Part shown: positions 1 through 64,000 of the stretch, in pieces | Layout of the letters: every line of letters begins with the position of its first letter | Position numbering within the stretch: position 1 is the first letter of the stretch | Source: Luteimonas wenzhouensis | Lineage (GTDB): Bacteria > Pseudomonadota > Gammaproteobacteria > Xanthomonadales > Xanthomonadaceae | Reading direction: 5' to 3' | Length of the DNA: 64,000 nt | NCBI RefSeq assembly: GCF_007859305.1 | Contig: NZ_VOHE01000004.1 | Span: 1-64,000 of the forward strand | The notes under the pieces: model-generated | What the model was told of the DNA's origin: nothing | Databases searched by the model: none | Seen by the model: the letters and a program-made list of their open reading frames with translations, nothing else | Program-made: the position numbers and the translations under genes

Positions 1-2
1 CC

Positions 3-104
3 GTGGCAGCGGTGATGCGCAAGCTGCTCACAGCCGTGTGGGCCTTGGTGCGCAACCCCGCACGCTACGACGGCAGCAAGCTGTTCGCGGTTGTGCAGGG
101 TTGA
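3..104 (+). mobile_element. IS110-family transposase, C-terminal end (partial)
   Basis: Open from the left edge, this frame encodes the last 33 residues of a protein and stops at 102-104. The peptide contains AVMRKLLTAVWALVRNP followed by ARYDGSKLF. This resembles the C-terminal end of IS110/IS1111 transposases, which carry out recombination with a RuvC-like catalytic domain that would lie outside the window. The remaining 101 bases up to flgA probably include the 3' end of the element. No terminal inverted repeat is visible, as expected for IS110. The family call rests on a short tail, so it is likely but not certain. Confidence 0.6.
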
Positions 105-205
105 CTGGGAACAGAGTGTCTACAAGGGGACGGTCCGGGTCGGGGCGCGGGCCCCGGCACGCGGATTGCACGGGCCGGGCAGGCCTTCGAACCACGGGAG
201 GGACC

Positions 206-907
206 ATGACCGACGCCAGGCACCGACCATTGCGCCGCACGCGGCGCGGGAGCGTCGCGGCCGTGCTGGCGCTGTCGGCCGCCCTGGCCACGGCCCCGGC
301 GCTGGCCGCCGGCCCGCAGCCGCTGGAGGAGATCGCCGCCGCTGCGGTGTCCGCGGTGGGCGCGGAGGACGCGCAGGCGGCCGAGGCCGTGCTGGCGCCG
401 TCGCTGCGGCTGGCGCGCTGCCGCCAGCCGCTGCAGGCGGTGGCCACCGGCCCCCGCACCGCCCAGGTGCGCTGCGCCGACGACCCCGGCTGGCATCTCT
501 ACGTTCCGGTGCGGGTGCGGCGCGAGGCCGAGGTGGTGGTGCTGCGCAGCCCGGCGCCCGCCGGCAGGCCGATCACCGCCGACCAGCTGGTGGTCCAGAC
601 CCGCGACATCGGCGCCGCCGCCGGCCCCGCCTTCCGCGACCCCCAGGCCCTGGTCGGCCGCGTGCCGCTGCGCGCCCTCGCGCCGGGCGCGGTGCCCACC
701 GAGCAGGATCTGTCGCTGGGCGCGCCGCTGCGCCGGGGCGACCCGGTGGTGCTGGTCTCGCGGGTCGGCGGGGTGGAGGTCCGGGTGCCCGGCCGCGCCA
801 TGGGCCCGGCCCAGGCCGGCGGCCGGATCGGGGTGCAGAACGTGTCCTCGGGGCGGGTCCTGCGCGGCCGTCTGGTCGGGGAAGGCGTGGTCGAGCTGCT
901 GCCATGA
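206..907 (+). CDS. flgA: Flagellar basal body P-ring formation protein FlgA
   Basis: A 233-residue periplasmic chaperone that helps FlgI assemble into the flagellar P ring. The N-terminus is a basic stretch followed by a hydrophobic signal peptide ending in ALAAGPQP around residue 35. The C-terminal half has the SAF-type fold typical of FlgA: GRPITADQLVVQTRDIG, then the region around ALVGRVPLRALAPG, and a final segment with GRIGVQNVSSGRVLRG. The ATG at 206 follows GGGAGGG by a few bases and places the signal peptide at the N-terminus. In-frame codons further upstream would add a non-signal extension. It is followed by flgM, as is usual. The IS110 tail just upstream means its promoter region may have been altered. 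Confidence 0.93.
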   Translation: MTDARHRPLRRTRRGSVAAVLALSAALATAPALAAGPQPLEEIAAAAVSAVGAEDAQAAEAVLAPSLRLARCRQPLQAVATGPRTAQVRCADDPGWHLYVPVRVRREAEVVVLRSPAPAGRPITADQLVVQTRDIGAAAGPAFRDPQALVGRVPLRALAPGAVPTEQDLSLGAPLRRGDPVVLVSRVGGVEVRVPGRAMGPAQAGGRIGVQNVSSGRVLRGRLVGEGVVELLP

Positions 908-997
908 ACGCCCGCCAGGCCGGATTTGGTGACGGCGCTCAAGTTCCGGGGGGCAGGGCCGTTACAGTGCCCGACCAGCCACCCCCAGGAGCCACCC

Positions 998-1303
998 ATG
1001 ACCCACAAGATCGACGGCAGCGGGCCTGTCCTGCGTCCGCAGGAGGCCGCCGCGCGGACCGTGCCGACGTCCAGCGCCAGCGCCGCGCGCGGCGAACCCG
1101 TGGCGCCCGCGGAAAGCATCCGCCTCACCGGCGAGGCCGAGGGCCTGCAGGCGATGGCGCGCGAACTGGCCCAGGGCCCGGCCGGGATCGACATGGCCCG
1201 GGTGAACGCGCTGCGCGAGGCGATCGCCGACGGCAGCTACCAGGTCGACGCCCAGGCCGTGGCCTCGCGCATGCTCGAACTCGATCGGCTGCTCGGGGGC
1301 TGA
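998..1303 (+). CDS. flgM: Anti-sigma-28 factor FlgM
   Basis: A 101-residue protein expected to bind and inhibit the flagellar sigma factor FliA until the hook-basal body is complete and FlgM is exported. The N-terminal half is disordered-looking and rich in Ala, Pro and Ser, as in other FlgM proteins. The C-terminal half carries the conserved helical sigma-binding region (RVNALREAIADGSYQVD, then VASRMLELDRLL). The start at 998 is preceded by AGGAG about seven bases away. In-frame starts further upstream at 926 add residues unlike FlgM. It lies one base before flgN, so the two are probably cotranslated. Confidence 0.93.
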   Translation: MTHKIDGSGPVLRPQEAAARTVPTSSASAARGEPVAPAESIRLTGEAEGLQAMARELAQGPAGIDMARVNALREAIADGSYQVDAQAVASRMLELDRLLGG

Positions 1304-1304
1304 C

Positions 1305-1649
1305 ATGAGCGCGGCCGTCGCCGAGCACCCGCTCGAAGCGCTCGATCGCGCGCTCGAGGCCGAGCGCCGGGCGCTGCTCGAGAACGACGTCGACGCCCTG
1401 CTCGCGTCCACCGCCGACAAGCTGGCGGCGCTGCGCCGGGCCGAGGCCGCGCGCCCCGGCACCATCGCCGCCGACCGGCTCCAGGCGCTGCGCGAGAAGA
1501 ACCACGCCAACGGCGTGCTGCTGTCGCGCCGGCGGCGCGAGGTCGGCTGGGCCCTGCGCCATCTCGGGCGCGTGGAGTCCACCGGCGTGTACGATGCCCG
1601 CGGACAGTCCGGCGCCCGCCCCCAGGCGCGCTGTCTGGGAGTGGGATGA
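1305..1649 (+). CDS. flgN: Flagellar export chaperone FlgN
   Basis: A 114-residue, mostly helical protein with the charged helices typical of FlgN, the cytoplasmic chaperone for the hook-filament junction proteins FlgK and FlgL. Visible elements are ALEAERRALLENDVDALLAST and a basic helix SRRRREVGWALRHLGRVES near the C-terminus. FlgN proteins are poorly conserved, so the name rests on length, helix pattern and position directly after flgM. The stop overlaps the next start in an ATGA arrangement at 1646-1649, which suggests the kinase downstream is translated from the same message. Confidence 0.85.
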   Translation: MSAAVAEHPLEALDRALEAERRALLENDVDALLASTADKLAALRRAEAARPGTIAADRLQALREKNHANGVLLSRRRREVGWALRHLGRVESTGVYDARGQSGARPQARCLGVG

Positions 1650-2920
1650 ACAGCAGCCAGACGCAGCAACCGCCATCGCGACACGATCCGGACCCGTGCA
1701 GCCGCCGGATCCACTGGGCCTTCCGCACCACCGAGAACGCCGTGGTCCTGGTCGACCGCGCGCGCGGCCAGGCCCATGCCAACCCCTCGGCGGAGGCCCT
1801 GGCCACCCGGGCGCTGCCCGGCCAGGCGCCGTCGACCCTGCTCGACCTGCTGCCGGGCGAGGCCTGGGAGCAGGCCCGCGCCCAGGGCCGCTGGGCCGGC
1901 GAGGTCACCATGTCCTCGGGGGTGGTGCTGGAGATCGTGGTCCGCCACGGCCGGGACGAAGGCGAGGACGGCCTGTTCCTGCTCATCTTCGACGACGTCA
2001 CCGCGCGCAAGGCGCGCCAGCGCGAACTGCAGCAGCGCCATGACGAGCTCGAGGCCGCGCACCGGCGCCTGGCCGGCGCCCAGGAGCAGCTGCTGCAGTC
2101 GGAGAAGATGGCCTCGATCGGCCTGCTCGCCGCCGGCGTGGCGCACGAGATCAACAACCCCATCGGCTACGTGCACTCCAACCTGGGCACGCTGCAGGAG
2201 TACGTCGCCGCGCTGTTCAGCCTGATCGAGCAGCAGGACGCCGCGCTCCAGGGCGCCGACCCGGGCGTGCGCGAGGCGATCCGGCTGCAGCGCGAGCGGC
2301 TCGACATCGACTTCATCCTCGGCGACCTGCCCAAGCTGCTGGACGAGTCGCGCGAGGGCATCGAGCGGGTCACCAAGATCGTGCAGGACCTCAAGGAGTT
2401 CTCCTACGTCGGCCGCGGCGACGCGATGCGGCCGTCGGACCTGCACAAGGGCCTGGAATCGACCCTCAACATCGTCTGGAACGACCTCAAGTACAAGTGC
2501 CGGGTGGAGAAGCACTACGGCGAACTGCCGCCGGTCGAGTGCCACCTGTCGGAGATCAACCAGGTGCTGGTGAACCTGCTGATCAACGCCGGCCAGGCGG
2601 TCGAGAACCGCGGCACCATCACCATCGCCACCGGCGCCGAGGACGGCGAGGCCTGGATCAGCATCGCCGACAACGGCTGCGGCATCGCTCCCGACGTGCT
2701 GCCGCGGATCTTCGACCCGTTCTACACCAGCAAGCCGATCGGCCGCGGCACCGGGCTGGGCCTGGCGATCGCCTACAGCATCGTGTCCAAGCACCACGGC
2801 CGGATCGAGGTGCAGAGCGAGCAGGGCGTGGGCACCACCTTCCGCGTGGTCCTGCCCGTCGTGCAACCGCGCCAGGGCGGGGACGGTGACGACGGCTCCC
2901 GCGGCGACGAGGCTCAGTAG
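1646..2920 (+). CDS. PAS-domain sensor histidine kinase
   Basis: A 424-residue soluble histidine kinase with no membrane segments. Residues about 20-120 form a PAS-like sensor. A coiled coil follows (about 122-152) and leads to the dimerisation/phosphoacceptor region with EKMASIGLLAAGVAHEINNP, where His167 is the likely phosphorylation site. The ATPase domain has an N box around LVNLLINAGQAVEN, a G1 box DNGCGIAPD and a G2 box GRGTGLGLAIA. Kinases of this layout often work with RpfG-like receivers. The convergent neighbour, which overlaps its last 7 bases, ends in such a receiver, so it is a plausible partner. That pairing is inference. Coupling to flgN suggests a role in motility control. Confidence 0.88.
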   Translation: MNSSQTQQPPSRHDPDPCSRRIHWAFRTTENAVVLVDRARGQAHANPSAEALATRALPGQAPSTLLDLLPGEAWEQARAQGRWAGEVTMSSGVVLEIVVRHGRDEGEDGLFLLIFDDVTARKARQRELQQRHDELEAAHRRLAGAQEQLLQSEKMASIGLLAAGVAHEINNPIGYVHSNLGTLQEYVAALFSLIEQQDAALQGADPGVREAIRLQRERLDIDFILGDLPKLLDESREGIERVTKIVQDLKEFSYVGRGDAMRPSDLHKGLESTLNIVWNDLKYKCRVEKHYGELPPVECHLSEINQVLVNLLINAGQAVENRGTITIATGAEDGEAWISIADNGCGIAPDVLPRIFDPFYTSKPIGRGTGLGLAIAYSIVSKHHGRIEVQSEQGVGTTFRVVLPVVQPRQGGDGDDGSRGDEAQ

Positions 2921-4653
2921 GCCGCGAACTCGGCGTCGCCCTGGCGTTCGTGGGCGCGGAACGCGGCCTCGATGTGGCCGCGCAGTTCGTCGTCGTTCCA
3001 GGGCTTGGTCAGGAAGCGGTAGATCGAGCCGCGGTTGATCGCCTCGGTGATCGTGGCCAGGTCGGTGTAGCCCGACAGCACCATGCGCACCGTGTCCGGG
3101 TACAGCTCGCGCACCTTGGCCAGGAACTCGGTGCCGCTCATGTCGGGCATGCGCTGGTCGGAGACGATCACCTGCACCGGGTTGCTGGCCAGCAGGTCGA
3201 AGGCCTCGCGCACGGTGCTGGCGGTGAGCACCTTGTAGCCGTCGCGGCGGAACAGGCGCACCAGCGCGCGCAGCACGTTGTCCTCGTCGTCGAGCAGCAG
3301 CAGGGTGCGCTCGGGCCGGGTGGCGGCGAACGCCGACGGCAGCAGGAAGCGCTTCTGCACCAGCGGGTCGAGCAGCTCGGCCGGCAGCGGCGGGCTGAAC
3401 AGGTGGCCGAGGAAGAAGTCGCAGTGGTTGCGGCGCAGGAAGCCCAGCTCGGCTTCGGTCTCCACGCCCTTGGCGGTGAGCTTCATGTTGAGGCGGTGTC
3501 CCATGGCGATGATGCCGCGCACGATCGCCGCACTGCGCGGGTCGCTGGCCACGTTGCGGATGAAGCTGCGCCCGATCTGCAGCCGGTCGAGCGGGTACTG
3601 GGCCAGCGCGGCGAAGCTCAGCCCGCCGCGGCCGAAGTCCTGCACCGTGAGCGTCGCGCCCAGCGAGCGCAGCCCGGTGAGGGTGTCGTGGATCCGGTGC
3701 ACGTCCAGCGCCAGCGCGCTCTCGGGCAGCTCGAACTCGAACGAGGAGGCGTTGAGCTGGTAGCGGTGCAGGCGCTCGCCGATCGCGTCCAGGCAGTCGG
3801 CGCGCGAGAGCAGCACGCCGTCGATGTGCACCGACAGGGTCAGGTAGTCCAGGCCGCGTTCGCGCCAGGCGGCGAGCTGCTGCATCGCCGCGTCCAGCAC
3901 CCACAGCCCGAGCTGGCCGGACAGCCCGGCGCGTTCCACCCGGGCCAGGAACCGGTTCGGCCGCAGCAGCCCGTGTTCGGGCGAATCCCAGCGCAGCAGG
4001 CCGCTCATGCCCACCAGGCTGCCGTCCTGCGCCGACACCTGCGGCTGGAAGTACATCTTCATCTCGCCGCGATCGAGCGCGCCCACGAAGCGGTCGGCGA
4101 AGCCGGCCTCGCTGGTGGTGCGCGCCGGCACCCCGGAGTACAGGCCGACGTTGTTGTGTCCGCCGCGCTTGCTCTCGCGCAGCGCGCGCTCGGCGCTGGC
4201 CAGCAGCGCGGCCGCGTCGGTGCCGTGCTCGGGGAACACCGCGATGCCGATCGAGACCGTCACCGGCAGGGTGTAGGGCGGAATCGACAACGGGCCTTCG
4301 AGCGCGTCGCGGAACAGCTCGGCCAGGGCCTCGCCGTTGGGCTCGCCCTCGCGGTAGGCGATGCAGGCCACGAACTCGTCGCTGCCCAGCCGCCACAGGA
4401 TCGCGTCCTCCGGCATCGTGGCGCGCAGCCGCTGGGCCACGGCGGCCAGCACCTGGTCCCCGACCTCCTCGCCCATGTTCACGTTGACCAGCTGCAGCAT
4501 GTCGATGTCGACGTGCAGCAGGGCCACGTTGCGCCGGCTGGCCTGGGCCGTGGCCAGCACCGCGGTCAGGCTCGGCCCGCCGCCGCCGAGCCGGTACAGC
4601 GCGGTCACCGGATCCACCGGGACCCCGCCGGATTGCTGGAAGCCGAATGTCAT
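2914..4653 (-). CDS. Degenerate GGDEF-EAL protein with C-terminal receiver domain
   Basis: A 579-residue protein with three domains. Residues about 40-170 are a GGDEF domain whose signature reads GSDEF (90-94). Residues about 185-430 are an EAL domain in which the signature EAL is replaced (VGMSGLLRW, 213-221). Other metal and catalytic positions are also changed: VHID for VNLS, VQDFG for a DDFG, LQIG for LKID, and AKGVE for AEGVE. The EAL domain is therefore probably inactive. Residues about 448-570 are an RpfG-like receiver with LLLDDEDN, the phosphoacceptor in VSDQRMPDMSG (Asp499) and FLTKPW. The likely role is binding c-di-GMP or protein partners under phosphorylation control. The ATG at 4653 gives a normal N-terminus. 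The receiver at the C-terminal end is an unusual order. Confidence 0.87.
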   Translation of the reverse strand: MTFGFQQSGGVPVDPVTALYRLGGGGPSLTAVLATAQASRRNVALLHVDIDMLQLVNVNMGEEVGDQVLAAVAQRLRATMPEDAILWRLGSDEFVACIAYREGEPNGEALAELFRDALEGPLSIPPYTLPVTVSIGIAVFPEHGTDAAALLASAERALRESKRGGHNNVGLYSGVPARTTSEAGFADRFVGALDRGEMKMYFQPQVSAQDGSLVGMSGLLRWDSPEHGLLRPNRFLARVERAGLSGQLGLWVLDAAMQQLAAWRERGLDYLTLSVHIDGVLLSRADCLDAIGERLHRYQLNASSFEFELPESALALDVHRIHDTLTGLRSLGATLTVQDFGRGGLSFAALAQYPLDRLQIGRSFIRNVASDPRSAAIVRGIIAMGHRLNMKLTAKGVETEAELGFLRRNHCDFFLGHLFSPPLPAELLDPLVQKRFLLPSAFAATRPERTLLLLDDEDNVLRALVRLFRRDGYKVLTASTVREAFDLLASNPVQVIVSDQRMPDMSGTEFLAKVRELYPDTVRMVLSGYTDLATITEAINRGSIYRFLTKPWNDDELRGHIEAAFRAHERQGDAEFAAY

Positions 4654-4774
4654 GGCGGCAGGGTATCCGGTCCCGGCGCCTGCTTCACCGCCGATACGCA
4701 CCGGCGGCCGGGCCCCGCGCGCGGCGGACCGGTCATCGCCTCCATCCCGCGCATCCCGGCGTCGATGCGGGCAC

Positions 4775-4791
4775 TGCACTATATTGGCGCG
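4775..4791 (+). promoter_or_regulatory. NtrC-type binding site abutting ntrB
   Basis: The 17 bases TGCACTATATTGGCGCG fit the NtrC consensus TGCACC-N5-GGTGCA with three differences. From memory, the inner part differs by one base from the strong NtrC site GCACTATATTGGTGC upstream of E. coli glnA. The site ends immediately before the ntrB start codon at 4792, so bound NtrC would block transcription or translation start. This suggests autoregulation of ntrBC. No sigma-54 promoter is evident beside it. Confidence 0.7.
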
Positions 4792-5865
4792 ATGCCCGCG
4801 CCGCCCACTTTCGATCCCGCGTTCGACGCACTGGTCACCCCGGTGCTGCGGGCGGACCGGGACGGGCGGGTGGTGGCCTGCAACCAGGCCTTCGCGCGCT
4901 GGCTGGGGGTGAGCCAGAAGCGGCTCCCCGACCAGCCGCTGGTGGCGCTGGAGGTCGAGGGCGACGGCCTGCGCCGGGCGCTGGAGGGGCTGGAGGAGGC
5001 CGACGGCCCGCGCCGGCTGCGGCGGGTGGCGCTGGCCTTCCTCGGCGGCGAGCCGCGCTTCGCCGACGTCTGGCTGGCCCGCGAGCCCGGCGGCGCGATC
5101 CTGCTCGAGGCGCATCCGGTCGACGAATTTCCCGGCGAGGATCCGGCCCAGGCCCTGCCGCTGGCGCTGTCGGCCGCGCTCAAGGGCCTGGCCCACGAAC
5201 TGCGCAACCCGTTGGCCGGACTGCGCGGCGCGGCGCAGCTGCTGGCCCGGCGCGCCGGCGACGGCGACTGGCGTGAACTGGTCGAGCTGATCGCCGCCGA
5301 GGTCCAGCGCCTGTCGCAGCTGGTCGACCGGCTGCTGTCGCCGGCGCCGCCGCGTCCGCACGAGCCGCTCAACATCCACGGCGTGCTCGAGCAGGTGGTG
5401 CGCCTGGCCGAGCAGGAAGCCGGCTGGGCGGTGCGCCTGGTGCGCGATTACGACCCCAGCCTGCCGCCGCTGCGCGGCGATCCCGACCGCCTCACCCAGG
5501 CGGTGTGGAACCTGGTGCGCAACGCGATCCAGGCCGGCGCGGCCAACGTCACCCTGCGCACCCGGGCCGAGTTCGGCGCCCGCATCGGCGAGCAGGTGCA
5601 CGCGCTGGCGCTGCGCATGGAGATCGGCGACGACGGGCGCGGGGTGCCCGAGTCGCTGGCCGAACAGATCTTCCTGCCGCTGGTGTCGGGCCGCGCCGAC
5701 GGCAGCGGCCTCGGCCTGGCCATGGCCCAGCAGGTCGCGCGCGAGCACGGCGGCTCGCTGGGGTATCGTTCGCGCCCGGGCCACACCGTGTTCACCCTGC
5801 TGCTGCCGCTGTCCGACGGTGGCGACGGCGGGCCGGCCGGCCCCGAAGGAGGCTCCGCGCAATGA
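4792..5865 (+). CDS. ntrB: Nitrogen regulation sensor kinase NtrB (GlnL)
   Basis: A 357-residue cytoplasmic kinase/phosphatase that phosphorylates NtrC under nitrogen limitation and is controlled by PII protein. Residues about 10-110 are a PAS domain (VLRADRDGRVVACNQAFARWLG). The phosphoacceptor helix is KGLAHELRNPLAGLRGAAQ, with His135. The C-terminal ATPase domain shows an N box (WNLVRNAIQAG), DDGRGVPE and GSGLGLAMAQQVAREHGG. It lies 9 bases before ntrC in the same direction. The ATG at 4792 follows an NtrC-type box directly and has no clear ribosome binding site, so the message may be leaderless or weakly translated. Confidence 0.93.
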   Translation: MPAPPTFDPAFDALVTPVLRADRDGRVVACNQAFARWLGVSQKRLPDQPLVALEVEGDGLRRALEGLEEADGPRRLRRVALAFLGGEPRFADVWLAREPGGAILLEAHPVDEFPGEDPAQALPLALSAALKGLAHELRNPLAGLRGAAQLLARRAGDGDWRELVELIAAEVQRLSQLVDRLLSPAPPRPHEPLNIHGVLEQVVRLAEQEAGWAVRLVRDYDPSLPPLRGDPDRLTQAVWNLVRNAIQAGAANVTLRTRAEFGARIGEQVHALALRMEIGDDGRGVPESLAEQIFLPLVSGRADGSGLGLAMAQQVAREHGGSLGYRSRPGHTVFTLLLPLSDGGDGGPAGPEGGSAQ

Positions 5866-5874
5866 GGGCAGTCA

Positions 5875-7281
<1,407 letters not shown>

Positions 7282-7427
7282 TCCGGCGCCGCGGCCAGGC
7301 CGTACCTGCACGGCGGCTGGCCGCGGGGCGCGGCGCGCCTTGGCCCGCCGCGCGTGGCCCGCTAGGCTCGAACGCCCGCGGCGGCCATGCCGCGCCGCTG
7401 CCTCGCGTGTTCGTGCACCGCCCCCCG

Positions 7428-7994
7428 ATGCCAGACCCCGCCGTCGCCAAGCCTGTCCGCAGCCTCCCCGCGATCGCCCTGCTGCTGCTGGCGGCCTGCG
7501 CCTCCGGGCCGCCGCCGGCCGCGCCGCCGCCGCCGGAGCCGGCGCCGCGCGAGACCGCCGTGCGTGGCACCGTGCCGCGCGCGGTCGCCAACCTGTTCTC
7601 GGCCTCGGGCAGCCTGGTCAGCGGCCGGGTGGTCCTCACCCCGGTCGAGGGCGGGGTGCGCGTGCGCGGCGAGGTCGGCGGACTGGTGCGCAACGGCGCC
7701 CACGGGCTGCAGGTGCACGAGCGCGGCGACTGCAGCGCCGTCGACGCGCGCAGCGCCGGCCGCTATTTCGACCCGCTCGCGGGCGCGCGCCAGGACGGCG
7801 CGGTGGCCGGCGATCCCGGCCGCATCTTCGCCGACGCCGAGGGCGTGGCCCGGGTCGACCTGGTCGTGCGCGGAGCGGTGCTGGGCGGCGGCGCCGGCAA
7901 CGATATCCTTGGCCGCGCGCTGCTGGTGCTCGGCGCCACGCCCGGCGCGATCAGCGCGCGCGTGGCCTGCGGCGTCATCACCGCGGTTGAATGA
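7428..7994 (+). CDS. SodC-like lipoprotein lacking metal ligands
   Basis: A 188-residue protein with a lipoprotein signal (LPAIALLLLAACAS, lipid-modified Cys about residue 24) and a Cu/Zn superoxide dismutase fold. Most metal-binding histidines are gone relative to the intact sodC next door: HGFHVHE becomes HGLQVHE (Gln95), GGHFNP becomes GRYFDP (Tyr113), the HHAGDSDN stretch becomes AVAGDPGR, and VIVHAD becomes LLVLGA (Leu168). The two disulfide cysteines (in GDCSA and VACGV) remain. It cannot be a normal dismutase and may have a structural or binding role in the envelope. GTG at 7407 is an alternative start. It is 47 bases upstream of sodC and probably cotranscribed. Confidence 0.85.
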   Translation: MPDPAVAKPVRSLPAIALLLLAACASGPPPAAPPPPEPAPRETAVRGTVPRAVANLFSASGSLVSGRVVLTPVEGGVRVRGEVGGLVRNGAHGLQVHERGDCSAVDARSAGRYFDPLAGARQDGAVAGDPGRIFADAEGVARVDLVVRGAVLGGGAGNDILGRALLVLGATPGAISARVACGVITAVE

Positions 7995-8041
7995 CGCCGC
8001 CGCTAGCGTTCCCAGTTCTGTCCGTCCACGGAGGAATCCCG

Positions 8042-8635
8042 ATGCGCCACGTCCCCTTGCTGCTCCTGCCCGCCGCGCTGCTGTTGGCCGCCTGCCAGCC
8101 GCAGGCGCCGTCCGGCGACGCCGCCGGGCCCGGCCCCGACCCGACCCCGGCCATGGCCGACACGCCCGAGCCCGCGCCCGCCGCCGCTTCTGCCAGCGCC
8201 GCCCTGGCCCCCACCGAGGGCAATGCGGTGGCCGGCAACCTGGAATTCGCCGTGGTGGACGGCGGGATCCGCATCACCGGCGAAGTCACCGGCCTGCCCC
8301 CCGGCGGCCAGCATGGCTTCCACGTGCACGAGAACGGCGACTGCAGCGCCCCCGACGCCACCAGCGCCGGCGGCCACTTCAATCCGACCGCCAGCGCGCA
8401 CGGACGCGTGGGCGAAGGCGAGCACCACGCCGGCGACAGCGACAACATCGCCGCCGACGACCAGGGCGTGGCCACGGTCGACAGCCTGCTGCGCGGCGCC
8501 ACGCTGGGCGACGGCAGCCCCAGCGACATCGTCGGCAAGGCGGTGATCGTGCACGCCGACCCGGACGACTACACCACCCAGCCCACCGGCAACGCCGGCG
8601 CCCGCCTGGCCTGCGGCGTCATCGAAGCCCGGTAA
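8042..8635 (+). CDS. sodC: Superoxide dismutase [Cu-Zn], lipoprotein
   Basis: A 197-residue periplasmic lipoprotein (LLPAALLLAACQP, lipobox Cys about 18) that converts superoxide to peroxide and oxygen. After a linker rich in Ala and Pro, the dismutase domain has all the expected metal ligands: HGFHVHENGDC (His94, His96), GGHFNP (His112), His120, EHHAGD (His129, Asp132) and VIVHADPDDY (His171). Cys101 and Cys191 can form the conserved disulfide. GGAGG lies a few bases before the ATG at 8042. The upstream gene encodes a ligand-free paralogue, so the pair looks like a tandem duplication in which one copy lost catalysis. Confidence 0.95.
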   Translation: MRHVPLLLLPAALLLAACQPQAPSGDAAGPGPDPTPAMADTPEPAPAAASASAALAPTEGNAVAGNLEFAVVDGGIRITGEVTGLPPGGQHGFHVHENGDCSAPDATSAGGHFNPTASAHGRVGEGEHHAGDSDNIAADDQGVATVDSLLRGATLGDGSPSDIVGKAVIVHADPDDYTTQPTGNAGARLACGVIEAR

Positions 8636-8669
8636 GCCCCGACCGCACCGACCCCGTCGGCCCTGGACC

Positions 8670-8693
8670 CCTCCCCCCGCTTGCGGGGGGAGG
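8670..8693. repeat. C-rich intergenic palindrome (copy A)
   Basis: Two perfectly complementary 11-base arms, CCTCCCCCCGC and GCGGGGGGAGG, surround a TT loop. It is followed by GGGAGGGGGC. Close relatives lie at 55820, 56200 and 58488. It sits between sodC and a convergent gene, where it could act as a bidirectional terminator hairpin. Confidence 0.75.
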
Positions 8694-8730
8694 CCGGGAG
8701 GGGGCACCCCCACCGCCACACCGGACCCGG

Positions 8731-9633
8731 CTACACCCCCCGCCCGTCCACGTCCGCCGCCGCCTCCACGTACACCACCTCGATGCCGTGCGCGCCCAGC
8801 ACCGCGGCCAGCTGCCGCTGCCGGGTCTCGAAGCGGGCGAACATCTGCCGCAGGCGCGCCTGGTCGCCGTCCTCCGGGCGATACCGCGCGCGCCAGGCGG
8901 TCGGCGCGAACATCGCCATGCGCACGGTGCCGTCGGCATAGCGCAGCAGCGGCTCGGGCGGCGCGTCGAGCACCGCCTCGCGCGCGGGCGAGAGCAGCGC
9001 GGTCTCGAGCAGGGGCCACAGCGGCGCCAGGCCCAGGTGGTCGTACTGCAGCGCCACCATCGCCAGCAGGTCGTGCAGGGTGAGGCTGCGCGCGTGCTCG
9101 ATCCGGGCGCCGAACGCCTCCTGCAGCAGCAGCGCGGTGTCGGCGGCGGCCATGCCGTGGTCCAGCAGCCGCGCCTCGAACTCGCCCGCCACCGCCGCGG
9201 CGGTGGCGGGCGTCCCGTGCAGCAGGAACGGCAGCACGCGCAGACTGCCGCCGCGCAGGTCGGGGTCGGACTGCAGCGGCCGCGGCACCTCGCCGCCGGC
9301 ATCGGCGCCGAAGGCGACCAGGCGCGGCGGGCCGCCGCGGCCGGGCGCGCGCGCCAGCAACTCGTCCAGGCGCCGATGCAGCGGCCAGCCCGGGCGCAGG
9401 GCCTCGGCGGGGTCGAAGTGGGCCGCCGCCAGGCACAGGTCCATCTCGCGCACCCGTGGCTCGATCCCGGCCAGGTCGCGCCCCAGGCAGGCGACCAGGC
9501 GCGCCGCCTCGGCCTGGCCCAGGGCGGCGTGCATCGGTTCGCTGGCGTGCGCCAGTTCGATCGCCAGCAGGCCGGCCACGCTGCCCGCGGGCAGCGCCGA
9601 CGGCTGGCCGGCGACAGTGTGCGCTTCGTTCAT
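8731..9633 (-). CDS. Hypothetical protein, mostly helical
   Basis: A 300-residue protein that I do not recognise. It has no signal peptide, membrane segment or known catalytic motif. The sequence is rich in Ala, Leu and Arg, with long predicted helices, for example DTALLLQEAFGARIEHAR and LHDLLAMVALQYDHLG. The ATG at 9633 is preferred over the GTG at 9648, which would add five residues. It is divergent from the thiolase gene and ends just before the C-rich palindrome. Codon use and third-position GC match the surroundings, so it is probably a real lineage-specific gene. Confidence 0.65.
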   Translation of the reverse strand: MNEAHTVAGQPSALPAGSVAGLLAIELAHASEPMHAALGQAEAARLVACLGRDLAGIEPRVREMDLCLAAAHFDPAEALRPGWPLHRRLDELLARAPGRGGPPRLVAFGADAGGEVPRPLQSDPDLRGGSLRVLPFLLHGTPATAAAVAGEFEARLLDHGMAAADTALLLQEAFGARIEHARSLTLHDLLAMVALQYDHLGLAPLWPLLETALLSPAREAVLDAPPEPLLRYADGTVRMAMFAPTAWRARYRPEDGDQARLRQMFARFETRQRQLAAVLGAHGIEVVYVEAAADVDGRGV

Positions 9634-9713
9634 CGGGCCATTCGCCACGGTACGTTAGACTCGACATTATGCCCGCCGCCGGTGGCGGGCCCGCACCCCC
9701 GAGAGGCTCCACG

Positions 9714-10991
9714 ATGCTGCAAGGTCGTCCCGTCGCCGTGCTGGGCGGCGTCCGCATTCCGTTCTGCCGCCAGAACACCGCCTACGCGGACGTCGGCAAC
9801 CTCGGCATGTCGGTGCGCACCCTCGGCGCGCTGGTCGAGAAGTTCGGCCTGCACGGCCAGCAGCTGGGCGAAGTGGCGATGGGCGCGGTGATCAAGCACG
9901 CCTCGGACTGGAACCTCGGCCGCGAGGCCGCGCTCTCGTCCGGGCTCTCGGCGCTCACGCCGGGCATCACCATGCAGCGCGCCTGCGGCACCTCGCTCGA
10001 CACCATCAACCTGATCGCGACCAGGATCGCCACCGGCCAGATCGAGTCGGGCATCGGCGGCGGTTCGGACACCACTTCCGACGTGCCGATCGTGTACGGC
10101 AAGTCGCTGCGCCGGCGCCTGCTCGCGGCCAACGCGGCGAAGACGGCGAAGGACAAGCTGGCCGCGTTCAAGGGCTTCCGCCTGCGCGAGCTCAAGCCCG
10201 ACTTCCCCGGCGTGGCCGAGCCGCGCACCGGCAAGTCGATGGGCGAGCACTGCGAGGACATGGCCAAGGAGTGGAACATCTCGCGCGACTCGCAGGACGA
10301 GCTGGCCGTGGCCTCGCACCACAAGCTCGCCGCCGCCTACGAACGCGGCTTCTTCGACGACCTGGTGGTGAGCTTCCGCGGCGTGACCCGCGACAACATC
10401 CTGCGCCCGGACACCACGATCGAGAAGCTGGCCACGCTCAAGCCGGCGTTCGACCGCGTCTCCGGCCGCGGCACGCTCACCGCGGGCAACTCGACCCCGC
10501 TCACCGACGGTGCGGCCGCCTGCCTGCTGGCCAGCGAGGAGTGGGCCGCCGCGCACGGCCACGAAGTGCTGTGCCGGATCCGCGACGTGCACGTGGCCGC
10601 GGTCGACTTCGTCCACGGCGAAGGCCTGCTGATGGCGCCGACGGTGGCCGTGGCCGAGATGCTGGCGCGCAACGGGCTCACCCTGCAGGACTTCGACATC
10701 TACGAGATCCACGAGGCCTTCGCCGCCCAGGTGCTGTGCACGCTGCGCGCGTGGGAGAGCGAGGAGTACTGCCGCAACCGCCTGGGCCTGCCGGCGCCGC
10801 TGGGCCGGATCGACCCGGCCAGGCTCAACCCGGTCGGGTCGTCGCTGGCCACCGGCCATCCGTTCGCCGCCACCGGCGCGCGCATCATCGCCACCGCGGC
10901 CAAGCAGCTCAAGGAACGCGGCGGCGGCCGTGCCCTGGTGTCGATCTGCACCGCCGGCGGGATGGGCGTGGTCGCGATCCTGGAGCGCTGA
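9714..10991 (+). CDS. Acetyl-CoA C-acyltransferase (thiolase, FadI type)
   Basis: A 425-residue thiolase that either cleaves 3-ketoacyl-CoA in beta-oxidation or condenses acetyl-CoA. The nucleophilic Cys is in MQRACGTSLDTINLIA. The second half has GNSTPLTDGAA, EIHEAFAAQVL, NPVGSSLATGHPFAATGAR (the GHPFAATGAR form matches FadI-like enzymes) and the second catalytic Cys in CTAGGMGVVAIL. Length fits FadI/YfcY-type thiolases. The gene stands alone here; no hydratase/dehydrogenase partner is adjacent. A GC-rich inverted repeat (GCCCGCC and GGCGGGC at 9670-9690) lies in the leader and could influence expression. Confidence 0.9.
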   Translation: MLQGRPVAVLGGVRIPFCRQNTAYADVGNLGMSVRTLGALVEKFGLHGQQLGEVAMGAVIKHASDWNLGREAALSSGLSALTPGITMQRACGTSLDTINLIATRIATGQIESGIGGGSDTTSDVPIVYGKSLRRRLLAANAAKTAKDKLAAFKGFRLRELKPDFPGVAEPRTGKSMGEHCEDMAKEWNISRDSQDELAVASHHKLAAAYERGFFDDLVVSFRGVTRDNILRPDTTIEKLATLKPAFDRVSGRGTLTAGNSTPLTDGAAACLLASEEWAAAHGHEVLCRIRDVHVAAVDFVHGEGLLMAPTVAVAEMLARNGLTLQDFDIYEIHEAFAAQVLCTLRAWESEEYCRNRLGLPAPLGRIDPARLNPVGSSLATGHPFAATGARIIATAAKQLKERGGGRALVSICTAGGMGVVAILER

Positions 10992-11019
10992 GCCGCGCGG
11001 ACGCGGGACGGGGAGGGGC

Positions 11020-11805
11020 GTGGAGTCGAACGAGCGGTTCGTCGCCGTCGAGGGCGGGCGGCTGTTCGTCCGCCACTGGCGTCCGCAGCGCCGCGACGCC
11101 TGCGCGCCGCCGCTGCTGCTGCTGCACGATTCGCTCGGCAGCGTCGCCCAGTGGCGCGATTTCCCGGCGCGCCTGGCGACCGCGTCGCGGCGCGACGTCA
11201 TCGCCTACGACCGGCTCGGCTTCGGACGCTCCACCCCGCGCGCCGCGCGCCATTCGCTCGACTTCATCGACGAGGAGGCGCGCGGCGGCCTGCCCGCGCT
11301 GCTCGCCGGGCTGGGACTGGAGCGCTACGCGCTGCTTGGCCACAGCGTCGGCGGCGGCATGGCCCTGACCGCCGCGGCGTTCGACCCGGAGCGCTGCGCG
11401 GGCGTGGTGTCGATGTCGGCGCAGGCCTTCGTCGAGCAGCGGACCGTCGAGGGCGTACGCCGCACGCAACAGGAGTTCGCCCGGCCGGGCGGCCTCGGCA
11501 AGCTCGCGTTCTGGCACGGCGCACGCGCCGCCTGGGTGCTCGACGCGTGGACCGGGACCTGGCTGGACCCGGCCTTCGCCGGCTGGTCGCTGGATGCGGT
11601 GCTGCCGCGCGTCCGCTGCCCGGTGCTGGCGCTGCACGGCGACCGCGACGAGTACGGCTCCGAGGCGTTCCCGCGCCGGATCGCCGAGGGCGTGGGCGGC
11701 CCGGCGCGCATGGTGGTCCTGGAGGACTGCGGCCACATGCCGCACCGCGAGCACCCCGAACGGGTGCTGGCCGAGGTGGTGGCCTTCCTCGCGGAGGTCG
11801 CCTAG
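11020..11805 (+). CDS. Alpha/beta-hydrolase fold protein
   Basis: A 261-residue cytosolic alpha/beta hydrolase. The nucleophile elbow is GHSVGGGMAL, the acid is in LHGDRDEYG and the histidine in EDCGHMPHREHPERV. An oxyanion-hole region is near LLLLHDSLGSVAQW. The substrate is unknown. The family includes esterases, lactonases and C-C hydrolases. The start is GTG at 11020, preceded by GGGAGGGG. The longer in-frame extension to 10930 runs inside the thiolase gene and looks non-coding. It follows the thiolase by 28 bases and may share its message. Confidence 0.85.
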   Translation: MESNERFVAVEGGRLFVRHWRPQRRDACAPPLLLLHDSLGSVAQWRDFPARLATASRRDVIAYDRLGFGRSTPRAARHSLDFIDEEARGGLPALLAGLGLERYALLGHSVGGGMALTAAAFDPERCAGVVSMSAQAFVEQRTVEGVRRTQQEFARPGGLGKLAFWHGARAAWVLDAWTGTWLDPAFAGWSLDAVLPRVRCPVLALHGDRDEYGSEAFPRRIAEGVGGPARMVVLEDCGHMPHREHPERVLAEVVAFLAEVA

Positions 11806-11894
11806 GCGCCCGATGCCGCGGGCCCATCGGGTGCGCCTCCGGCCCCGCCCGCGCTACGCTTGGGAGCGCATGGCCGCATCGCACGGGGTGATCG

Positions 11895-12146
11895 ATGCAT
11901 CTGTTCCAGGGCGTTTTCTTCCTGATCCTCGGCGTCGGCCTGCTCGTGGTCGACTGGCGCAGCCTGTCGCTCGGCTGGCTGCCGTGCGGACCGAACGGGT
12001 TCAAGGGCCGGCTGGTGTTCCGCCGCAACGAACAGCCGCTGCGCTACTGGATCTTGTTCGTCGCGTACGCGGCGGCCGGCGTCGGGCTGGTCGTGTACGC
12101 GGTGCGGGTGCTGCTGGGCCAGGTCGAGCCGCTGCCGTTGAACTGA
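11895..12146 (+). CDS. Small two-helix membrane protein, hypothetical
   Basis: An 83-residue protein with two hydrophobic helices, LFQGVFFLILGVGLLVVDW near the N-terminus and a second around WILFVAYAAAGVGLVVYAV. A short basic loop lies between them. No family is recognised. The hydrophobicity pattern and consistent GC-rich third positions argue for a real inner-membrane protein. It is not clearly part of an operon. Confidence 0.6.
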   Translation: MHLFQGVFFLILGVGLLVVDWRSLSLGWLPCGPNGFKGRLVFRRNEQPLRYWILFVAYAAAGVGLVVYAVRVLLGQVEPLPLN

Positions 12147-12264
12147 TCGGCGCGTTCGACCGCGGAACCGCGCGAGGCGGATTGCCGATCGTGCCATCCG
12201 GCGACAGAATGTCGGCGCGGCCGCCGTCGGTCGCATGGCTTGGTCGCGGCCGGGGAACCTTCGC

Positions 12265-12912
12265 ATGAACGACATCACCGGGATCGATCCGCTCGCCTCC
12301 GCGATCCTGGCCCGCGCGGGCGATGCGCCGCGGGTGATGATCGCGATCGCCGGTCCGCCCGGCGCGGGCAAGTCGACCACGGCCGCGCGCCTGCACGACG
12401 CATTGCCCGCCGGATCGGCGGCGGTGGTGCCGATGGACGGCTTCCATCTCGACGACGCGATCCTGCACCAGCGCGGCCTGCGCCAACGCAAGGGTGCGCC
12501 CGAGACCTTCGACTTCCGTGGCTTCGCGGCCCTGCTGCGGCGCTTGCGCGACGCCGAGCCGGACGTCGCCATTCCCGTCTTCGACCGTGCGCTCGAGCTC
12601 TCGCGCGCCGGCGCGGCCATCGTCGATCGCGACGTGCGCTTCGTCCTGGTCGAGGGCAACTACCTGCTATTGGACGAGGCGCCCTGGTCGGGCCTGGCGG
12701 ACCTGTTCGACCTGAGCGTCCGCATCGAAGTGCCGCGCGCCGAGCTCGAACGCAGGCTGATGGAGCGCTGGCGCCACCACGGCAGGAGCGACGACGAGGC
12801 GCGGCACTGGATCGCCTCCAACGACATGCCCAACATCGAGCGGGTGCTGGCACGCAGCCGGCCGGCGGACCTGGTGGTGGACCACGCCACGGCCGACGCG
12901 CCGGCCGCCTGA
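12265..12912 (+). CDS. Nucleoside/nucleotide kinase family protein (YggC-like)
   Basis: A 215-residue P-loop kinase. Walker A is AIAGPPGAGKSTTAARL. The substrate-binding segment is VPMDGFHLDDAIL, followed by GAPETFDFRGF, as in the phosphoribulokinase/uridine kinase/pantothenate kinase superfamily. LVEGNYLLLDEAPW is characteristic of the YggC/fructokinase-associated branch. The substrate is unknown; sugars or nucleosides are possible. The start at 12265 puts the P loop at the usual distance from the N-terminus. It is followed by uup after 55 bases. Confidence 0.85.
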   Translation: MNDITGIDPLASAILARAGDAPRVMIAIAGPPGAGKSTTAARLHDALPAGSAAVVPMDGFHLDDAILHQRGLRQRKGAPETFDFRGFAALLRRLRDAEPDVAIPVFDRALELSRAGAAIVDRDVRFVLVEGNYLLLDEAPWSGLADLFDLSVRIEVPRAELERRLMERWRHHGRSDDEARHWIASNDMPNIERVLARSRPADLVVDHATADAPAA

Positions 12913-12967
12913 GGCCCGGCCACGCCGCGAGGCCCGGAGGCGCGAGCCCGCCCGGTAGAATCGCGCC

Positions 12968-14845
12968 ATGCCCCTGCTCCAACTCCAGCGCGTCGACTTC
13001 GGCGTCGGCGGCCCGCTGCTGCTCGAGCGCGTGGACCTGTCGATCGAGGCCGGCGAGCGCGTGTGCATCGTCGGCCGCAACGGCGCCGGCAAGTCCACCC
13101 TGATGCGCCTGGTCGCGGGCGAACTCAAGCCCGACGACGGCGAAGTGCGCCTGCAGTCGGGCGCGGTGGTGGCGCGCATGGCCCAGGAAGTGCCGCAGGA
13201 CGCGACCGGCACGGTGTTCGACGTGGTCGCGGCCGGCCTGGGCGAACTCGGCGCGCTGCTTGCCCGCTACCACCACGCGCTCGAGGCCGGCGACATGGCC
13301 GCGATGGGCGAGGCGCAGGCGCGGATCGAGGCCCTGCACGGCTGGGACCTCGACCGCCGCGTGGCCCAGGTGATCGAGCAGCTCGAACTGCCCGCGCAGG
13401 CGCGCTTCGAGGCGCTGTCGGGCGGCATGAAGCGGCGCGTGCTGCTGGCCCGCGCGCTGGTGCGCAAACCCGACATCCTGCTGCTGGACGAGCCCACCAA
13501 CCATCTCGACATCGAGTCGATCGCGTGGCTGGAAGGCTTCCTCAAGTCGTTCGCCGGCAGCCTGCTGTTCATCACCCACGACCGCGGCTTCCTGCGCGCG
13601 CTGGCCACGCGCATCGTCGAGATCGACCGTGGCCGCGTCACCAGCTGGCCGGGCGACTACGACAACTACCTGCGCCGGCGCGAGGAGCGCCTGCACGCCG
13701 AGGCCCAGGAGCAGGCGCGCTTCGACAGGCTGCTGGCGCAGGAGGAGGCGTGGATCCGCCAGGGCATCAAGGCCCGGCGCACCCGCAACGAGGGCCGGGT
13801 GCGCGCGCTCAAGGCGATGCGCGCCGAGCGCGCGCGCCGGCGTGAGGCCAGCGGCAACGTGCGGATGGAGGTCGCCCAGGGCGGTGCGTCCGGGCGCAAG
13901 GTGATCGAGATGCGCGGCGTCAGCCACGGCTATGGCGCGCGCCGCCTGCTCGAGGACACGTCCACCACGATCCTGCGCGGCGACCGGATCGGCATCATCG
14001 GCCCCAACGGCTCGGGCAAGTCCACGCTGCTGCGGATCCTGCTCGGCGAGCTGCAGCCCGAGCGCGGCGAGGTCGTGCACGGCACCGGCCTGCAGGTGGC
14101 CTACTTCGACCAGCACCGCAGCCAGCTCGACGAGTCGCTCAGCGCGCTCGAGAACGTGGCCGAAGGCCGCGAGTACGTGGAGATCAACGGCGCGCGCAAG
14201 CACGCCATCGGCTACCTGCAGGACTTCCTGTTCACACCCGAACGCGCGCGTGCGCCGATCACCCGGCTTTCGGGCGGCGAGCGCAACCGCCTGTTGCTGG
14301 CCCGGCTCTTCGCCCAGCCGTCCAACCTGCTGGTGATGGACGAGCCGACCAACGACCTCGACATCGAGACCCTGGAACTGCTCGAGGAACTGCTGCTCGA
14401 GTACCCCGGCACCTTGCTGCTGGTCAGCCACGACCGCGACTTCCTCGACAACGTGGTCACCAGCACGCTGGTGCTGGAGGGCGAAGGCCGGCTGGGCGAG
14501 TACGTGGGCGGCTACAGCGACTGGCTGCGGCAGCGCCGGCCACCACCGGCACGGGCGCAGGCGCCGCCGGCTCCGGCACCGGTGAAACCGGCGCCGCCCA
14601 CCGCTCCTGCCGCGCCGCCGGCCAGGCGCAAGCTCGGCTACCGCGAGGCGCGCGAGCTCGAGCAGCTGCCGGCACGCATCGAGCAGCTCGAAGCGGAGAT
14701 CGCGCGGCGCACGGACGCGATGCACGATCCCGGCTTCTACCAGCAGGACGGCGCCGCCATTACCGCCGCGAACCTCGAGCTCGCGCGGCTGCAGGAGGAA
14801 CTCGACGCGGCCTACAAGCGCTGGGAGGAGCTCGAGTCGCGCTGA
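12968..14845 (+). CDS. uup: ABC-F family ATPase Uup
   Basis: A 625-residue soluble protein with two ABC ATPase domains and no membrane segments, so a translation-associated ABC-F protein. First domain: Walker A GRNGAGKSTL, signature LSGGMKRRVLLARAL and LLLDEPTNHLDIES. The linker region RRTRNEGRVRALKAMRAERARRREA is typical of Uup. Second domain: GPNGSGKSTLL, LSGGERNRLLLARLF and MDEPTNDLDIETLE. After a Pro/Ala-rich spacer, the last 60 residues form the C-terminal coiled coil seen in Uup. Uup acts on ribosomes and affects transposon precise excision in E. coli. Confidence 0.93.
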   Translation: MPLLQLQRVDFGVGGPLLLERVDLSIEAGERVCIVGRNGAGKSTLMRLVAGELKPDDGEVRLQSGAVVARMAQEVPQDATGTVFDVVAAGLGELGALLARYHHALEAGDMAAMGEAQARIEALHGWDLDRRVAQVIEQLELPAQARFEALSGGMKRRVLLARALVRKPDILLLDEPTNHLDIESIAWLEGFLKSFAGSLLFITHDRGFLRALATRIVEIDRGRVTSWPGDYDNYLRRREERLHAEAQEQARFDRLLAQEEAWIRQGIKARRTRNEGRVRALKAMRAERARRREASGNVRMEVAQGGASGRKVIEMRGVSHGYGARRLLEDTSTTILRGDRIGIIGPNGSGKSTLLRILLGELQPERGEVVHGTGLQVAYFDQHRSQLDESLSALENVAEGREYVEINGARKHAIGYLQDFLFTPERARAPITRLSGGERNRLLLARLFAQPSNLLVMDEPTNDLDIETLELLEELLLEYPGTLLLVSHDRDFLDNVVTSTLVLEGEGRLGEYVGGYSDWLRQRRPPPARAQAPPAPAPVKPAPPTAPAAPPARRKLGYREARELEQLPARIEQLEAEIARRTDAMHDPGFYQQDGAAITAANLELARLQEELDAAYKRWEELESR

Positions 14846-14854
14846 CGCCGCCGC

Positions 14855-16108
14855 TCAAGCGCCGAACGCCGCGCCGCGCAGCGCCACCGCCAGCGCGGCC
14901 GCGGTCATCGCGCCGAGTCCGACCGCGATCCGGATCCCGAACGCTGCCCCGCCGCTGGCGAAGGCGACCACCGACTTGGCCAGCGCGCTGGCCGCGAACA
15001 GTCCGATCACGGCCCAGCGCGCCTGTCCGGCGTCGATGGTGCCGTTGCCGAACAGGGTGGCGACCGTCGCAGCCGCGGCCTGCAGCTCGGCCAGCGCGGT
15101 GAGCAGGGCCGCGCCCAGCGCCGCCTTCGGCCCCAGCCACTGGGCCGCGACCTGGGCCAGGAACAGCACGCCCGCGATCAGCGCCGCCAGGCCCAGCGCC
15201 TGGCCGATGCGGAACATGCGCGTGTCGGCGGTCGGCGGCGGCGCGTCGGCCTGTTCGCCGCGATGGAATCCCAGCGCCGCGCCGGCCAGCAGCACCGTGC
15301 CCGCGGCCACGAGCTCCGGCGCCACCGCGCGCAGCAGCGCCGGCGCCACCGCCAGCATGACCGGCACCAGCAGGCTCAGCGAGGCGAAGTTGGCGAGCAG
15401 GGTCGCGCCGACCGCGCTCGAGCGCAGCGCCGGCTGCGCGCGCACGCGCTGGCCGAAGCCGGCGGTGGCCGCGGTGGAGGACACGTAGCCGGCGAAGAAG
15501 CCCGACAGCAGCAGGCCCCAGCGGCTGCCGATCAGGCGCAGCGCAATGTGGCCCAGGGCGCCGATCGCCATCACCAGCACCACCAGCTTCCACACCGTGG
15601 CCAGGTTGATCGCGCCATAGGGGCCGATCGGCTCGTCGGGCAGCAGCGGCATCACGATCAGGGCGAAGGCGAGCAGCACCAGGCCGTCGGTGATCTCGCG
15701 GTCGCTGATGTGCTCGCGGCTGATGTGGTGCAGCATCGGCTTGGCGTAGACCAGGATCGCCACCAGCACCGCCAGCGCCGCCGCCGCCACCGGCAGGCGC
15801 ATCGCCAGGCCGCCGAGCAGGGTGGTGCACAGCATCGCGACCTCGGAGGTCACGCCTGCGTCGCGATGGCTGGTATGCAGGTAGCTCAGCGCGGCGAGCA
15901 CGCCGGCCAGCAGCAGCACCGCGATGAACGCGGGCAGGCCCAGCCACATCGCGATCGCGCCGGCGAGGGCGAGCAGGGTGTGTGAACGCAGCCCGGCGGC
16001 GATCGCCGGGTCGTCCTGCTTGCGGCGTTCGTAAAGCAGGCCGATCAGCAGGCCGGCGCCCAGCGCCGTGGTCAGGGACAGGACGGGCAGGTCGGACGCG
16101 CCGGGCAT
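14855..16108 (-). CDS. MgtC/SapB- and DUF4010-domain membrane protein
   Basis: A 417-residue integral membrane protein with about 12 hydrophobic helices. The N-terminal part (LSLTTALGAGLLIGLLYERRK, then GLRSHTLLALAGAIAMWLG) matches the MgtC/SapB-type domain. The rest, including SGFFAGYVSSTAATAGFGQR, matches DUF4010. Such proteins are widespread and of unknown function; transport has been suggested. The gene is convergent with uup, with only nine bases between the stops. It lies just downstream of hemY but ends with its own start region at 16108, so membership in the hem operon is uncertain. Confidence 0.87.
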   Translation of the reverse strand: MPGASDLPVLSLTTALGAGLLIGLLYERRKQDDPAIAAGLRSHTLLALAGAIAMWLGLPAFIAVLLLAGVLAALSYLHTSHRDAGVTSEVAMLCTTLLGGLAMRLPVAAAALAVLVAILVYAKPMLHHISREHISDREITDGLVLLAFALIVMPLLPDEPIGPYGAINLATVWKLVVLVMAIGALGHIALRLIGSRWGLLLSGFFAGYVSSTAATAGFGQRVRAQPALRSSAVGATLLANFASLSLLVPVMLAVAPALLRAVAPELVAAGTVLLAGAALGFHRGEQADAPPPTADTRMFRIGQALGLAALIAGVLFLAQVAAQWLGPKAALGAALLTALAELQAAAATVATLFGNGTIDAGQARWAVIGLFAASALAKSVVAFASGGAAFGIRIAVGLGAMTAAALAVALRGAAFGA

Positions 16109-16167
16109 CGCGCCACTATGCCATGCGCGCCGGCCGCGGCCCGCGCGCGGGCCGCGGTGCGCCGTCT

Positions 16168-17421
16168 TCAGTCGCGCAGCCGCGGCACCCCGTGCTGGTC
16201 GCGCTCCTCGAACACCGCCTCGTCGGCGATCTGCTGGTGCAGTGCCCGCGCCGGCAGCGGCGCCACCGGATCGCCGCGGCCGGCGGCCAGCGCGTTCGCG
16301 TAGCACTGGCGCGCACGGGCCTCGTCGCCGGCGGCGGCATACCCGTCGCCCAGCGCCTCCCAGGCCTCGGCCCCGCCGCCCTGGGCGATGGCGCGGTGCA
16401 GGCAGTCCTCGGCCCCGGGCCAGTCGCCGCTGGCGTGGGTGAGGCGGGCCAGGGTCAGCAGCAGCGAGGGGCTGGCCGGATGCGCCTTGAGCCACGCGGC
16501 AGCGCGACTGCGGCGCTGCTCGATGCGGCCCACCGGCAACTGGCCGTACAGGCTCGCCAGGCCTTCGTCCCAGCGCGTGTCCAGGGCCTGTTCGATGCTG
16601 CCGGTGGCGGCCTCGTCCCAGCCGAGCGCGGCGGCGCGGCGGGCGTAGGTGGCGACGACCACCGGTTCGGTGCGCAGCGCGCGCGGCAGGGCATCCCAGC
16701 GTTCGGCCAGGGCGTTGCCGTCGGGGGCCTCGCGCAGCGAGGCCTCGGCCCAGGCCAGTTCGCGCTCGGCCAGCACGGTGTCCGGCCAGGCCTGCTGCTG
16801 GCGCAGCGGACCGAGCAGGCCCCAGGCCTGGTCGGCCTGGCCGGCACCGCCGAGCGCGTCGGCCCGCAGCGCCAGTCCGCGCGGCGGCAGCGGCTGCGCG
16901 GCGGGGGCGTCGAGCGCGACCAGGGCATCGGTCGGGTGCTGCCCGCGCAGCGCCAGTTCGGCCGCCAGCACCGCGCGCAGGGACGGATGGCGCTCGCCCA
17001 GCCCGTCGATGTGGACCCGGGCGGCGGTCACGTCGCCGCGTCCCAGCGCGGCCTCGACCGCGCCGGCGCGCGCGGCCGCCTCCACCCGCGGATCCTCGGC
17101 CGCCTCCAGCAGCAGCTTCTCCGCACGCGCCCAGTGGCCCAGGTACAGCGCTTCGAAGCCCTCGGAGATCCGGGCCCGGGCGCGCCCGTCGCGGTGCCGG
17201 CCCCAGGCGCGGAACGGCAGCGACAGCAGTGTCCACAGCAGCCACGCCGCGAACGCGGCGGCGAACAGCAGCCCGGCCGCGACCAGGACCGTGGTGGTGT
17301 AGTCGTAGCCGCGCCAGCGCACCAGCACGTAGCCGGGGTCCTGGGCCAGCAGCAGCTGCGCCACCAGGGCGCCGGCCAGGGCCAGCAGCAGCCACAGCAG
17401 CAGGTTGCGGAACAGGGTCAT
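16168..17421 (-). CDS. hemY: HemY protein (tetrapyrrole operon TPR membrane protein)
   Basis: A 417-residue inner-membrane protein. Two N-terminal helices (LLLWLLLALAGALVAQLLLA and VLVAAGLLFAAAFAAWLLW) precede a large TPR-rich region extending to the C-terminus. The signature YVLVRWRGYDYTTTVLVA is typical of proteobacterial HemY. It is encoded last in the hemD-hemX-hemY operon. Its exact function in heme metabolism is not settled, and it is unrelated to the Gram-positive protoporphyrinogen oxidase of the same name. Confidence 0.92.
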   Translation of the reverse strand: MTLFRNLLLWLLLALAGALVAQLLLAQDPGYVLVRWRGYDYTTTVLVAAGLLFAAAFAAWLLWTLLSLPFRAWGRHRDGRARARISEGFEALYLGHWARAEKLLLEAAEDPRVEAAARAGAVEAALGRGDVTAARVHIDGLGERHPSLRAVLAAELALRGQHPTDALVALDAPAAQPLPPRGLALRADALGGAGQADQAWGLLGPLRQQQAWPDTVLAERELAWAEASLREAPDGNALAERWDALPRALRTEPVVVATYARRAAALGWDEAATGSIEQALDTRWDEGLASLYGQLPVGRIEQRRSRAAAWLKAHPASPSLLLTLARLTHASGDWPGAEDCLHRAIAQGGGAEAWEALGDGYAAAGDEARARQCYANALAAGRGDPVAPLPARALHQQIADEAVFEERDQHGVPRLRD

Positions 17422-17508
17422 GGCGGGGCTCCTCGGGATGGCCTCGGCGATGTCGGGTCAGCCTCGCCCGGGCGGCGTCGGCGTGGCGTGCACTGCCTGA
17501 ACATGCGC

Positions 17509-18480
17509 TCAGCCGGGGCCGCGCTGGCGTCGCAGCTGCTCCAGTGTCGAGCCGAGGGTCGGCAGCTGCGGCGACAGCGGCTGCCCGCGCAGCGCCCGCA
17601 GCGCCTCGCGCTGGCGCTCGCGCGCCGGCGAGGCGGGCCACAGCCGCAGCATCCAGCCCTCGACCCGGTCGAGCGCGGCGCGCAGCCCCTCGCGGTCGCC
17701 GCGCGCGATCGCGCCCTGGGCCAGGGTCAGTTCCAGCTGCAGTGCAGCCAGGCCGGCGGCGCGATCGGCCGGGTCCAGCGCCAGCGCCTGGCTGCTGGGC
17801 CGCACCTCGACCAGGCCGCCCATCATCCGCTCCCACCACGAGGCGGGGGCCGGCTCCGCGGCGGGTTCGCGCGGCAGCGACGGCAGCGCGGCGGCCACGG
17901 CGTCCAGGCGGCCGGCGGCCACCGCGCGCGGATCGTCGCCCAGGGCGTCGAGGGCGGCCCGCTCCTGGGCCAGGGCCTGGCGCAGGTCCAGCCAGCCGGG
18001 GTCGGGGACGCCCTCGAGCAGCGTGGCCGCCAGCGCGTAGGCGCGGCGGGCGCCGTCGGCGTCGCCCGACAGCAGCAGCCGCTGCTGGCCCTGGGAGAGC
18101 AGCAGCTCGATCTCGTCCAGCCGCAGCGCGCGGGCGGCGTCGAGTTCGGGATTCGCCAGCCGCTGCACGCTTTGCTCCAGCAGCGCCGCGCGCTGGCCCA
18201 GCCCGATCACTTCCTCGCGCAGCAGGCGCTGGGTGGCCTCGCCCTGCTGCATGCGGGCGGTGTGCGCGCGCACGTCCCGGCGCAGGGCGTCGACCCGTTC
18301 CTCCAGCGCCTCCAGCCGTTGGCGGTCGGCGGCGGCCGAGCGGGCCTGGGCCTGGCGGGCGGCGTCGAGCTGGCGCCAGGCGAGCGCGCCCAGGGCGGCG
18401 AGCATGGCCGCCAGCGCCAACAGCACGATCAGCCATGCCCCGCGGCGGAGGCCTGGCGTGGGGGAGGACGGGGGCGCCAT
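17509..18480 (-). CDS. hemX: HemX, uroporphyrinogen-III C-methyltransferase-like protein
   Basis: A 323-residue protein with one N-terminal membrane helix (LIVLLALAAMLAALGALAW) followed by a coiled coil (about residues 40-100) and a helical domain. The DARRAYALAA-type and LRLDEIELLLSQGQQRLLLSGD segments are typical of HemX. Despite its database name it lacks a SAM-binding methyltransferase fold, so it is probably a scaffold or regulator for hemD and hemY. Its start overlaps the hemD stop in an ATGA arrangement. Confidence 0.9.
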   Translation of the reverse strand: MAPPSSPTPGLRRGAWLIVLLALAAMLAALGALAWRQLDAARQAQARSAAADRQRLEALEERVDALRRDVRAHTARMQQGEATQRLLREEVIGLGQRAALLEQSVQRLANPELDAARALRLDEIELLLSQGQQRLLLSGDADGARRAYALAATLLEGVPDPGWLDLRQALAQERAALDALGDDPRAVAAGRLDAVAAALPSLPREPAAEPAPASWWERMMGGLVEVRPSSQALALDPADRAAGLAALQLELTLAQGAIARGDREGLRAALDRVEGWMLRLWPASPARERQREALRALRGQPLSPQLPTLGSTLEQLRRQRGPG

Positions 18481-19286
18481 CAGTGCGGGGAGCGGGATGG
18501 GGTCGATGTCGCACTACGTGGAATGCGCCCGCGCGCGGCCGCGGCCAGCAGCGACCGTGGCCGCGCATCGGCGGCCACCACCACGTCGTCGAAGCCGGCC
18601 GCGCGCGCGATCGCGGCCAGCCGGTCGCTGGCCGCGAGCACCCGCGCCCGGCGCAGGCGCGGACCCAGGTCGGCGGGCAGGACCTCGAGCAGGCGCTGCA
18701 GCGCCTCGCCGCTGCCCAGGGCCAGGAACAGCGGCGCGCGCAGCCCGCGCAGCCGCGCCAGGGCCTGCGGCGCCGGCGCGGCCGGCACCCGCTCGTACAC
18801 GTCTGCGCGCAGCACCTGCGCCCCCCGCGCGGCCAGGGTCGGCGCGATCAGCCCGCGTCCTCCGGGCGCGGTCACCAGCGCCACCTGCCGTCCGCGCAGC
18901 GAGGCCAGCGCCGGGAGCGCCAGCACGCCCTCGCTGTCCATCCGGGTCGGCGCCAGCACCCCGGACACGCCTGCGCGCCGCAGCGCGCGCGCGGTGCCTT
19001 CGCCCACCGCGAGCCAGGCCTGGCCCGGGCGCGCGCGCAGGCGCCGCAACCCGGCGGCGGCATGCACCGCCGCCGGGCTGGTGAACAGGACGATGTCGGC
19101 CGCGAGCGCGTCGCGCAGCGCTGCGCGGGTGGCGGCGTCGCCTCGCGCCCGGATCCGCCAGGGCGACAGCGCCAGCACGCGCGCGCCGTGGGCGGCGGCG
19201 GCCCGGCGCATCGACGCGTGCTGGCCGACCGGGCGCAGCGAGATCACGTAGCATGCGCGCAATTTCTGCGGGGACGGGGGAGCCAT
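18480..19286 (-). CDS. hemD: Uroporphyrinogen-III synthase
   Basis: A 268-residue enzyme that cyclises hydroxymethylbilane to uroporphyrinogen III in heme biosynthesis. The N-terminal CYVISLRPVGQHASMRRAAA and VLFTSPAAVHAAAGL segments, GEGTARALRRAGV, and the C-terminal LALGSGEALQRLLEVLP are characteristic of HemD. The ATG at 19286 gives ten residues before the conserved start; a TTG nine codons later is the alternative. The ATG lies in CCATGG, whose other strand offers an ATG to the divergent thioesterase gene. hemC is not next to it here. Confidence 0.9.
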   Translation of the reverse strand: MAPPSPQKLRACYVISLRPVGQHASMRRAAAAHGARVLALSPWRIRARGDAATRAALRDALAADIVLFTSPAAVHAAAGLRRLRARPGQAWLAVGEGTARALRRAGVSGVLAPTRMDSEGVLALPALASLRGRQVALVTAPGGRGLIAPTLAARGAQVLRADVYERVPAAPAPQALARLRGLRAPLFLALGSGEALQRLLEVLPADLGPRLRRARVLAASDRLAAIARAAGFDDVVVAADARPRSLLAAAARGRIPRSATSTPSRSPH

Positions 19287-19347
19287 GGCACCAGCTTGGT
19301 GCCTGGCCCCGCGGCCCGCAAGCGACCCGATCCCCACGCCGGACCCG

Positions 19348-19824
19348 ATGGACGAGATTCCCACGCACGCCCTGGACGCGCTGCGGGCGCAGATCATGGC
19401 CATGCCCCCGGCGCGCGCGATGCAGCTGCGCGTCGCCGCCGGCGGCGGCGGGCGCCTGCGCCTGGAAGCGCCGCTGGCCGCCAACGTCAACGACAAGGGC
19501 ACCGCCTTCGGCGGCAGCCTGGCGTCGCTGATGACGCTCGCGGCCTGGGGCCTGACCGCGCTGCGGGTGGAGCTGGCCGGGCTGCCGGCCGAGGTCTACG
19601 TGGCCGATTCCCGGGTGCGCTACCTGGCGCCGCTGCGCGGGGACCTGGTGGCCGAGGCCTGGCTGGAGGAGGGCGGCTGGGACGGGTTCCTCGACACCCT
19701 GCGCCGTCGCGGCCGCGCCCGCGCGACCCTGGCCGCGCACGTGCTGCTGCCCGGCGGCGGCGTGGCCGCCGCGTCGCGCTCGCGCTACGCGGCCATCCTC
19801 AAGCAGGATCCGCCGGCGGCATGA
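19348..19824 (+). CDS. YiiD C-terminal-type thioesterase domain protein
   Basis: A 158-residue hot-dog-fold protein. The core NVNDKGTAFGGSLASLMTLAAWGLTALRVE is typical of the putative thioesterase domain found at the C-terminus of YiiD. ADSRVRYLAPLRGDLVAEA is the second conserved strand region. The likely role is hydrolysis of an acyl-CoA or acyl-ACP, substrate unknown. I chose ATG 19348 because it places the domain close to the N-terminus. ATG 19285 is in frame, has a better ribosome binding site (GGGGGAG) and would add 21 residues, so the start is uncertain. Confidence 0.8.
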   Translation: MDEIPTHALDALRAQIMAMPPARAMQLRVAAGGGGRLRLEAPLAANVNDKGTAFGGSLASLMTLAAWGLTALRVELAGLPAEVYVADSRVRYLAPLRGDLVAEAWLEEGGWDGFLDTLRRRGRARATLAAHVLLPGGGVAAASRSRYAAILKQDPPAA

Positions 19825-19877
19825 CAACCGGCCGGCGCTTGCCTAGCATGGCCGCGACCACCCCGGGGAGCGGCACG

Positions 19878-20300
19878 ATGCGACATGGGCGGAACGTCCC
19901 GATGGCCTGCGCAGGCGTCCTTGCCTGCCTGCTGGCGGCCTGCGCCAGCACCAGCAAGGAGATGTCGGCGCTCGACCGCGCCCAGTACGACTGGTCGGCG
20001 GCGATCCGCTGGGGGCAGGTGGAAGGCGCCTGGGAGATGGTCGACCCGGCGGTCCGCGAAGCGCGGCCGATGACCGACCTGGACTTCGAGCGCTACCGCC
20101 AGGTCCAGGTCTCGTACTACCGGGACATCGCCTCGCGCCGGGGCGACTCCGAAGCCCTGCGCGAGATCGAGGTCGGCGTGATCAACCGCCACACCATGGC
20201 CGAACGCAGCCTGCGCCATACCGAGGCGTGGCGCTACGACCCCGAGGCCAGGACCTGGTGGAACGTGTCCGGCCTGCCCGACTTCTGGGACGGGGAGTAG
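19878..20300 (+). CDS. Hypothetical lipoprotein
   Basis: A 140-residue protein with a lipoprotein signal peptide (MACAGVLACLLAACAS, lipid-modified Cys about residue 23). The mature part has DWSAAIRWGQVEGAWEMVDP and ends in WRYDPEARTWWNVSGLPDFWDGE, rich in Trp. Similar small lipoproteins occur in Xanthomonadaceae, but no function is known to me. GGGGAG precedes the ATG. It follows the thioesterase gene after 53 bases. Confidence 0.75.
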   Translation: MRHGRNVPMACAGVLACLLAACASTSKEMSALDRAQYDWSAAIRWGQVEGAWEMVDPAVREARPMTDLDFERYRQVQVSYYRDIASRRGDSEALREIEVGVINRHTMAERSLRHTEAWRYDPEARTWWNVSGLPDFWDGE

Positions 20301-20383
20301 CGCCGGACCGGCCGCGCGCGGCCCGCCCGGCAACGGGCGGGGTGCTGTGCGACAATCCCGTCCCCCTCCAGACCCGATCCGCC

Positions 20384-20821
20384 GTGGACTTCCAGGAACT
20401 GCTGGCCTTCGCGGGCCGCCACCAGATGCTGTCGCTGATCTTCGTCGGCCTCACCGGCGGCATCATCCTGAACGAGATCTTCGGGCTGCTGCGTCCGTTC
20501 AAGGGCGTGCGCCCGTCCGAGGTCAGCGTGCTGGTCAATCGCGAGAACGCGCTGGTGGTGGACCTGCGCCCGATCGCCGACTTCGACAAGGGCCACATCC
20601 CGGGCTCGAAGAACGTGCAGATGAGCCAGTTCGACCCGGAGAACAAGAAACTGGCCGCGGCCAGGGCGCTGCCGGTGGTGCTGGTGTGCAAGACCGGGTT
20701 CACCGCCGGCGACGCCGCCAAGCGGCTGAAGAAGGCCGGCTTCCAGCGCGTGTACGTGCTCGAGGGCGGCATCGGCAGCTGGCTGCAGGCCGACCTGCCG
20801 CTCGCCCGCGGCCGCGGGTGA
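20384..20821 (+). CDS. Membrane-anchored rhodanese-like protein (YibN type)
   Basis: A 145-residue protein with one N-terminal hydrophobic segment ([20 protein letters not shown]) and a rhodanese domain: [21 protein letters not shown] and the active-site loop [11 protein letters not shown] with its Cys. This is the YibN arrangement, and the gene sits directly before secB and gpsA as yibN does in E. coli (there with grxC between). Sulfur transfer or a membrane role is possible. The start is GTG at 20384; upstream in-frame sequence belongs to the preceding gene region. Confidence 0.88.
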
Positions 20822-20876
20822 CGCGAAATGCGATAATCGCCCCTTCACCATCTTCCGATACCGGAGCAGTCCCAGG

Positions 20877-21425
20877 ATGACCGAACAAGCCCCCAACGGC
20901 GGCGCCGCGCCGGCGCAGCAGCCCACCGGCCCGCAGTTCAGCGTGGAGAAGATCTACGTCAAGGACGTCTCGTTCGAGTCGCCCAAGGCGCCGCACGTCT
21001 TCAACGAGCAGGGCCCGCCCCAGATCAACATGAACCTCAACCAGCGGGTCACCCGCCTGGGCGAGAACGCGTTCGAGGTGGTGCTCGGCGTGACCCTGAC
21101 CTGCACCGCCGGCGAAGGCGAGGGCAACACGGTGTACATGGTCGAGGTGCAGCAGGCGGGCGTGTTCGGCCTGGCCGGCTTCGAACCGCAGGTGGTCGAC
21201 GCCCTGCTCGGCACCCAGTGCCCGAACGTGCTCTACCCCTACGCGCGCCAGCTGATCAGCGAGCTGATCCAGGCCGGCGGCTTCGCCCCGTTCCTGCTGC
21301 AGCCGATCAACTTCGACGCGCTGTACGCCGAAGGCCTGCGCCAGCGCCAGGCCCAGGCGCAGGCCGAGTCGCAGTCCGCCCCGGGCGGCGACCTGGCCAA
21401 CAGCGAGACCGCCGGCAACGCCTGA
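20877..21425 (+). CDS. secB: Protein-export chaperone SecB
   Basis: A 182-residue tetrameric chaperone that keeps precursor proteins unfolded and hands them to SecA. The conserved core runs from [19 protein letters not shown] through [31 protein letters not shown] and the [20 protein letters not shown] segment, to [13 protein letters not shown]. The C-terminal tail is longer and Gln/Ala-rich compared with E. coli (155 residues). Three bases separate it from gpsA. Confidence 0.96.
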
Positions 21426-21428
21426 CCC

Positions 21429-22466
21429 ATGGCGACCCCGGCCGTCGCGGTCGCGGTCCTCGGTGCCGGTTCCTGGGGCACCGCGCTTGCGGCGCTGATC
21501 GCCCGTCACGGCTTCCCCACCACGCTGTGGGGGCGTGACGCGGCGGTCGTCGCGGCGATCGACCAGCGCCACGAGAATCCGCGCTACCTGCCCGGCATCC
21601 CGCTGCCGGACAGCCTGCGCGCCACCACCGACCTGGCCGCCGCGGTGCGCGGTGCCGACCTGCTGCTGGTGGTGGTGCCCTCGCACGCCTTCACCGAGAC
21701 CCTGCGCGCGCTCGCGCCGCTGCGCCCGCCGCATGCAGGGGTGGCCTGGGCGGCCAAGGGCTTCGAGCCCGGCTCCGGGCGCTTCCTGCACGAGGTCGCC
21801 ACCGAACTGCTCGGCGGCGACGTGCCGCTGGCGGTGGTCACCGGCCCCTCGTTCGCCAAGGAGGTGGCCCAAGGGCTGCCGACCGCGCTGACCGTGCAGG
21901 GCGAGAACACGGCCTTCGTGCAGCAGGTCGCCTGCGTGCTGCACGGGCCGGAGTTCCGCGCCTACACCGGCAGCGACATGCGCGGTGCCGAACTCGGCGG
22001 CGCGATGAAGAACGTGCTGGCGGTGGCCACCGGCGTGGCCGACGGCATGGAGCTTGGCCTCAACGCCCGTACCGGCCTGATCACCCGCGGCCTGAACGAA
22101 ATGCTGCGGCTCAACGCCGCGATCGGCGGCCGCCCCGAGACCCTGATGGGCCTGGCCGGCCTCGGCGATCTGGTACTCACCTGCACCGGCGACCTGTCGC
22201 GCAACCGCCGCCTGGGCCTGGCCCTGGGGCGCGGCAAGACGGTGGAGGACGCCGTGCGCGAGATCGGCCAGGTGGTCGAATCGGTGCAGACCGCCGACGA
22301 GGTGATGCGCCTGGCCGACCGCTATGGCCTGGAGCTGCCGATTTCCGAGAGCGTGCGCGACGTGCTCCACGGCGACATCACCCCGGCCGAGGGCCTGGCC
22401 CGGCTGATGGCGCGCGAGCGCAAGGCCGAGTATCCCGAGGCCCTGTTCCAGGGCGCGCAGGACTGA
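21429..22466 (+). CDS. gpsA: Glycerol-3-phosphate dehydrogenase [NAD(P)+]
   Basis: A 345-residue cytosolic enzyme that makes sn-glycerol 3-phosphate from dihydroxyacetone phosphate for phospholipid synthesis. The dinucleotide-binding motif is [19 protein letters not shown]. Further markers are [33 protein letters not shown], the catalytic Lys in [20 protein letters not shown] and [23 protein letters not shown]. The ATG overlaps no other gene and follows secB by three bases, indicating one transcript. Confidence 0.96.
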
Positions 22467-22880
22467 GGGGCCTGCCCGCCCGCCCCGGGCGGCCGGACGA
22501 CCGCGCCGGTGCCATGCCCATCGCCACCGGGCCCGTGTCCACCGGCAGTTCCTGAAGGGGTGGGGGCGGCCGCGGCCCGCGGCGACGCGCGGGCGCAAAA
22601 AAGCCCGGCCGTTTCCAGCCGGGCCACGGACCGACGTCGGGAGAGAGAGGGAGCGACGCCGTCGTCGTGGCCAGGGAGGCCGGGGCCTGCCTGGCGGCTT
22701 CCCGTCGGTCCAGGCCTGCTGCCGCGGAGGGGCGCTGGCAGGATCACGTGGAAAGCCCTGATATGAAGATCGCCCGGGTGAAGGGGAGGGAGCACACCGT
22801 CGGGGAGAACGGGTCACCCGGGCGAGGGCTGTATTGTCGGGCATCGCCGCGCGCATTGCATTAATATTGTACTACTGGGT
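22467..22880. other. Gene-free stretch rich in inverted repeats
   Basis: No convincing gene is seen in these 414 bases between the convergent gpsA and AraC-type genes. The stretch holds a minus-strand intrinsic terminator (22597-22624), a 9-base inverted repeat (GGACCGACG at 22628-22636 and CGTCGGTCC at 22703-22711) and a perfect 12-base inverted repeat (TCGCCCGGGTGA at 22770-22781 and TCACCCGGGCGA at 22814-22825). It ends in an AT-rich run near 22857-22872. A structured RNA on the minus strand, either a 3' untranslated region or a separate small RNA, would explain this. Confidence 0.5.
22597..22624 (-). terminator. Intrinsic terminator, minus strand
   Basis: On the minus strand GCCCGGC, an 8-base loop and GCCGGGC are followed by six T. 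This is a canonical Rho-independent terminator for transcripts coming from the AraC-type gene side, 257 bases beyond its stop. Confidence 0.8.
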
Positions 22881-23579
22881 TCAGGAACTCTCCGTTCTGC
22901 TGCCGGAACGCTGGCGGGTCGGTCCCGCGGATTCGGCACGCACCAGCGCACGATAATCGCGTGGCGGCATGCCCACCGTGGCCCGGAACTGGCGCGCGAA
23001 CGCGCTCTGGTCGGTGAATCCGCAGGCCTGGCCGATCTCGGCGATGCTCCCTTCGCCATGCAGCATGCGCATGGCGGCCTCGATCCGCAGCTTGGTGAGC
23101 ATCTGCTGCGGGGTGATCTGGAACACCCGGCGGAACAGCCGTTCCAGCTGGGAGACCGAGACCCCGGCGATCGCCGCCAGCGCCGCGGCCCGCAACGGCT
23201 CGTCGAAGTGCGCCTGCATGTGGGCCAGCGTCTGCTGCAGCCGGGCGAACGAGGAATGCTGGCTGTCGGGCTGGCCGAGGTCGCGCGAGATCCCGATCAG
23301 GCCGCTGATGCGCGCGCCGTCGCGCAGCGGCTGCTTGAAGGTCAGGCACCAGCCGCGCCGGCGGTTGGGGTACAGCTGCAGTTCGAGCACGTTGTCGAAG
23401 GTCTCGCCGGCCAGCACCCGGCGGTCCTGGGCGATATAGGTCGCCGCCAGGCCGGGCGGATACAGCTCGAGCACGCTCCTGCCGATGATCTCCTCGCGCC
23501 CGCGCAGGCCCAGGCGCTGGACCAGGGTCCGGTTCACGTGCACGTACCGGCACTGGTCGTCCTTGATGAAGAACACCAC
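22881..23579 (-). CDS. PAS-containing AraC-family regulator, 5' end unclear
   Basis: The frame encodes a PAS domain (VFFIKDDQCRYVHVNRTLVQRLG onward) and a C-terminal AraC/XylS DNA-binding domain with two helix-turn-helix motifs (AAIAGVSVSQLERLFRRVF and IAEIGQACGFTDQSAFARQFR, ending in GMPPRDYR). The listed GTG at 23579 truncates the PAS domain. In frame upstream lies a good N-terminus (IDFQLPPAQLQGLFDPLPDV), but no ATG, GTG or TTG precedes it before a stop. The ATG at 23682 would fit but is one base out of frame. Either a one-base indel lies at about 23640-23680 or a non-standard start is used. Confidence 0.78.
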   Translation of the reverse strand: MVFFIKDDQCRYVHVNRTLVQRLGLRGREEIIGRSVLELYPPGLAATYIAQDRRVLAGETFDNVLELQLYPNRRRGWCLTFKQPLRDGARISGLIGISRDLGQPDSQHSSFARLQQTLAHMQAHFDEPLRAAALAAIAGVSVSQLERLFRRVFQITPQQMLTKLRIEAAMRMLHGEGSIAEIGQACGFTDQSAFARQFRATVGMPPRDYRALVRAESAGPTRQRSGSRTESS

Positions 23580-23804
23580 GTCCGGCAGCGGGTCGAACAG
23601 GCCCTGCAGCTGCGCCGGCGGAAGCTGGAAGTCGATGGCGGCGTCTCCGGAAGTCGCGGCGCCGGTGTGGTGGCGCCGTCATCCCATTATGCACGCATCG
23701 GCGTTTCCGGACGGGGCTCCGCGGGGGAGGAAGCCATCGCATGCAGGAACGACATGCGGATCACCGGTCAGCGTATGTGCGGATCACCGCATGAGGCCGG
23801 CAGC

Positions 23805-24269
23805 TCACGCGGCGCCGTCGAAGCCCAGCTGGCGCCAGGCCTCGAACGCCACCACCGCCACCGCGTTGGACAGGTTGAGGCTGCGGTTGCCCGGGCGCAT
23901 GGGCAGGCGCAGGCGCCGGTGGGGGGGCACCGACGCGAGCGCCTCCTCCGGCAGCCCGCGGGTTTCGCAGCCGAACACGAACGTGTCGCCGGCCAGGTAG
24001 CGCGGCCGGTCGTAGCGCACGCTGCCGCGGGTGCTCACCGCGAACACGCGTTCGGGCGCGATCCGCGCCAGCGCCTCGGCCAGCGTGTCGTGGACCTGCA
24101 CCGTCGCGTACTCGTGGTAGTCCAGCCCCGCCCGGCGCAGGTGGCGGTCGTCCAGGTCGAAGCCCAGCGGCCGCACCAGGTGCAGGCGCGCGCCGGTGTT
24201 GGCGCACAGCCGGATCACGTTGCCGGTGTTGGGCGGGATCTCCGGCTGGTGGAGGATGATGTCGAACAC
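23805..24269 (-). CDS. trmL: tRNA (cytidine(34)-2'-O)-methyltransferase TrmL
   Basis: A 154-residue SPOUT-class methyltransferase acting on the wobble base of tRNA-Leu isoacceptors. Motifs are the N-terminal LHQPEIPPNTGNVIRLCANTG with its conserved Asn and Arg, DTFVFGCETRGLP, and the trefoil-knot end LPMRPGNRSLNLSNAVAVVAFEAWRQ. Length and start match the family exactly. It is preceded by an SDR gene on the same strand. Confidence 0.95.
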   Translation of the reverse strand: MFDIILHQPEIPPNTGNVIRLCANTGARLHLVRPLGFDLDDRHLRRAGLDYHEYATVQVHDTLAEALARIAPERVFAVSTRGSVRYDRPRYLAGDTFVFGCETRGLPEEALASVPPHRRLRLPMRPGNRSLNLSNAVAVVAFEAWRQLGFDGAA

Positions 24270-24341
24270 GATCGCCGCGAACCGAAGGGAGGCGGTGATT
24301 GTCGCCCGCGCGGCCGCCGATGGCGCCGCCGGCCCGCGTGC

Positions 24342-25049
24342 CTACCAGGGGAGCGCGGCGCCCTGCCAGTCGAGGAAGCGGCCGCTGTCGCTGCTGTCCA
24401 GCCCCGCGACCACGCGCAGCATGCCGGCCACGGCTTCGGTCGGCGCCACCTCGGCATTGTTGCCGCCCATGTCGGTGCGGACCCAGCCGGGGCTGATCGC
24501 GACCACCACGATCCCGCGCCCGGACAGCGCGTGCGCCAGCTGCACCGTGGCCATGTTCAGCGCCGCCTTGCTCATGCAGTAGCTGGGGGTGCCGAAGCGA
24601 CCGGCGAGGGCGATCGCGCCCAGGCTCGAGGACAGGTTGACCACCCGCGCGCCGTCGGCCAGCAGCGGTTCCAGCGTCTGGGTCAGCAGCAGCGGGCCGA
24701 TCGCGTTGACCCGGAAGCTGTCCTCGAAGTTCGCGGCCGACAGGCTGCCCAAGCGCTCGCCCGAATGCAGCACGCCGGCGTTGTTGACCAGCAGCCCCAG
24801 GCGCGCCCCTTGCCCGAGCACCAGCGGCAGTTCGCGCGCCAGCTCCTGGTGCGAGTGCGGGCGGGCGAGGTCGAGCGGCAGCACGTGCAGTCGCCCGGGG
24901 TGGTCCCCGGCGAGCGTATTGAGCGCGTTGGCCCGCCCGGGCTGGCGGCAGGCGGCGATCACGTGGTCGCCCTGCGCGAGCAGCTGGCGGGTGAACTCCA
25001 GCCCCAGGCCGCGGTTGGCGCCGGTGACGAGGACGTGGCGTCTGGTCAT
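24342..25049 (-). CDS. Short-chain dehydrogenase/reductase
   Basis: A 235-residue SDR. The cofactor motif is VTGANRGLGLEFTRQL, the structural motif is LLVNNAGVLHSGE, and the active site has Ser in VVNLSSSLGAIA with Tyr and Lys in SYCMSKAALN. The sequence resembles the C-factor-like SDR branch. The substrate is unknown. It is divergent from the M16 peptidase gene and 72 bases upstream of trmL on the same strand. Confidence 0.9.
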   Translation of the reverse strand: MTRRHVLVTGANRGLGLEFTRQLLAQGDHVIAACRQPGRANALNTLAGDHPGRLHVLPLDLARPHSHQELARELPLVLGQGARLGLLVNNAGVLHSGERLGSLSAANFEDSFRVNAIGPLLLTQTLEPLLADGARVVNLSSSLGAIALAGRFGTPSYCMSKAALNMATVQLAHALSGRGIVVVAISPGWVRTDMGGNNAEVAPTEAVAGMLRVVAGLDSSDSGRFLDWQGAALPW

Positions 25050-25163
25050 CTTCCCAGTGTGCGCACGCTGTGTTCAGGCGGCGTCGTCGTCCAGCGGGAC
25101 CTGCGTCCGGGCCCGGCCCGGCGCCTTCGCTACCATGGCGCGTTTCCGCTGCCTGGACCCGAC

Positions 25164-28004
25164 ATGCCGACGTTCCGATCCGCCCTGCGCCCCGCCCTGC
25201 TCTCGTTCGCCTTCGTCCTGGCCACCGGACTGGCGGCCCTGGCGGCGATGGCCCGTGCCGCGGACGAGGTCGCCGTCGACATCCCCTACGACACCTTCAC
25301 CCTGCCCAACGGCCTGCGCGTGGTGGTCCACACCGACCGCAAGGCGCCGATCGTGGCGGTCAACGTCTGGTATCACGTGGGCAGCAAGGACGAACCGGCC
25401 GGGCGCAGCGGCTTCGCCCACCTGTTCGAGCACCTGATGTTCCAGCGCAGCGAGCACCACGACGGCGAGTTCTTCGAGCCGTTCACCGCGGTCGGCGCCA
25501 CCGACCAGAACGGCACCACCAACGCCGACCGCACCAACTACTTCCAGAACGTCCCCACCACCGCGCTGGACATGGCGCTGTGGATGGAGTCCGACCGCAT
25601 GGGCCACCTGTTGGGCGCGATCGACCAGGCCGCCCTCGACCAGCAGCGCGGCGTGGTCCAGAACGAGAAGCGCCAGCGCGAGAACCAGCCCTACGGCCAG
25701 GTCTGGGAGCGGCTCACCCGCGCGCTGTACCCGAAGGACCATCCCTACGGGCACAGCGTGATCGGATCCATGAACGATCTCGATGCGGCTTCGCTCGACG
25801 ACGTGCGGCAGTGGTTCCACGCCTGGTACGGGCCCAACAACGCGGTGCTGGTGCTGGCCGGCGACATCGACCTGGCGACCGCGAAGGAGAAGGTCGCCCG
25901 CTACTTCGGGCACATCCCCGCCGGACCGACCATGGCCCGGCCGCCGGTGGACGTCGCCCGCCGCGCGCACTCCACGCGCGAGGTGATGCACGATACGGTC
26001 CCGCAGCCGCGCATCTACCGGGCCTGGAACGTGCCCGAAACCGGCAACCCCGAACTGCAGCACCTGCAGCTGCTGGCCTACCTGCTCGGCGGTGCCCGGT
26101 CCTCACGCCTGGACTCGCGCCTGCTGCACGGCGACCGGCTGGTGGACGGGGTCAGCGCTTCGGTCAGCCCCGGCCAGCTGGGCTCCAACTTCTACATCGT
26201 GGCCACGGTCAAGGAAGGCGTGGATCCGGCGCAGGTGGAAGCAGTGATCGACGAGGAGCTCGCGCGCCTGGTCGGGGAGGGCCCCACGGCGGAGGAACTC
26301 GAACGCGCGCGCACCACGATCCGCGCCGGCTTCATCCGCGGGATCGAGCGTATCGGCGGTTTCGGCGGCAAGGCCGACGTGCTGGCCGAATGCACCGTCT
26401 TCCACGGCGACCCGGGCTGCTTCCGCGAACAGCTCGCGACCCTCTCCAGCGCCACCGCCGACGACGTGCGGCGCGCCGGTGCGCGCTGGCTGGGCGAGGG
26501 CAGCCACACGATCGTGGTCGAGCCGGGCGAGCGCACGCCGCTGCCCGAAGAGCCGGCGGCCCGGCCCGAGCCGTTCGAGCTGCCGGCGCCGGACCCGAAG
26601 TACAGCACCCTGCCGCCGGCGGTCGACCGCAGCCTCGGCGTGCCGCGCACCACCCAGTTCCCGGAACTGAAGTTCCCCGCGCTGCAGCGCGCGCGCCTGT
26701 CCAACGGCAGCACCGTGATCCTGGCCGAGCGCCACGAGGTGCCGGTGGTGCAGCTGGCCTACGTGTTCGACGGCGGCCACGCCACCGATCCGGCCGACCG
26801 CGCCGGCACCGCCGAGTTCGCCATGGGCCTGCTCGACGAGGGCGCGGCCGGCCTGGGCCCGCTGGAGTTCGCCCGCCGCGCCGAACTGCTGGGCCTGGGC
26901 CTGGGCGCCAGCGCCTCGCAGGATGGCGCCAGCGCCTGGGCGTCGGCGCTGCGCGAGAACCTCGACCCGTCGCTGGCCCTGTTCGCCGACATGGTGCGGC
27001 GCCCGAACTTCGATCCGGCCGAGATCGAGCGGGTGCGCGCGACCTGGATCGCCGGCATCCGCCAGCAGAAAGCGCGCCCGGCGGGCATGGCCGGGCGTGT
27101 CCTGCCGGGGCTGCTGTACGGCCCGGACCATCCCTACGGCCGCCTGGGCAGCGGCACCGAGGCGTCGATCGCCGCGCTCGGCCGCGAGGACCTGCTCGCC
27201 TACCACCGGCGCTGGGTGCGCCCGGAAGGGGCGACGGTGATCGTGGTCGGCGACACCACGCTGGCCGAGATCGTGCCGTTGCTCGAGCGCCACTTCGGCG
27301 ACTGGGCCGGCGAAGACCAGCCGCCGGCGCCGGTGGAGCTGCCGCAGGTGCCGCTGCCGCCGGCGCCGCGGGTGTTCCTGATCGACCAGCCCGGCGCGGT
27401 CCAGGCCAACATCTTCGCCGGCCACCTGGTGCCCTCCAGCACCGACCCGGGCGCGGTGCGGCTGGAGCTGGCCAACGGCGTGCTGGGCGGCGACTTCACC
27501 GCGCGCCTGAACATGAACCTGCGCGAGGACAAGCACTGGTCCTACGGCGCCCACAGTTCGCTCGGCGGCGCACTGGGCCAGCGCCGCTGGCTGGTGTCGG
27601 CGCCGGTGCAGATCGACAGGACCGGCGAGGCGATGGCCGAGATCCAGCGCGAGGTGGCCGACTTCGCCAATGGCAGGCGGCCACCCACCGAAGCCGAGGT
27701 GGCGCGCGCCAAGGCGATCCAGACGCGGACCCTGCCCGGCGCCTACGAGACCGCGTGGTCGGTGCTCGGCACCATCAGCGGGATCGTCCGCTACGGGCGC
27801 CCGGACGACTACGTGTTCCGGCGCAAGGCCGAGGTGGAGGCGGCGACGCCGGCCGAGGTCGCCGACGCGGCGCGCACGCTCCGGCCAGAGGCGCTGACCT
27901 GGGTGGTGGTGGGCGATCTGGCGCTGACCGAGGCCCCGGTGCGCGAACTGGCCCTGGGCGAGGTACAGGTGATCGATGCCGACGGCAAGCCGGTCGCCAG
28001 GTGA
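25164..28004 (+). CDS. M16-family zinc peptidase, two-domain
   Basis: A 946-residue secreted (periplasmic) peptidase. The signal peptide is in the first 33 residues (LLSFAFVLATGLAALAAMARA). The first M16 domain carries the inverted zinc motif HLFEH at 86-90 with the downstream Glu in QQRGVVQNEKRQREN. The second domain (from about residue 500, LSNGSTVILAERHEVPVVQLAYVFDGG) has lost the zinc motif, as usual for the paired half that closes the chamber. The architecture matches the pitrilysin-like proteins common in this family, which degrade peptides. GC content and codon use are like the neighbours. Confidence 0.93.
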   Translation: MPTFRSALRPALLSFAFVLATGLAALAAMARAADEVAVDIPYDTFTLPNGLRVVVHTDRKAPIVAVNVWYHVGSKDEPAGRSGFAHLFEHLMFQRSEHHDGEFFEPFTAVGATDQNGTTNADRTNYFQNVPTTALDMALWMESDRMGHLLGAIDQAALDQQRGVVQNEKRQRENQPYGQVWERLTRALYPKDHPYGHSVIGSMNDLDAASLDDVRQWFHAWYGPNNAVLVLAGDIDLATAKEKVARYFGHIPAGPTMARPPVDVARRAHSTREVMHDTVPQPRIYRAWNVPETGNPELQHLQLLAYLLGGARSSRLDSRLLHGDRLVDGVSASVSPGQLGSNFYIVATVKEGVDPAQVEAVIDEELARLVGEGPTAEELERARTTIRAGFIRGIERIGGFGGKADVLAECTVFHGDPGCFREQLATLSSATADDVRRAGARWLGEGSHTIVVEPGERTPLPEEPAARPEPFELPAPDPKYSTLPPAVDRSLGVPRTTQFPELKFPALQRARLSNGSTVILAERHEVPVVQLAYVFDGGHATDPADRAGTAEFAMGLLDEGAAGLGPLEFARRAELLGLGLGASASQDGASAWASALRENLDPSLALFADMVRRPNFDPAEIERVRATWIAGIRQQKARPAGMAGRVLPGLLYGPDHPYGRLGSGTEASIAALGREDLLAYHRRWVRPEGATVIVVGDTTLAEIVPLLERHFGDWAGEDQPPAPVELPQVPLPPAPRVFLIDQPGAVQANIFAGHLVPSSTDPGAVRLELANGVLGGDFTARLNMNLREDKHWSYGAHSSLGGALGQRRWLVSAPVQIDRTGEAMAEIQREVADFANGRRPPTEAEVARAKAIQTRTLPGAYETAWSVLGTISGIVRYGRPDDYVFRRKAEVEAATPAEVADAARTLRPEALTWVVVGDLALTEAPVRELALGEVQVIDADGKPVAR

Positions 28005-28171
28005 GGTCCGCCGGCGTTGCGTGCCTGCCGTCGCCGCGCCGGCGCGACCGGTCCTGCCGGTCGCCGATCTCTGAACGTCCCTGCTACGCCTGCCGCCGCA
28101 ACCTGAACCGCGCAGCCGATCCCGGCACAATGCGCTGTCGCGTTCCCCCATTGCCCGCGAGGTAAGTTCCG

Positions 28172-28480
28172 ATGCGCAAGATCCTGACCGTCTCCCTGGC
28201 CCTGGCGCTGTCCGCGTGCACCTGGGTGCACATGGCGCCGGGCGCGGCCGCGGTGAGGGTCGCCTCCAGCCCGCCGGCCGGTTGCGAGAAGCGCGGCGAG
28301 GTGGAGGTCTCGGTGAAGCACTCGATCGCCTTCATCGAGCGCAACCCGATCAAGGTCCGCGACGAGCTCGAGACCCTGGCCCGCAACGAGGCCCCGGGCC
28401 TGCAGGCCGACACCATCCACCCGCTGACCGACCCGGTCCGCGGCAGCCAGCGCTTCGCGGCCTGGCGTTGCGGGCGCTGA
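28172..28480 (+). CDS. DUF4156-type lipoprotein
   Basis: A 102-residue protein with a lipoprotein signal (MRKILTVSLALALSACTW, Cys16). The mature part is ACTWVHMAPGAAAVRVA, a Cys-bearing segment (PPAGCEKRGEVEVSV) and VRDELETLARNEAPGLQADTI, as in DUF4156 proteins. Its C-terminal Cys may pair with the first one. The function is unknown. The start has a weak ribosome binding site (GAGGTAAG). Confidence 0.85.
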   Translation: MRKILTVSLALALSACTWVHMAPGAAAVRVASSPPAGCEKRGEVEVSVKHSIAFIERNPIKVRDELETLARNEAPGLQADTIHPLTDPVRGSQRFAAWRCGR

Positions 28481-28817
28481 GCCCGGCCGGGTCCCGGGGC
28501 CGCACCGATCCTCCGGCGGTGCCAATCGGGATGGCCGGAGTCGGGACCGACGAAGAAGCCGAAGCCTGAGCGACGACTGGTCCGTTGACGTCGCCGCCGT
28601 GGGGCCCCGGCGCGGAGGTGTCTGCCGATCCGGCGTGGGGGCTGGCACCGCCTCGCTCCGGCCGCTGGCATCCGCTCCGACCGCTGCGTCCCCCGGGAAA
28701 AGGAGCCACTGCCCTGTCGGCGCAGGATCTGGCCGCGCCCCCGTTCAGCCGAATCATGCGCACCGGGGCGGGAAGGGGTACCCTATACGGCTCCGTTTGT
28801 TGCATAGCAGCACGCCC
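28481..28817. other. Intergenic stretch before oleA
   Basis: A 337-base region without a supported gene. Readable frames here have no conserved features. The last part, near 28788-28796, contains CCCTATACGG, a possible -10-like element about 25 bases before the oleA start, within lower-GC sequence ending TTTGTTGCATAGCAG. This is the likely oleA promoter region. Confidence 0.4.
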
Positions 28818-29834
28818 ATGCTCTTCCAGCACGTCGCCATCGCCGGCCTGGCCCACATCGACGCTCCCCGCCGGCTGTCCTCGGCGGAGATCAATGCGCG
28901 GCTCAAGCCGACCCTCGACCGCCTCGGGATCAAGGCCGACGTGCTCGGCGACATCGCGGGCATCCACTCGCGCTACCTGTGGGAGGACAATGTCCAGGCC
29001 TCCGATGTCGCCACCCTGGCGGGGGTGAAGGCGCTGGCCGATGCCGGCATCGATCCGGACAAGGTCGGCCTGCTGGTCAACACCTCGGTCAGCCGCGACT
29101 ACCTCGAGCCGTCCACCGCGAGCATCGTCTCCGGCAACCTCGGCCTGCCCGAGACCTGCCAGAACTTCGACGTCGCCAACGCCTGCCTGGCCTTCATCAA
29201 CGGCATGGACATCGCCAGCCGCATGATCGAGCGCGGCGAGATCGACTACGCCCTGATCGTCGACGGCGAGACCGCGAACCTGGCCTACGAGAAGACCCTC
29301 GAGCGCCTGACCCGCGAGGACGCCACCGAGGAACAGTTCCGTAACGAACTGGCCACCCTCACCCTCGGCTCCGGCGCCGCGGCCATGGTGCTGGCCCGGG
29401 CCGAACTGGCGCCGGGCGCGCCGCGCTACAAGGGTGGCGTCACCCGCGCGGCCACCGAGTGGAACAAGCTCTGCCGCGGCAACCTCGACGGCATGATCAC
29501 CGACACCCGCACCCTGCTGCTGGAAGGCATCAAGCTGGCGCAGAAGACTTTCGCCGCGGCCCGCCAGGCGCTGGGCTGGGCGGTCGAGGAACTCGACCAG
29601 TACGTGATCCACCAGGTGAGCAAGGTCCACACCGCGGCCTTCACCAAGGCCATCGGCATCGACCCGAAGAAGGTCATGACCATCTTCGGCGAGCACGGCA
29701 ACATCGGCCCGGCCTCGGTGCCGATCGTGCTCTCGAAGCTGCGCGAGATGGGCCGCCTGAAGAAGGGCGACCGCGTGGCGCTGCTGGGCATCGGCTCGGG
29801 CCTGAACTGCTCGATGGCCGAAGTGGTCTGGTAA
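28818..29834 (+). CDS. oleA: OleA, thiolase-fold fatty acyl-CoA condensing enzyme
   Basis: A 338-residue enzyme that condenses two fatty acyl-CoA molecules to a 2-alkyl-3-ketoacid, the first step of long-chain olefin synthesis. The nucleophile is Cys123 in FDVANACLAFINGMDIA, with the OleA-specific Glu97 in SRDYLEPSTASIVSGN. The remaining catalytic residues lie in VIHQVS and GEHGNIGPASVPIVL. Length and sequence closely match Xanthomonas OleA. Its partners oleB, oleC and oleD are 10.4 kb downstream rather than adjacent. Confidence 0.95.
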   Translation: MLFQHVAIAGLAHIDAPRRLSSAEINARLKPTLDRLGIKADVLGDIAGIHSRYLWEDNVQASDVATLAGVKALADAGIDPDKVGLLVNTSVSRDYLEPSTASIVSGNLGLPETCQNFDVANACLAFINGMDIASRMIERGEIDYALIVDGETANLAYEKTLERLTREDATEEQFRNELATLTLGSGAAAMVLARAELAPGAPRYKGGVTRAATEWNKLCRGNLDGMITDTRTLLLEGIKLAQKTFAAARQALGWAVEELDQYVIHQVSKVHTAAFTKAIGIDPKKVMTIFGEHGNIGPASVPIVLSKLREMGRLKKGDRVALLGIGSGLNCSMAEVVW

Positions 29835-29856
29835 CGCGCGCCGCCGGGCGGTGAAG

Positions 29857-29881
29857 CGAGGGCCGGCCCGTCCGGCCCTCG
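29857..29881 (+). terminator. Hairpin terminator candidate after oleA
   Basis: A perfect 10-base stem, CGAGGGCCGG and CCGGCCCTCG, with a CCCGT loop begins 23 bases after the oleA stop. It is followed by TCGTCG rather than a T run, so termination may be weak or Rho-assisted. Confidence 0.6.
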
Positions 29882-29905
29882 TCGTGTCCGGTGTCCGGGC
29901 GCGGG

Positions 29906-29980
29906 ACATGTATCAGGATCCGGGGACGATTGAACATGTCGGCCCGGACATGTACAAGAAATCCAATTCTCTATACATGT
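29906..29980. promoter_or_regulatory. Four ACATGT boxes upstream of fic
   Basis: The palindrome ACATGT occurs at 29906, 29934, 29948 and 29975, spaced 28, 14 and 27 bases apart. The last is 16 bases before the fic start. The surroundings fall to clearly lower GC than the flanks (AAGAAATCCAATTC lies between boxes three and four). This looks like an operator array. The Fic protein's own C-terminal winged helix is a possible ligand, but this is inference. Confidence 0.5.
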
Positions 29981-29990
29981 AGAGCGTGCA

Positions 29991-31063
29991 ATGTCCCTGC
30001 CATCCCTGCACGCGCTGGACCCTGCACGCTTCGAGACCGTTGCCATCCTGAAGCGGCTGGCGGCCGCCAGCCGGGCCCTTGCCGAGCTCAAGGGCGTGGC
30101 GGCCACCATTCCCAACCAGGGATCCTGGTCAGCACCCTCACGCTGCAGGAGGCGAGGGACAGTTCCGCGATCGAGAACATCGTCACCACCCAGGACGACC
30201 TGTACCGCGACGAGGATCCGGCCGACGCCGTGGGCACCGCGGTCAAGGAGGTCCTGCGCTACCGTCAGGCGCTGCGCGCCGGCTACAGCCGGGTCCGCGA
30301 GACCGGCCTGCTGACGCTCAACACGATCCTCGACGTCCAGCAGCAGCTCGAATGCAACCGCGCGGGCTTGCGCAGGTTGCCGGGCACGGCCCTGCGCGAC
30401 GCGGCAGGCAACCTGGTGTACGAGCCGCCGCCCGACGCCAACGAGGTGCGCCGGCTGATGGGGGACCTGGAACGCTTCATCCACGACGATCCGCCGTTCC
30501 CCGCCGACCCGCTGGTGAAGATGGCGCTGGTCCACCACCAGTTCGAGAGCATCCATCCCTTTTACGACGGCAACGGGCGCACCGGCCGCATCGTCAACGT
30601 GCTTTACCTGGTGAAGGAAGGGCTGCTCGACATCCCGGTGCTCTACCTCAGCCGCCACATCGTGCGCACCAAGCCGGACTACTACCGCCTGCTGCATGCG
30701 GTGCGCGAGGCGGATGCGTGGGAAGACTGGGTGCTGTACATGCTCGACGCCGTGGCCGCCACCGCGTCCGAGACCGTGGCCACCGTCCAGGCCATCCGCC
30801 GGCTGCTCCAGGACACCAAGCAGCGCATCCGCGCCAACTACAGGTTCTACAGCCAGGACCTCATCAACAACCTGTTCAACCACCCCTACACCCGGGTCGA
30901 GTTCGCGCAGCGCGAACTCGGCGTGTCGCGCATCACCGCCACGCGCTACCTCGATGCGCTGGCGGCCGATGGCGTGCTGGAGAAGATCCGGGTGGGTCGC
31001 AACAACTACTACATCAACCGGCCGTTGTTCGCGCTGTTGAGCGCGGGAGCGTCACCACCGTGA
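29991..31063 (+). pseudogene. Fic-family protein, frameshifted
   Basis: A fic gene split over two frames. The first runs from ATG 29991 (LHALDPARFETVAILKRLA, VAATIPNQ) to about 30120. The second continues from 30122 with ILVSTLTLQEARDSSAIEN to 31063. One base is missing after CAGG at 30119-30122; restoring it gives 357 residues. Fic enzymes transfer AMP to target proteins. The catalytic motif HPFYDGNGRTGR is intact, and SSAIEN fits the inhibitory S/TxxxE(G/N) motif of the class with an N-terminal inhibitory helix. The C-terminus is a winged helix (FAQRELGVSRITATRYLDAL). Its stop overlaps the next start (GTGA), so the two genes form one unit. A consensus error could explain the frameshift. Confidence 0.82.
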
Positions 31064-34000
31064 GCGAAGCCCACCACCACGACGCCGACGGGTTCATCGC
31101 CAAGTGGCAGGGCGTGCCCGCCAGCGAGCTGTCCACGTCGCAGAGCTTCCTGATCGAACTGTGCGAGCTGTTGGGGGGTGCCGCGCCCGCATCCAACGCC
31201 CGAGCAGGACTACATGTTCGAGCGTCCGGTCACCTTCGTGCACGGCGACGGCGGCACCAGCGTCGGCCGCATCGACCTGTACCGCCGCGGCGCCTTCGTG
31301 CTCGAGTCCAAGAAGCTGCGCCAGGGCACCGGCCACAAGGGCTTCGACGACGCCCTGCTGCGCGCGCGCAGCCAGGCCGAGGCCTACGCCCGTGCGCTGC
31401 CCGCCAGCGAGGGGCGCCCACCGTTCCTGGTGGTGGTGGACGTGGGCCGCCGCATCGAGCTGTATTCGGAGTTCAGCCGTTCCGGCGGCACCTACGTCCC
31501 GTTCCCGGACCCGAGCAGCCACCGCATCGCGCTGCAGGACCTGCGCAGGGACGAGATCCGCGAGCGCCTGCGCCGGGTCTGGCTCGACCCGATGTCGCTG
31601 GACCCCAGCCGCGAGTCCGCGCGCGTCACCCGGGACATCGCCCACCGCCTCGCCCGGCTGGCACGCAGCCTGGAACAGGCCGGCCACGCGCCGGAACAGG
31701 TGGCCCAGTTCCTGATGCGCTGCCTGTTCACCATGTTCGCCGAGGACGTCCACCTGCTGCCGGACAACGCCTTCCGCGAACTGCTGCACAGGTACCGCGA
31801 ACAGCCCGACGTGGCCATGCGCATACTCGCCCAGCTGTGGCGCGACATGGACGCCGGCGGCTTCTCGGCCGTGCTGGCCCACGACGTGCTGCGGTTCAAC
31901 GGCAAGCTGTTCAAGAGCCCGGACACCCTGCCCCTGGACGGCGACCAGATCGACCTGCTGGTCGAGGCCGCGAAGGCCGACTGGCGCCATGTCGAACCGG
32001 CCATCTTCGGCACCCTGCTGGAACGCGCGCTGGACGCGAAGGAGCGCCACAAGCTCGGCGCCCACTACACCCCGCGCGCCTACGTCGAGCGCCTGGTGCT
32101 GCCCACGGTGATCGAGCCGCTGCGGCAGGAATGGGGCCTGGCGCAGGCCGCCGCGGGCACGCTGGCGGGCGAGGGCAAGGCCGACGAGGCGGTGCAGGAA
32201 CTGCTGCGCTTCCACCATCGCCTGTGCAGCGTGCGCGTGCTGGACCCGGCCTGCGGCTCCGGCAACTTCCTGTACGTGACCCTGGAGCACCTCAAGCGCC
32301 TGGAGGGCGAGGTGCTCAATGCGCTGGACGAGCTCGGCTACCGCCAGGCCGGGCTGGCGCTGGGCGGGGACCGCGCCGACGCCCTGGGCGGCGAGACGGT
32401 GGACCCGCACAACCTGCTGGGCATCGAGCTGAACCCGCGTGCTGCGGCCATCGCCGAGGTGGTGCTGTGGATCGGCTACCTGCAGTGGCACTTCCGCACC
32501 CGCGGCGACGTGAACCCGCCGCAGCCTGTGGTGCGCGACTTCCGCAACATCGAGTGCCGCGACGCGGTGCTGGCCTACGACGGGGTCGAGCTGGTCACCG
32601 ACGAACACGGCCGCCCGGTCACGCGCTGGGACGGCGAGACCATGAAACCCTCGCCCGTCACCGGCGAGCCGGTGCCCGACGAGACCGCGTGCAAGCCGGT
32701 GGAGCGTTACGTCAACCCGCGCAAGGCGGCCTGGCCGAAGGCGGACTTCGTGGTGGGCAACCCGCCGTTCATCGGCAACAAGCGCATGCGCCTTGCGCTG
32801 GGTGACGGCTACGTGGAAGCCCTGCGCAGCGCATGGCCGGAAGTACCGGAAACCTCGGATTTTGTCATGTACTGGTGGCACTACGCCGCGCAGCTGACCC
32901 GGCAGGGTGCGCTGGAACGGTTCGGATTCATCACGACCAACTCGATCCGGCAGACGTTCAATCAGCGGGTTGTTCAGCCTCATCTTTCAGACAAAAAGGG
33001 GGCACTATTCTTGGCGTTTGCGATTCCCGATCACCCGTGGGTGGATGGATCGGATGGTGCCGCAGTACGCATTGCCATGACGGTCGCGACGAGGGAGGTG
33101 GCTACTGGGATTCTCCAGACCGTGGTCATGGAAGACGCGATGGAACATGGTGAGTTCAGTATCCAGCTTGCGACTCAACGTGGACAGATCCAGTCAAATC
33201 TTCGGGTCGGAGCAAACATCAACAGCGCACGCCCGCTCATTGCAAATAGGGGCATCTGCTTCCAGGGTGTGAAGCTCGTCGGCAGTGGCTTCCGTCTGGA
33301 TGAAGCCACATATATGGCACAGGATAAGGAGGATCGCCCTGTTCTCAGAGAATACTGGACCGGTCGCGATGTCACAGCACGCCGCGTTCCGGAGTGGGTG
33401 ATCGACTTTTTCGGAATGGAAGAAGACGAGGCGAGAAAACAACACCCACGCCTTTACCAGAAGCTCGTTCACGATGTGAAGCCGTTCCGCGATCAGGTTG
33501 CACGCGCCAGTCACCGGGAGCGGTGGTGGGTGTTCGGCGAGCCGCGCCCGGGGCTCCGCAAGGCCCTTAAAGGACTGAACCGCTACCTGGCAACCTCTGA
33601 GGTGTCCAAGTTCAGGACATTCGTTTTCCTGCCTTGGCCGGATACGTTGCCTGACGGATCATTGATGGCTATCGCCATCGAAGATGCTTTCTTTGCTGGC
33701 GTTCTATCCAGTGTGGTGCACATAACCTGGACGTTAGCAACCAGCGGAACCCTAGAGAATCGCCCTCGATACAACAATACACAGTGCTTTAGTAACTTTC
33801 CTTTTCCCGACATTGAGACTGTTGAAGGCGCGGACATCCGGCGTTTGGTCGAGGAACTAGACGCCCACCGCAAGCGCCAGCAGGCCGCGCATCCCGGCCT
33901 GACTCTGACCGGGATGTACAACGTGCTGGAGAAGCTGCGCGCGGGCGAGCCGCTGAGCGCGAAGGAGCGCGCCATCCACGAGCAGGGACTGGTGTCGGTG

Positions 34001-34564
34001 CTGCGCCAGCTGCACGACGACCTCGACGCCGCCGTGCTCGAAGCCTATGGGTGGTCCGACCTGCTGCCGCTGCTGCGCGTGGCGCATGGCAACGAGTCGC
34101 CGGCCGAAGGCCAAAGCCGGGAGGATGCGAAGCGCGCGTTCGAGGAGGCGGTGCTGGATCGGCTGGTCGCGCTCAACGCCGAGCGCGCCGCCGAGGAGGC
34201 GCGCGGCATCGTGCGCTGGCTGCGCCCGGAGTTCCAGAATCCCGCGGGCGGTGGCCAGGCGCCGGAGCAGCCCGCCCTGGGCGGCGTGGAGCACGACGGG
34301 GGCGACGCGGCGGAGGAGGCCATCGTCGCAGCAGTGGCGGTGCAGGCCGGCAACAAGCCGAAGCCCTGGCCCAGGGATGCGGTGGAGCAGGTGCGCGCGG
34401 TGGCCGAGGTGCTGGCCGGCAGCGCGCATCCGCTGTCGGTGGACGACGTGGCGGCCCGCTTCACCGCACGCGGCCCATGGAAGCGGCGCCTGCCGCAGTT
34501 GCTCGACATGCTCGTGGCACTGGGCCGCGCGCGCGAGCAGGACGGCCGCTACGAACCGGCATGA
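31060..34564 (+). pseudogene. MmeI-like type IIL restriction-modification enzyme, frameshifted
   Basis: A single-chain restriction-methylation enzyme of about 1167 residues once one base is removed. The N-terminal frame from GTG 31060 (GFIAKWQGVPASEL, FLIELCELLG) breaks in a six-G run at 31173-31178; the body runs unbroken from there to 34564. The nuclease site is Asp72-x9-Glu82-x-Lys84 (RIDLYRRGAFVLESKK), the spacing known from MmeI. The adenine methyltransferase has DPACGSGNF (about 395) and NPPF (about 567), with AIFGTLLERALDAKERHKLGAHYTP before them. The target-recognition part (about 597-930) is coded by DNA of about 50% GC. The body could be expressed from GTG 31178 without the first 39 residues. 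The G run suggests phase variation, decay or sequencing error. Confidence 0.85.
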
Positions 34565-34600
34565 CCGCGCGGCCGCGCCGCGCGGCAGTCCGCTTCCCGG

Positions 34601-35332
34601 CTACTGCGCCCCGCAGCACTTCTTGTATTTCTTCCCGCTGCCGCAGGGGCACGGGTCGTTGCGGCCCGGGCCGTCGTCGCGGCGCAACGGGGTGCGCGGG
34701 GTGAGCGCCTCGACCCGGTGGCGGTTGAGGTCGGCCAGCATGCCGGGGACGCTCATGATGATTTCCAGCCGCTCGCGGTAGGTCACCGGCGCGGCCGGGG
34801 CGGTGGGGTCGGCCGGGTCGATGACCTCGCCGCTGGCGAGCCGGTCGAGCAGGTCGAGCGCCTCGCCGATCCAGTCGTGCCCGTCCAGCCAGCGGTCCCA
34901 GGCCTCCTCGCGCAGGGCCACGCCCTCGAAGAAGCCCAGCGCCCAGTCGTGGCCGACGTCGAGTTCGTCCTCGTGCAGCGCGTCCTCGCCCTCGAGTTCG
35001 GGATCCTCCGGCAGCCACATCAGCGGCGCGAGGTGCTCGGGCAGGTCGTCGCCCTCGAAGCGCGCGCGCGCGGCGCACATCGCCAGGTGCGCGTCGAGCA
35101 GGCCGTGGACCTCGCGGCGTTCGGCCTCGCTGTCCCAGCGCGGCTCCTTGCCGCCCCAGACCACCGGCCTCCATTCGTCCGCCGGGATGTCTTCGGGCGA
35201 AACCGCCAGGGCGGAGAGGAAGCCGTCGAGCGCTTCGAGGTTGAAGCCGCGGAACGGGACCGCGCGCCGGTCGAGCAGGTCGGACAGGCGTTCGATCTGG
35301 CCGTCGTCGAGGCCGGGAGGTGCAGCGGTCAT
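34601..35332 (-). CDS. UPF0149/YecA-like protein with SEC-C motif
   Basis: A 243-residue cytosolic protein. The N-terminal part ([28 protein letters not shown]) matches the UPF0149/YecA family. The acidic middle has [14 protein letters not shown]. The C-terminus ends with the zinc-binding SEC-C motif [19 protein letters not shown], found also in SecA. A role in ribosome or Sec-linked processes has been proposed for YecA relatives, but none is established for this one. ATG 35332 is preferred; ATG 35362 is in frame and adds ten residues. It is convergent with the restriction gene. Confidence 0.88.
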
Positions 35333-35428
35333 GGGCGAAGGCTCGTGCGTTGAAACGTGCATGGTAGCCGCCCGCGGCGGCCTCCCGCCGGGAGACGCCA
35401 CCGCAGGCCCCGCGCCCCCGCGGTGCTC

Positions 35429-36166
35429 CTACAGGATCCAGCCGCCGTCGACGGTCAGTTCGGCGCCGGTGACGAAGCTCGCGTCCGGGCCCGCGAGGTA
35501 GGCCACCGCGGCGGCGATGTCCTCCGGCTTGCCGATGCGCTTGAGCGGCGTGGCCTCGACGCCGGCCTTGAGCGCCTCGGGATCGACGCCGCCGAGCATC
35601 GGCGTCTCGATGTAACCCGGGTGCACCGAGTTGACGCGGATGTGGTCGGGCGCGAACTCGACCGCGGCGGTCTTGGTCATGCCGCGCACCGCCCACTTGG
35701 TGCCGACGTAGGCGCCGGACCCGGCGAGCCCGAGCTGCCCGGCGATGGAGCTGATGTTGACGATGCTGCCGCCGCCGGCCGCGCGCATCGGCGCCAGCGC
35801 GTGGCGCATGCCCAGGAACGTGCCGAACTGGTTGACCCGGAACTGGCGCTCGACGCCGGCGAGGTCGGCCTCTTCGATGGTCCCGGCCTCGTAGATGCCG
35901 GCGTTGTTGACCAGGACGTCGAGCCGGCCGAAGGCCGCGAGCGTGGCCTCGACCACGGCCCGCCAGGCGCCGTCGTCGGTGACGTCGTGGGCGAAGAAGC
36001 GGGCGCGCTCGCCAAGCTGCGCCGCCAGCGCCTGGCCGTCGGCCTCGAGCACGTCGGTAATGGCGACGTGCGCGCCGTCGGCATGCAGCCTGCGCACGAT
36101 GGCCGCGCCGATGCCGCGCGCGCCGCCGGTGACCAGGGCGGTCCTGCCTGCCAGTGGAGTCCCCAT
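35429..36166 (-). CDS. SDR-family oxidoreductase
   Basis: A 245-residue classical SDR. Cofactor motif TALVTGGARGIGAAIVRRL, acidic NAD-preferring end of strand 2 (AITDVLEADG), VLVNNAGIYEAG, catalytic Ser in IVNISSIAGQLGLAGSGA and Tyr/Lys in YVGTKWAVRG, then the late motif VHPGYIETPML. It resembles glucose 1-dehydrogenase and hydroxysteroid dehydrogenase-type SDRs. The substrate is unknown. The ATG at 36166 gives a normal N-terminus; upstream in-frame sequence is low-complexity and probably non-coding. Confidence 0.9.
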   Translation of the reverse strand: MGTPLAGRTALVTGGARGIGAAIVRRLHADGAHVAITDVLEADGQALAAQLGERARFFAHDVTDDGAWRAVVEATLAAFGRLDVLVNNAGIYEAGTIEEADLAGVERQFRVNQFGTFLGMRHALAPMRAAGGGSIVNISSIAGQLGLAGSGAYVGTKWAVRGMTKTAAVEFAPDHIRVNSVHPGYIETPMLGGVDPEALKAGVEATPLKRIGKPEDIAAAVAYLAGPDASFVTGAELTVDGGWIL

Positions 36167-36272
36167 GTGCGGCTCCCGTCGATGTGTCCGGCTGCCATGC
36201 TGGCCGGTGGCGGCCGCGGGCGCATTGATCGGGGTCAACGCGGCGGCGGCCGGGACCGCCGCTGGCGTCGCG

Positions 36273-37065
36273 TCAGGCGGGCGTCGGCACCGCTTGCGCG
36301 GGCTGGCCGCTGCGTTCGAAGGCGACTTCACGCAGCGCGCCGCCGACCAGGATCACCCCGGGCAGGCCCGGCGCGACCCCTGCCGCCGCGCCGGCGAGGC
36401 GGCCGAGCGTGGTCAGCGTGCGCCGTTCGCCCGCCTGGGTCGCCGCCTGCACGATCGCGGCCGGGGTGCGCGCGGGCAGGTGGCACAGCAGCGCGCGCGA
36501 GCGCGTCGATCCTGCGCACGCCCATGTAGATCGCGAGCGTGGTGCCGGTGGCGCAGAGCGCGGCCCAGTCCGGTTCGCCATGGTCGGCGGTGTGGGCGGT
36601 GACGAAGGTGACGCCGTGGCAGTGTTCGCGATGGGTGAGCGACACGCCGAGCGACGCGGCGGCGGCGAACGCGGCGCTGACGCCGTTGACGATGCGCACA
36701 GGCACGCCGGCGGCGCGCAGGAACGCGATCTCTTCGCCGGCGCGCCCGAACAGCAGCGCGTCGCCGCCCTTCACCCGCACCACGCGCAGCCCCTGCCGCG
36801 CGTAGCGGCGCATCAGCCGGCAGATGAAGTCCTGCGGCGTGGAGCGGCAGCCGCCGCGCTTGCCCACGCGCAGCACGCGCGCGCCCGGCGCGAGTTCGAC
36901 GATCGCCGGGTCGACCAGTTCGTCGAGCAGCAGCACGTCCGCCGCCTGCAGGTCGCGCACCGCGCGCAGGGTCAGCAGCTCCAGGTCGCCGGGGCCGGCG
37001 GACAGGAGCACGACTTCGGCCGGGATCGGGCGCGGCAGGTGCGGATCGTTGCTGGCGGGGTCCAT
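36273..37065 (-). pseudogene. cobA: Uroporphyrinogen-III C-methyltransferase CobA, frameshifted
   Basis: The enzyme makes precorrin-2 for siroheme, needed by nitrite and sulfite reductase. The first part, from ATG 37065, has VVLLSAGPGDLELLTLRAVR, VRVKGGDALLFGRAGEE and VRIVNGVSAAFAAAASLGV, all typical SAM-methyltransferase motifs. At about 36489-36499 the frame breaks in a GC-repeat tract. The rest (PAAIVQAATQAGERRTLTTLG, then GVILVGGALREV) continues in another frame to 36273. The tract looks two bases (one GC) shorter than expected. It follows the nasA remnant in the same direction, as in nasA-cobA operons, so this looks like decay of nitrate assimilation. A consensus error is the alternative. 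Confidence 0.82.
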
Positions 37066-37090
37066 GGCGGTCTCCGGTGGCGGGGCGGGG

Positions 37091-37711
37091 TCATGCGCGG
37101 ACGGGTTCGGCGACCAGGCGCAGCAGCTGGGGGGTGCAGGAGCCGCAGACCGTGCCGCAGCCAAGGCGCGTGCGCAGCGCGGCGAGGTCGGCGCCGTCGC
37201 GCACCGCGGCGCGGATCTGGGACTCGCTGACCTGGCGGCAGACGCAGACCATCGGGTCGCGCACGGCCGCGGCCGCGGACGAGAACGCGGCCAGGCGCGG
37301 GCCGGTCCAGGGGCGGTCGGCAAGGGCGGCCTGCAGCAGGGCATCGCCGCCGGGTCGCGCGTCGGCCCACAGCACGCCTTCGATCCGCGAGCCGCCGTCG
37401 TCTTCGCGCCAGGCCACGCGCCGCAGCAGGCCGCGGCGCGCGTCGCGGTACTCGAGCGTGTCCGGTCCGGTGTCGAGGTCCAACGCATCCTCCAGCCGCT
37501 GCATCCACGCCGCGGGCATCGGCTCCGCGGCCGCCGCGCGCAGCACCATCCAGGCTTGGTCGTCGCCGGTACTCTCGGCGCAGGGATGCAGTGCCAGCCC
37601 CGCATAGCCGCAGTCGCGCAGCAGTGGCTGCAGCGCGGCGTGCAGTGCCAGCGCATCGCCGCGGCGCGCGGCCAGCAGGTGCCAGCCGAACGTCGCCTTC
37701 TCCACCCGCAC
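37091..37711 (-). pseudogene. nasA: C-terminal remnant of assimilatory nitrate reductase NasA
   Basis: The frame encodes only the last 206 residues or so. The end PMVCVCRQVSESQIRAAV followed by LGCGTVCGSC is the BFD-like [2Fe-2S] domain carried at the C-terminus of many NasA proteins. Before it, EYRDARRGLLRRVAW and GVLWADARPGG also fit the NasA C-terminal region. The large molybdopterin-binding part, usually several hundred residues, is absent: an in-frame stop lies just upstream and the bphP gene begins 145 bases away, with a GTAG repeat at the break. The remnant might still be translated from GTG 37711, but it could not reduce nitrate. Confidence 0.75.
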
Positions 37712-37745
37712 CGCCGCGTGTCCTCCCCGGCATCACCACCCGCCC

Positions 37746-37769
37746 GTAGGAGCGGCTTCAGCCGCGACC
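37746..37769 (+). repeat. GTAG-headed REP element (SMAG-like)
   Basis: GTAGGAGCGGCTTCAGCCGC followed by GACC. The inner part folds as GCGGCT/AGCCGC. The GTAG head and length fit the SMAG/REP class of Stenotrophomonas and relatives. It lies at the 5' break of the nasA remnant. Two more copies are at 48362 and 48533. Confidence 0.8.
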
Positions 37770-37855
37770 GGGCCGCTGCAAACCCCCGTCTTCCCGCGCA
37801 ATCTCCCTCGTCACGCAGCGCGGTCCACGCACGGATCCCCGCACGCGCGACCCAC

Positions 37856-39574
37856 TCATTCCGCGACCGCGTCCCCTGACGTGATCAGCTGGCGCAGTTC
37901 CTCTTCCAGGCGGGCAATGCGCTCGGCCAGCGCGCTCGCGGTGCCCGGATCGACGTGCACCAGGCTGTCGAGCAGTTCCGACAGCCGCAGCAGGCGCTCG
38001 CGGTGCCCGCGCACGTCGAGCGGGTTGCGGCGGCCGCGCAGTTCGCGCGCCTCCGCCTGCCCGCCGCCGCGCTGGTGGAACTCGCGCAGCGCCAGGCCCA
38101 GGCGCGAGGCGATGCGCAGGTCGGCGTCGCTCCACGGCGCGCTGGTGCCGCGCACGGTCTCGGTCCAGGCCTCGAAGCTGCGGCGCGGCCCGAGGCGCTG
38201 GCCGTCGTCGCCGAGCTCCATCGGCTGGTCGGGGCGCCCGGCCCAGCGCACCTCCTCGACCTGTTCGCGGCGGAAGAACAGCAGCCATTCGTCGCGCGCC
38301 GGATCGAGCGGCAACGCCAGCACGCCGGCGACGCCGCCGGCGGCCTCGCGGCCAGGGCTCCAGTCGTCGCAGCGGTCGGTGGCCACGGGCGCGCCGGGCG
38401 TGGCCGCGCGCCACAGCCAGGCGAGCAGGTCGGGCATGCGCTCCGGCGGCGGGCAACGGCCGGCCGCGTGCCAATGGCCGGACTGCAGCAGCACCACGCC
38501 GTCGGCCGGGACTGCGCGCTGCAGCAGTTCCAGCTCGGCCGGCAGCGCCAAGCGCGGATCGCTGGCGGCGGACAGGCGCTGGGCGAGTGTGTCGCGCACA
38601 CCGCGCGCCTCCTCCTCGAGCCGCGCCGCCTCCTGCTGTTCGCGCGCGGCCACGCGCATCGAGACGAACAGGCCGAACAGGTCGGCCGCGGCGCGGATGC
38701 CCGCGGGCACCGGCCGCGGCGTGCGGTGGTGGCAGGCGATCAGGCCCCACAGCCGGCCGCCGGCGACGATCGAGATCGACATCGACGCGGCCACGCCCAT
38801 GTTCGCCAGGTACTCCAGGTGCACCGGCGAGACGCTGCGCAGCGAGAGCTGACTCAGGTCAAGCGGACCGCCGCCGGGATTGCGGTCGGGCAGGATCGGC
38901 ACCGGGCGGTAGCGCGCGTCGGGAATCACCCGGATCCGGCTGTGCAGGTACAGCCGGCGCGCCTGCGGCGGGATGTCCGAGGCCGGGTAGCGCAGGCCGA
39001 GGTAGGGGGGCATGTCCGGTTCGCGCGATTCGGCCACCACCTCGCCCGAGTCGTCGTGGCGGAAGCGGTACACCATCACCCGGTCGTAGCCGGTGAGCTT
39101 GCGCACCTGCTCGGCCACGCGCTCGTGGAAGCCCGCCTCGTCGAGGCCCTGGGCGATGCGCGCGATCATCGCCTGCGCCACCAGCGTGGGCGAACGGTCG
39201 CCGGCGCCGTGCACGTGCGGCTCGATCTCGATGTGGACCAGGCCTTCGGCGGCATGCACGCTGACCTCGCACAGCTTCGCCGACGGGCCGATGTTCGCCA
39301 CCGCCGCGCGCTGGGCCGGCGCGCCGGGATCGCTGAAGCCGATGGTCTCGGCGATTGCCTGGATCACGTCGTCGGTGATGAACTCGCGCAGCGAGCGGCG
39401 CAGCATCGCCTCCGGCGCCGCGCCGGTGAGTTCCTCGACGTTGGCCGAGACGTTGGTGATGGTCCAGTCCGGCAGCCGGGAGCTGACCAGGTAGCCATGC
39501 GGCTGGATCGCGCCGGACAGGTGGATCGGCTCGCTGGCGCAGGCCTGCAGGGCGCGTTCGAGTTCCGGGGTCAT
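37856..39574 (-). CDS. bphP: Bacteriophytochrome photosensory module without output domain
   Basis: A 572-residue biliverdin-binding photoreceptor with PAS, GAF and PHY domains. The chromophore Cys is at residue 12 (LQACASEPIHLSGAIQPHG). The GAF domain has YPASDIPPQARRLY and the ACHHR segment, and the PHY domain has the tongue motif PRRSFEAW. After PHY only about 90 residues remain, mainly charged helix (SALAERIARLEEELRQL), with no kinase, GGDEF or PAS output. It could signal through a partner protein. The start overlaps the bphO stop (ATGA), and the frame is intact to its own stop. The short C-terminus may be natural or a truncation. Confidence 0.9.
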   Translation of the reverse strand: MTPELERALQACASEPIHLSGAIQPHGYLVSSRLPDWTITNVSANVEELTGAAPEAMLRRSLREFITDDVIQAIAETIGFSDPGAPAQRAAVANIGPSAKLCEVSVHAAEGLVHIEIEPHVHGAGDRSPTLVAQAMIARIAQGLDEAGFHERVAEQVRKLTGYDRVMVYRFRHDDSGEVVAESREPDMPPYLGLRYPASDIPPQARRLYLHSRIRVIPDARYRPVPILPDRNPGGGPLDLSQLSLRSVSPVHLEYLANMGVAASMSISIVAGGRLWGLIACHHRTPRPVPAGIRAAADLFGLFVSMRVAAREQQEAARLEEEARGVRDTLAQRLSAASDPRLALPAELELLQRAVPADGVVLLQSGHWHAAGRCPPPERMPDLLAWLWRAATPGAPVATDRCDDWSPGREAAGGVAGVLALPLDPARDEWLLFFRREQVEEVRWAGRPDQPMELGDDGQRLGPRRSFEAWTETVRGTSAPWSDADLRIASRLGLALREFHQRGGGQAEARELRGRRNPLDVRGHRERLLRLSELLDSLVHVDPGTASALAERIARLEEELRQLITSGDAVAE

Positions 39575-40047
39575 CGGCAGTCCTCTGGCAATGGCATGGG
39601 GATGCGGTCGAAGCTGCGCTCGAAGCAGGTGTACACGAGAGTGAAGGCATCGCGCGCGCCGGCCACCGCCCCGGCGCCGCGCGCCTCGTCGTCCGCGCCG
39701 TGTCCGCGCAGCTGCGCGAGCACGGCGTTCCAGTCCTCGCCTTCGGCGTGGCGGGCGAGGAAGTCGCCGCCCCGGCCCGGTCCGAAGCCGAGCCGGCGCG
39801 CGTCGCGCAGCAGCCTGCGCGCGCCGAGGCTGCTGCCGGCCATCACGTAGTGCCAGCCCAGCCGCGCGGCATGCCCGGCGACGGGGACGCAGCGTCCTTC
39901 CGCCGGCAGCGGCGGCAGCGACAGCGCGGCGAGGTCGCCGGCCAGCCACGCCGACCGGCGCGGCAGCGCGCCGGTGGCGCATTCATAGTCGACGGCGAAG
40001 CGGTGCATGCCGAGCAGGTAGCGGCGGTAGGCATCGACCGTGTCCAA
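39571..40047 (-). CDS. bphO: Heme oxygenase BphO, 5' end unresolved
   Basis: This enzyme opens heme to biliverdin, the chromophore of the overlapping bphP. The frame from TTG 40047 encodes DTVDAYRRYLLGMHRFAVDYE, AGHAARLGWHYVMAGSSLGARRL and DAFTLVYTCFERSF, matching BphO. The true N-terminus lies further upstream in the same frame: HLRAATADLHARVDALF, with the probable heme-ligand His at 40078-40080. No ATG, GTG or TTG precedes it in frame. GTG 40133 would fit if one GC unit were removed from the run at about 40108-40118. Either a two-base expansion, a consensus error or a rare start codon is involved. Confidence 0.72.
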   Translation of the reverse strand: MDTVDAYRRYLLGMHRFAVDYECATGALPRRSAWLAGDLAALSLPPLPAEGRCVPVAGHAARLGWHYVMAGSSLGARRLLRDARRLGFGPGRGGDFLARHAEGEDWNAVLAQLRGHGADDEARGAGAVAGARDAFTLVYTCFERSFDRIPMPLPEDCR

Positions 40048-40273
40048 CCCGCGCGGGAACAGCGCATCGACGCGCGCGTGAAGGTCGGCCGTGGCGGCGC
40101 GCAGGTGCGCGCGCAGGCACGGCGCTGCGTCACCGTCCCGGGGCGGTTGGCGGATGCTGGAAGCGTTCCCGTCGATGCGCCCTAGGGTACAGGTTCCCCG
40201 GCGCGGCAGGCGGCGGCCGGGTTCAGCCTGGTGAGCCGGCTACAATGCGCACCCCGTTCCCGCGTACGCGCCC

Positions 40274-41176
40274 GTGTCCTTCCCCGACTACGACTTCGCC
40301 AGCCACCGTTTCGAAGTGCGGCCGGGGATCCGGATGCACTACCTGGACGAGGGTCCGCGCGACGGCGAGGTGGTGCTGGCGCTGCACGGCAATCCCTCGT
40401 GGAGCTATTACTGGCGGCACCTGGTGCGCGGGCTGCGCGACCGCTACCGGGTGGTGGTGCCCGACCACGTCGGCATGGGCCTGTCGGACAAGCCCGACGA
40501 CGACCGCGACGCGCTGCCGCGCTACGACTACACCCTGCAGTCGCGGGTGGACGACCTGCAGGCGCTGCTCGAGCACCTGGGCATCGACGGCCCGCTGACC
40601 CTGGCGGTGCACGACTGGGGCGGGATGATCGGCTTCGGCTGGGCGCTCGAACGCATGCCGCGGGTACGGCGCCTGGTGGTGCTCAACACCGCCGCGTTCC
40701 CGATGCCGGCCGGCAAGCCCATGCCCTGGCAGATCGCGCTGGGCCGCGACTACAACATCGGCGAACTGGTGATCCGCGGCTTCAACGCATTCTCGGCGGG
40801 CGCCTCGTGGCTGGGCGTGGAGCGGCGCATGCCGCGCGAGGTGCGCCGCGCCTACGTCGCGCCCTACGACAGCTGGGCCAACCGCATCGCCACCGTGCGC
40901 TTCATGCAGGACATCCCGCTGCGCCCGGGCGACCGCGCCTGGCCGCTGGTGGAGGCCTCGGGCCAGCGCCTGCGCGAGTACGCCGACCGCCCCGCCTTCA
41001 TCGGCTGGGGGCTGAAGGACTTCGTGTTCGACCGCGATTTCCTCGCCCGTTTCCGGAGCGACTGGCCGCAGGCCGAGGTGCACGCCTTCGAGGACGCCGG
41101 CCACTACGTGCTCGAGGACCGGCACGAGGTGCTGGTGCCGGCAATCCGCGGCTTCCTCGACCGCCACCCGCTCTGA
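40274..41176 (+). CDS. oleB: OleB, beta-lactone decarboxylase (alpha/beta hydrolase)
   Basis: A 300-residue enzyme of the haloalkane-dehalogenase-like branch. It decarboxylates the beta-lactone made by OleC to the cis-olefin. The nucleophilic Asp is in TLAVHDWGGMIGFGWAL, the catalytic His in FEDAGHYVLEDRHEV, and LHGNPSWSYYWRHLV forms the oxyanion region. RFEVRPGIRMHYLDEG is a typical N-terminus. The start is GTG at 40274. Unlike some actinobacteria, OleB is not fused to OleC here. Confidence 0.9.
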   Translation: MSFPDYDFASHRFEVRPGIRMHYLDEGPRDGEVVLALHGNPSWSYYWRHLVRGLRDRYRVVVPDHVGMGLSDKPDDDRDALPRYDYTLQSRVDDLQALLEHLGIDGPLTLAVHDWGGMIGFGWALERMPRVRRLVVLNTAAFPMPAGKPMPWQIALGRDYNIGELVIRGFNAFSAGASWLGVERRMPREVRRAYVAPYDSWANRIATVRFMQDIPLRPGDRAWPLVEASGQRLREYADRPAFIGWGLKDFVFDRDFLARFRSDWPQAEVHAFEDAGHYVLEDRHEVLVPAIRGFLDRHPL

Positions 41177-41178
41177 GT

Positions 41179-41610
41179 TCAGGCCGCGATCGGCGGCAGC
41201 CGAGGCGCCGGGGGCGGATCGCCGTTGTCGTCGGGGCGGCCGTCATCGTCGTTGCCGGCGGCGTCGCGCCAGCGCCAGTCGGCGGCGGTGAGCGGCGCCA
41301 GGCCATGCGCGATCCGGGCCTGGTCGCACTGGCGGCTGGGCCGGCCGGATTCCCACGACGCCTCCACCTCGCGGCACACCGACGGCCGCCGCGGATGGAT
41401 CGTGCAGCGCGAGTACTCGCCGATGCGCGCGTCCAGCGCCACGCAGCGCACCGGCTCGCTGCGGGTGCCGCGCATGCACAGCCGGTGTGCGTCCAGGCGC
41501 TCGGTCAGTTCCGCGGGCACGCCGCCTTCGGCGACCTCGTCCGATTCGAGCCAGTGGAAGGCGACGCGATAGCGCGTGCAGCACGCGCCACAACTCAGGC
41601 AGGGATGCAC
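41179..41610 (-). CDS. YkgJ-family cysteine cluster protein
   Basis: A 143-residue protein with the metal-binding cysteine cluster typical of YkgJ/UPF0153: HPCLSCGACCTRYR at the N-terminus, then CTIHPRRPSVCREVE. The cluster probably binds zinc or iron-sulfur. The start is GTG at 41610. It lies antisense to the ole genes, stopping two bases after the oleB stop and starting 116 bases before oleC, so it splits oleB from oleC. Its function is unknown. Confidence 0.85.
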   Translation of the reverse strand: MHPCLSCGACCTRYRVAFHWLESDEVAEGGVPAELTERLDAHRLCMRGTRSEPVRCVALDARIGEYSRCTIHPRRPSVCREVEASWESGRPSRQCDQARIAHGLAPLTAADWRWRDAAGNDDDGRPDDNGDPPPAPRLPPIAA

Positions 41611-41726
41611 GGCGGCGGGCAGGATCTGGATCGGGCGCGATTTTTCCCGGCCCGGCGGTGCCCGTGCAAGAGGCCCGCGCCGACAGGGCGGGCGATAATG
41701 CCGGTTTTCGCGACCCGGACCCCGCC

Positions 41727-43403
41727 ATGGCCCAGGACCCGAGTGCCGCCCCGGCGCCCGATGCCCCATGCAACATCGCCGCCGCCCTGCCGCGCCTGGC
41801 CGCCCAGGCGCCCCACCGCGTGGCGATGCGCTGCCCGGGTCGCGACGGGCGCTACGGCCAGGCGCTCACCTATGGCGAACTCGACGCCCGCAGCGACGCG
41901 ATCGCCGCGGGCCTGGCCCGGCGCGGGATCGTGCGCGGCACCCGCACGGTGCTGATGGTGCGGCCGACGCCGGAGTTCTTCCTGCTGATGTTCGCCCTGT
42001 TCAAGGCCGGCGCGGTGCCGGTGCTGGTGGATCCGGGCATCGACCGGCGCGCGCTGCGGCAGTGCCTGGACGAGGCCAGGCCCGAGGCCTTCATCGGCAT
42101 CCCGCTGGCGCAGTTGGCGCGGGTGCTGCTGGGCTGGGCGAAGTCGGCGCGGGTGCGGGTGACGACCGGGCGCTGGGCGCTGCTCGCCGATGCCACGCTG
42201 GCCCGGGTCGAGCGCGAGGGCACGGGCGCCGCGCCGCCGCCGGCCGACACCGGGGCGGACGACGTCGCCGCGATCCTGTTCACCAGCGGCTCGACCGGCG
42301 TGCCCAAGGGCGTGGTCTACCGCCATCGCCACTTCGTCGCCCAGGTCGGGATGCTGCGCGACGCGTTCGGGATCGCACCGGGCGGGGTCGATTTCCCGAC
42401 CTTCCCGCCGTTCGCGCTGTTCGATCCCGCGCTGGGGCTGACCTCGATCATTCCCGACATGGACCCCACCCGCCCGGCCGCGGCTGACCCGCGCAAGCTG
42501 CATGCGGCGATCGCCCGCTTCGGCGCCGACCAGCTGTTCGGTTCGCCGGCGCTGATGCGGGTGCTGGCCGACCATGGCGCGCCGCTGCCCACGCTGCGGC
42601 GCGTGACGTCGGCCGGCGCGCCGGTGCCGCCGGAGGTGGTGGCGCGGATGCTGGAACTGCTGCCGGACGATGCGCGGTTCTGGACGCCCTACGGCGCCAC
42701 CGAATGCCTGCCGGTGGCGGTGATCGAGGGCCGCGAGCTGCTGTCGCTGCGCGAGCGCACCGAGCAGGGCGCCGGCACCTGCGTCGGCCGCCCGGTGCCG
42801 CCGAACGAGGTGCGCATCATCCGCATCGGCGACGACCCGGTCGCGGAGTGGTCCGATGACCTGCTTGTCGCACCGGGCGAAGTGGGCGAGATCACCGTGG
42901 CCGGTCCCACCGCCACCGACGCCTACTTCAACCGCGAGGCGCAGACCGCGCTGGCGAAGATCCGCGAGCGCCTGGCGGACGGTTCGGAGCGCATCGTGCA
43001 TCGCATGGGCGACGTGGGCTGGTTCGATGCCGATGGCCGGCTGTGGTTCTGTGGACGCAAGTCGCAGCGGGTCGAGACCGCCGACGGGCCGCTGTACACC
43101 GAGCAGGTCGAGCCGGTGTTCAACGTCCATCCGGACGTGCGCCGCACCGCGCTGGTCGGCATCGGCGCGCCGGGCGCGCAGCGCGCGGTGCTGTGCGTCG
43201 AGGCCAATGCCGGCGTGCCCGCGGGCGAGCACGCGCGCATCGAGCGCGAGCTGCGCGCGACCGGCGCGCGTTACCCGCACACCGCGCGCATCGACGCCTT
43301 CCTGTTCCATCCGCGCTTCCCGGTGGACATCCGCCACAATGCCAAGATCGGCCGCGAGAAGCTGGCCGCGTGGGCAGGCCAACGACTGGGAGGCGCGCAA
43401 TGA
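41727..43403 (+). CDS. oleC: OleC, beta-lactone synthetase
   Basis: A 558-residue ANL-superfamily enzyme that uses ATP to close 2-alkyl-3-hydroxy acids to beta-lactones. The P-loop is [18 protein letters not shown], the A5 motif is [14 protein letters not shown], and the hinge region is [28 protein letters not shown]. The last part has the catalytic-Lys region [14 protein letters not shown]. These match OleC rather than a generic acyl-CoA ligase, together with its neighbours. The stop overlaps the oleD start (ATGA). Confidence 0.9.
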
Positions 43404-44410
43404 GGATCCTGGTGACCGGCGGCGGCGGTTTCCTCGGCCAGGCCCTGTGCCGCGGCCTGGTCGAACGCGGCCACGAGGTGGTGAGCTTCAACCGCGGACA
43501 CTACCCCGCGCTCGATGCGCTGGGGGTGCGCCAGGTGCGAGGCGACCTCGCCGACGCGCAGGCGGTGCTCGAGGCCGCGCGCGGCGCCGAAGCCATCTTC
43601 CACAACGCCGCCAAGGCCGGCGCCTGGGGCGATTACGACGGCTATTTCCAGGCCAACGTGGTCGGTACCCGGAACGTGCTGGCCGCCTGCCGCGCACTGG
43701 GAATCGGACGCCTGGTCTACACCTCCACGCCGAGCGTGACCCACCGGCGCACGCATCCGGTCGAAGGCGGGACCGCCGACACCGTGCCCTATGGCGAGGG
43801 TTTCAAGGCGCCCTACGCGGCGACCAAGACCATCGCGGAAAAGGAAGTGCTGGCGGCGAACGGCAGCGAGCTGGCCGACGGCGCGCGCCTGGCGACGGTC
43901 GCGCTGCGCCCGCGCCTGATCTGGGGCCCGGGCGACCAGCAGATCCTGCCGCGCCTGGTCGAACGCGCGAAGGCCGGGCGCCTGCGCTTTGTCGGCGACG
44001 GCCGCAACCGCATCGACACCACCTACATCGACAACGCCGCGCAGGCGCACTTCGATGCGTTCGAGCACCTCGCGCCGGGCGCGGCCTGCGCGGGCCGCGC
44101 CTACTTCATCAGCAACGGCGAGCCCAGGCCCACGCGCGAGATCGTCAACGCGCTGCTCGAGGCTGCCGGCGCGCCGCGGGTCGAGGGCACGATCCCGTTC
44201 CCGGTCGCCTACGCGGTCGGCGCCCTGTGCGAAACGCTGTGGCCGCTGCTGCGGCTGCGCGGCGAGCCGCCGATGACGCGCTTCCTCGCCGAGCAACTCA
44301 GCACCACCCACTGGTACTCGATGGAGCCGGCGCGGCGCGATTTCGGCTACGTGCCGAAGGTCCCGATCGCCGAAGGCCTGGAGCGGCTGCGCGCGGCCTG
44401 GCGCGGCTGA
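43400..44410 (+). CDS. oleD: OleD, 2-alkyl-3-ketoacid reductase
   Basis: A 336-residue NADPH-dependent reductase of the extended SDR/3-beta-hydroxysteroid dehydrogenase family. It reduces the OleA product to the 3-hydroxy acid. The cofactor motif is [18 protein letters not shown]. Further motifs are [13 protein letters not shown], the Ser in [11 protein letters not shown], and Tyr/Lys in [15 protein letters not shown]. It is translationally coupled to oleC through a 4-base overlap. Confidence 0.92.
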
Positions 44411-44599
44411 ACGGCAGCCTGCCGCGACGCGTCAGGGCGGCGTGAGCGTCGCGCCCTGGTGCCTTGATTTCATGCCCGCCGCGCCGCGCCTTCACGACGG
44501 ACTCACCCCGCGCTCACCGGCCCACGACCGCGCGGTGCGTAGCGTTCCGCCTGCACACCATCACTGCGGCCGCGGGCCGCTGCACCGGAGACGCTCCCC

Positions 44600-44758
44600 A
44601 TGCTCAGATACGCCGTCATCTTCTTCGTCATCGCCCTCATCGCCGCCGTCCTCGGCTTCAGCGGCGTGGCGGGCGCCGCCACCAACATCGCCTGGATCCT
44701 GTTCGTCGTGTTCGTGATCCTGGCCATCGTCTCGATGCTGCGCGGCCGCCGCGTCTAG
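44600..44758 (+). CDS. DUF1328-type small membrane protein
   Basis: A 52-residue hydrophobic protein with two membrane segments ([21 protein letters not shown], partly, and [18 protein letters not shown]) and a basic end GRRV. This is the standard length and pattern of the DUF1328/YtjA family. Function unknown; such proteins are often stress-induced. A GGAG lies upstream of the ATG at 44600, and a strong hairpin follows the stop. Confidence 0.85.
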
Positions 44759-44782
44759 CGCCACCACGGGCAGTCGAGGACC

Positions 44783-44810
44783 GGAGGGCCCGCCGCGAGG
44801 CGGGCCTTCC
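44783..44810 (+). terminator. Hairpin terminator after the DUF1328 gene
   Basis: GGAGGGCCCGCC and GGCGGGCCTTCC surround a GCGA loop, with one mismatch in the 12-base stem. The stem is very stable, but only a short T-containing stretch (TTCCTGCGTC) follows, so it is a likely rather than textbook terminator. Confidence 0.6.
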
Positions 44811-44886
44811 TGCGTCTGGCCGACGCCGGCCGTCCGCGACCGCCGCATGGACCGCGCCGGCGCCCGGCGCGCGGCTACAATGCGGC

Positions 44887-45531
44887 ATGGCCTCGCCCAT
44901 GCCTTCCCCCCTCGACGCACTCAAGCCGCTGGCCGGGCGCGCGCTCGAAGCCGCCCTCAACCGCGCGCTGGCACTGGACCCCGAGACGCGCGATGCGCTC
45001 GCGCGCCTGGACGGGCGCCATGTCAGCCTCGCGCTGGAAGCGCCCCTGCTGGCCCTGTCGCTGACGGTGTCCGGCGAGCGCCTGGCGGTGGGCCCAGTGG
45101 ACGAGTCGGTCGAGCCCGATCTCGCGGTGCGCACCACCCTGGGCGGCCTGCTCGCCCAGCTGCCGTTGCTGCGCCGCGAGGAGTCCACGCCTCCGGGCCG
45201 CGTGCGCGTATCCGGCGACGCCGAGCTGGCCCGCCACCTCCAGCGCCTGGCCACCCGCTTCGATCCGGACTGGCAGCAGCCGTTCGTCTCGGTGTTCGGC
45301 GAGGTCGCCGGGGTGCAGCTGGCCAACGCCTTCGCCGGCGCCCTGCGCCAGCTGCGCGCGCTGGGCTCGGGCCTGGCCCGCAGCGCGGCCGAATTCGTGA
45401 CCGAGGAATCGCGCGACGTGGTCGCGCGCGCCGAGCTCGACGCCTTCCTCGACGACGTCGACGCGCTGCGCGAGGACGCCGACCGGCTCGCCGCGCGGGT
45501 CGCGCGCCTGCGCCAGGGGAGCCCGGCTTGA
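44887..45531 (+). CDS. ubiJ: Ubiquinone biosynthesis accessory factor UbiJ
   Basis: A 214-residue protein with an N-terminal SCP2-like lipid-binding domain ([53 protein letters not shown]) and a C-terminal helical coiled segment ([28 protein letters not shown]). This is the UbiJ layout; UbiJ organises the soluble ubiquinone-synthesis complex with UbiK. It directly precedes ubiB, as is common, with a TTGA overlap. ubiE is not beside it here. Confidence 0.9.
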
Positions 45532-47195
45532 GCACGCTGCTGCGCGCCGCGCGCATCGGCCGGGTGCTGCTGCGCTACCGCCTCGACGACCTGTTGGACG
45601 ACACCCCGGCCGAGCGCTGGCTCAAACTGATGCGGCCGTTCGTGCCGCGCGCCGCCGGCGACATCGCCGCGCGCTCGCGCGGCGCGCGCCTGCGCCTGGC
45701 GCTGCAGGAGCTGGGGCCGATCTTCGTCAAGTTCGGCCAGATCCTTTCCACCCGCCGCGACCTGCTGCCGCCCGACCTGGTGGACGAGCTGGCCCTGCTC
45801 CAGGACCAGGTGGCGCCGTTCGACGGCGACACCGCGCGCTCGATCGTGGAATCCGAGCTGCAGGCGCCGGTGGACGTCCTGTTCGCCTCCTTCGACACCG
45901 AGCCGCTGGCCTCGGCCTCGATCGCCCAGGTCCACGCCGCCACCCTGCATCCGGTTGGCGACGCGCCGCCGCGCGAGGTCGTGGTGAAGGTGCTGCGCCC
46001 GGGCATCGACCGCCGCATCGCGCAGGACGTGGGCCTGCTGCGCAGCCTCGCCGCGCTGGTCGACCGCACCCATCCCAACGCCGACAAGATCCGCCCGCGC
46101 GAGGTCGTGGCCGAGATCGAGAACACGCTGGCGGCCGAGCTCGACCTGCAGCGCGAGGGCGCCAACGCCTCGGTCCTGCGCCGCAACTGGCTGCACTCGC
46201 CCGATCTCTACGTGCCCGAGCCGATCTGGAGCCACACCACCCAGCGCGTGCTCACGCTCGAACGCGTGCGCGGCATCAACAGCGACGACATCGCCGCGCT
46301 CGACGCCGCCGGCATCGACCGCAAGGCGCTCGCGGCCAAGGGCGTGCGGGTGTTCTACACCCAGGTGTTCCGCGACAACTTCTTCCACGCCGACGCCCAC
46401 GCCGGCAACATCTGGGTCGATCCCGACCGCCGCGACAACCCGCGCTTCATCGCCCTGGACTTCGGGATCATGGGCCAGCTCTCGAGCGCGGACCAGTACT
46501 ACCTCGCCGAGAACTTCATGGCGATCTTCAACCGCGACTACCGCCGGGTCGCGGAGCTGCACGTCGAGGCCGGCTGGATGCCGGCGCACATCCGGATCGA
46601 GGAACTCGAGGCCGCGGCGCGCGCGGTGTGCGAGCCGTATTTCACCCGGCCGCTGTCGGAGATCTCGCTGGGCGAGGTGCTGGGCAAGCTGTTCCGCACC
46701 GCGCGCCGCTACGAGCTGACCCTGCAGCCGCAGCTGATCCTGATGCAGAAGACCCTGCTCACGATCGAGGGCATCGGCCGCCTGCTCGACCCGAAGATCG
46801 ACATCTGGGCGGTGGCCCGCCCGGTGCTGGAGCGGATCCTGGCCGAGCGCTACAGCCCTCAGCGGCTGGCCGCCGAGCTCCGCCGCCGGGTGCCGGAGAT
46901 GATGACCCGCGCGCCCGAGGTGCCGCGGCTGCTGCACGCCTGGCTGGAACAGCAGGTCGAGGGCCGGCACGAGCTGCAGATGCGCTCGCCGGACGTGGTG
47001 GCGATCAGCCACGCGCTGCGCGGCATGCAGCGCAGCATCGTGGCCGCGATCCTCGGCGTGGGGCTGCTGATCGTGGCCGCGGTGCTGTACGCGCTCGAGG
47101 CCGGCGGCCCCGCCTTCCTCGGCGTGCCGCTGTCGTCATGGGTGGCCGGCATCGGCGGCCTGTGGGCGATCCGCGCCGCGCTGCCCCGCCGCTGA
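45528..47195 (+). CDS. ubiB: Ubiquinone biosynthesis regulatory protein kinase-like UbiB
   Basis: A 555-residue ABC1/ADCK-type atypical kinase-like ATPase needed for ubiquinone synthesis. The KxGQ-like motif is [19 protein letters not shown]. The Ala-rich nucleotide loop is [10 protein letters not shown], followed by [10 protein letters not shown] with the conserved Lys. The catalytic loop is [14 protein letters not shown] and the metal motif is [10 protein letters not shown]. Two C-terminal membrane helices follow ([18 protein letters not shown] and a final hydrophobic segment). The start is TTG at 45528, overlapping the ubiJ stop. Confidence 0.95.
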
Positions 47196-47213
47196 CCCGT
47201 CGCCAACGGCGCC

Positions 47214-47630
47214 TCACGCGCCGCGTCGTCGAGTCCTTTCCAGCCATGCGCCCGCGCCGGCCTGCAGCGGCAGCCCGGCCAGCACGCCGATCGTGAACCA
47301 GGCGGGGAAGTCGCCCCACGCACCCAGCGCCCAGCGGATGGCGACCACGCCGACCGCCGCAAACAGCACGAGGACATGCAGGCCCTTGGCCACGGGCGCG
47401 AGCGCGGCGGCCAGCCAGGCGGCCGCGAGTCCGCCCAGCCACAGCCAGGCCAGGTCCGCGGCCAATCGCGCATCGCCGGCGAGCGCGGGGATCGCGTCGG
47501 ACACGCGCGCGCCGGCCAGGTTGACCAGCACCAGGGCGGCCAGCGCCAGCATGGTCGCGAGCGCGCTGCGGAAGAGGGTGGTCGTCACCTTCGCCAGGAC
47601 ACGTCTGAACGCCGAGGCCGCAGCGTACAC
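47214..47630 (-). CDS. Hypothetical membrane protein, four helices
   Basis: Up to 138 residues with four hydrophobic segments (ALATMLALAALVLVNLAG, LAWLWLGGLAAAWLAAALAP, VLVLFAAVGVVAIRWALG and WFTIGVLAGLPLQAGAG). No family is recognised. The start is GTG at 47630 or GTG at 47588, which gives 124 residues and begins just before the first helix. It is convergent with ubiB. Confidence 0.6.
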   Translation of the reverse strand: MYAAASAFRRVLAKVTTTLFRSALATMLALAALVLVNLAGARVSDAIPALAGDARLAADLAWLWLGGLAAAWLAAALAPVAKGLHVLVLFAAVGVVAIRWALGAWGDFPAWFTIGVLAGLPLQAGAGAWLERTRRRGA

Positions 47631-47768
47631 GCCAGGACGGCGATGGACAGCGCCGGGACGCCGCGGCGCGTGGCCGGCGCCTTGACCCGCCGTGCACGTT
47701 TCCTTCGCGCCGGCTGATCGCCGCGTCGCCTAGGCTGCGGCACTCCAACCCCCACCAGGAGCAGTGCG

Positions 47769-48338
47769 ATGAACCAGCTGGAAGACAAGCGCGTCGCGAT
47801 CCTCGCCACCGACGGCTTCGAGCAGTCCGAGCTGTTCGAGCCGCTGGAGGCGCTGAAGGCGCAGGGCGCCACGGTCCACGTGGTGTCGCCCGGGAACGGC
47901 CCGCTGCAGGGCTTCGAACATTTCGACAAGGCCCGCCAGGTGCAGGTCGACGTCGGCCTCGACGATGCCGATGCCGGCGACTACGACGCGCTGGTCGTGC
48001 CGGGCGGCCTGTTCAACCCCGACGCCCTGCGCGCCAACGAACGCGCGCTGGCCTTCGTCCGCGGCTTCTTCGCCACGGGCAAGCCGGTGGGCGCGATCTG
48101 CCACGGGCCCTGGGTGCTGGCCGATGCCGACGTGCTCGACGGCCGCACCGTCACCTCGGTGCCGAACATCCGCCGCGACCTCGAGCGCGCCGGCGCGACG
48201 TGGGTGGACGAGGAAGTGGTGGTGGACGAGGGCCTGGTCACCAGCCGCACGCCCGAGGACCTGCCCGCGTTCTGCGCCAAGCTGGTCGAGGAGGTTGCCG
48301 AGGGCCGGCACCGCGGGCAGTCGCGCTCGGCGGCCTGA
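47769..48338 (+). CDS. DJ-1/PfpI-family protein
   Basis: A 189-residue class I glutamine amidotransferase-like protein. The conserved nucleophile Cys is in PVGAICHGPWVLADADVL, with the Glu in ILATDGFEQSELFEPLEAL and the VVPGGLFNPDALRAN segment. Members of the PfpI/YhbO branch protect against glycation and stress; the precise activity of this one cannot be read from sequence. AGGAG precedes the ATG at a normal distance. Confidence 0.9.
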   Translation: MNQLEDKRVAILATDGFEQSELFEPLEALKAQGATVHVVSPGNGPLQGFEHFDKARQVQVDVGLDDADAGDYDALVVPGGLFNPDALRANERALAFVRGFFATGKPVGAICHGPWVLADADVLDGRTVTSVPNIRRDLERAGATWVDEEVVVDEGLVTSRTPEDLPAFCAKLVEEVAEGRHRGQSRSAA

Positions 48339-48361
48339 CACCCACCGCTTCGCCACCCCCT

Positions 48362-48555
48362 GTAGGAGCGGCTTCAGCCGCGACCGCGCGGATCGCAACG
48401 GCCGCGAGCCACCGGCCGCAGGCCCGCCGCTTCGACCGCGGCCGGGCGGATCGGGGCAGATGGCGCCTCGCACCTGCGCGCGGCGAGACAGCGCATGCGC
48501 ATCCACGCCGGAAGGCGAAGCGGGCTCAGTCGGTCGCGGCTGAAGCCGCTCCTAC
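48362..48555. repeat. Inverted pair of GTAG REP elements
   Basis: One copy, forward at 48362-48385, and one inverted at 48533-48555 share GTAGGAGCGGCTTCAGCCGC plus GAC. The 147 bases between them hold no gene. The inverted arrangement resembles the paired SMAG/BIME elements. The GTAG head of the inverted copy supplies the TAG stop codon of the CheX-like gene at 48552-48554. Confidence 0.8.
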
Positions 48556-49427
48556 GGGGCGGTGCAGGGTGGCTGCGGGCGGGCCAGCAGCAGCACGAAG
48601 TCGCCCAGCTGCGAGCCCAGCAGCACGGCGATGCTGCGCTTGCGGTCCGCGGCCAGCGCCGAGGCCGGCACCGCGTGGTCGGGCGGCAGCGCGCGGTAGC
48701 TGGCGTCGTCGTCGGGCAGCACCTCGCGCACGGCGTAGCCCATCAGCACGTTGACCATCTCGCCCAGCGCGTCGAGTGCCAGCGCGTCGTCGCAGTCCGC
48801 CGGGGCGAGGCCGAGCAGTGCGCAGGCCAGCGCCCGCGCGCTGTCGAGGTCGCAGGCCAGGCCGATGTCCAGCGGATGCGCGCCCTCCACCCGCACGTGC
48901 GCGGTACATGGCCACATGCCCAGCTGCGGCGGCGAGAGCACCGTGGCGGCCTGGCACTGCGCGCCGAGCATGCGCGGGAACAGCCGCGTGCACAGGGCGA
49001 TGACGCGCGTGGCCAGGTCGCCCTGCGGATGGCTGGCGACCAGCCGGTCGAGCGTGCTGCGTGCGTGCTCGCGGTCGACCTGGTGCAGGGCCAGTTCCTG
49101 TTCCAGGCGCCCCGGGTCGATCGCTCCCTGTTCCACCAGCACCTCGCCGATCCGCTTGCGGCCGGCCCGCTGCGCCTCGAGCAGCGCGTCGAGCTGGGCC
49201 TGGTCGAGCAGGCCCAGTTCCAGCGCGATGTCGCCGAACTGCCGGTCTTCCACCCGCTGGCGCTGGTTGATCCGCCGCGCCTGGGCCTCGTCGAGCAGGC
49301 CCCGCTGCACGGCCAGCTCGCCCAGCAGGAGGTTGGAGGCGCGCTGCGCCTGGATCGCGGCCAGCAGCTGTGGCGCGGTGATCACGCCGCGTTCGAGCAG
49401 GAACTGGCCCAGGAATTTCGCCGCCAT
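48552..49427 (-). CDS. CheX-like phosphatase with N-terminal MshEN-like repeats
   Basis: A 291-residue protein. Residues about 1-130 contain three repeats of a helical motif (LGQFLLERGVITAPQLLAAI, LGELAVQRGLLDEAQ and IGEVLVEQGAIDPGRLEQEL) like MshEN/GspE-N domains, which in some proteins bind c-di-GMP. Residues about 135-280 are CheC/CheX-like, with the active-site pattern D-x3-E-x2-N-x3-G in DALGEMVNVLMG. CheX removes phosphate from CheY-type receivers. It is encoded 31 bases after a stand-alone receiver, its likely substrate. The stop codon is inside a REP element, so the original C-terminus may have been longer. Confidence 0.8.
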   Translation of the reverse strand: MAAKFLGQFLLERGVITAPQLLAAIQAQRASNLLLGELAVQRGLLDEAQARRINQRQRVEDRQFGDIALELGLLDQAQLDALLEAQRAGRKRIGEVLVEQGAIDPGRLEQELALHQVDREHARSTLDRLVASHPQGDLATRVIALCTRLFPRMLGAQCQAATVLSPPQLGMWPCTAHVRVEGAHPLDIGLACDLDSARALACALLGLAPADCDDALALDALGEMVNVLMGYAVREVLPDDDASYRALPPDHAVPASALAADRKRSIAVLLGSQLGDFVLLLARPQPPCTAP

Positions 49428-49458
49428 CTCGCCTCCGGATGAAAGTCGGCCCGCCCGC

Positions 49459-49827
49459 TCAGGCCAGCGCCTGGCGCAGCACGCGTTCCATCGCGTCGGG
49501 ATCGATCGGCTTCTGCAGGTAGGAGCGCGCGCCCATGCGCAGGCATTGCTCGATGTCGCTTTGCGCGCCCAGAGAACTGAGGATCACCACCCGCGCCCGC
49601 GGGTCGTGCTCGAGGATGCGCGAGAGGGCCTGACGGCCGTCGCATTCGGGCATCACCAGGTCGAGCAGGACCAGGTCGGGCCGCAGCGCGCGGTACTGCT
49701 CCAGCGCCTGCACGCCGTTGCCGGCCTCGCCGACCACCTCGAATCCTGCTTCCTCGAGCTGCCCGGCGGCGAGCATGCGCAGGGCGCGCGAGTCGTCGCA
49801 CAGCAGCACGGTGGGTCGTGCGGTCAT
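49459..49827 (-). CDS. Single-domain response regulator (CheY-like)
   Basis: A 122-residue receiver domain without output. The acidic pocket is VLLCDDSRALRML, the phosphoacceptor Asp is in LVLLDLVMPECDG, then VVILSSLGAQSD with the conserved Ser and the Lys in YLQKPIDPDAM. It precedes the CheX-like gene on the same strand. The kinase that phosphorylates it is not evident in the window. Confidence 0.9.
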   Translation of the reverse strand: MTARPTVLLCDDSRALRMLAAGQLEEAGFEVVGEAGNGVQALEQYRALRPDLVLLDLVMPECDGRQALSRILEHDPRARVVILSSLGAQSDIEQCLRMGARSYLQKPIDPDAMERVLRQALA

Positions 49828-49980
49828 CGGTCTCCTCCCCGGTCCGATCCCGGACCCGCATGGGCCTTTGTTCCATCGGTAACGGAGGCAAGGGCGATTC
49901 CTTTAGCACCGCCCGGCTGGCGGGGGGCGCGCGCCGGCTGCGACAGGCCGGTCGACCCGGCGAGCGGGGGAGGGCCCGGC

Positions 49981-52900
49981 TCAGTCGCTTTCGCGGCGGT
50001 AGTTGACCGAGGTGCGGGTCTCGAGCGTGCTCGATTCGATCTCGAGGTCGAAGCCGCGGCGCAGCAGGTACTTGAGCGTGAGCACCTGGCCGGTGCCGAG
50101 CAGGGAGACGCCGAAGCCCAGGTACAGGCGCGGCGAGAGCTGCTTGCCGATGCCCAGCACGCTGCCGCCGAGCGCGCGCGATTCGGATACCCCGGCATCG
50201 TCCAGGCCGAGCTTCGTGCCCAGCTGCCCGGCGAGCATGCTGCCGCCGGCGGTGAGCGCCGCGGCCGCGGCGTCGAGCTGCTGGCCCTCGGCGCTGCTCA
50301 GGTTCGACAGCGGGCGGCCCAGGGCCAGATAGGACAGTGCCTGCGACTCGTCGCTGGACGGATCGGTCCAGACATCGGCCCGTGGCGCCGAGGCGCGCCC
50401 GCTGACAGTGATGCCGGCGGTGACGCCATGGGCCTCGATCTTGCGCTCGGCGCGGATGTCGAGCAGCGGATCGGAGACCGGGCCGTTGAACCCGAGGCGG
50501 CCGCGGGTGATCCGCAGCCGCTGGCCGTAGGCGCTGTACACCCCGCCCACGTCGAGCGTGCCGTTGCCGACCATCTCGCGCCCGGGCTGGGCGCGCACGC
50601 GCAGGCTGCCGCCCAGGGTGCCGTCCAGGCCGAAGCCGCGCAGGCGCACGTCCTCGCCCATGGCCAGGGTGAGGTCGAGCTGCAGCGGCGAGGCCGCGCC
50701 GCGCTCGGGATCGACCGGGTCGAGCACCACCACGTCGGGCGAGGCGGACACGCCCTGGTCCAGCCGCTCCAGGTCGATCACCGCGCTGGGCACGGTGACC
50801 GTGCCGGTCACGCGCAGCGGCTGGCGCGCGGCGTAGCGCACCTCCACGTCGGGATCGGCGACCACCCGCAGGTCGCGGGTGTTCGCCAGCAGCACGCCGT
50901 CGCCGTGCAGCCGCAGCACCAGTGGCGCACTGGCATCGCGCCAGCTCAGGCTGCCGTCGACCGCGAGCCGGCCCTCGCCCGAACCCACCTCGCCGGCGAT
51001 GAGCGCGCTGCCGTCGGCCTGCGCCTGCAGGCGCACGTCGCCTTCCTCGAGCAGGATGCCCAGCGCCGGCAGCTCGGTGCTGAAGTCCGCGAGCCGCGCC
51101 TGGCCGGCGAGCGCGGGCTGGGCGCGCGTGCCCGCCAGCTGCAGGTCGGCGGTGAGCCGGCCGGCGGGTTCGACGATGTCCGGCGAGAACAGTTCCAGCC
51201 AGGTCAGCTCGTCGGTGTCGACCTCGATCGTGCCCGACAGCGGCGAGCCCGGATCCCAGCCGGTGGCCACGCGCGCGGTGATCCGGCCGTCGTCGTTGAG
51301 GGCCGCGGCGAGCTCGGCCTGCAGCCGCGCCGGATCGAAGCTGGCGTCGAAGCGCAGGTTGCCCAGCTGTAGCAGGTCGCGCCGCGAACGCTGGCTGCTG
51401 CGCAGGCCCGCGTCGGCCGAGCGCAGGGCCACGCGGCCCTGCCAGGCACGGCCGGCGGGGCGCACCTCGCCGTCGAGGTCGATGTCGCCGCGCAGGCTCC
51501 AGCGGCGGCCGCCCTCGCGATCGGGCAGGTAGGGCTCGACCAGGGCCAGCGGCAGCTGCACCGCTTCGACCTGCAACCCGCTGCGCGGCCACTGCGCCTG
51601 CGCGCACAGCGAGCCGCCGCCCTCGGCGACGAAGCAGCTGCGCGACAGCGACCACGCGGCGCCGGCCACCGCGTAGCTTGCCGGCGACTGCAGCCGCCAG
51701 GCCGCGCCGCGCACCGGCGCCAGCTGCAGGGTGGAGACCTCGCCGCGCCAGCCGCTGCCGCGGCGCGTGGCGGTGCCGCGCAAGTCGAGCGTGCCGATCG
51801 CGCCGCTGCGCGCGGACGCCTCCAGGCGCAGGTCCTCGACCGCGCCCGCAGCGGCGACGTGGATGGATTCGAGCGCGAGGCCCGCGTCCACGCCGGCCGC
51901 GTCCAGCACCAGCGCGCCGTCGCCGCGCGACCACGGCAGGCGGCCGCGCAGGGTAAGCGAGGACGCGCCGTAGCCGGCCCAGCGCAGGCCGCTGCCCTGC
52001 ACGTCGGCCTCGACGTCGGGCGCCTGGCGCGGGCCGCGTGCGCGCAGCGTGCCGCGCAGGCTGCCGGCGGCATCGGGCAGCAGGTCGGCCAGCTGCAGCG
52101 GGGCGAAGCGCGCGTCGAGTTCGACCCGCGCGTCGAGCCGGCCTTCGGCCTGCACCCGGCTGTCGCCGAGGCCGAGGTCGGCCGTGCCCTCGAAATCGTT
52201 GCGAGGCTTCGATGGCGAGGCGCCCTGCATCGCGAACCGCGCCTGGCCCGACAGGCGCCGGCCGCGCAGCGAGCCGCCCAGGTCGCTGGCCTCGACCTGC
52301 AGGTCGATCCCGCCATCGGCGCGCTGCCGGCCGGTGCCGGCGAGGCGTCCGTCGACCGCGCCGTCCCAGCCCGACACGAAATAGCCCGGGTCGAAGCCCG
52401 CCATCCGCGCCTGGATGTCCCAGGCCAGCGCCGGCGCCCACGCCACCTCGCCGTTCGCCTCGAGCGCGCCGCCGGGCGCCTGCGCGCGCAGGGTGCGCAG
52501 CACCAGCCGGTCGAGGTCGCCGCGGCCGTCGAGCTCGATGCTGGCGCGCAGGTCGTCGCGGCGGATGTCGCCGGTGCCCGAGACGGTCCAGTCGGCGCTG
52601 CGCCCGGCGATCTCCAGCGCGGCGTCCACGCCGATCGCCGGCGCGGGATCGGCCGGCTGCGGATCCGGGGCCGCCGGCTGGCCGCCGAAGCGCAGGCCCG
52701 TGGCTTCCACGGTGAAGCGGAAATCGTCGTCGTCGGGCCGGCTGAAGTCGCCGCGGCCGGTGGCGGTGATGCGGCCTTCGAACACGTCCACCACCAGCGG
52801 GTGCAGCTCCAGCACCCGCTCGCGCAGGCGCAGCCTCGACGGCCGCACGACCGTGTGCAGGTCGCCGCGGCGCAACTCGCCCTGCAGGTTGGCATCGCCG

Positions 52901-53910
52901 CCCTGGCCGTCGGCCTCGAACGAGAACGCCAGCGGCGTGCCGGGCTCGCCGCTGCCGGCGAGCAGGGACGGATCGAGCGCGTCGGTGCGCGCGCGCAGGG
53001 TCCAGCGCTTGCCGCGCAGGCCCACGTGCGCGCGCAGCGGGCCGGGCGCGCGGCCGCCGATGGCCAGGTCCATGTGGTCGAGGTCGCCGCGCGCGATCAG
53101 GCCCACGCGCGGCCGCGGCCGCGCGAACGGCGCCGGCAGCACCGCGGTGGCGACGAGGTCGGTGCGGTAGTTGTCGCGCGGCGCGTAGCGGCCGTCGGCG
53201 CTGAACAGGCCGCGGTCGCTGTCGACCACCAGCCGGTGCACGCGCAGGTCGTCGCGGCGCGCGTCGAGGCCGCCGCGGATGCTCGCGATGTCGATGAGCG
53301 GCGCACCGGCGCGGGTCACGCGCAGGCCATCGACCCGGATCGCGTCCGACTCCAGCGCCAGCGGCAGGTCGATGCGCGGCAGTACCTCCGGCCAGGTCGG
53401 CAGCTCGAACTCCGAGTCGGTCACCGGCAGGTCGAGCGTGGCCTGTTCGACGTCCAGCGCGTCCAGGCGCAGGCGTCGCCCGACCAGTGGCGTGATCTGC
53501 GGGTCCAGCACCACCCGGCGCGCGGTGAAGGTGAGCACGGCGGGGTCCGTGCAGCCGTCGAACGCGACCGGCTTGCCGTCGACGTCGGGGCAGCTGCGCT
53601 GCACGTAGCGCAGGTCGTGGATCACCAGCGGCCCGGAGGCCGGGCCTTCGGCGCCCGACCAGGTCAGTTCGGTGCCGGCCGGCAGCAGGCCGGCGATGCG
53701 CGCCAGCAGGAAGTCGCGCCCGCCGAACGTGGCCAGCAGCCAGTACAGCAGCGCCGCGCCGAGCACCAGCAGCGCCGCGGTGCCGATCGCGCTGCGCACC
53801 GCGAGCACGCGCATGCGCCGCCGCCGGCGTTCGCGCAGCTCGGCGATGCGGCGCTCGCGCTCCTCGGGCGTGATGTCGTCGGGCAGCCGCGGCTGGCGTC
53901 GCAGGGCCAT
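49981..53910 (-). CDS. tamB: Translocation and assembly module protein TamB
   Basis: A 1309-residue inner-membrane-anchored, periplasm-spanning protein that works with TamA in outer-membrane biogenesis and lipid transport. A single N-terminal helix (AIGTAALLVLGAALLYWLLATF) follows a basic cytoplasmic start. Long beta-rich repeats fill the middle, and the DUF490 domain is at the C-terminus, ending in LLRRGFDLEIESSTLETRTSVNYRRESD-like sequence (cited in part as TRTSVNYRRESD). One base separates its start from the tamA stop, so the two are cotranscribed. Confidence 0.94.
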   Translation of the reverse strand: MALRRQPRLPDDITPEERERRIAELRERRRRRMRVLAVRSAIGTAALLVLGAALLYWLLATFGGRDFLLARIAGLLPAGTELTWSGAEGPASGPLVIHDLRYVQRSCPDVDGKPVAFDGCTDPAVLTFTARRVVLDPQITPLVGRRLRLDALDVEQATLDLPVTDSEFELPTWPEVLPRIDLPLALESDAIRVDGLRVTRAGAPLIDIASIRGGLDARRDDLRVHRLVVDSDRGLFSADGRYAPRDNYRTDLVATAVLPAPFARPRPRVGLIARGDLDHMDLAIGGRAPGPLRAHVGLRGKRWTLRARTDALDPSLLAGSGEPGTPLAFSFEADGQGGDANLQGELRRGDLHTVVRPSRLRLRERVLELHPLVVDVFEGRITATGRGDFSRPDDDDFRFTVEATGLRFGGQPAAPDPQPADPAPAIGVDAALEIAGRSADWTVSGTGDIRRDDLRASIELDGRGDLDRLVLRTLRAQAPGGALEANGEVAWAPALAWDIQARMAGFDPGYFVSGWDGAVDGRLAGTGRQRADGGIDLQVEASDLGGSLRGRRLSGQARFAMQGASPSKPRNDFEGTADLGLGDSRVQAEGRLDARVELDARFAPLQLADLLPDAAGSLRGTLRARGPRQAPDVEADVQGSGLRWAGYGASSLTLRGRLPWSRGDGALVLDAAGVDAGLALESIHVAAAGAVEDLRLEASARSGAIGTLDLRGTATRRGSGWRGEVSTLQLAPVRGAAWRLQSPASYAVAGAAWSLSRSCFVAEGGGSLCAQAQWPRSGLQVEAVQLPLALVEPYLPDREGGRRWSLRGDIDLDGEVRPAGRAWQGRVALRSADAGLRSSQRSRRDLLQLGNLRFDASFDPARLQAELAAALNDDGRITARVATGWDPGSPLSGTIEVDTDELTWLELFSPDIVEPAGRLTADLQLAGTRAQPALAGQARLADFSTELPALGILLEEGDVRLQAQADGSALIAGEVGSGEGRLAVDGSLSWRDASAPLVLRLHGDGVLLANTRDLRVVADPDVEVRYAARQPLRVTGTVTVPSAVIDLERLDQGVSASPDVVVLDPVDPERGAASPLQLDLTLAMGEDVRLRGFGLDGTLGGSLRVRAQPGREMVGNGTLDVGGVYSAYGQRLRITRGRLGFNGPVSDPLLDIRAERKIEAHGVTAGITVSGRASAPRADVWTDPSSDESQALSYLALGRPLSNLSSAEGQQLDAAAAALTAGGSMLAGQLGTKLGLDDAGVSESRALGGSVLGIGKQLSPRLYLGFGVSLLGTGQVLTLKYLLRRGFDLEIESSTLETRTSVNYRRESD

Positions 53911-53911
53911 C

Positions 53912-55723
53912 TCAGAACTCCGTGCCGATGCTCAGGCCGACGGTGAACGCCGAGTCCGGGTCGTCCAGTCCGCGCGCGATGTCGAGCCGCAGCGGCCCCA
54001 CCGGCGAGCGCCAGCGCAGGCCGACGCCCACGCCGGTGTGCCAGTCCGGCCGGTCGTCGAAGGCGCTGCCGCTGTCGATGAACACGGCCGCGCCCCAGTC
54101 CTCGAGGAAGTAGCGCTCGTACTCGATGCTGGCGGTGAGTACGTTGCGCGCGCCGGTGGCCAGATAGCCGGTCTCGTGCAGGTTGCCGGCCTCGTCGCGT
54201 TCGTAGCGGGTCAGGCGCGGGCCCACCTCGCGCCATTCGTAGCCGCGGATGCTGCGCTCGCCGCCGGCGTAGAAGCGCAGGCTCGGCGGCATGTCGACCA
54301 GGGCGCTGGTCCAGGTGTAGCCGGCCTCGGCGCGCAGGATCAGGCGTGCGTCGTCGCCGAGGCCCTTGAACGTGGTCGCACGCGCGTGCAGCTGCAGGAA
54401 GCTGGCGTCCGACCCCGCGCCTTCCACGCCGCTGCGCAGCACCAGGGAACCACCGACGCCGCTGCGCGGGAACACCAGGTTGTCGAGGTTGCGGTAGTCG
54501 GCGCGCACCGAGGGGAAGGTGAAGGTCGCATAGCGGTATTCGGGGTCCACCGCGCGGCCGGCGACGCCGTCGTCGGCGTACAGCCAGCGCTCGCGCAGCA
54601 CGTGCACCGACGCGACCAGGTCGAGGTGGCGGTTGTAGCGCCCGCTGCGGCTGCCGACCAGTTCCACCCGCCGGGTGTCGATGTAGTCGGTCTGCTCGTC
54701 GTAGGCCTGGGCGCTGACCGTGTACCAGCCGTCGCGCCAGGCGAACGCGGGGATGCGGTACTGCAGGGTCAGGGTCTTGCGCTTGCGCGCGTGGTCCACC
54801 TGCGCCAGCGCCTTGTGGCCGCGGGTGTTGACGTAGCGCCGCTCCACGCCCAGGCGCACGCCGGGGCCGCTGTCGGTGCCGTAGCTCACGCCGGCGGTGT
54901 AGATGCTGCGCTTGGCCGGGGTGAGCTTGACCGTCACCGGCACGCGGTTGTCCACCGCCTGGTCCGGATGCGGAGTGATCTCGATGTCGCCGAAGTAGTC
55001 CAGGCGCGAGAGCGAGGTGCGCAGGCGGTCGAGGCGCCCCTGGTGGTAGTACTGGCCTTCCTCCCAGTACACCAGCTTCTCGAGCAGGTCCTGGCGGATG
55101 ATCGGGCGCTCCTGCTCGATCGTGGTCGGGCCCATGTCGTAGCGCGGGCCGCTGGTCCAGACCAGCTCGATGTCGGCCGCGTGTTCGGCGCGGGTGACCT
55201 CGACCCGGCGCGAGGAGAAGTCGGCGTCGAAATAGCCCCGCTCGGTCAGGCGGCGGCTGATGCGGATCTTGCTGGCCTCGTAGTCGGCGTGGTTGAAGAT
55301 CGCGCCGGGGGAGGGGATGAAGGCATCGAGATCGTCCTGCAGGTAGCGGTCGCGCTGGCCCTCGCCGATGATCGCGATGTCCGAATTGCGCACCCGCACC
55401 GGTTCGCCCGGGTCGATCCGCAGGGTGACCGCCACGGTGCCGTTGTCGCGGTTGCGCTCGACCTCGATCGCCGGGGAGTAGAAGCCGAACGGCTCCAGCG
55501 CCTCGCGCGCCTCGGCCTCGGCGACCCGCACCAGGTAGCCCAGGCGCCGGCCCGTGACATCCTGCCCGGCCGCGTCGACCAGCGACAGCGACACGCGCAC
55601 GTTCTCCTCCATCTCCTCGTTGAGCCCGACGATCGTGACCGGGCCGACGGTGACCGCATGCGCCGCGCCGCAGGCAAGGAGCGCCAGCAGGGCGAGGACG
55701 GCGATGCGGTGGGGGAGGCGCAT
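53912..55723 (-). CDS. tamA: Translocation and assembly module protein TamA (BamA family)
   Basis: A 603-residue outer-membrane protein. The signal peptide is IAVLALLALLACGAAHA. Three POTRA domains occupy about 24-270, and a C-terminal 16-strand barrel follows. The barrel has the conserved lid motif in GGERSIRGYEWREVGP (RIRGY-type), and the last residues (SAFTVGLSIGTEF) end in Phe as expected for a BAM substrate. The ATG at 55723 gives the correct signal peptide; upstream in-frame sequence runs into the repeat array. It is transcribed just ahead of tamB. Confidence 0.94.
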   Translation of the reverse strand: MRLPHRIAVLALLALLACGAAHAVTVGPVTIVGLNEEMEENVRVSLSLVDAAGQDVTGRRLGYLVRVAEAEAREALEPFGFYSPAIEVERNRDNGTVAVTLRIDPGEPVRVRNSDIAIIGEGQRDRYLQDDLDAFIPSPGAIFNHADYEASKIRISRRLTERGYFDADFSSRRVEVTRAEHAADIELVWTSGPRYDMGPTTIEQERPIIRQDLLEKLVYWEEGQYYHQGRLDRLRTSLSRLDYFGDIEITPHPDQAVDNRVPVTVKLTPAKRSIYTAGVSYGTDSGPGVRLGVERRYVNTRGHKALAQVDHARKRKTLTLQYRIPAFAWRDGWYTVSAQAYDEQTDYIDTRRVELVGSRSGRYNRHLDLVASVHVLRERWLYADDGVAGRAVDPEYRYATFTFPSVRADYRNLDNLVFPRSGVGGSLVLRSGVEGAGSDASFLQLHARATTFKGLGDDARLILRAEAGYTWTSALVDMPPSLRFYAGGERSIRGYEWREVGPRLTRYERDEAGNLHETGYLATGARNVLTASIEYERYFLEDWGAAVFIDSGSAFDDRPDWHTGVGVGLRWRSPVGPLRLDIARGLDDPDSAFTVGLSIGTEF

Positions 55724-55819
55724 CGGGGGAGGATACCCAAGCAGTGTCGAAAGACGTTTAACGGATCCAGGCTGGAACGATGGGAAGGTGCATGCGTCGC
55801 GCGGGTGCCCCCACCCCGA

Positions 55820-56223
55820 CCCTCCCCCGCAGGCGGGGGAGGGAGCGCAAGCGGGGGAGGGAGCGCAAGCGGAGGAGCGAGCGCAGCGTGCAAGGGAGCG
55901 GAAGCGGGCAAGGGGGCGCAAGCGGGCGAGCGAGCGCAGCGGGCGAGGGAGTGCAAGCGGGCGAGGGAGTGCGGCGAGGGAGGGGGCGCAGGCCGACGAG
56001 GAAGCGCAGCGGGCAAGCGAGCGCATGCGGCAAGGGCGCGCCAGCGGGGGAGGGAGCGAAGGATCGTCGCCGTGCGCGTCGCAGCTCCCACGCCCGCCGC
56101 GGCGCCCTCGTGGACAGCGGGCGGAGCCGTCCCTCGCGGTCGTCATGGCTGCCCCCCATGCGGCTGCGCATGCGGGCCGTGACGGACGCCGCGCCAAAGC
56201 CCTCCCCCGCCTGCGGGGGAGGG
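55820..56223. repeat. 18-bp degenerate tandem array bounded by C-rich palindromes
   Basis: The 542-base gap between tamA and glyS holds C-rich palindrome copies at 55820-55843 and 56200-56223. From about 55831 to 56058 run about 13 degenerate units of 17-18 bases, consensus GCAAGCGGGCGAGGGAGC. The unit resembles one arm of the palindrome plus its GC-rich loop, so the array may have grown from it. From 56060 to 56199 there is ordinary sequence without a gene. The plus-strand frame here (Arg/Glu/Gly-rich) is not credible as a protein. Confidence 0.8.
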
Positions 56224-56265
56224 TTGGGTGGGGGCAGGCCGGTGCGTGCCGTGCCCGGCGTCGAC

Positions 56266-58467
56266 TCAGGCCGACAGGTGCTCGATCGCCGCCACGCTGC
56301 CCAGCCGCGCCGACAGGCGCTTGAGCAGGGCCAGGCGGTTGCGGCGCAGGTCCGGGTCCTCGGCGTTCACCATCACCGCGTCGAAGAACGCGTCCACCTG
56401 CGGGCGCAGCGCGGCCAGGCGGCCGAGCACCGCGACGTAGTCGCCGCGGGCCAGGGCCCCGTCGGTGTCGGCGATGGCCGCGTCCACGGCGGCCGCGAGC
56501 GCCAGCTCGGCGGACTCGCGCAGCAGCGCGCGGTCCACAGACTCGGGGATCGGGTCTTCCGCCTTGCGCAGGATGTTGCCGATGCGCTTGTTGGCCGCGG
56601 CCAGCGCCTCGGCCTCGGGCAGGGCCGCGAAGTGGCCGATGGCGGCGATGCGGCGGTCGAAGTCGGCCAGCGAGGCCGGCCTCATCGCCGCGACCGCGTT
56701 GAACTGCTGCACCGGCACGCCTTTGTCGGCGTAGTAGCCGCGCAGGCGCTCAAGGATGAAGTCGTAGAGTTCCTCGACGCCCGAAGACGCGTCGCCATCG
56801 CGAAGCGCGGTGAACTCTTCGAGTGCCTTGCGGGCGGACGCAGCTTCCTTCTCGCCCTTGGCATCGCCGACGGCCTTCTCCGCGTTCGCGACGCAGGCGG
56901 AGAGTGCGGCCCGTCGTGCCCGCAAGAGATGGTCGCGCAGGTCGAAGTCGAGCCCACCCTCGATCAGCGTGCGCGCCAGCCCCAGCGCATTGCGCCGCAG
57001 CGCGAACGGATCCTTGTTGCCGGTCGGCTTGAGGCCCGCGGCGAAGCCGCCGGCCAGGGTGTCGAGGCGCTCGGCGATGGCGAGCACCCGGCCCAGCGGC
57101 GAGGGCGCGATCGCGTCGGCGGCGAAGCGCGGCTGCCAGGCCTCGTCGATCGCGTTGGCCAGCGCCACGCGCTGCGCGTGCGGCAGGTCGGCGAGCGCGG
57201 CGTCCTGCATCGCGTAGTGGCGTCCGGCGATGCCCTGCAGTTCGGGGAACTCGTTGACCAGCCGCGACTGCAGGTCGGCCTTGGACAGCTGCGCAGCGCG
57301 CCGCGCCAGCGCCGGGTCGACGCCCGCCTGCGGCGCGATCGCCTCGGCCAGCGCGGCCACGCGCGCGACCTTGTCGGCGACGGTGCCCAGCTTCGCCTGG
57401 TAGGTGACGGTCGCCAGGCCCGCGTTCATCGACTCCAGGCCCTGCTTCATGTCCTCGACGAAGAAGAACTTGGCGTCGGCGAAGCGCGGCCGGATCACGC
57501 GTTCGTAGCCCTTGCGGATCTCGCCGTCGTCCCTGGGGTCGATGTTGGCGATGCCGATGAAGTGCGACGTCAGCCGGCCCTCGGCGTCGAGCACCGGGAA
57601 GAACTTCTGGTTGGCCTCCATGGTCGCCACCAGCGCTTCCTGCGGCACGGCCAGGAACTCCTCGTCGAAGGCGCAGGACACCGCGCGCGGCCACTCGTTG
57701 AGGCAGACCACCTGGTCGAGGTTGTCGGCGTCGATGCGGGCGCGGCCGCCCGCCGCCGCCGCCGCGGCCTCGACCTGTTCCACGATGCGGGCGCGGCGCT
57801 CGTCCGGATCCACCAGCACCTTGGCCCCGCGCAGCGCGTCGACGTAGTCGGCCGGGGTGGAGATCCACACCGGGCGCTCGTGCAGGAAGCGGTGGCCGCG
57901 GCTGAAGCGGTCGGCGCGCACGCCAAAGGCCTCGGCCTCCACCACGTCCTGGCCCAGCAGCAGCACCAGCCACAGGACCGGGCGCGCGAAGGCGTAGTCG
58001 TGGTTGCCCCAGCGCATCGGCCTGGGGATCGGGATCGCGGCGATCGCCTCGGCCAGCACCTCGGGCAGCAGGTCGCGGGTCTTCGCCCCCGGCTTCACCG
58101 AGCGCAGCACGAAGCGCTCGCCCCTGGCGTCGGTGGCGCGTTCGAGCGCGGTCCATTCCACCCCGGCCTTGGCGGCGAAGCCGAGCAGGGCCCGGGTCGG
58201 CTGGCCGTCGGCGTCGAGGGCGACGTTGACGTAGGGGCCGAACACCTCCGAGGACTGCTCGGGCTGCTCCACCGCCACGCCCGGCAGCAGCACCGCCAGC
58301 CGCCGCGGCGAGTACAGCGGCCTGGCGTCGCCGCGTTCGACCGCGATGCCGCGCCGCTCCAGCGCCGCCAGCACGCCGTCGAAGAACGCCAGCGCCAGCC
58401 CCGGCAGGGCCCTGACCGGCAGTTCCTCGGTGCCCAGTTCGACCAGCAGCGGAAGTTGTTCGCTCAT
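56266..58467 (-). CDS. glyS: Glycine-tRNA ligase beta subunit
   Basis: A 733-residue beta subunit of the alpha2beta2 glycyl-tRNA synthetase, carrying the tRNA-binding and HD-like domains. Conserved parts are [18 protein letters not shown] at the N-terminus, [55 protein letters not shown] and [17 protein letters not shown], with an anticodon-binding domain at the C-terminus. A little longer than the typical 690 residues. It follows glyQ after 118 bases of repeat DNA. Confidence 0.96.
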
Positions 58468-58487
58468 TCTTCAACCTTGTGTCGTCT

Positions 58488-58578
58488 CCCTCCCCGCTTG
58501 CGGGGGAGGGCCGGGGTGGGGGCGCGCGGCGAGCCCCCATCCGCCCTTCGGGCACCTTCCCCCGCGCGCGGGGGAAGG
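58488..58578. repeat. Compound C-rich palindromic repeat between glyQ and glyS
   Basis: A C-rich palindrome (CCCTCCCCGC / GCGGGGGAGGG, 58488-58510) and a perfect 24-base palindrome (arms CCTTCCCCCGCG and CGCGGGGGAAGG, 58555-58578) occupy nearly the whole 118-base gap. Both are of the same family as the copies at 8670, 55820 and 56200. They may attenuate transcription between the two synthetase genes. Confidence 0.75.
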
Positions 58579-58585
58579 AAGGAGG

Positions 58586-59491
<906 letters not shown>

Positions 59492-59581
59492 CGGCTGGAA
59501 ACGGGATTCGGCGGCTGGCGCAGGGGCGCTAGTATACGGTGGACCCCGAAGCGACCGGCGCCGGCCGGCACGGAGCCACGC

Positions 59582-61390
59582 GTGAACGAACCACTCGCCA
59601 GGCCATCGGCCGCCGCCCACGCGCGCCTGCCGCCGGGGCGGCTGGCTCTCGAGCCGGTGGTCGCCGCGCTCGAGGCCGACGGCCTGCTGGCGCGCAAGGA
59701 CGCCGAGCACGCGCGCGCCAGCGCCCGCCACGTGCGCGGACTCGAGGCGGTGCATCCGCTGGTACTGCTGGCCAACCTCAAGCTGCCCTCGGCCCTGCGC
59801 CCGGGCAGCGAGCTGGGCCTGGAGGCGTTGACCGAGTGGCTGGCCGAGGCCAGCGGCCGCCCCTACCTGCGCATCGATCCGACCAGGATCGTGGTCGCCG
59901 AGGTCACCGACGTGGTCTCGCACGCCTACGCCCGCCGGCACCGGATCCTGCCGGTGGAAGTGCGCCCGGACCGCGTGCGCATCGCCACCAGCGAGCCGCT
60001 TGCGCTGGACTGGCTGCCTGACATCCAGCGCCTGCTGCGGCGGGAAATCGAGCTGGTGGTCGCCAACCCGCTCGACCTGCACCGCTACACGATGGAGTTC
60101 TACGGCGTCACCCGCTCGGTGCGCGGCGCACAGCAGGACGGCGGCGAGAAGGGCAGCCAGGCGCCGAGCTTCGAGCAGCTGGTCGAGCTGGGCCGCGCCG
60201 GCGACGTCAATGCCGACGACCACCACATCGTCAACATCGTCGACTGGCTGCTGCAGTACGCCTACGAGCAGCGCGCCTCCGACATCCACCTCGAGCCGCG
60301 CCGCGACGTCGGCCGGGTGCGCTTCCGGATCGACGGCGTGCTGCACCAGGTGTTCGAGATGCCGCCGCCGGTGATGACCGCGGTGGTCTCGCGGATCAAG
60401 GTGCTCGGGCGCATGGACCTGGCCGAGCGCCGGCGGCCGCAGGACGGCCGCATCAAGACCCGCTCGCCGGGCGGGCGCGAGGTGGAGATGCGCCTGTCCA
60501 CCATGCCCACCGCCTTCGGTGAGAAGTGCGTGATGCGCATCTTCGACCCGGACACCGCGTTCAAGGACATCGAGCAGCTCGGCTTCGACCCGGGCGAGGC
60601 GGCGACCTGGAAGGAGCTCACCAGCCGCCCGCACGGGATCGTGCTGGTCACCGGCCCCACCGGCTCGGGCAAGACCACCACGCTGTACTCCACGCTCAAG
60701 CGGCTGGCCACCTCCGACGTCAACGTGTGCACGGTCGAGGATCCGATCGAGATGATCGCGCCCGAGCTCAACCAGATGCAGGTGCACCACGCGATCGACC
60801 TGGGCTTCGCCCAGGGCGTGCGCACCCTGCTGCGCCAGGATCCGGACATCATCATGATCGGCGAGATCCGCGACCTGGACACCGCGCAGATGGCGGTGCA
60901 GGCCTCGCTCACCGGCCACCTGGTGCTCTCGACCCTGCACACCAACGACGCGCCCTCGGCGATCACCCGCCTGCTCGACCTCGGCCTGCCGCACTACCTG
61001 ATCGCCTCCACCCTCAACGGCATCCTCGCCCAGCGCCTGGTGCGCACCCTGTGTCCGCACTGCAAGGCGCCGCGCCCGCTCGCGCCCGAAGCGTGGCGCG
61101 CGCTGTTCCCCGGCCCCGACGCACCGCCCATTCCCACCGGCACCTGCGGTCCGGTCGGTTGCCTGGAGTGCCGCAAGACCGGCTACCTGGGGCGGGTGGG
61201 CATCTACGAGCTGATGCCGGTCACCCCGCGCCTGCGCGCGCTGGTCCGCCCCGACATGGAACTGGCCGCCTTCACCCGCGCCGCGGTCGGCGAAGGCCTG
61301 CGGACCCTGCGCGTGGCCGCCGCGGAAAAGGTCGCGCGCGGCCTGACCACGGTGGAGGAGGTGCTGACGGTGCTGCCGCCGACCGAGTGA
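59582..61390 (+). CDS. GspE/PilB-family secretion ATPase
   Basis: A 602-residue hexameric ATPase of type II secretion or type IV pilus systems. The N-terminal domain (about 1-200) is of the GspE-N kind. The catalytic part has [20 protein letters not shown], Walker [18 protein letters not shown], the Asp box TVEDPIEM, Walker B in [19 protein letters not shown] and the His box [20 protein letters not shown] tetra-Cys zinc site (CPHCKAP and the [14 protein letters not shown] segment) is present. The start is GTG at 59582. No other secretion or pilin gene lies next to it, so it is an isolated ATPase and its system is unknown. Confidence 0.9.
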
Positions 61391-61493
61391 CGGCCGCGTC
61401 GCGTCGATCGCCACCGCCCGGCGCCGCGCCGGCGATGCAGTAGCATGTCGCCATCGTGGCGTGGGCCACGTCTGAATGGTGGAACGGACTGGC

Positions 61494-62411
61494 ATGTCGA
61501 CGCGAACCATGGGGCCGGGCGCCGGGTGGTCCTGGCTGGCTCGGGCGGTCAACCTCGGGCGCAACAACCCGCGCGCGGTGATCGGCGCGATCGCCATCGT
61601 CGCCGCGCTGGCGCTGGTGCCGAGCCTGCTGCAGATGGGGCTGCAGTCGGCGCTGTCCGGCAGCCCGCAGTCGGCGATGGTGGTGGGCGGGCTTGCCACC
61701 CTGGCCTCGCTGGTCGTGTTCCCGCTGCTCATCGGTGGCGTGCTGCGGGTGATCGACGCGGCCGAGCACGGCCGCCCCACCGCGCCGGGCGCGGTGTTCG
61801 AGCCGTTCCGCGCCGGTCGCGGCGGGGGACGGCTGGTCGGGTTCGGCCTGCTGATGAGCGCGCTCTACCTGCTGGTCTTCGGCGTACTGGTCGGCACCCT
61901 GGGCGAGGGGCTGCCGGAGTGGTACGCGCAGGTCATGCAGCTGCAGGTCGAAGCCGCCGGCCGGCCGATCCAGCCCGGCGACCTGCCCGATCCGCCGCCG
62001 GGCCTGGGCAAGGTGCTGGGCCTGGGCCTGCTGCTGGGCATGTTCCTGGGCGGCGCCTACGCGATCGGCTTCGGCCAGGTGGCCCTGGGCGGGCGCGGCG
62101 TGCTGGGGGCGGTGCGCGACGGGCTCGCGGGGGCGCTGCGCAACCTGCTGCCGATCGTGGTGCTCGCGGTGCTGTCGGTGTTGGCGCTGTTCGCCCTGTT
62201 CCTGGTGCTGATGCTGGTCGGCGGGCTGCTGATGCTGGTCGGCAGCCTGGTCCATCCGGCGCTCGGGATGTTGTTGGTCGCGCCGCTCTACCTGGGCATG
62301 ATCCTGCTGATGTACGTGGTGATGTTCGGCGTCATGTACCACATGTGGCGCGACGTCTGCGGGGCGCCGCCGGCGCCGCCGACGCTGCCGGGGAACCAGG
62401 TGGAACTCTGA
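61494..62411 (+). CDS. BPSS1780-like membrane protein
   Basis: A 305-residue inner-membrane protein with about six helices. The Gly- and Leu-rich stretches ([41 protein letters not shown] and [19 protein letters not shown], each partly) and the N-terminal [22 protein letters not shown] fit the BPSS1780/DUF975-like family. No function known. ATG 61494 is preferred; ATG 61476 is in frame and would add six residues. Confidence 0.75.
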
Positions 62412-62481
62412 TGCCGCCCGCGGCCGCGAGATCCGGCGCGGGCCGTGCCGGCGCCGCGCGCGGCACCGGCGGGAGCCGCGG

Positions 62482-63186
62482 CTAGAGGAGGGCGTCGAAG
62501 GCGCGTTCGATCGCCTGCTGCGTGGCCGCCAACAGGCATGCGCCCGCGGCCACGGCTGCGAGCAGCTGCAGCCCCAGCCAGGCGAGCGACCAGGCCGGTA
62601 GCCGCGCCCCGGCACGCTGGAGCACGCGCGTCCCGGCGAGGCGGTCGTGCAGCGCCTGGTGCCGCGGCGGCAGGGCCGCCAGCAGGTGGCCGAGGTTGAG
62701 GCTGAGCCAGGACAGCGTCCCGGCAAGGTGGCGCAGCGCCGCGCGCCCGAGAGCCAGCCGCGCGCCCCGCGCGTCCACGACCCGCAGGCCGAGCGCGCGC
62801 TTGCCCGGCGTGGCCTGCAACGGCGAGGCTTCGAACCCCGCGAACCAGGCCAGGGCCAGCAGCGCGGCCAGCAGCGCAGGCGCCACCACCGCGTCGGCGA
62901 CCGCGCCCGACAGCGCGGTGACCGCCTCGCGCCAGGCGGGATCGCGCAGCCAGCCGCGCGCCAGCGCCAGCGCGCCGGTGCCGTGCACCAGGGCGTCGAC
63001 CATGGCCTGCGCCATCCGCTGCGCGATGGCCTCCAGCGCAGCGGTCGCGCGTGCCGACGCCGCGGCGATGCGGCCGGCGCACGCGGCCAGCGCCAACGCC
63101 ACCGGCACCAGCATGTCCAGCGACCAGGCCAGGTAGCGGCGCAGCAGTCCGGCCGGCACCTGCTCCGGCCCGGGCGCTGCGTTCAT
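62482..63186 (-). CDS. RDD-family membrane protein
   Basis: A 234-residue membrane protein. The first segment has RRYLAWSLDMLVPVALALAA, with the Arg and Asp of the RDD signature. The characteristic GKRALGLRVVDARGARL lies mid-protein, and LPPRHQALHDRLAGTRVL further on. Members of the family are membrane proteins of mostly unknown function. Its start overlaps the tatC stop by four bases (ATGA), so it is cotranscribed with tatC. Confidence 0.87.
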   Translation of the reverse strand: MNAAPGPEQVPAGLLRRYLAWSLDMLVPVALALAACAGRIAAASARATAALEAIAQRMAQAMVDALVHGTGALALARGWLRDPAWREAVTALSGAVADAVVAPALLAALLALAWFAGFEASPLQATPGKRALGLRVVDARGARLALGRAALRHLAGTLSWLSLNLGHLLAALPPRHQALHDRLAGTRVLQRAGARLPAWSLAWLGLQLLAAVAAGACLLAATQQAIERAFDALL

Positions 63187-63956
63187 GCGTCGCCGGCGGC
63201 CCCGTCCTCCGCCGCGTCCTCCGTCTTGGGCGCCAGCAGCCGCGCGGCGATGATCCCGGCCTCGTACAGCAGGCACATCGGGATCGCCAGCATCAGCTGC
63301 GACACCACGTCCGGCGGCGTGATCACCGCCGCGACGATGAACACGCCGACCACCGCGTAGCCGCGCCATTCGCGCAGCTGCGCCGGGGTCACCCAGCCCA
63401 GCAGCACCAGGATCACCAGCGCCACCGGCAGCTCGAAGCTGATGCCGAAGGCGAGGAAGATCACCAGCACGAAGTTCAGGTAGGCGTTGATGTCGGTCAT
63501 CATCGCCACGCCGTCGGGCGTGATCGCGGTGAGGAAGCCGAACACCGCCGGCAGCACCAGGAAGAAGGCGAACGCGCAGCCGATGTAGAACAACAGCACC
63601 GCCGAGACCAGCAGCGGCAGGGCCAGGCGCTTCTCGCGCCGGTACAGGCCGGGCGCGACGAAGGCCCAGGCCTGGTACAGCAACCACGGCATGGTCAGCA
63701 GCAGCGCGGCGAACAGCGCCAGCTTGAGCGGGGCGAAGAACGGCGAGGCCACCTCGACCGCGATCAGGTGCGCGCCCTCGGGCAGTTTCTCCAGCAGCGG
63801 CCGGGCGAACCAGCCGTACAGGCGGTTGGCGAACGGCAGCAGCGCGAGCAGGGCGATGCCCAGGCCGGCGATCGCCCGCAGCAGGCGCGTGCGCAGTTCG
63901 ACCAGGTGCTCGATCAGGCTGCCCGAGCCGTCGTCGTCTTCAGCGCTGCTGGCCAT
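63183..63956 (-). CDS. tatC: Twin-arginine translocase subunit TatC
   Basis: A 257-residue inner-membrane protein with six helices, the signal-recognition core of the Tat translocon. Conserved parts are LIEHLVELRTRLLRAIAG, the FAPLKLALFAALLLTMPWLLYQ region and the LYRREKRL loop, then FGISFELPVALVILVLLG, RGYAVVGVFIVAAVITPPD and MLAIPMCLLYE. Start at 63956 overlaps the tatB stop (63940-63942) by 17 bases. Confidence 0.96.
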   Translation of the reverse strand: MASSAEDDDGSGSLIEHLVELRTRLLRAIAGLGIALLALLPFANRLYGWFARPLLEKLPEGAHLIAVEVASPFFAPLKLALFAALLLTMPWLLYQAWAFVAPGLYRREKRLALPLLVSAVLLFYIGCAFAFFLVLPAVFGFLTAITPDGVAMMTDINAYLNFVLVIFLAFGISFELPVALVILVLLGWVTPAQLREWRGYAVVGVFIVAAVITPPDVVSQLMLAIPMCLLYEAGIIAARLLAPKTEDAAEDGAAGDA

Positions 63957-64000
63957 CGTCCCCGTCGTGTCCGTCGTCGATGCCCGGCAACCCGGGCTGC
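63940..64000 (-). CDS. tatB: TatB, C-terminal end (partial)
   Basis: A frame open from the right edge encodes QPGLPGIDDGHDGDDGQQR and stops at 63940, overlapping the start of tatC. The acidic, Gly/Asp-rich tail and position fit the disordered end of TatB, which precedes tatC in tatABC operons. The body of the protein is outside the window. Confidence 0.6.
   Translation of the reverse strand, partial: QPGLPGIDDGHDGDDGQQR

What the first reader, a model, noticed from the sequence alone, without database searches (positions are those of the whole stretch)
29991..34564. Overlapping Fic and MmeI-like type IIL restriction-modification genes as one unit
The fic stop and the RM start overlap in GTGA at 31060-31063, so both would be translated together. 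The Fic part has HPFYDGNGRTGR and an SxxxEN inhibitory motif. The RM part has Asp72-x9-Glu82-x-Lys84, DPACGSGNF and NPPF. A Fic AMP-transferase with a winged helix tied to a self-methylating nuclease could be a guard or regulator of the RM enzyme. I know of no described system of this form, although I cannot search.
Basis: partly seen in the sequence, partly recalled or inferred. Interest (0 to 1): 0.7.

Follow-up and report, generated by a model that had tools for sequence, protein, structure and literature searches.

The report
Broken SoFic–restriction operon in defence hotspot
A protein-modifying toxin gene (SoFic) overlaps a DNA-cutting and methylating enzyme gene; both are broken in this genome, but the pair is one example of a widespread habit in which SoFic, which probably switches its own promoter, leads an operon whose restriction gene is often swapped.

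Summary
The GTGA overlap and all named motifs are real, but both genes are frameshifted here: fic lost one base (shared with a near-identical strain) and the RM gene gained one G (the sister strain has other lesions). The Fic is SoFic, a known class II anti-phage AMP-transferase; the RM enzyme is MmeI-like (type IIL). Their pairing is not private. Of 123 SoFic loci examined, about 40 are followed directly by an RM gene or remnant (type III Mod, HsdR, HsdM, HsdS, IIG, ISP or MmeI-like); 19 overlap by 1 or 4 bases. Nearly identical Fics carry different RM types, so the RM part is swapped. The MmeI pairing itself was seen only in Lysobacteraceae, in a hotspot between oleA and oleB. Intact Fics persist beside five RM remnants, against the RM enzyme being Fic's antitoxin. 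New: SoFic promoters carry inverted repeats whose sequence follows the Fic clade even at one genomic site, and whose change goes with recognition-helix changes. SoFic therefore probably represses its own promoter and, by read-through, the RM gene. Fic/Doc toxins in RM operons were described in 2013; SoFic DNA binding was undemonstrated as of 2023.

The parts
28818..29834 (+). oleA (3-oxoacyl-ACP-synthase-III-like first enzyme of olefin synthesis); left border of the insertion hotspot
   Evidence: ORF; the same gene lies next to 60 of 94 Lysobacteraceae SoFic loci and in 116 of 119 family genomes. The name oleA rests on sequence recall plus the oleA/oleB/ligase gene order, not on a family search.
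29906..29980 (+). Predicted SoFic operator/promoter: four ACATGT (29906, 29934, 29948, 29975); inverted repeats TTGAACATGTC 29930-29940 / GACATGTACAA 29947-29957 and CATGTACAAGAA 29949-29960 / TCTCTATACATG 29968-29979
   Evidence: (p 0.033); no full consensus promoter found by the scan
29991..31063 (+). fic (SoFic, class II Fic AMP-transferase), broken by a 1-base loss at 30119-30121; N part 29991-30119, main part 30119-31063
   Evidence: intact copies exist in L043, L131
30161..30178 (+). SSAIEN, class II inhibitory motif (S/T)xxxE(G/N)
30554..30589 (+). HPFYDGNGRTGR, Fic catalytic motif
30803..31027 (+). SoFic-like_C winged-helix domain, predicted DNA-binding part
   Evidence: PF21248, residues 229-303 of the main frame; winged helix in the S. 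oneidensis structure (PMC2686095)
31060..31063 (+). GTGA overlap of fic stop and RM start
   Evidence: kept in L043, L134; ATGA in L132
31060..34564 (+). MmeI-like type IIL restriction-modification gene, broken by a 1-base gain in G6 31173-31178; main frame 31178-34564
   Evidence: intact copy in L131
31274..31312 (+). D-x9-E-x-K nuclease motif
   Evidence: sequence
32243..32269 (+). DPACGSGNF, methyltransferase motif I
   Evidence: sequence
32759..32770 (+). NPPF, methyltransferase motif IV
   Evidence: sequence
33011..33910 (+). Target-recognition region, 43-59% identical to the sister strain against 97-100% over most of the rest: exchanged specificity domain
   Evidence: MmeI_TRD Pfam match residues 711-879
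40274..41176 (+). oleB (alpha/beta hydrolase), right border of the hotspot; about 5.6 kb of other genes lie between the RM gene and it

Best explanation
The locus is a decayed two-gene defence operon sitting in the oleA-oleB insertion hotspot of Lysobacteraceae. In intact relatives the first gene makes SoFic, a self-inhibited AMP-transferase dimer whose C-terminal winged helix probably binds inverted repeats lying on its own promoter and keeps expression low. The second gene, here an MmeI-like nuclease-methyltransferase, has no room for a promoter of its own and is read from the same transcript by stop-start coupling, so SoFic autoregulation sets its level too. The RM part cuts unmodified phage DNA; SoFic AMPylates host proteins and aborts infection as a second, separate line, with an unknown trigger. 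The RM slot is exchangeable; SoFic also works, and is kept, without it. Shown here: gene order, overlaps, RM swapping, lesions, operator-clade match, decay with Fic intact. Inferred: autorepression, co-transcription, division of labour. From literature: SoFic toxicity and anti-phage activity, MmeI chemistry.
For: 19 of 40 SoFic/RM junctions overlap by 1 or 4 bases, 30 of 40 lie within -20..+30. Almost identical Fics L088 and L092 precede a type IIG gene and an hsdM gene; MmeI-like genes or remnants follow Fics of four clades; RM label changes at least 34 times on the tree. Upstream inverted repeats significant in 57/123 SoFic promoters against 1/124 control windows and in 13/17 plasmid SoFics from four phyla. 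At the same oleA site operator type follows Fic clade: TCGACATGA 6/6, CGAACATGA 13/13, CAAGGAAA twice in 14/21, CATGTATANAAA 12/17, with near-empty off-diagonals for double hits. Between the first two subclades fixed differences concentrate in the recognition helix (5 of 11 columns against 35 of 387, p 0.002). Promoter-like hexamers in 31/62 upstream regions against 11 +/- 3 in shuffles, several with the -10 inside an operator half-site. CccR, a related Fic with C-terminal HTH, represses its own promoter (PMC9755527).
Against: No DNA binding or expression was measured; SoFic DNA binding had not been shown as of 2023 (PMC10628234). Many SoFics have no RM gene (13 of 17 sampled on plasmids), so RM control is at most an optional consequence. 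Fic genes inside hsd operons (e.g. L158, L165, L078) lack upstream repeats. The window promoter itself has no full sigma-70 consensus. Type IIL enzymes protect themselves, so a C-protein-like delay is not obviously needed. Some inverted repeats counted may be oleA terminators (e.g. L176, L189).
Confidence: 0.6

Rival explanations
1. Plain hotspot neighbours: SoFic and RM genes are separate defence genes collected in the oleA-oleB hotspot and in defence islands; the overlap is ordinary operon packing without functional dependence, and SoFic regulates only itself.
For: oleA-oleB holds many other inserts (7 SoFic, 8 empty, 15 other among 30 loci); about two thirds of SoFic loci lack an RM gene downstream; RM without Fic is the rule for the MmeI-like family.
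Against: Tight overlaps recur with unrelated RM types and separate Fic lineages, also outside the hotspot and outside the family; the order Fic-then-RM on one strand predominates.
Confidence: 0.25
2. Guard system like PrrC-PrrI: the RM protein keeps Fic inactive, and Fic kills the cell when a phage inhibitor disables the RM enzyme.
For: Adjacency and overlap; PrrC precedent with hsd genes (PMC3710099); SoFic is toxic when expressed alone in E. coli (PMC12249575).
Against: Five loci keep intact Fic with RM decayed or deleted to a remnant (L173, L087, L181, L182, L217), which should be lethal; many SoFics stand alone; one Fic lineage pairs with unrelated RM proteins that share no obvious surface; in E. 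coli the antitoxin is a 47-residue protein, AS1.
Confidence: 0.1
3. Fic AMPylates the RM enzyme and so tunes it, as the first reader also suggested.
For: Only co-localisation.
Against: RM partners are unrelated proteins (HsdR, Mod, HsdS, MmeI), so a shared substrate is unlikely.
Confidence: 0.03
4. The frameshifts are assembly errors and the window operon is intact.
For: The RM lesion is one extra G in a G run seen in one assembly only.
Against: The fic lesion is shared base for base with independently assembled Luteimonas sp. J29, whose RM gene is broken elsewhere; large neighbouring genes such as oleA and the M16 peptidase are open.
Confidence: 0.07

Closest known systems
SoFic (class II Fic; PDB 3EQX, 3ZCN, 9VJC), single-gene anti-phage AMP-transferase
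   Same: Domain set, catalytic and inhibitory motifs, PADLOC SoFic model
   Different: Here broken; tied by overlap to an RM gene in place of the small antitoxin gene AS1 reported downstream of E. coli Sofic (PMC12249575)
MmeI, type IIL restriction-modification enzyme (PDB 5HR4)
   Same: N-terminal D-x9-E-x-K nuclease, helical spacer, N6-adenine methyltransferase, TRD
   Different: Only low sequence similarity in two stretches; frameshifted; preceded by fic
DOC/Fic or RhuM toxins in R-M operons with PrrC/RloC (PMC3710099)
   Same: Fic-type toxin encoded with R-M genes, proposed multi-level defence
   Different: Those are described beside HEPN proteins; here SoFic with winged helix, no HEPN partner seen, RM types swapped behind it, operators
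CccR of Yersinia pseudotuberculosis (PMC9755527) and CbFic2 (PMC10628234)
   Same: Fic plus C-terminal HTH; CccR represses its own promoter through palindromes
   Different: Reported as secreted/effector proteins; not tied to RM genes
Controller (C) proteins of RM systems (PMC12707154) and upstream immune-operon regulators such as CapK/CapS (PMC13373217)
   Same: Autoregulating DNA-binding protein encoded first in a defence operon
   Different: C proteins are small HTH regulators without enzyme activity; SoFic is also a toxin

Membership tests
SoFic (class II Fic) | HPFx(D/E)GN(G/K)R catalytic motif | tested here: met
   HPFYDGNGRTGR
SoFic (class II Fic) | N-terminal inhibitory (S/T)xxxE(G/N) | tested here: met
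   SSAIEN; both motifs in 120 of 123 SoFics
SoFic (class II Fic) | Fic_N, Fic and SoFic-like_C domains / SoFic model | tested here: met
   PADLOC SoFic 355 bits
SoFic (class II Fic) | NCBIfam equivalog cut-off (550 bits) | tested here: inconclusive
   328.8 bits, but the query lacked the N-terminal part because of the frameshift
SoFic (class II Fic) | Intact reading frame | tested here: not met
   1-base loss at 30119-30121; intact in L043 and L131
SoFic (class II Fic) | Anti-phage AMPylation | not testable with these tools
   needs experiment
MmeI-like type IIL | MmeI_N, MmeI_hel, MmeI_Mtase, MmeI_TRD in one chain | tested here: met
   all above gathering score in the main frame
MmeI-like type IIL | D-x9-E-x-K nuclease motif, DPACGSG, NPP(F/Y) | tested here: met
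   31274-31312, 32243-32269, 32759-32770
MmeI-like type IIL | Intact single polypeptide | tested here: not met
   1-base gain at 31173-31178; intact in L131
MmeI-like type IIL | One-strand adenine methylation and cleavage | not testable with these tools
   needs methylome and digestion
PrrC-PrrI-type guard | Toxin cannot be kept without the RM partner | tested here: not met
   intact Fic with RM remnants in L173, L087, L181, L182, L217
C-protein-type control (works like, not member) | Operator repeats on the promoter of the first gene | tested here: met
   (by sequence only)
C-protein-type control (works like, not member) | Small stand-alone HTH regulator | tested here: not met
   the first gene codes for a ~360-residue Fic enzyme
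C-protein-type control (works like, not member) | Measured control of RM expression | not testable with these tools
   needs reporter assay

The most novel reading that the evidence does not exclude
SoFic is a dual-role gene: an abortive-infection toxin that is also the self-repressing controller of whatever restriction-modification gene is plugged in behind it, with operator and recognition helix co-evolving by clade. If so, release of SoFic from its operator would raise toxin and RM enzyme together.
Probability: 0.35. Interest if true: 0.75.

Novelty: new variant of a known kind. Interest (0 to 1): 0.5.

Why it matters
It turns a curiosity seen in one broken locus into a general, testable rule: SoFic leads operons with exchangeable RM genes, and its untested winged helix has a predicted cognate DNA site in each clade. 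That gives a direct handle on two open points, what the SoFic C-terminal domain does and how SoFic toxicity is held back where no AS1-like gene fits, and it bears on defence annotation, which lists SoFic and RM genes as separate systems. The oleA-oleB hotspot is also a place to look for new defence genes in Lysobacteraceae.

Tried and rejected
RM-specific coupling: rejected because MmeI-like loci outside Lysobacteraceae lack Fic. Guard by RM as antitoxin: disfavoured by intact Fic beside RM remnants. Phase variation as cause of the frameshifts: unlikely, runs are G3 and G6 only and the fic lesion is fixed in two strains. Sequencing error for fic: rejected by the shared lesion. Searches for papers joining Fic with MmeI, with type I restriction plus AMPylation, or with oleA/oleB gave nothing on this arrangement; only an open-licence library was searched. 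tRNA near the site: none in the window. Consensus promoter and terminator scan of 29800-31300: none. The start codon chosen for some downstream genes is a heuristic, so gap values for non-RM neighbours were not used as a control.

Full report
What is there. The Fic is SoFic by PADLOC (355 bits), by Pfam (Fic_N, Fic, SoFic-like_C) and by its solved relatives. The RM protein has MmeI_N, MmeI_hel, MmeI_Mtase and MmeI_TRD and matches MmeI 5HR4 alone in the PDB. Both genes are broken: one base lost in fic at 30119-30121, one gained in the RM gene at 31173-31178.

The lesions are informative. Luteimonas sp. J29 (L009/L134), about 99% identical in fic, shares the fic lesion exactly, while its RM gene has different lesions (2-bp loss near 31360, 31-bp loss near 34108). 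So fic was lost first and the RM gene twice afterwards. Losing translation through fic may have cost the coupled RM gene its expression; that is inference. The two RM genes are 97-100% identical over most of their length but 43-59% identical over 33011-33910, the target-recognition region: specificity was exchanged, as known for this enzyme family.

Is the pair conserved? Among 68 related RM loci from the genome collection, three had Fic directly upstream: J29, KLAP37 (L043, same GTGA overlap, intact fic) and a Lysobacteraceae MAG (L062/L132, a Fic only 34% identical, ATGA overlap). A family survey added G115 (L131; both genes intact, 161-base gap), and remnants of MmeI-like genes follow Fic in L181 and L217. 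In a phylum sample none of 21 further genomes with strong MmeI-like matches had Fic upstream. So the MmeI pairing was seen only in Lysobacteraceae, with Fics of four clades.

The general rule. I examined 123 SoFic loci, 94 from Lysobacteraceae and 29 from other Gammaproteobacteria. Directly downstream, about 40 have an RM gene or remnant: type III Mod, HsdR, HsdM, HsdS, a type IIG enzyme, an ISP enzyme or an MmeI-like enzyme. Nineteen of these junctions overlap by 1 or 4 bases and 30 lie within -20 to +30. Nine of the 29 loci outside the family are of this kind. Annotated plasmids show the same in other groups: hsdM-fic-hsdS-fic-hsdR in Azotobacter, fic-methyltransferase-helicase in Komagataeibacter, methyltransferase-helicase-fic in Pontibacter, hsdM-fic with hsdS nearby in Croceicoccus; 13 of 17 plasmid SoFics, however, have no RM neighbour. 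The window genome itself holds a second, intact SoFic between hsdM and hsdS (L095). On the Fic tree the RM class changes at least 34 times, and the near-identical Fics L088 and L092 are followed by a type IIG gene and an hsdM gene: the RM part is swapped behind a constant Fic.

The site. In 61 of 94 Lysobacteraceae loci SoFic lies next to oleA and/or oleB, and the window gene does too. Of 30 oleA loci, 7 are followed by SoFic, 8 directly by oleB and 15 by something else. This is an insertion hotspot with SoFic as a frequent occupant. Co-residence here explains much of the Fic-MmeI adjacency. The names oleA and oleB rest on recall and gene order.

Mechanism. Five loci keep an intact Fic, with both motifs, in front of an RM remnant (L173, L087, L181, L182, L217). 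If the RM protein were Fic's antitoxin this should kill the cell, so the guard model is weak. Instead the promoters point to autoregulation. Inverted repeats upstream of SoFic are significant in 57 of 123 loci against 1 of 124 control windows inside fic and in 13 of 17 plasmid SoFics. At one and the same genomic site, after oleA, the half-site depends on the Fic clade: TCGACATGA in 6 of 6, CGAACATGA in 13 of 13, at least two CAAGGAAA in 14 of 21, CATGTATANAAA in 12 of 17. Between the first two subclades fixed differences concentrate in the recognition helix of the winged-helix domain (5 of 11 columns against 35 of 387, p 0.002). Promoter-like hexamers occur in 31 of 62 such regions against 11 +/- 3 in shuffles, several with the -10 inside a half-site. 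In the window the repeats are at 29930-29957 and 29949-29979. A related Fic with HTH, CccR, represses its own promoter (PMC9755527), but DNA binding by SoFic had not been shown as of 2023 (PMC10628234). I therefore infer that SoFic represses its own promoter and, by co-transcription and stop-start coupling, sets the level of the RM gene behind it.

What is known already. SoFic as an anti-phage AMP-transferase with a small antitoxin AS1 in E. coli (PMC12249575); a suggestion that HTH domains fused to Fic regulate fic (PMC2686095); DOC/Fic toxins in R-M operons as multi-level defence (PMC3710099); C proteins and CapK/CapS as upstream regulators. I found no paper on SoFic with MmeI-like enzymes, on RM swapping behind SoFic, on SoFic operators or on the ole hotspot; only an open-licence library was searched.

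Limits. Loci were drawn by similarity, with heavy sampling of one family; neighbour classes rest on a few Pfam-labelled representatives plus similarity; many loci had only 1.5-3 kb of flank; the shuffles for inverted repeats number 60 per locus; no function was measured.

Noticed in passing
window 28818-41176: oleA-oleB gap is an insertion hotspot in Lysobacteraceae; 15 of 30 oleA loci carry inserts other than SoFic, not identified here.
   Followed up: partly
L095 (G000:C15:328985-330079): The same genome has a second, intact SoFic between hsdM and hsdS of a type I RM operon.
   Followed up: partly
window 33011-33910: Target-recognition region of the RM gene differs from the sister strain while the flanks are nearly identical: specificity exchange.
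   Followed up: yes
L184:1010-2926: Behind a SoFic, with 4-base overlap, a SLFN/AlbA_2 protein with a weak Fic-like_C domain match, followed by a methyltransferase-like gene.
   Followed up: no
L233: Azotobacter plasmid type I RM operon holds two Fic genes (hsdM-fic-hsdS-fic-hsdR).
   Followed up: no
L133 (G215:C77): SoFic of another clade divergent from an MmeI-like gene that is split into two open frames; similar split genes occur in other genomes.
   Followed up: no
L276:3550-3714: A 165-base ORF overlaps the fic stop between Fic and hsdS in Croceicoccus; its size recalls the AS1 antitoxin.
   Followed up: no
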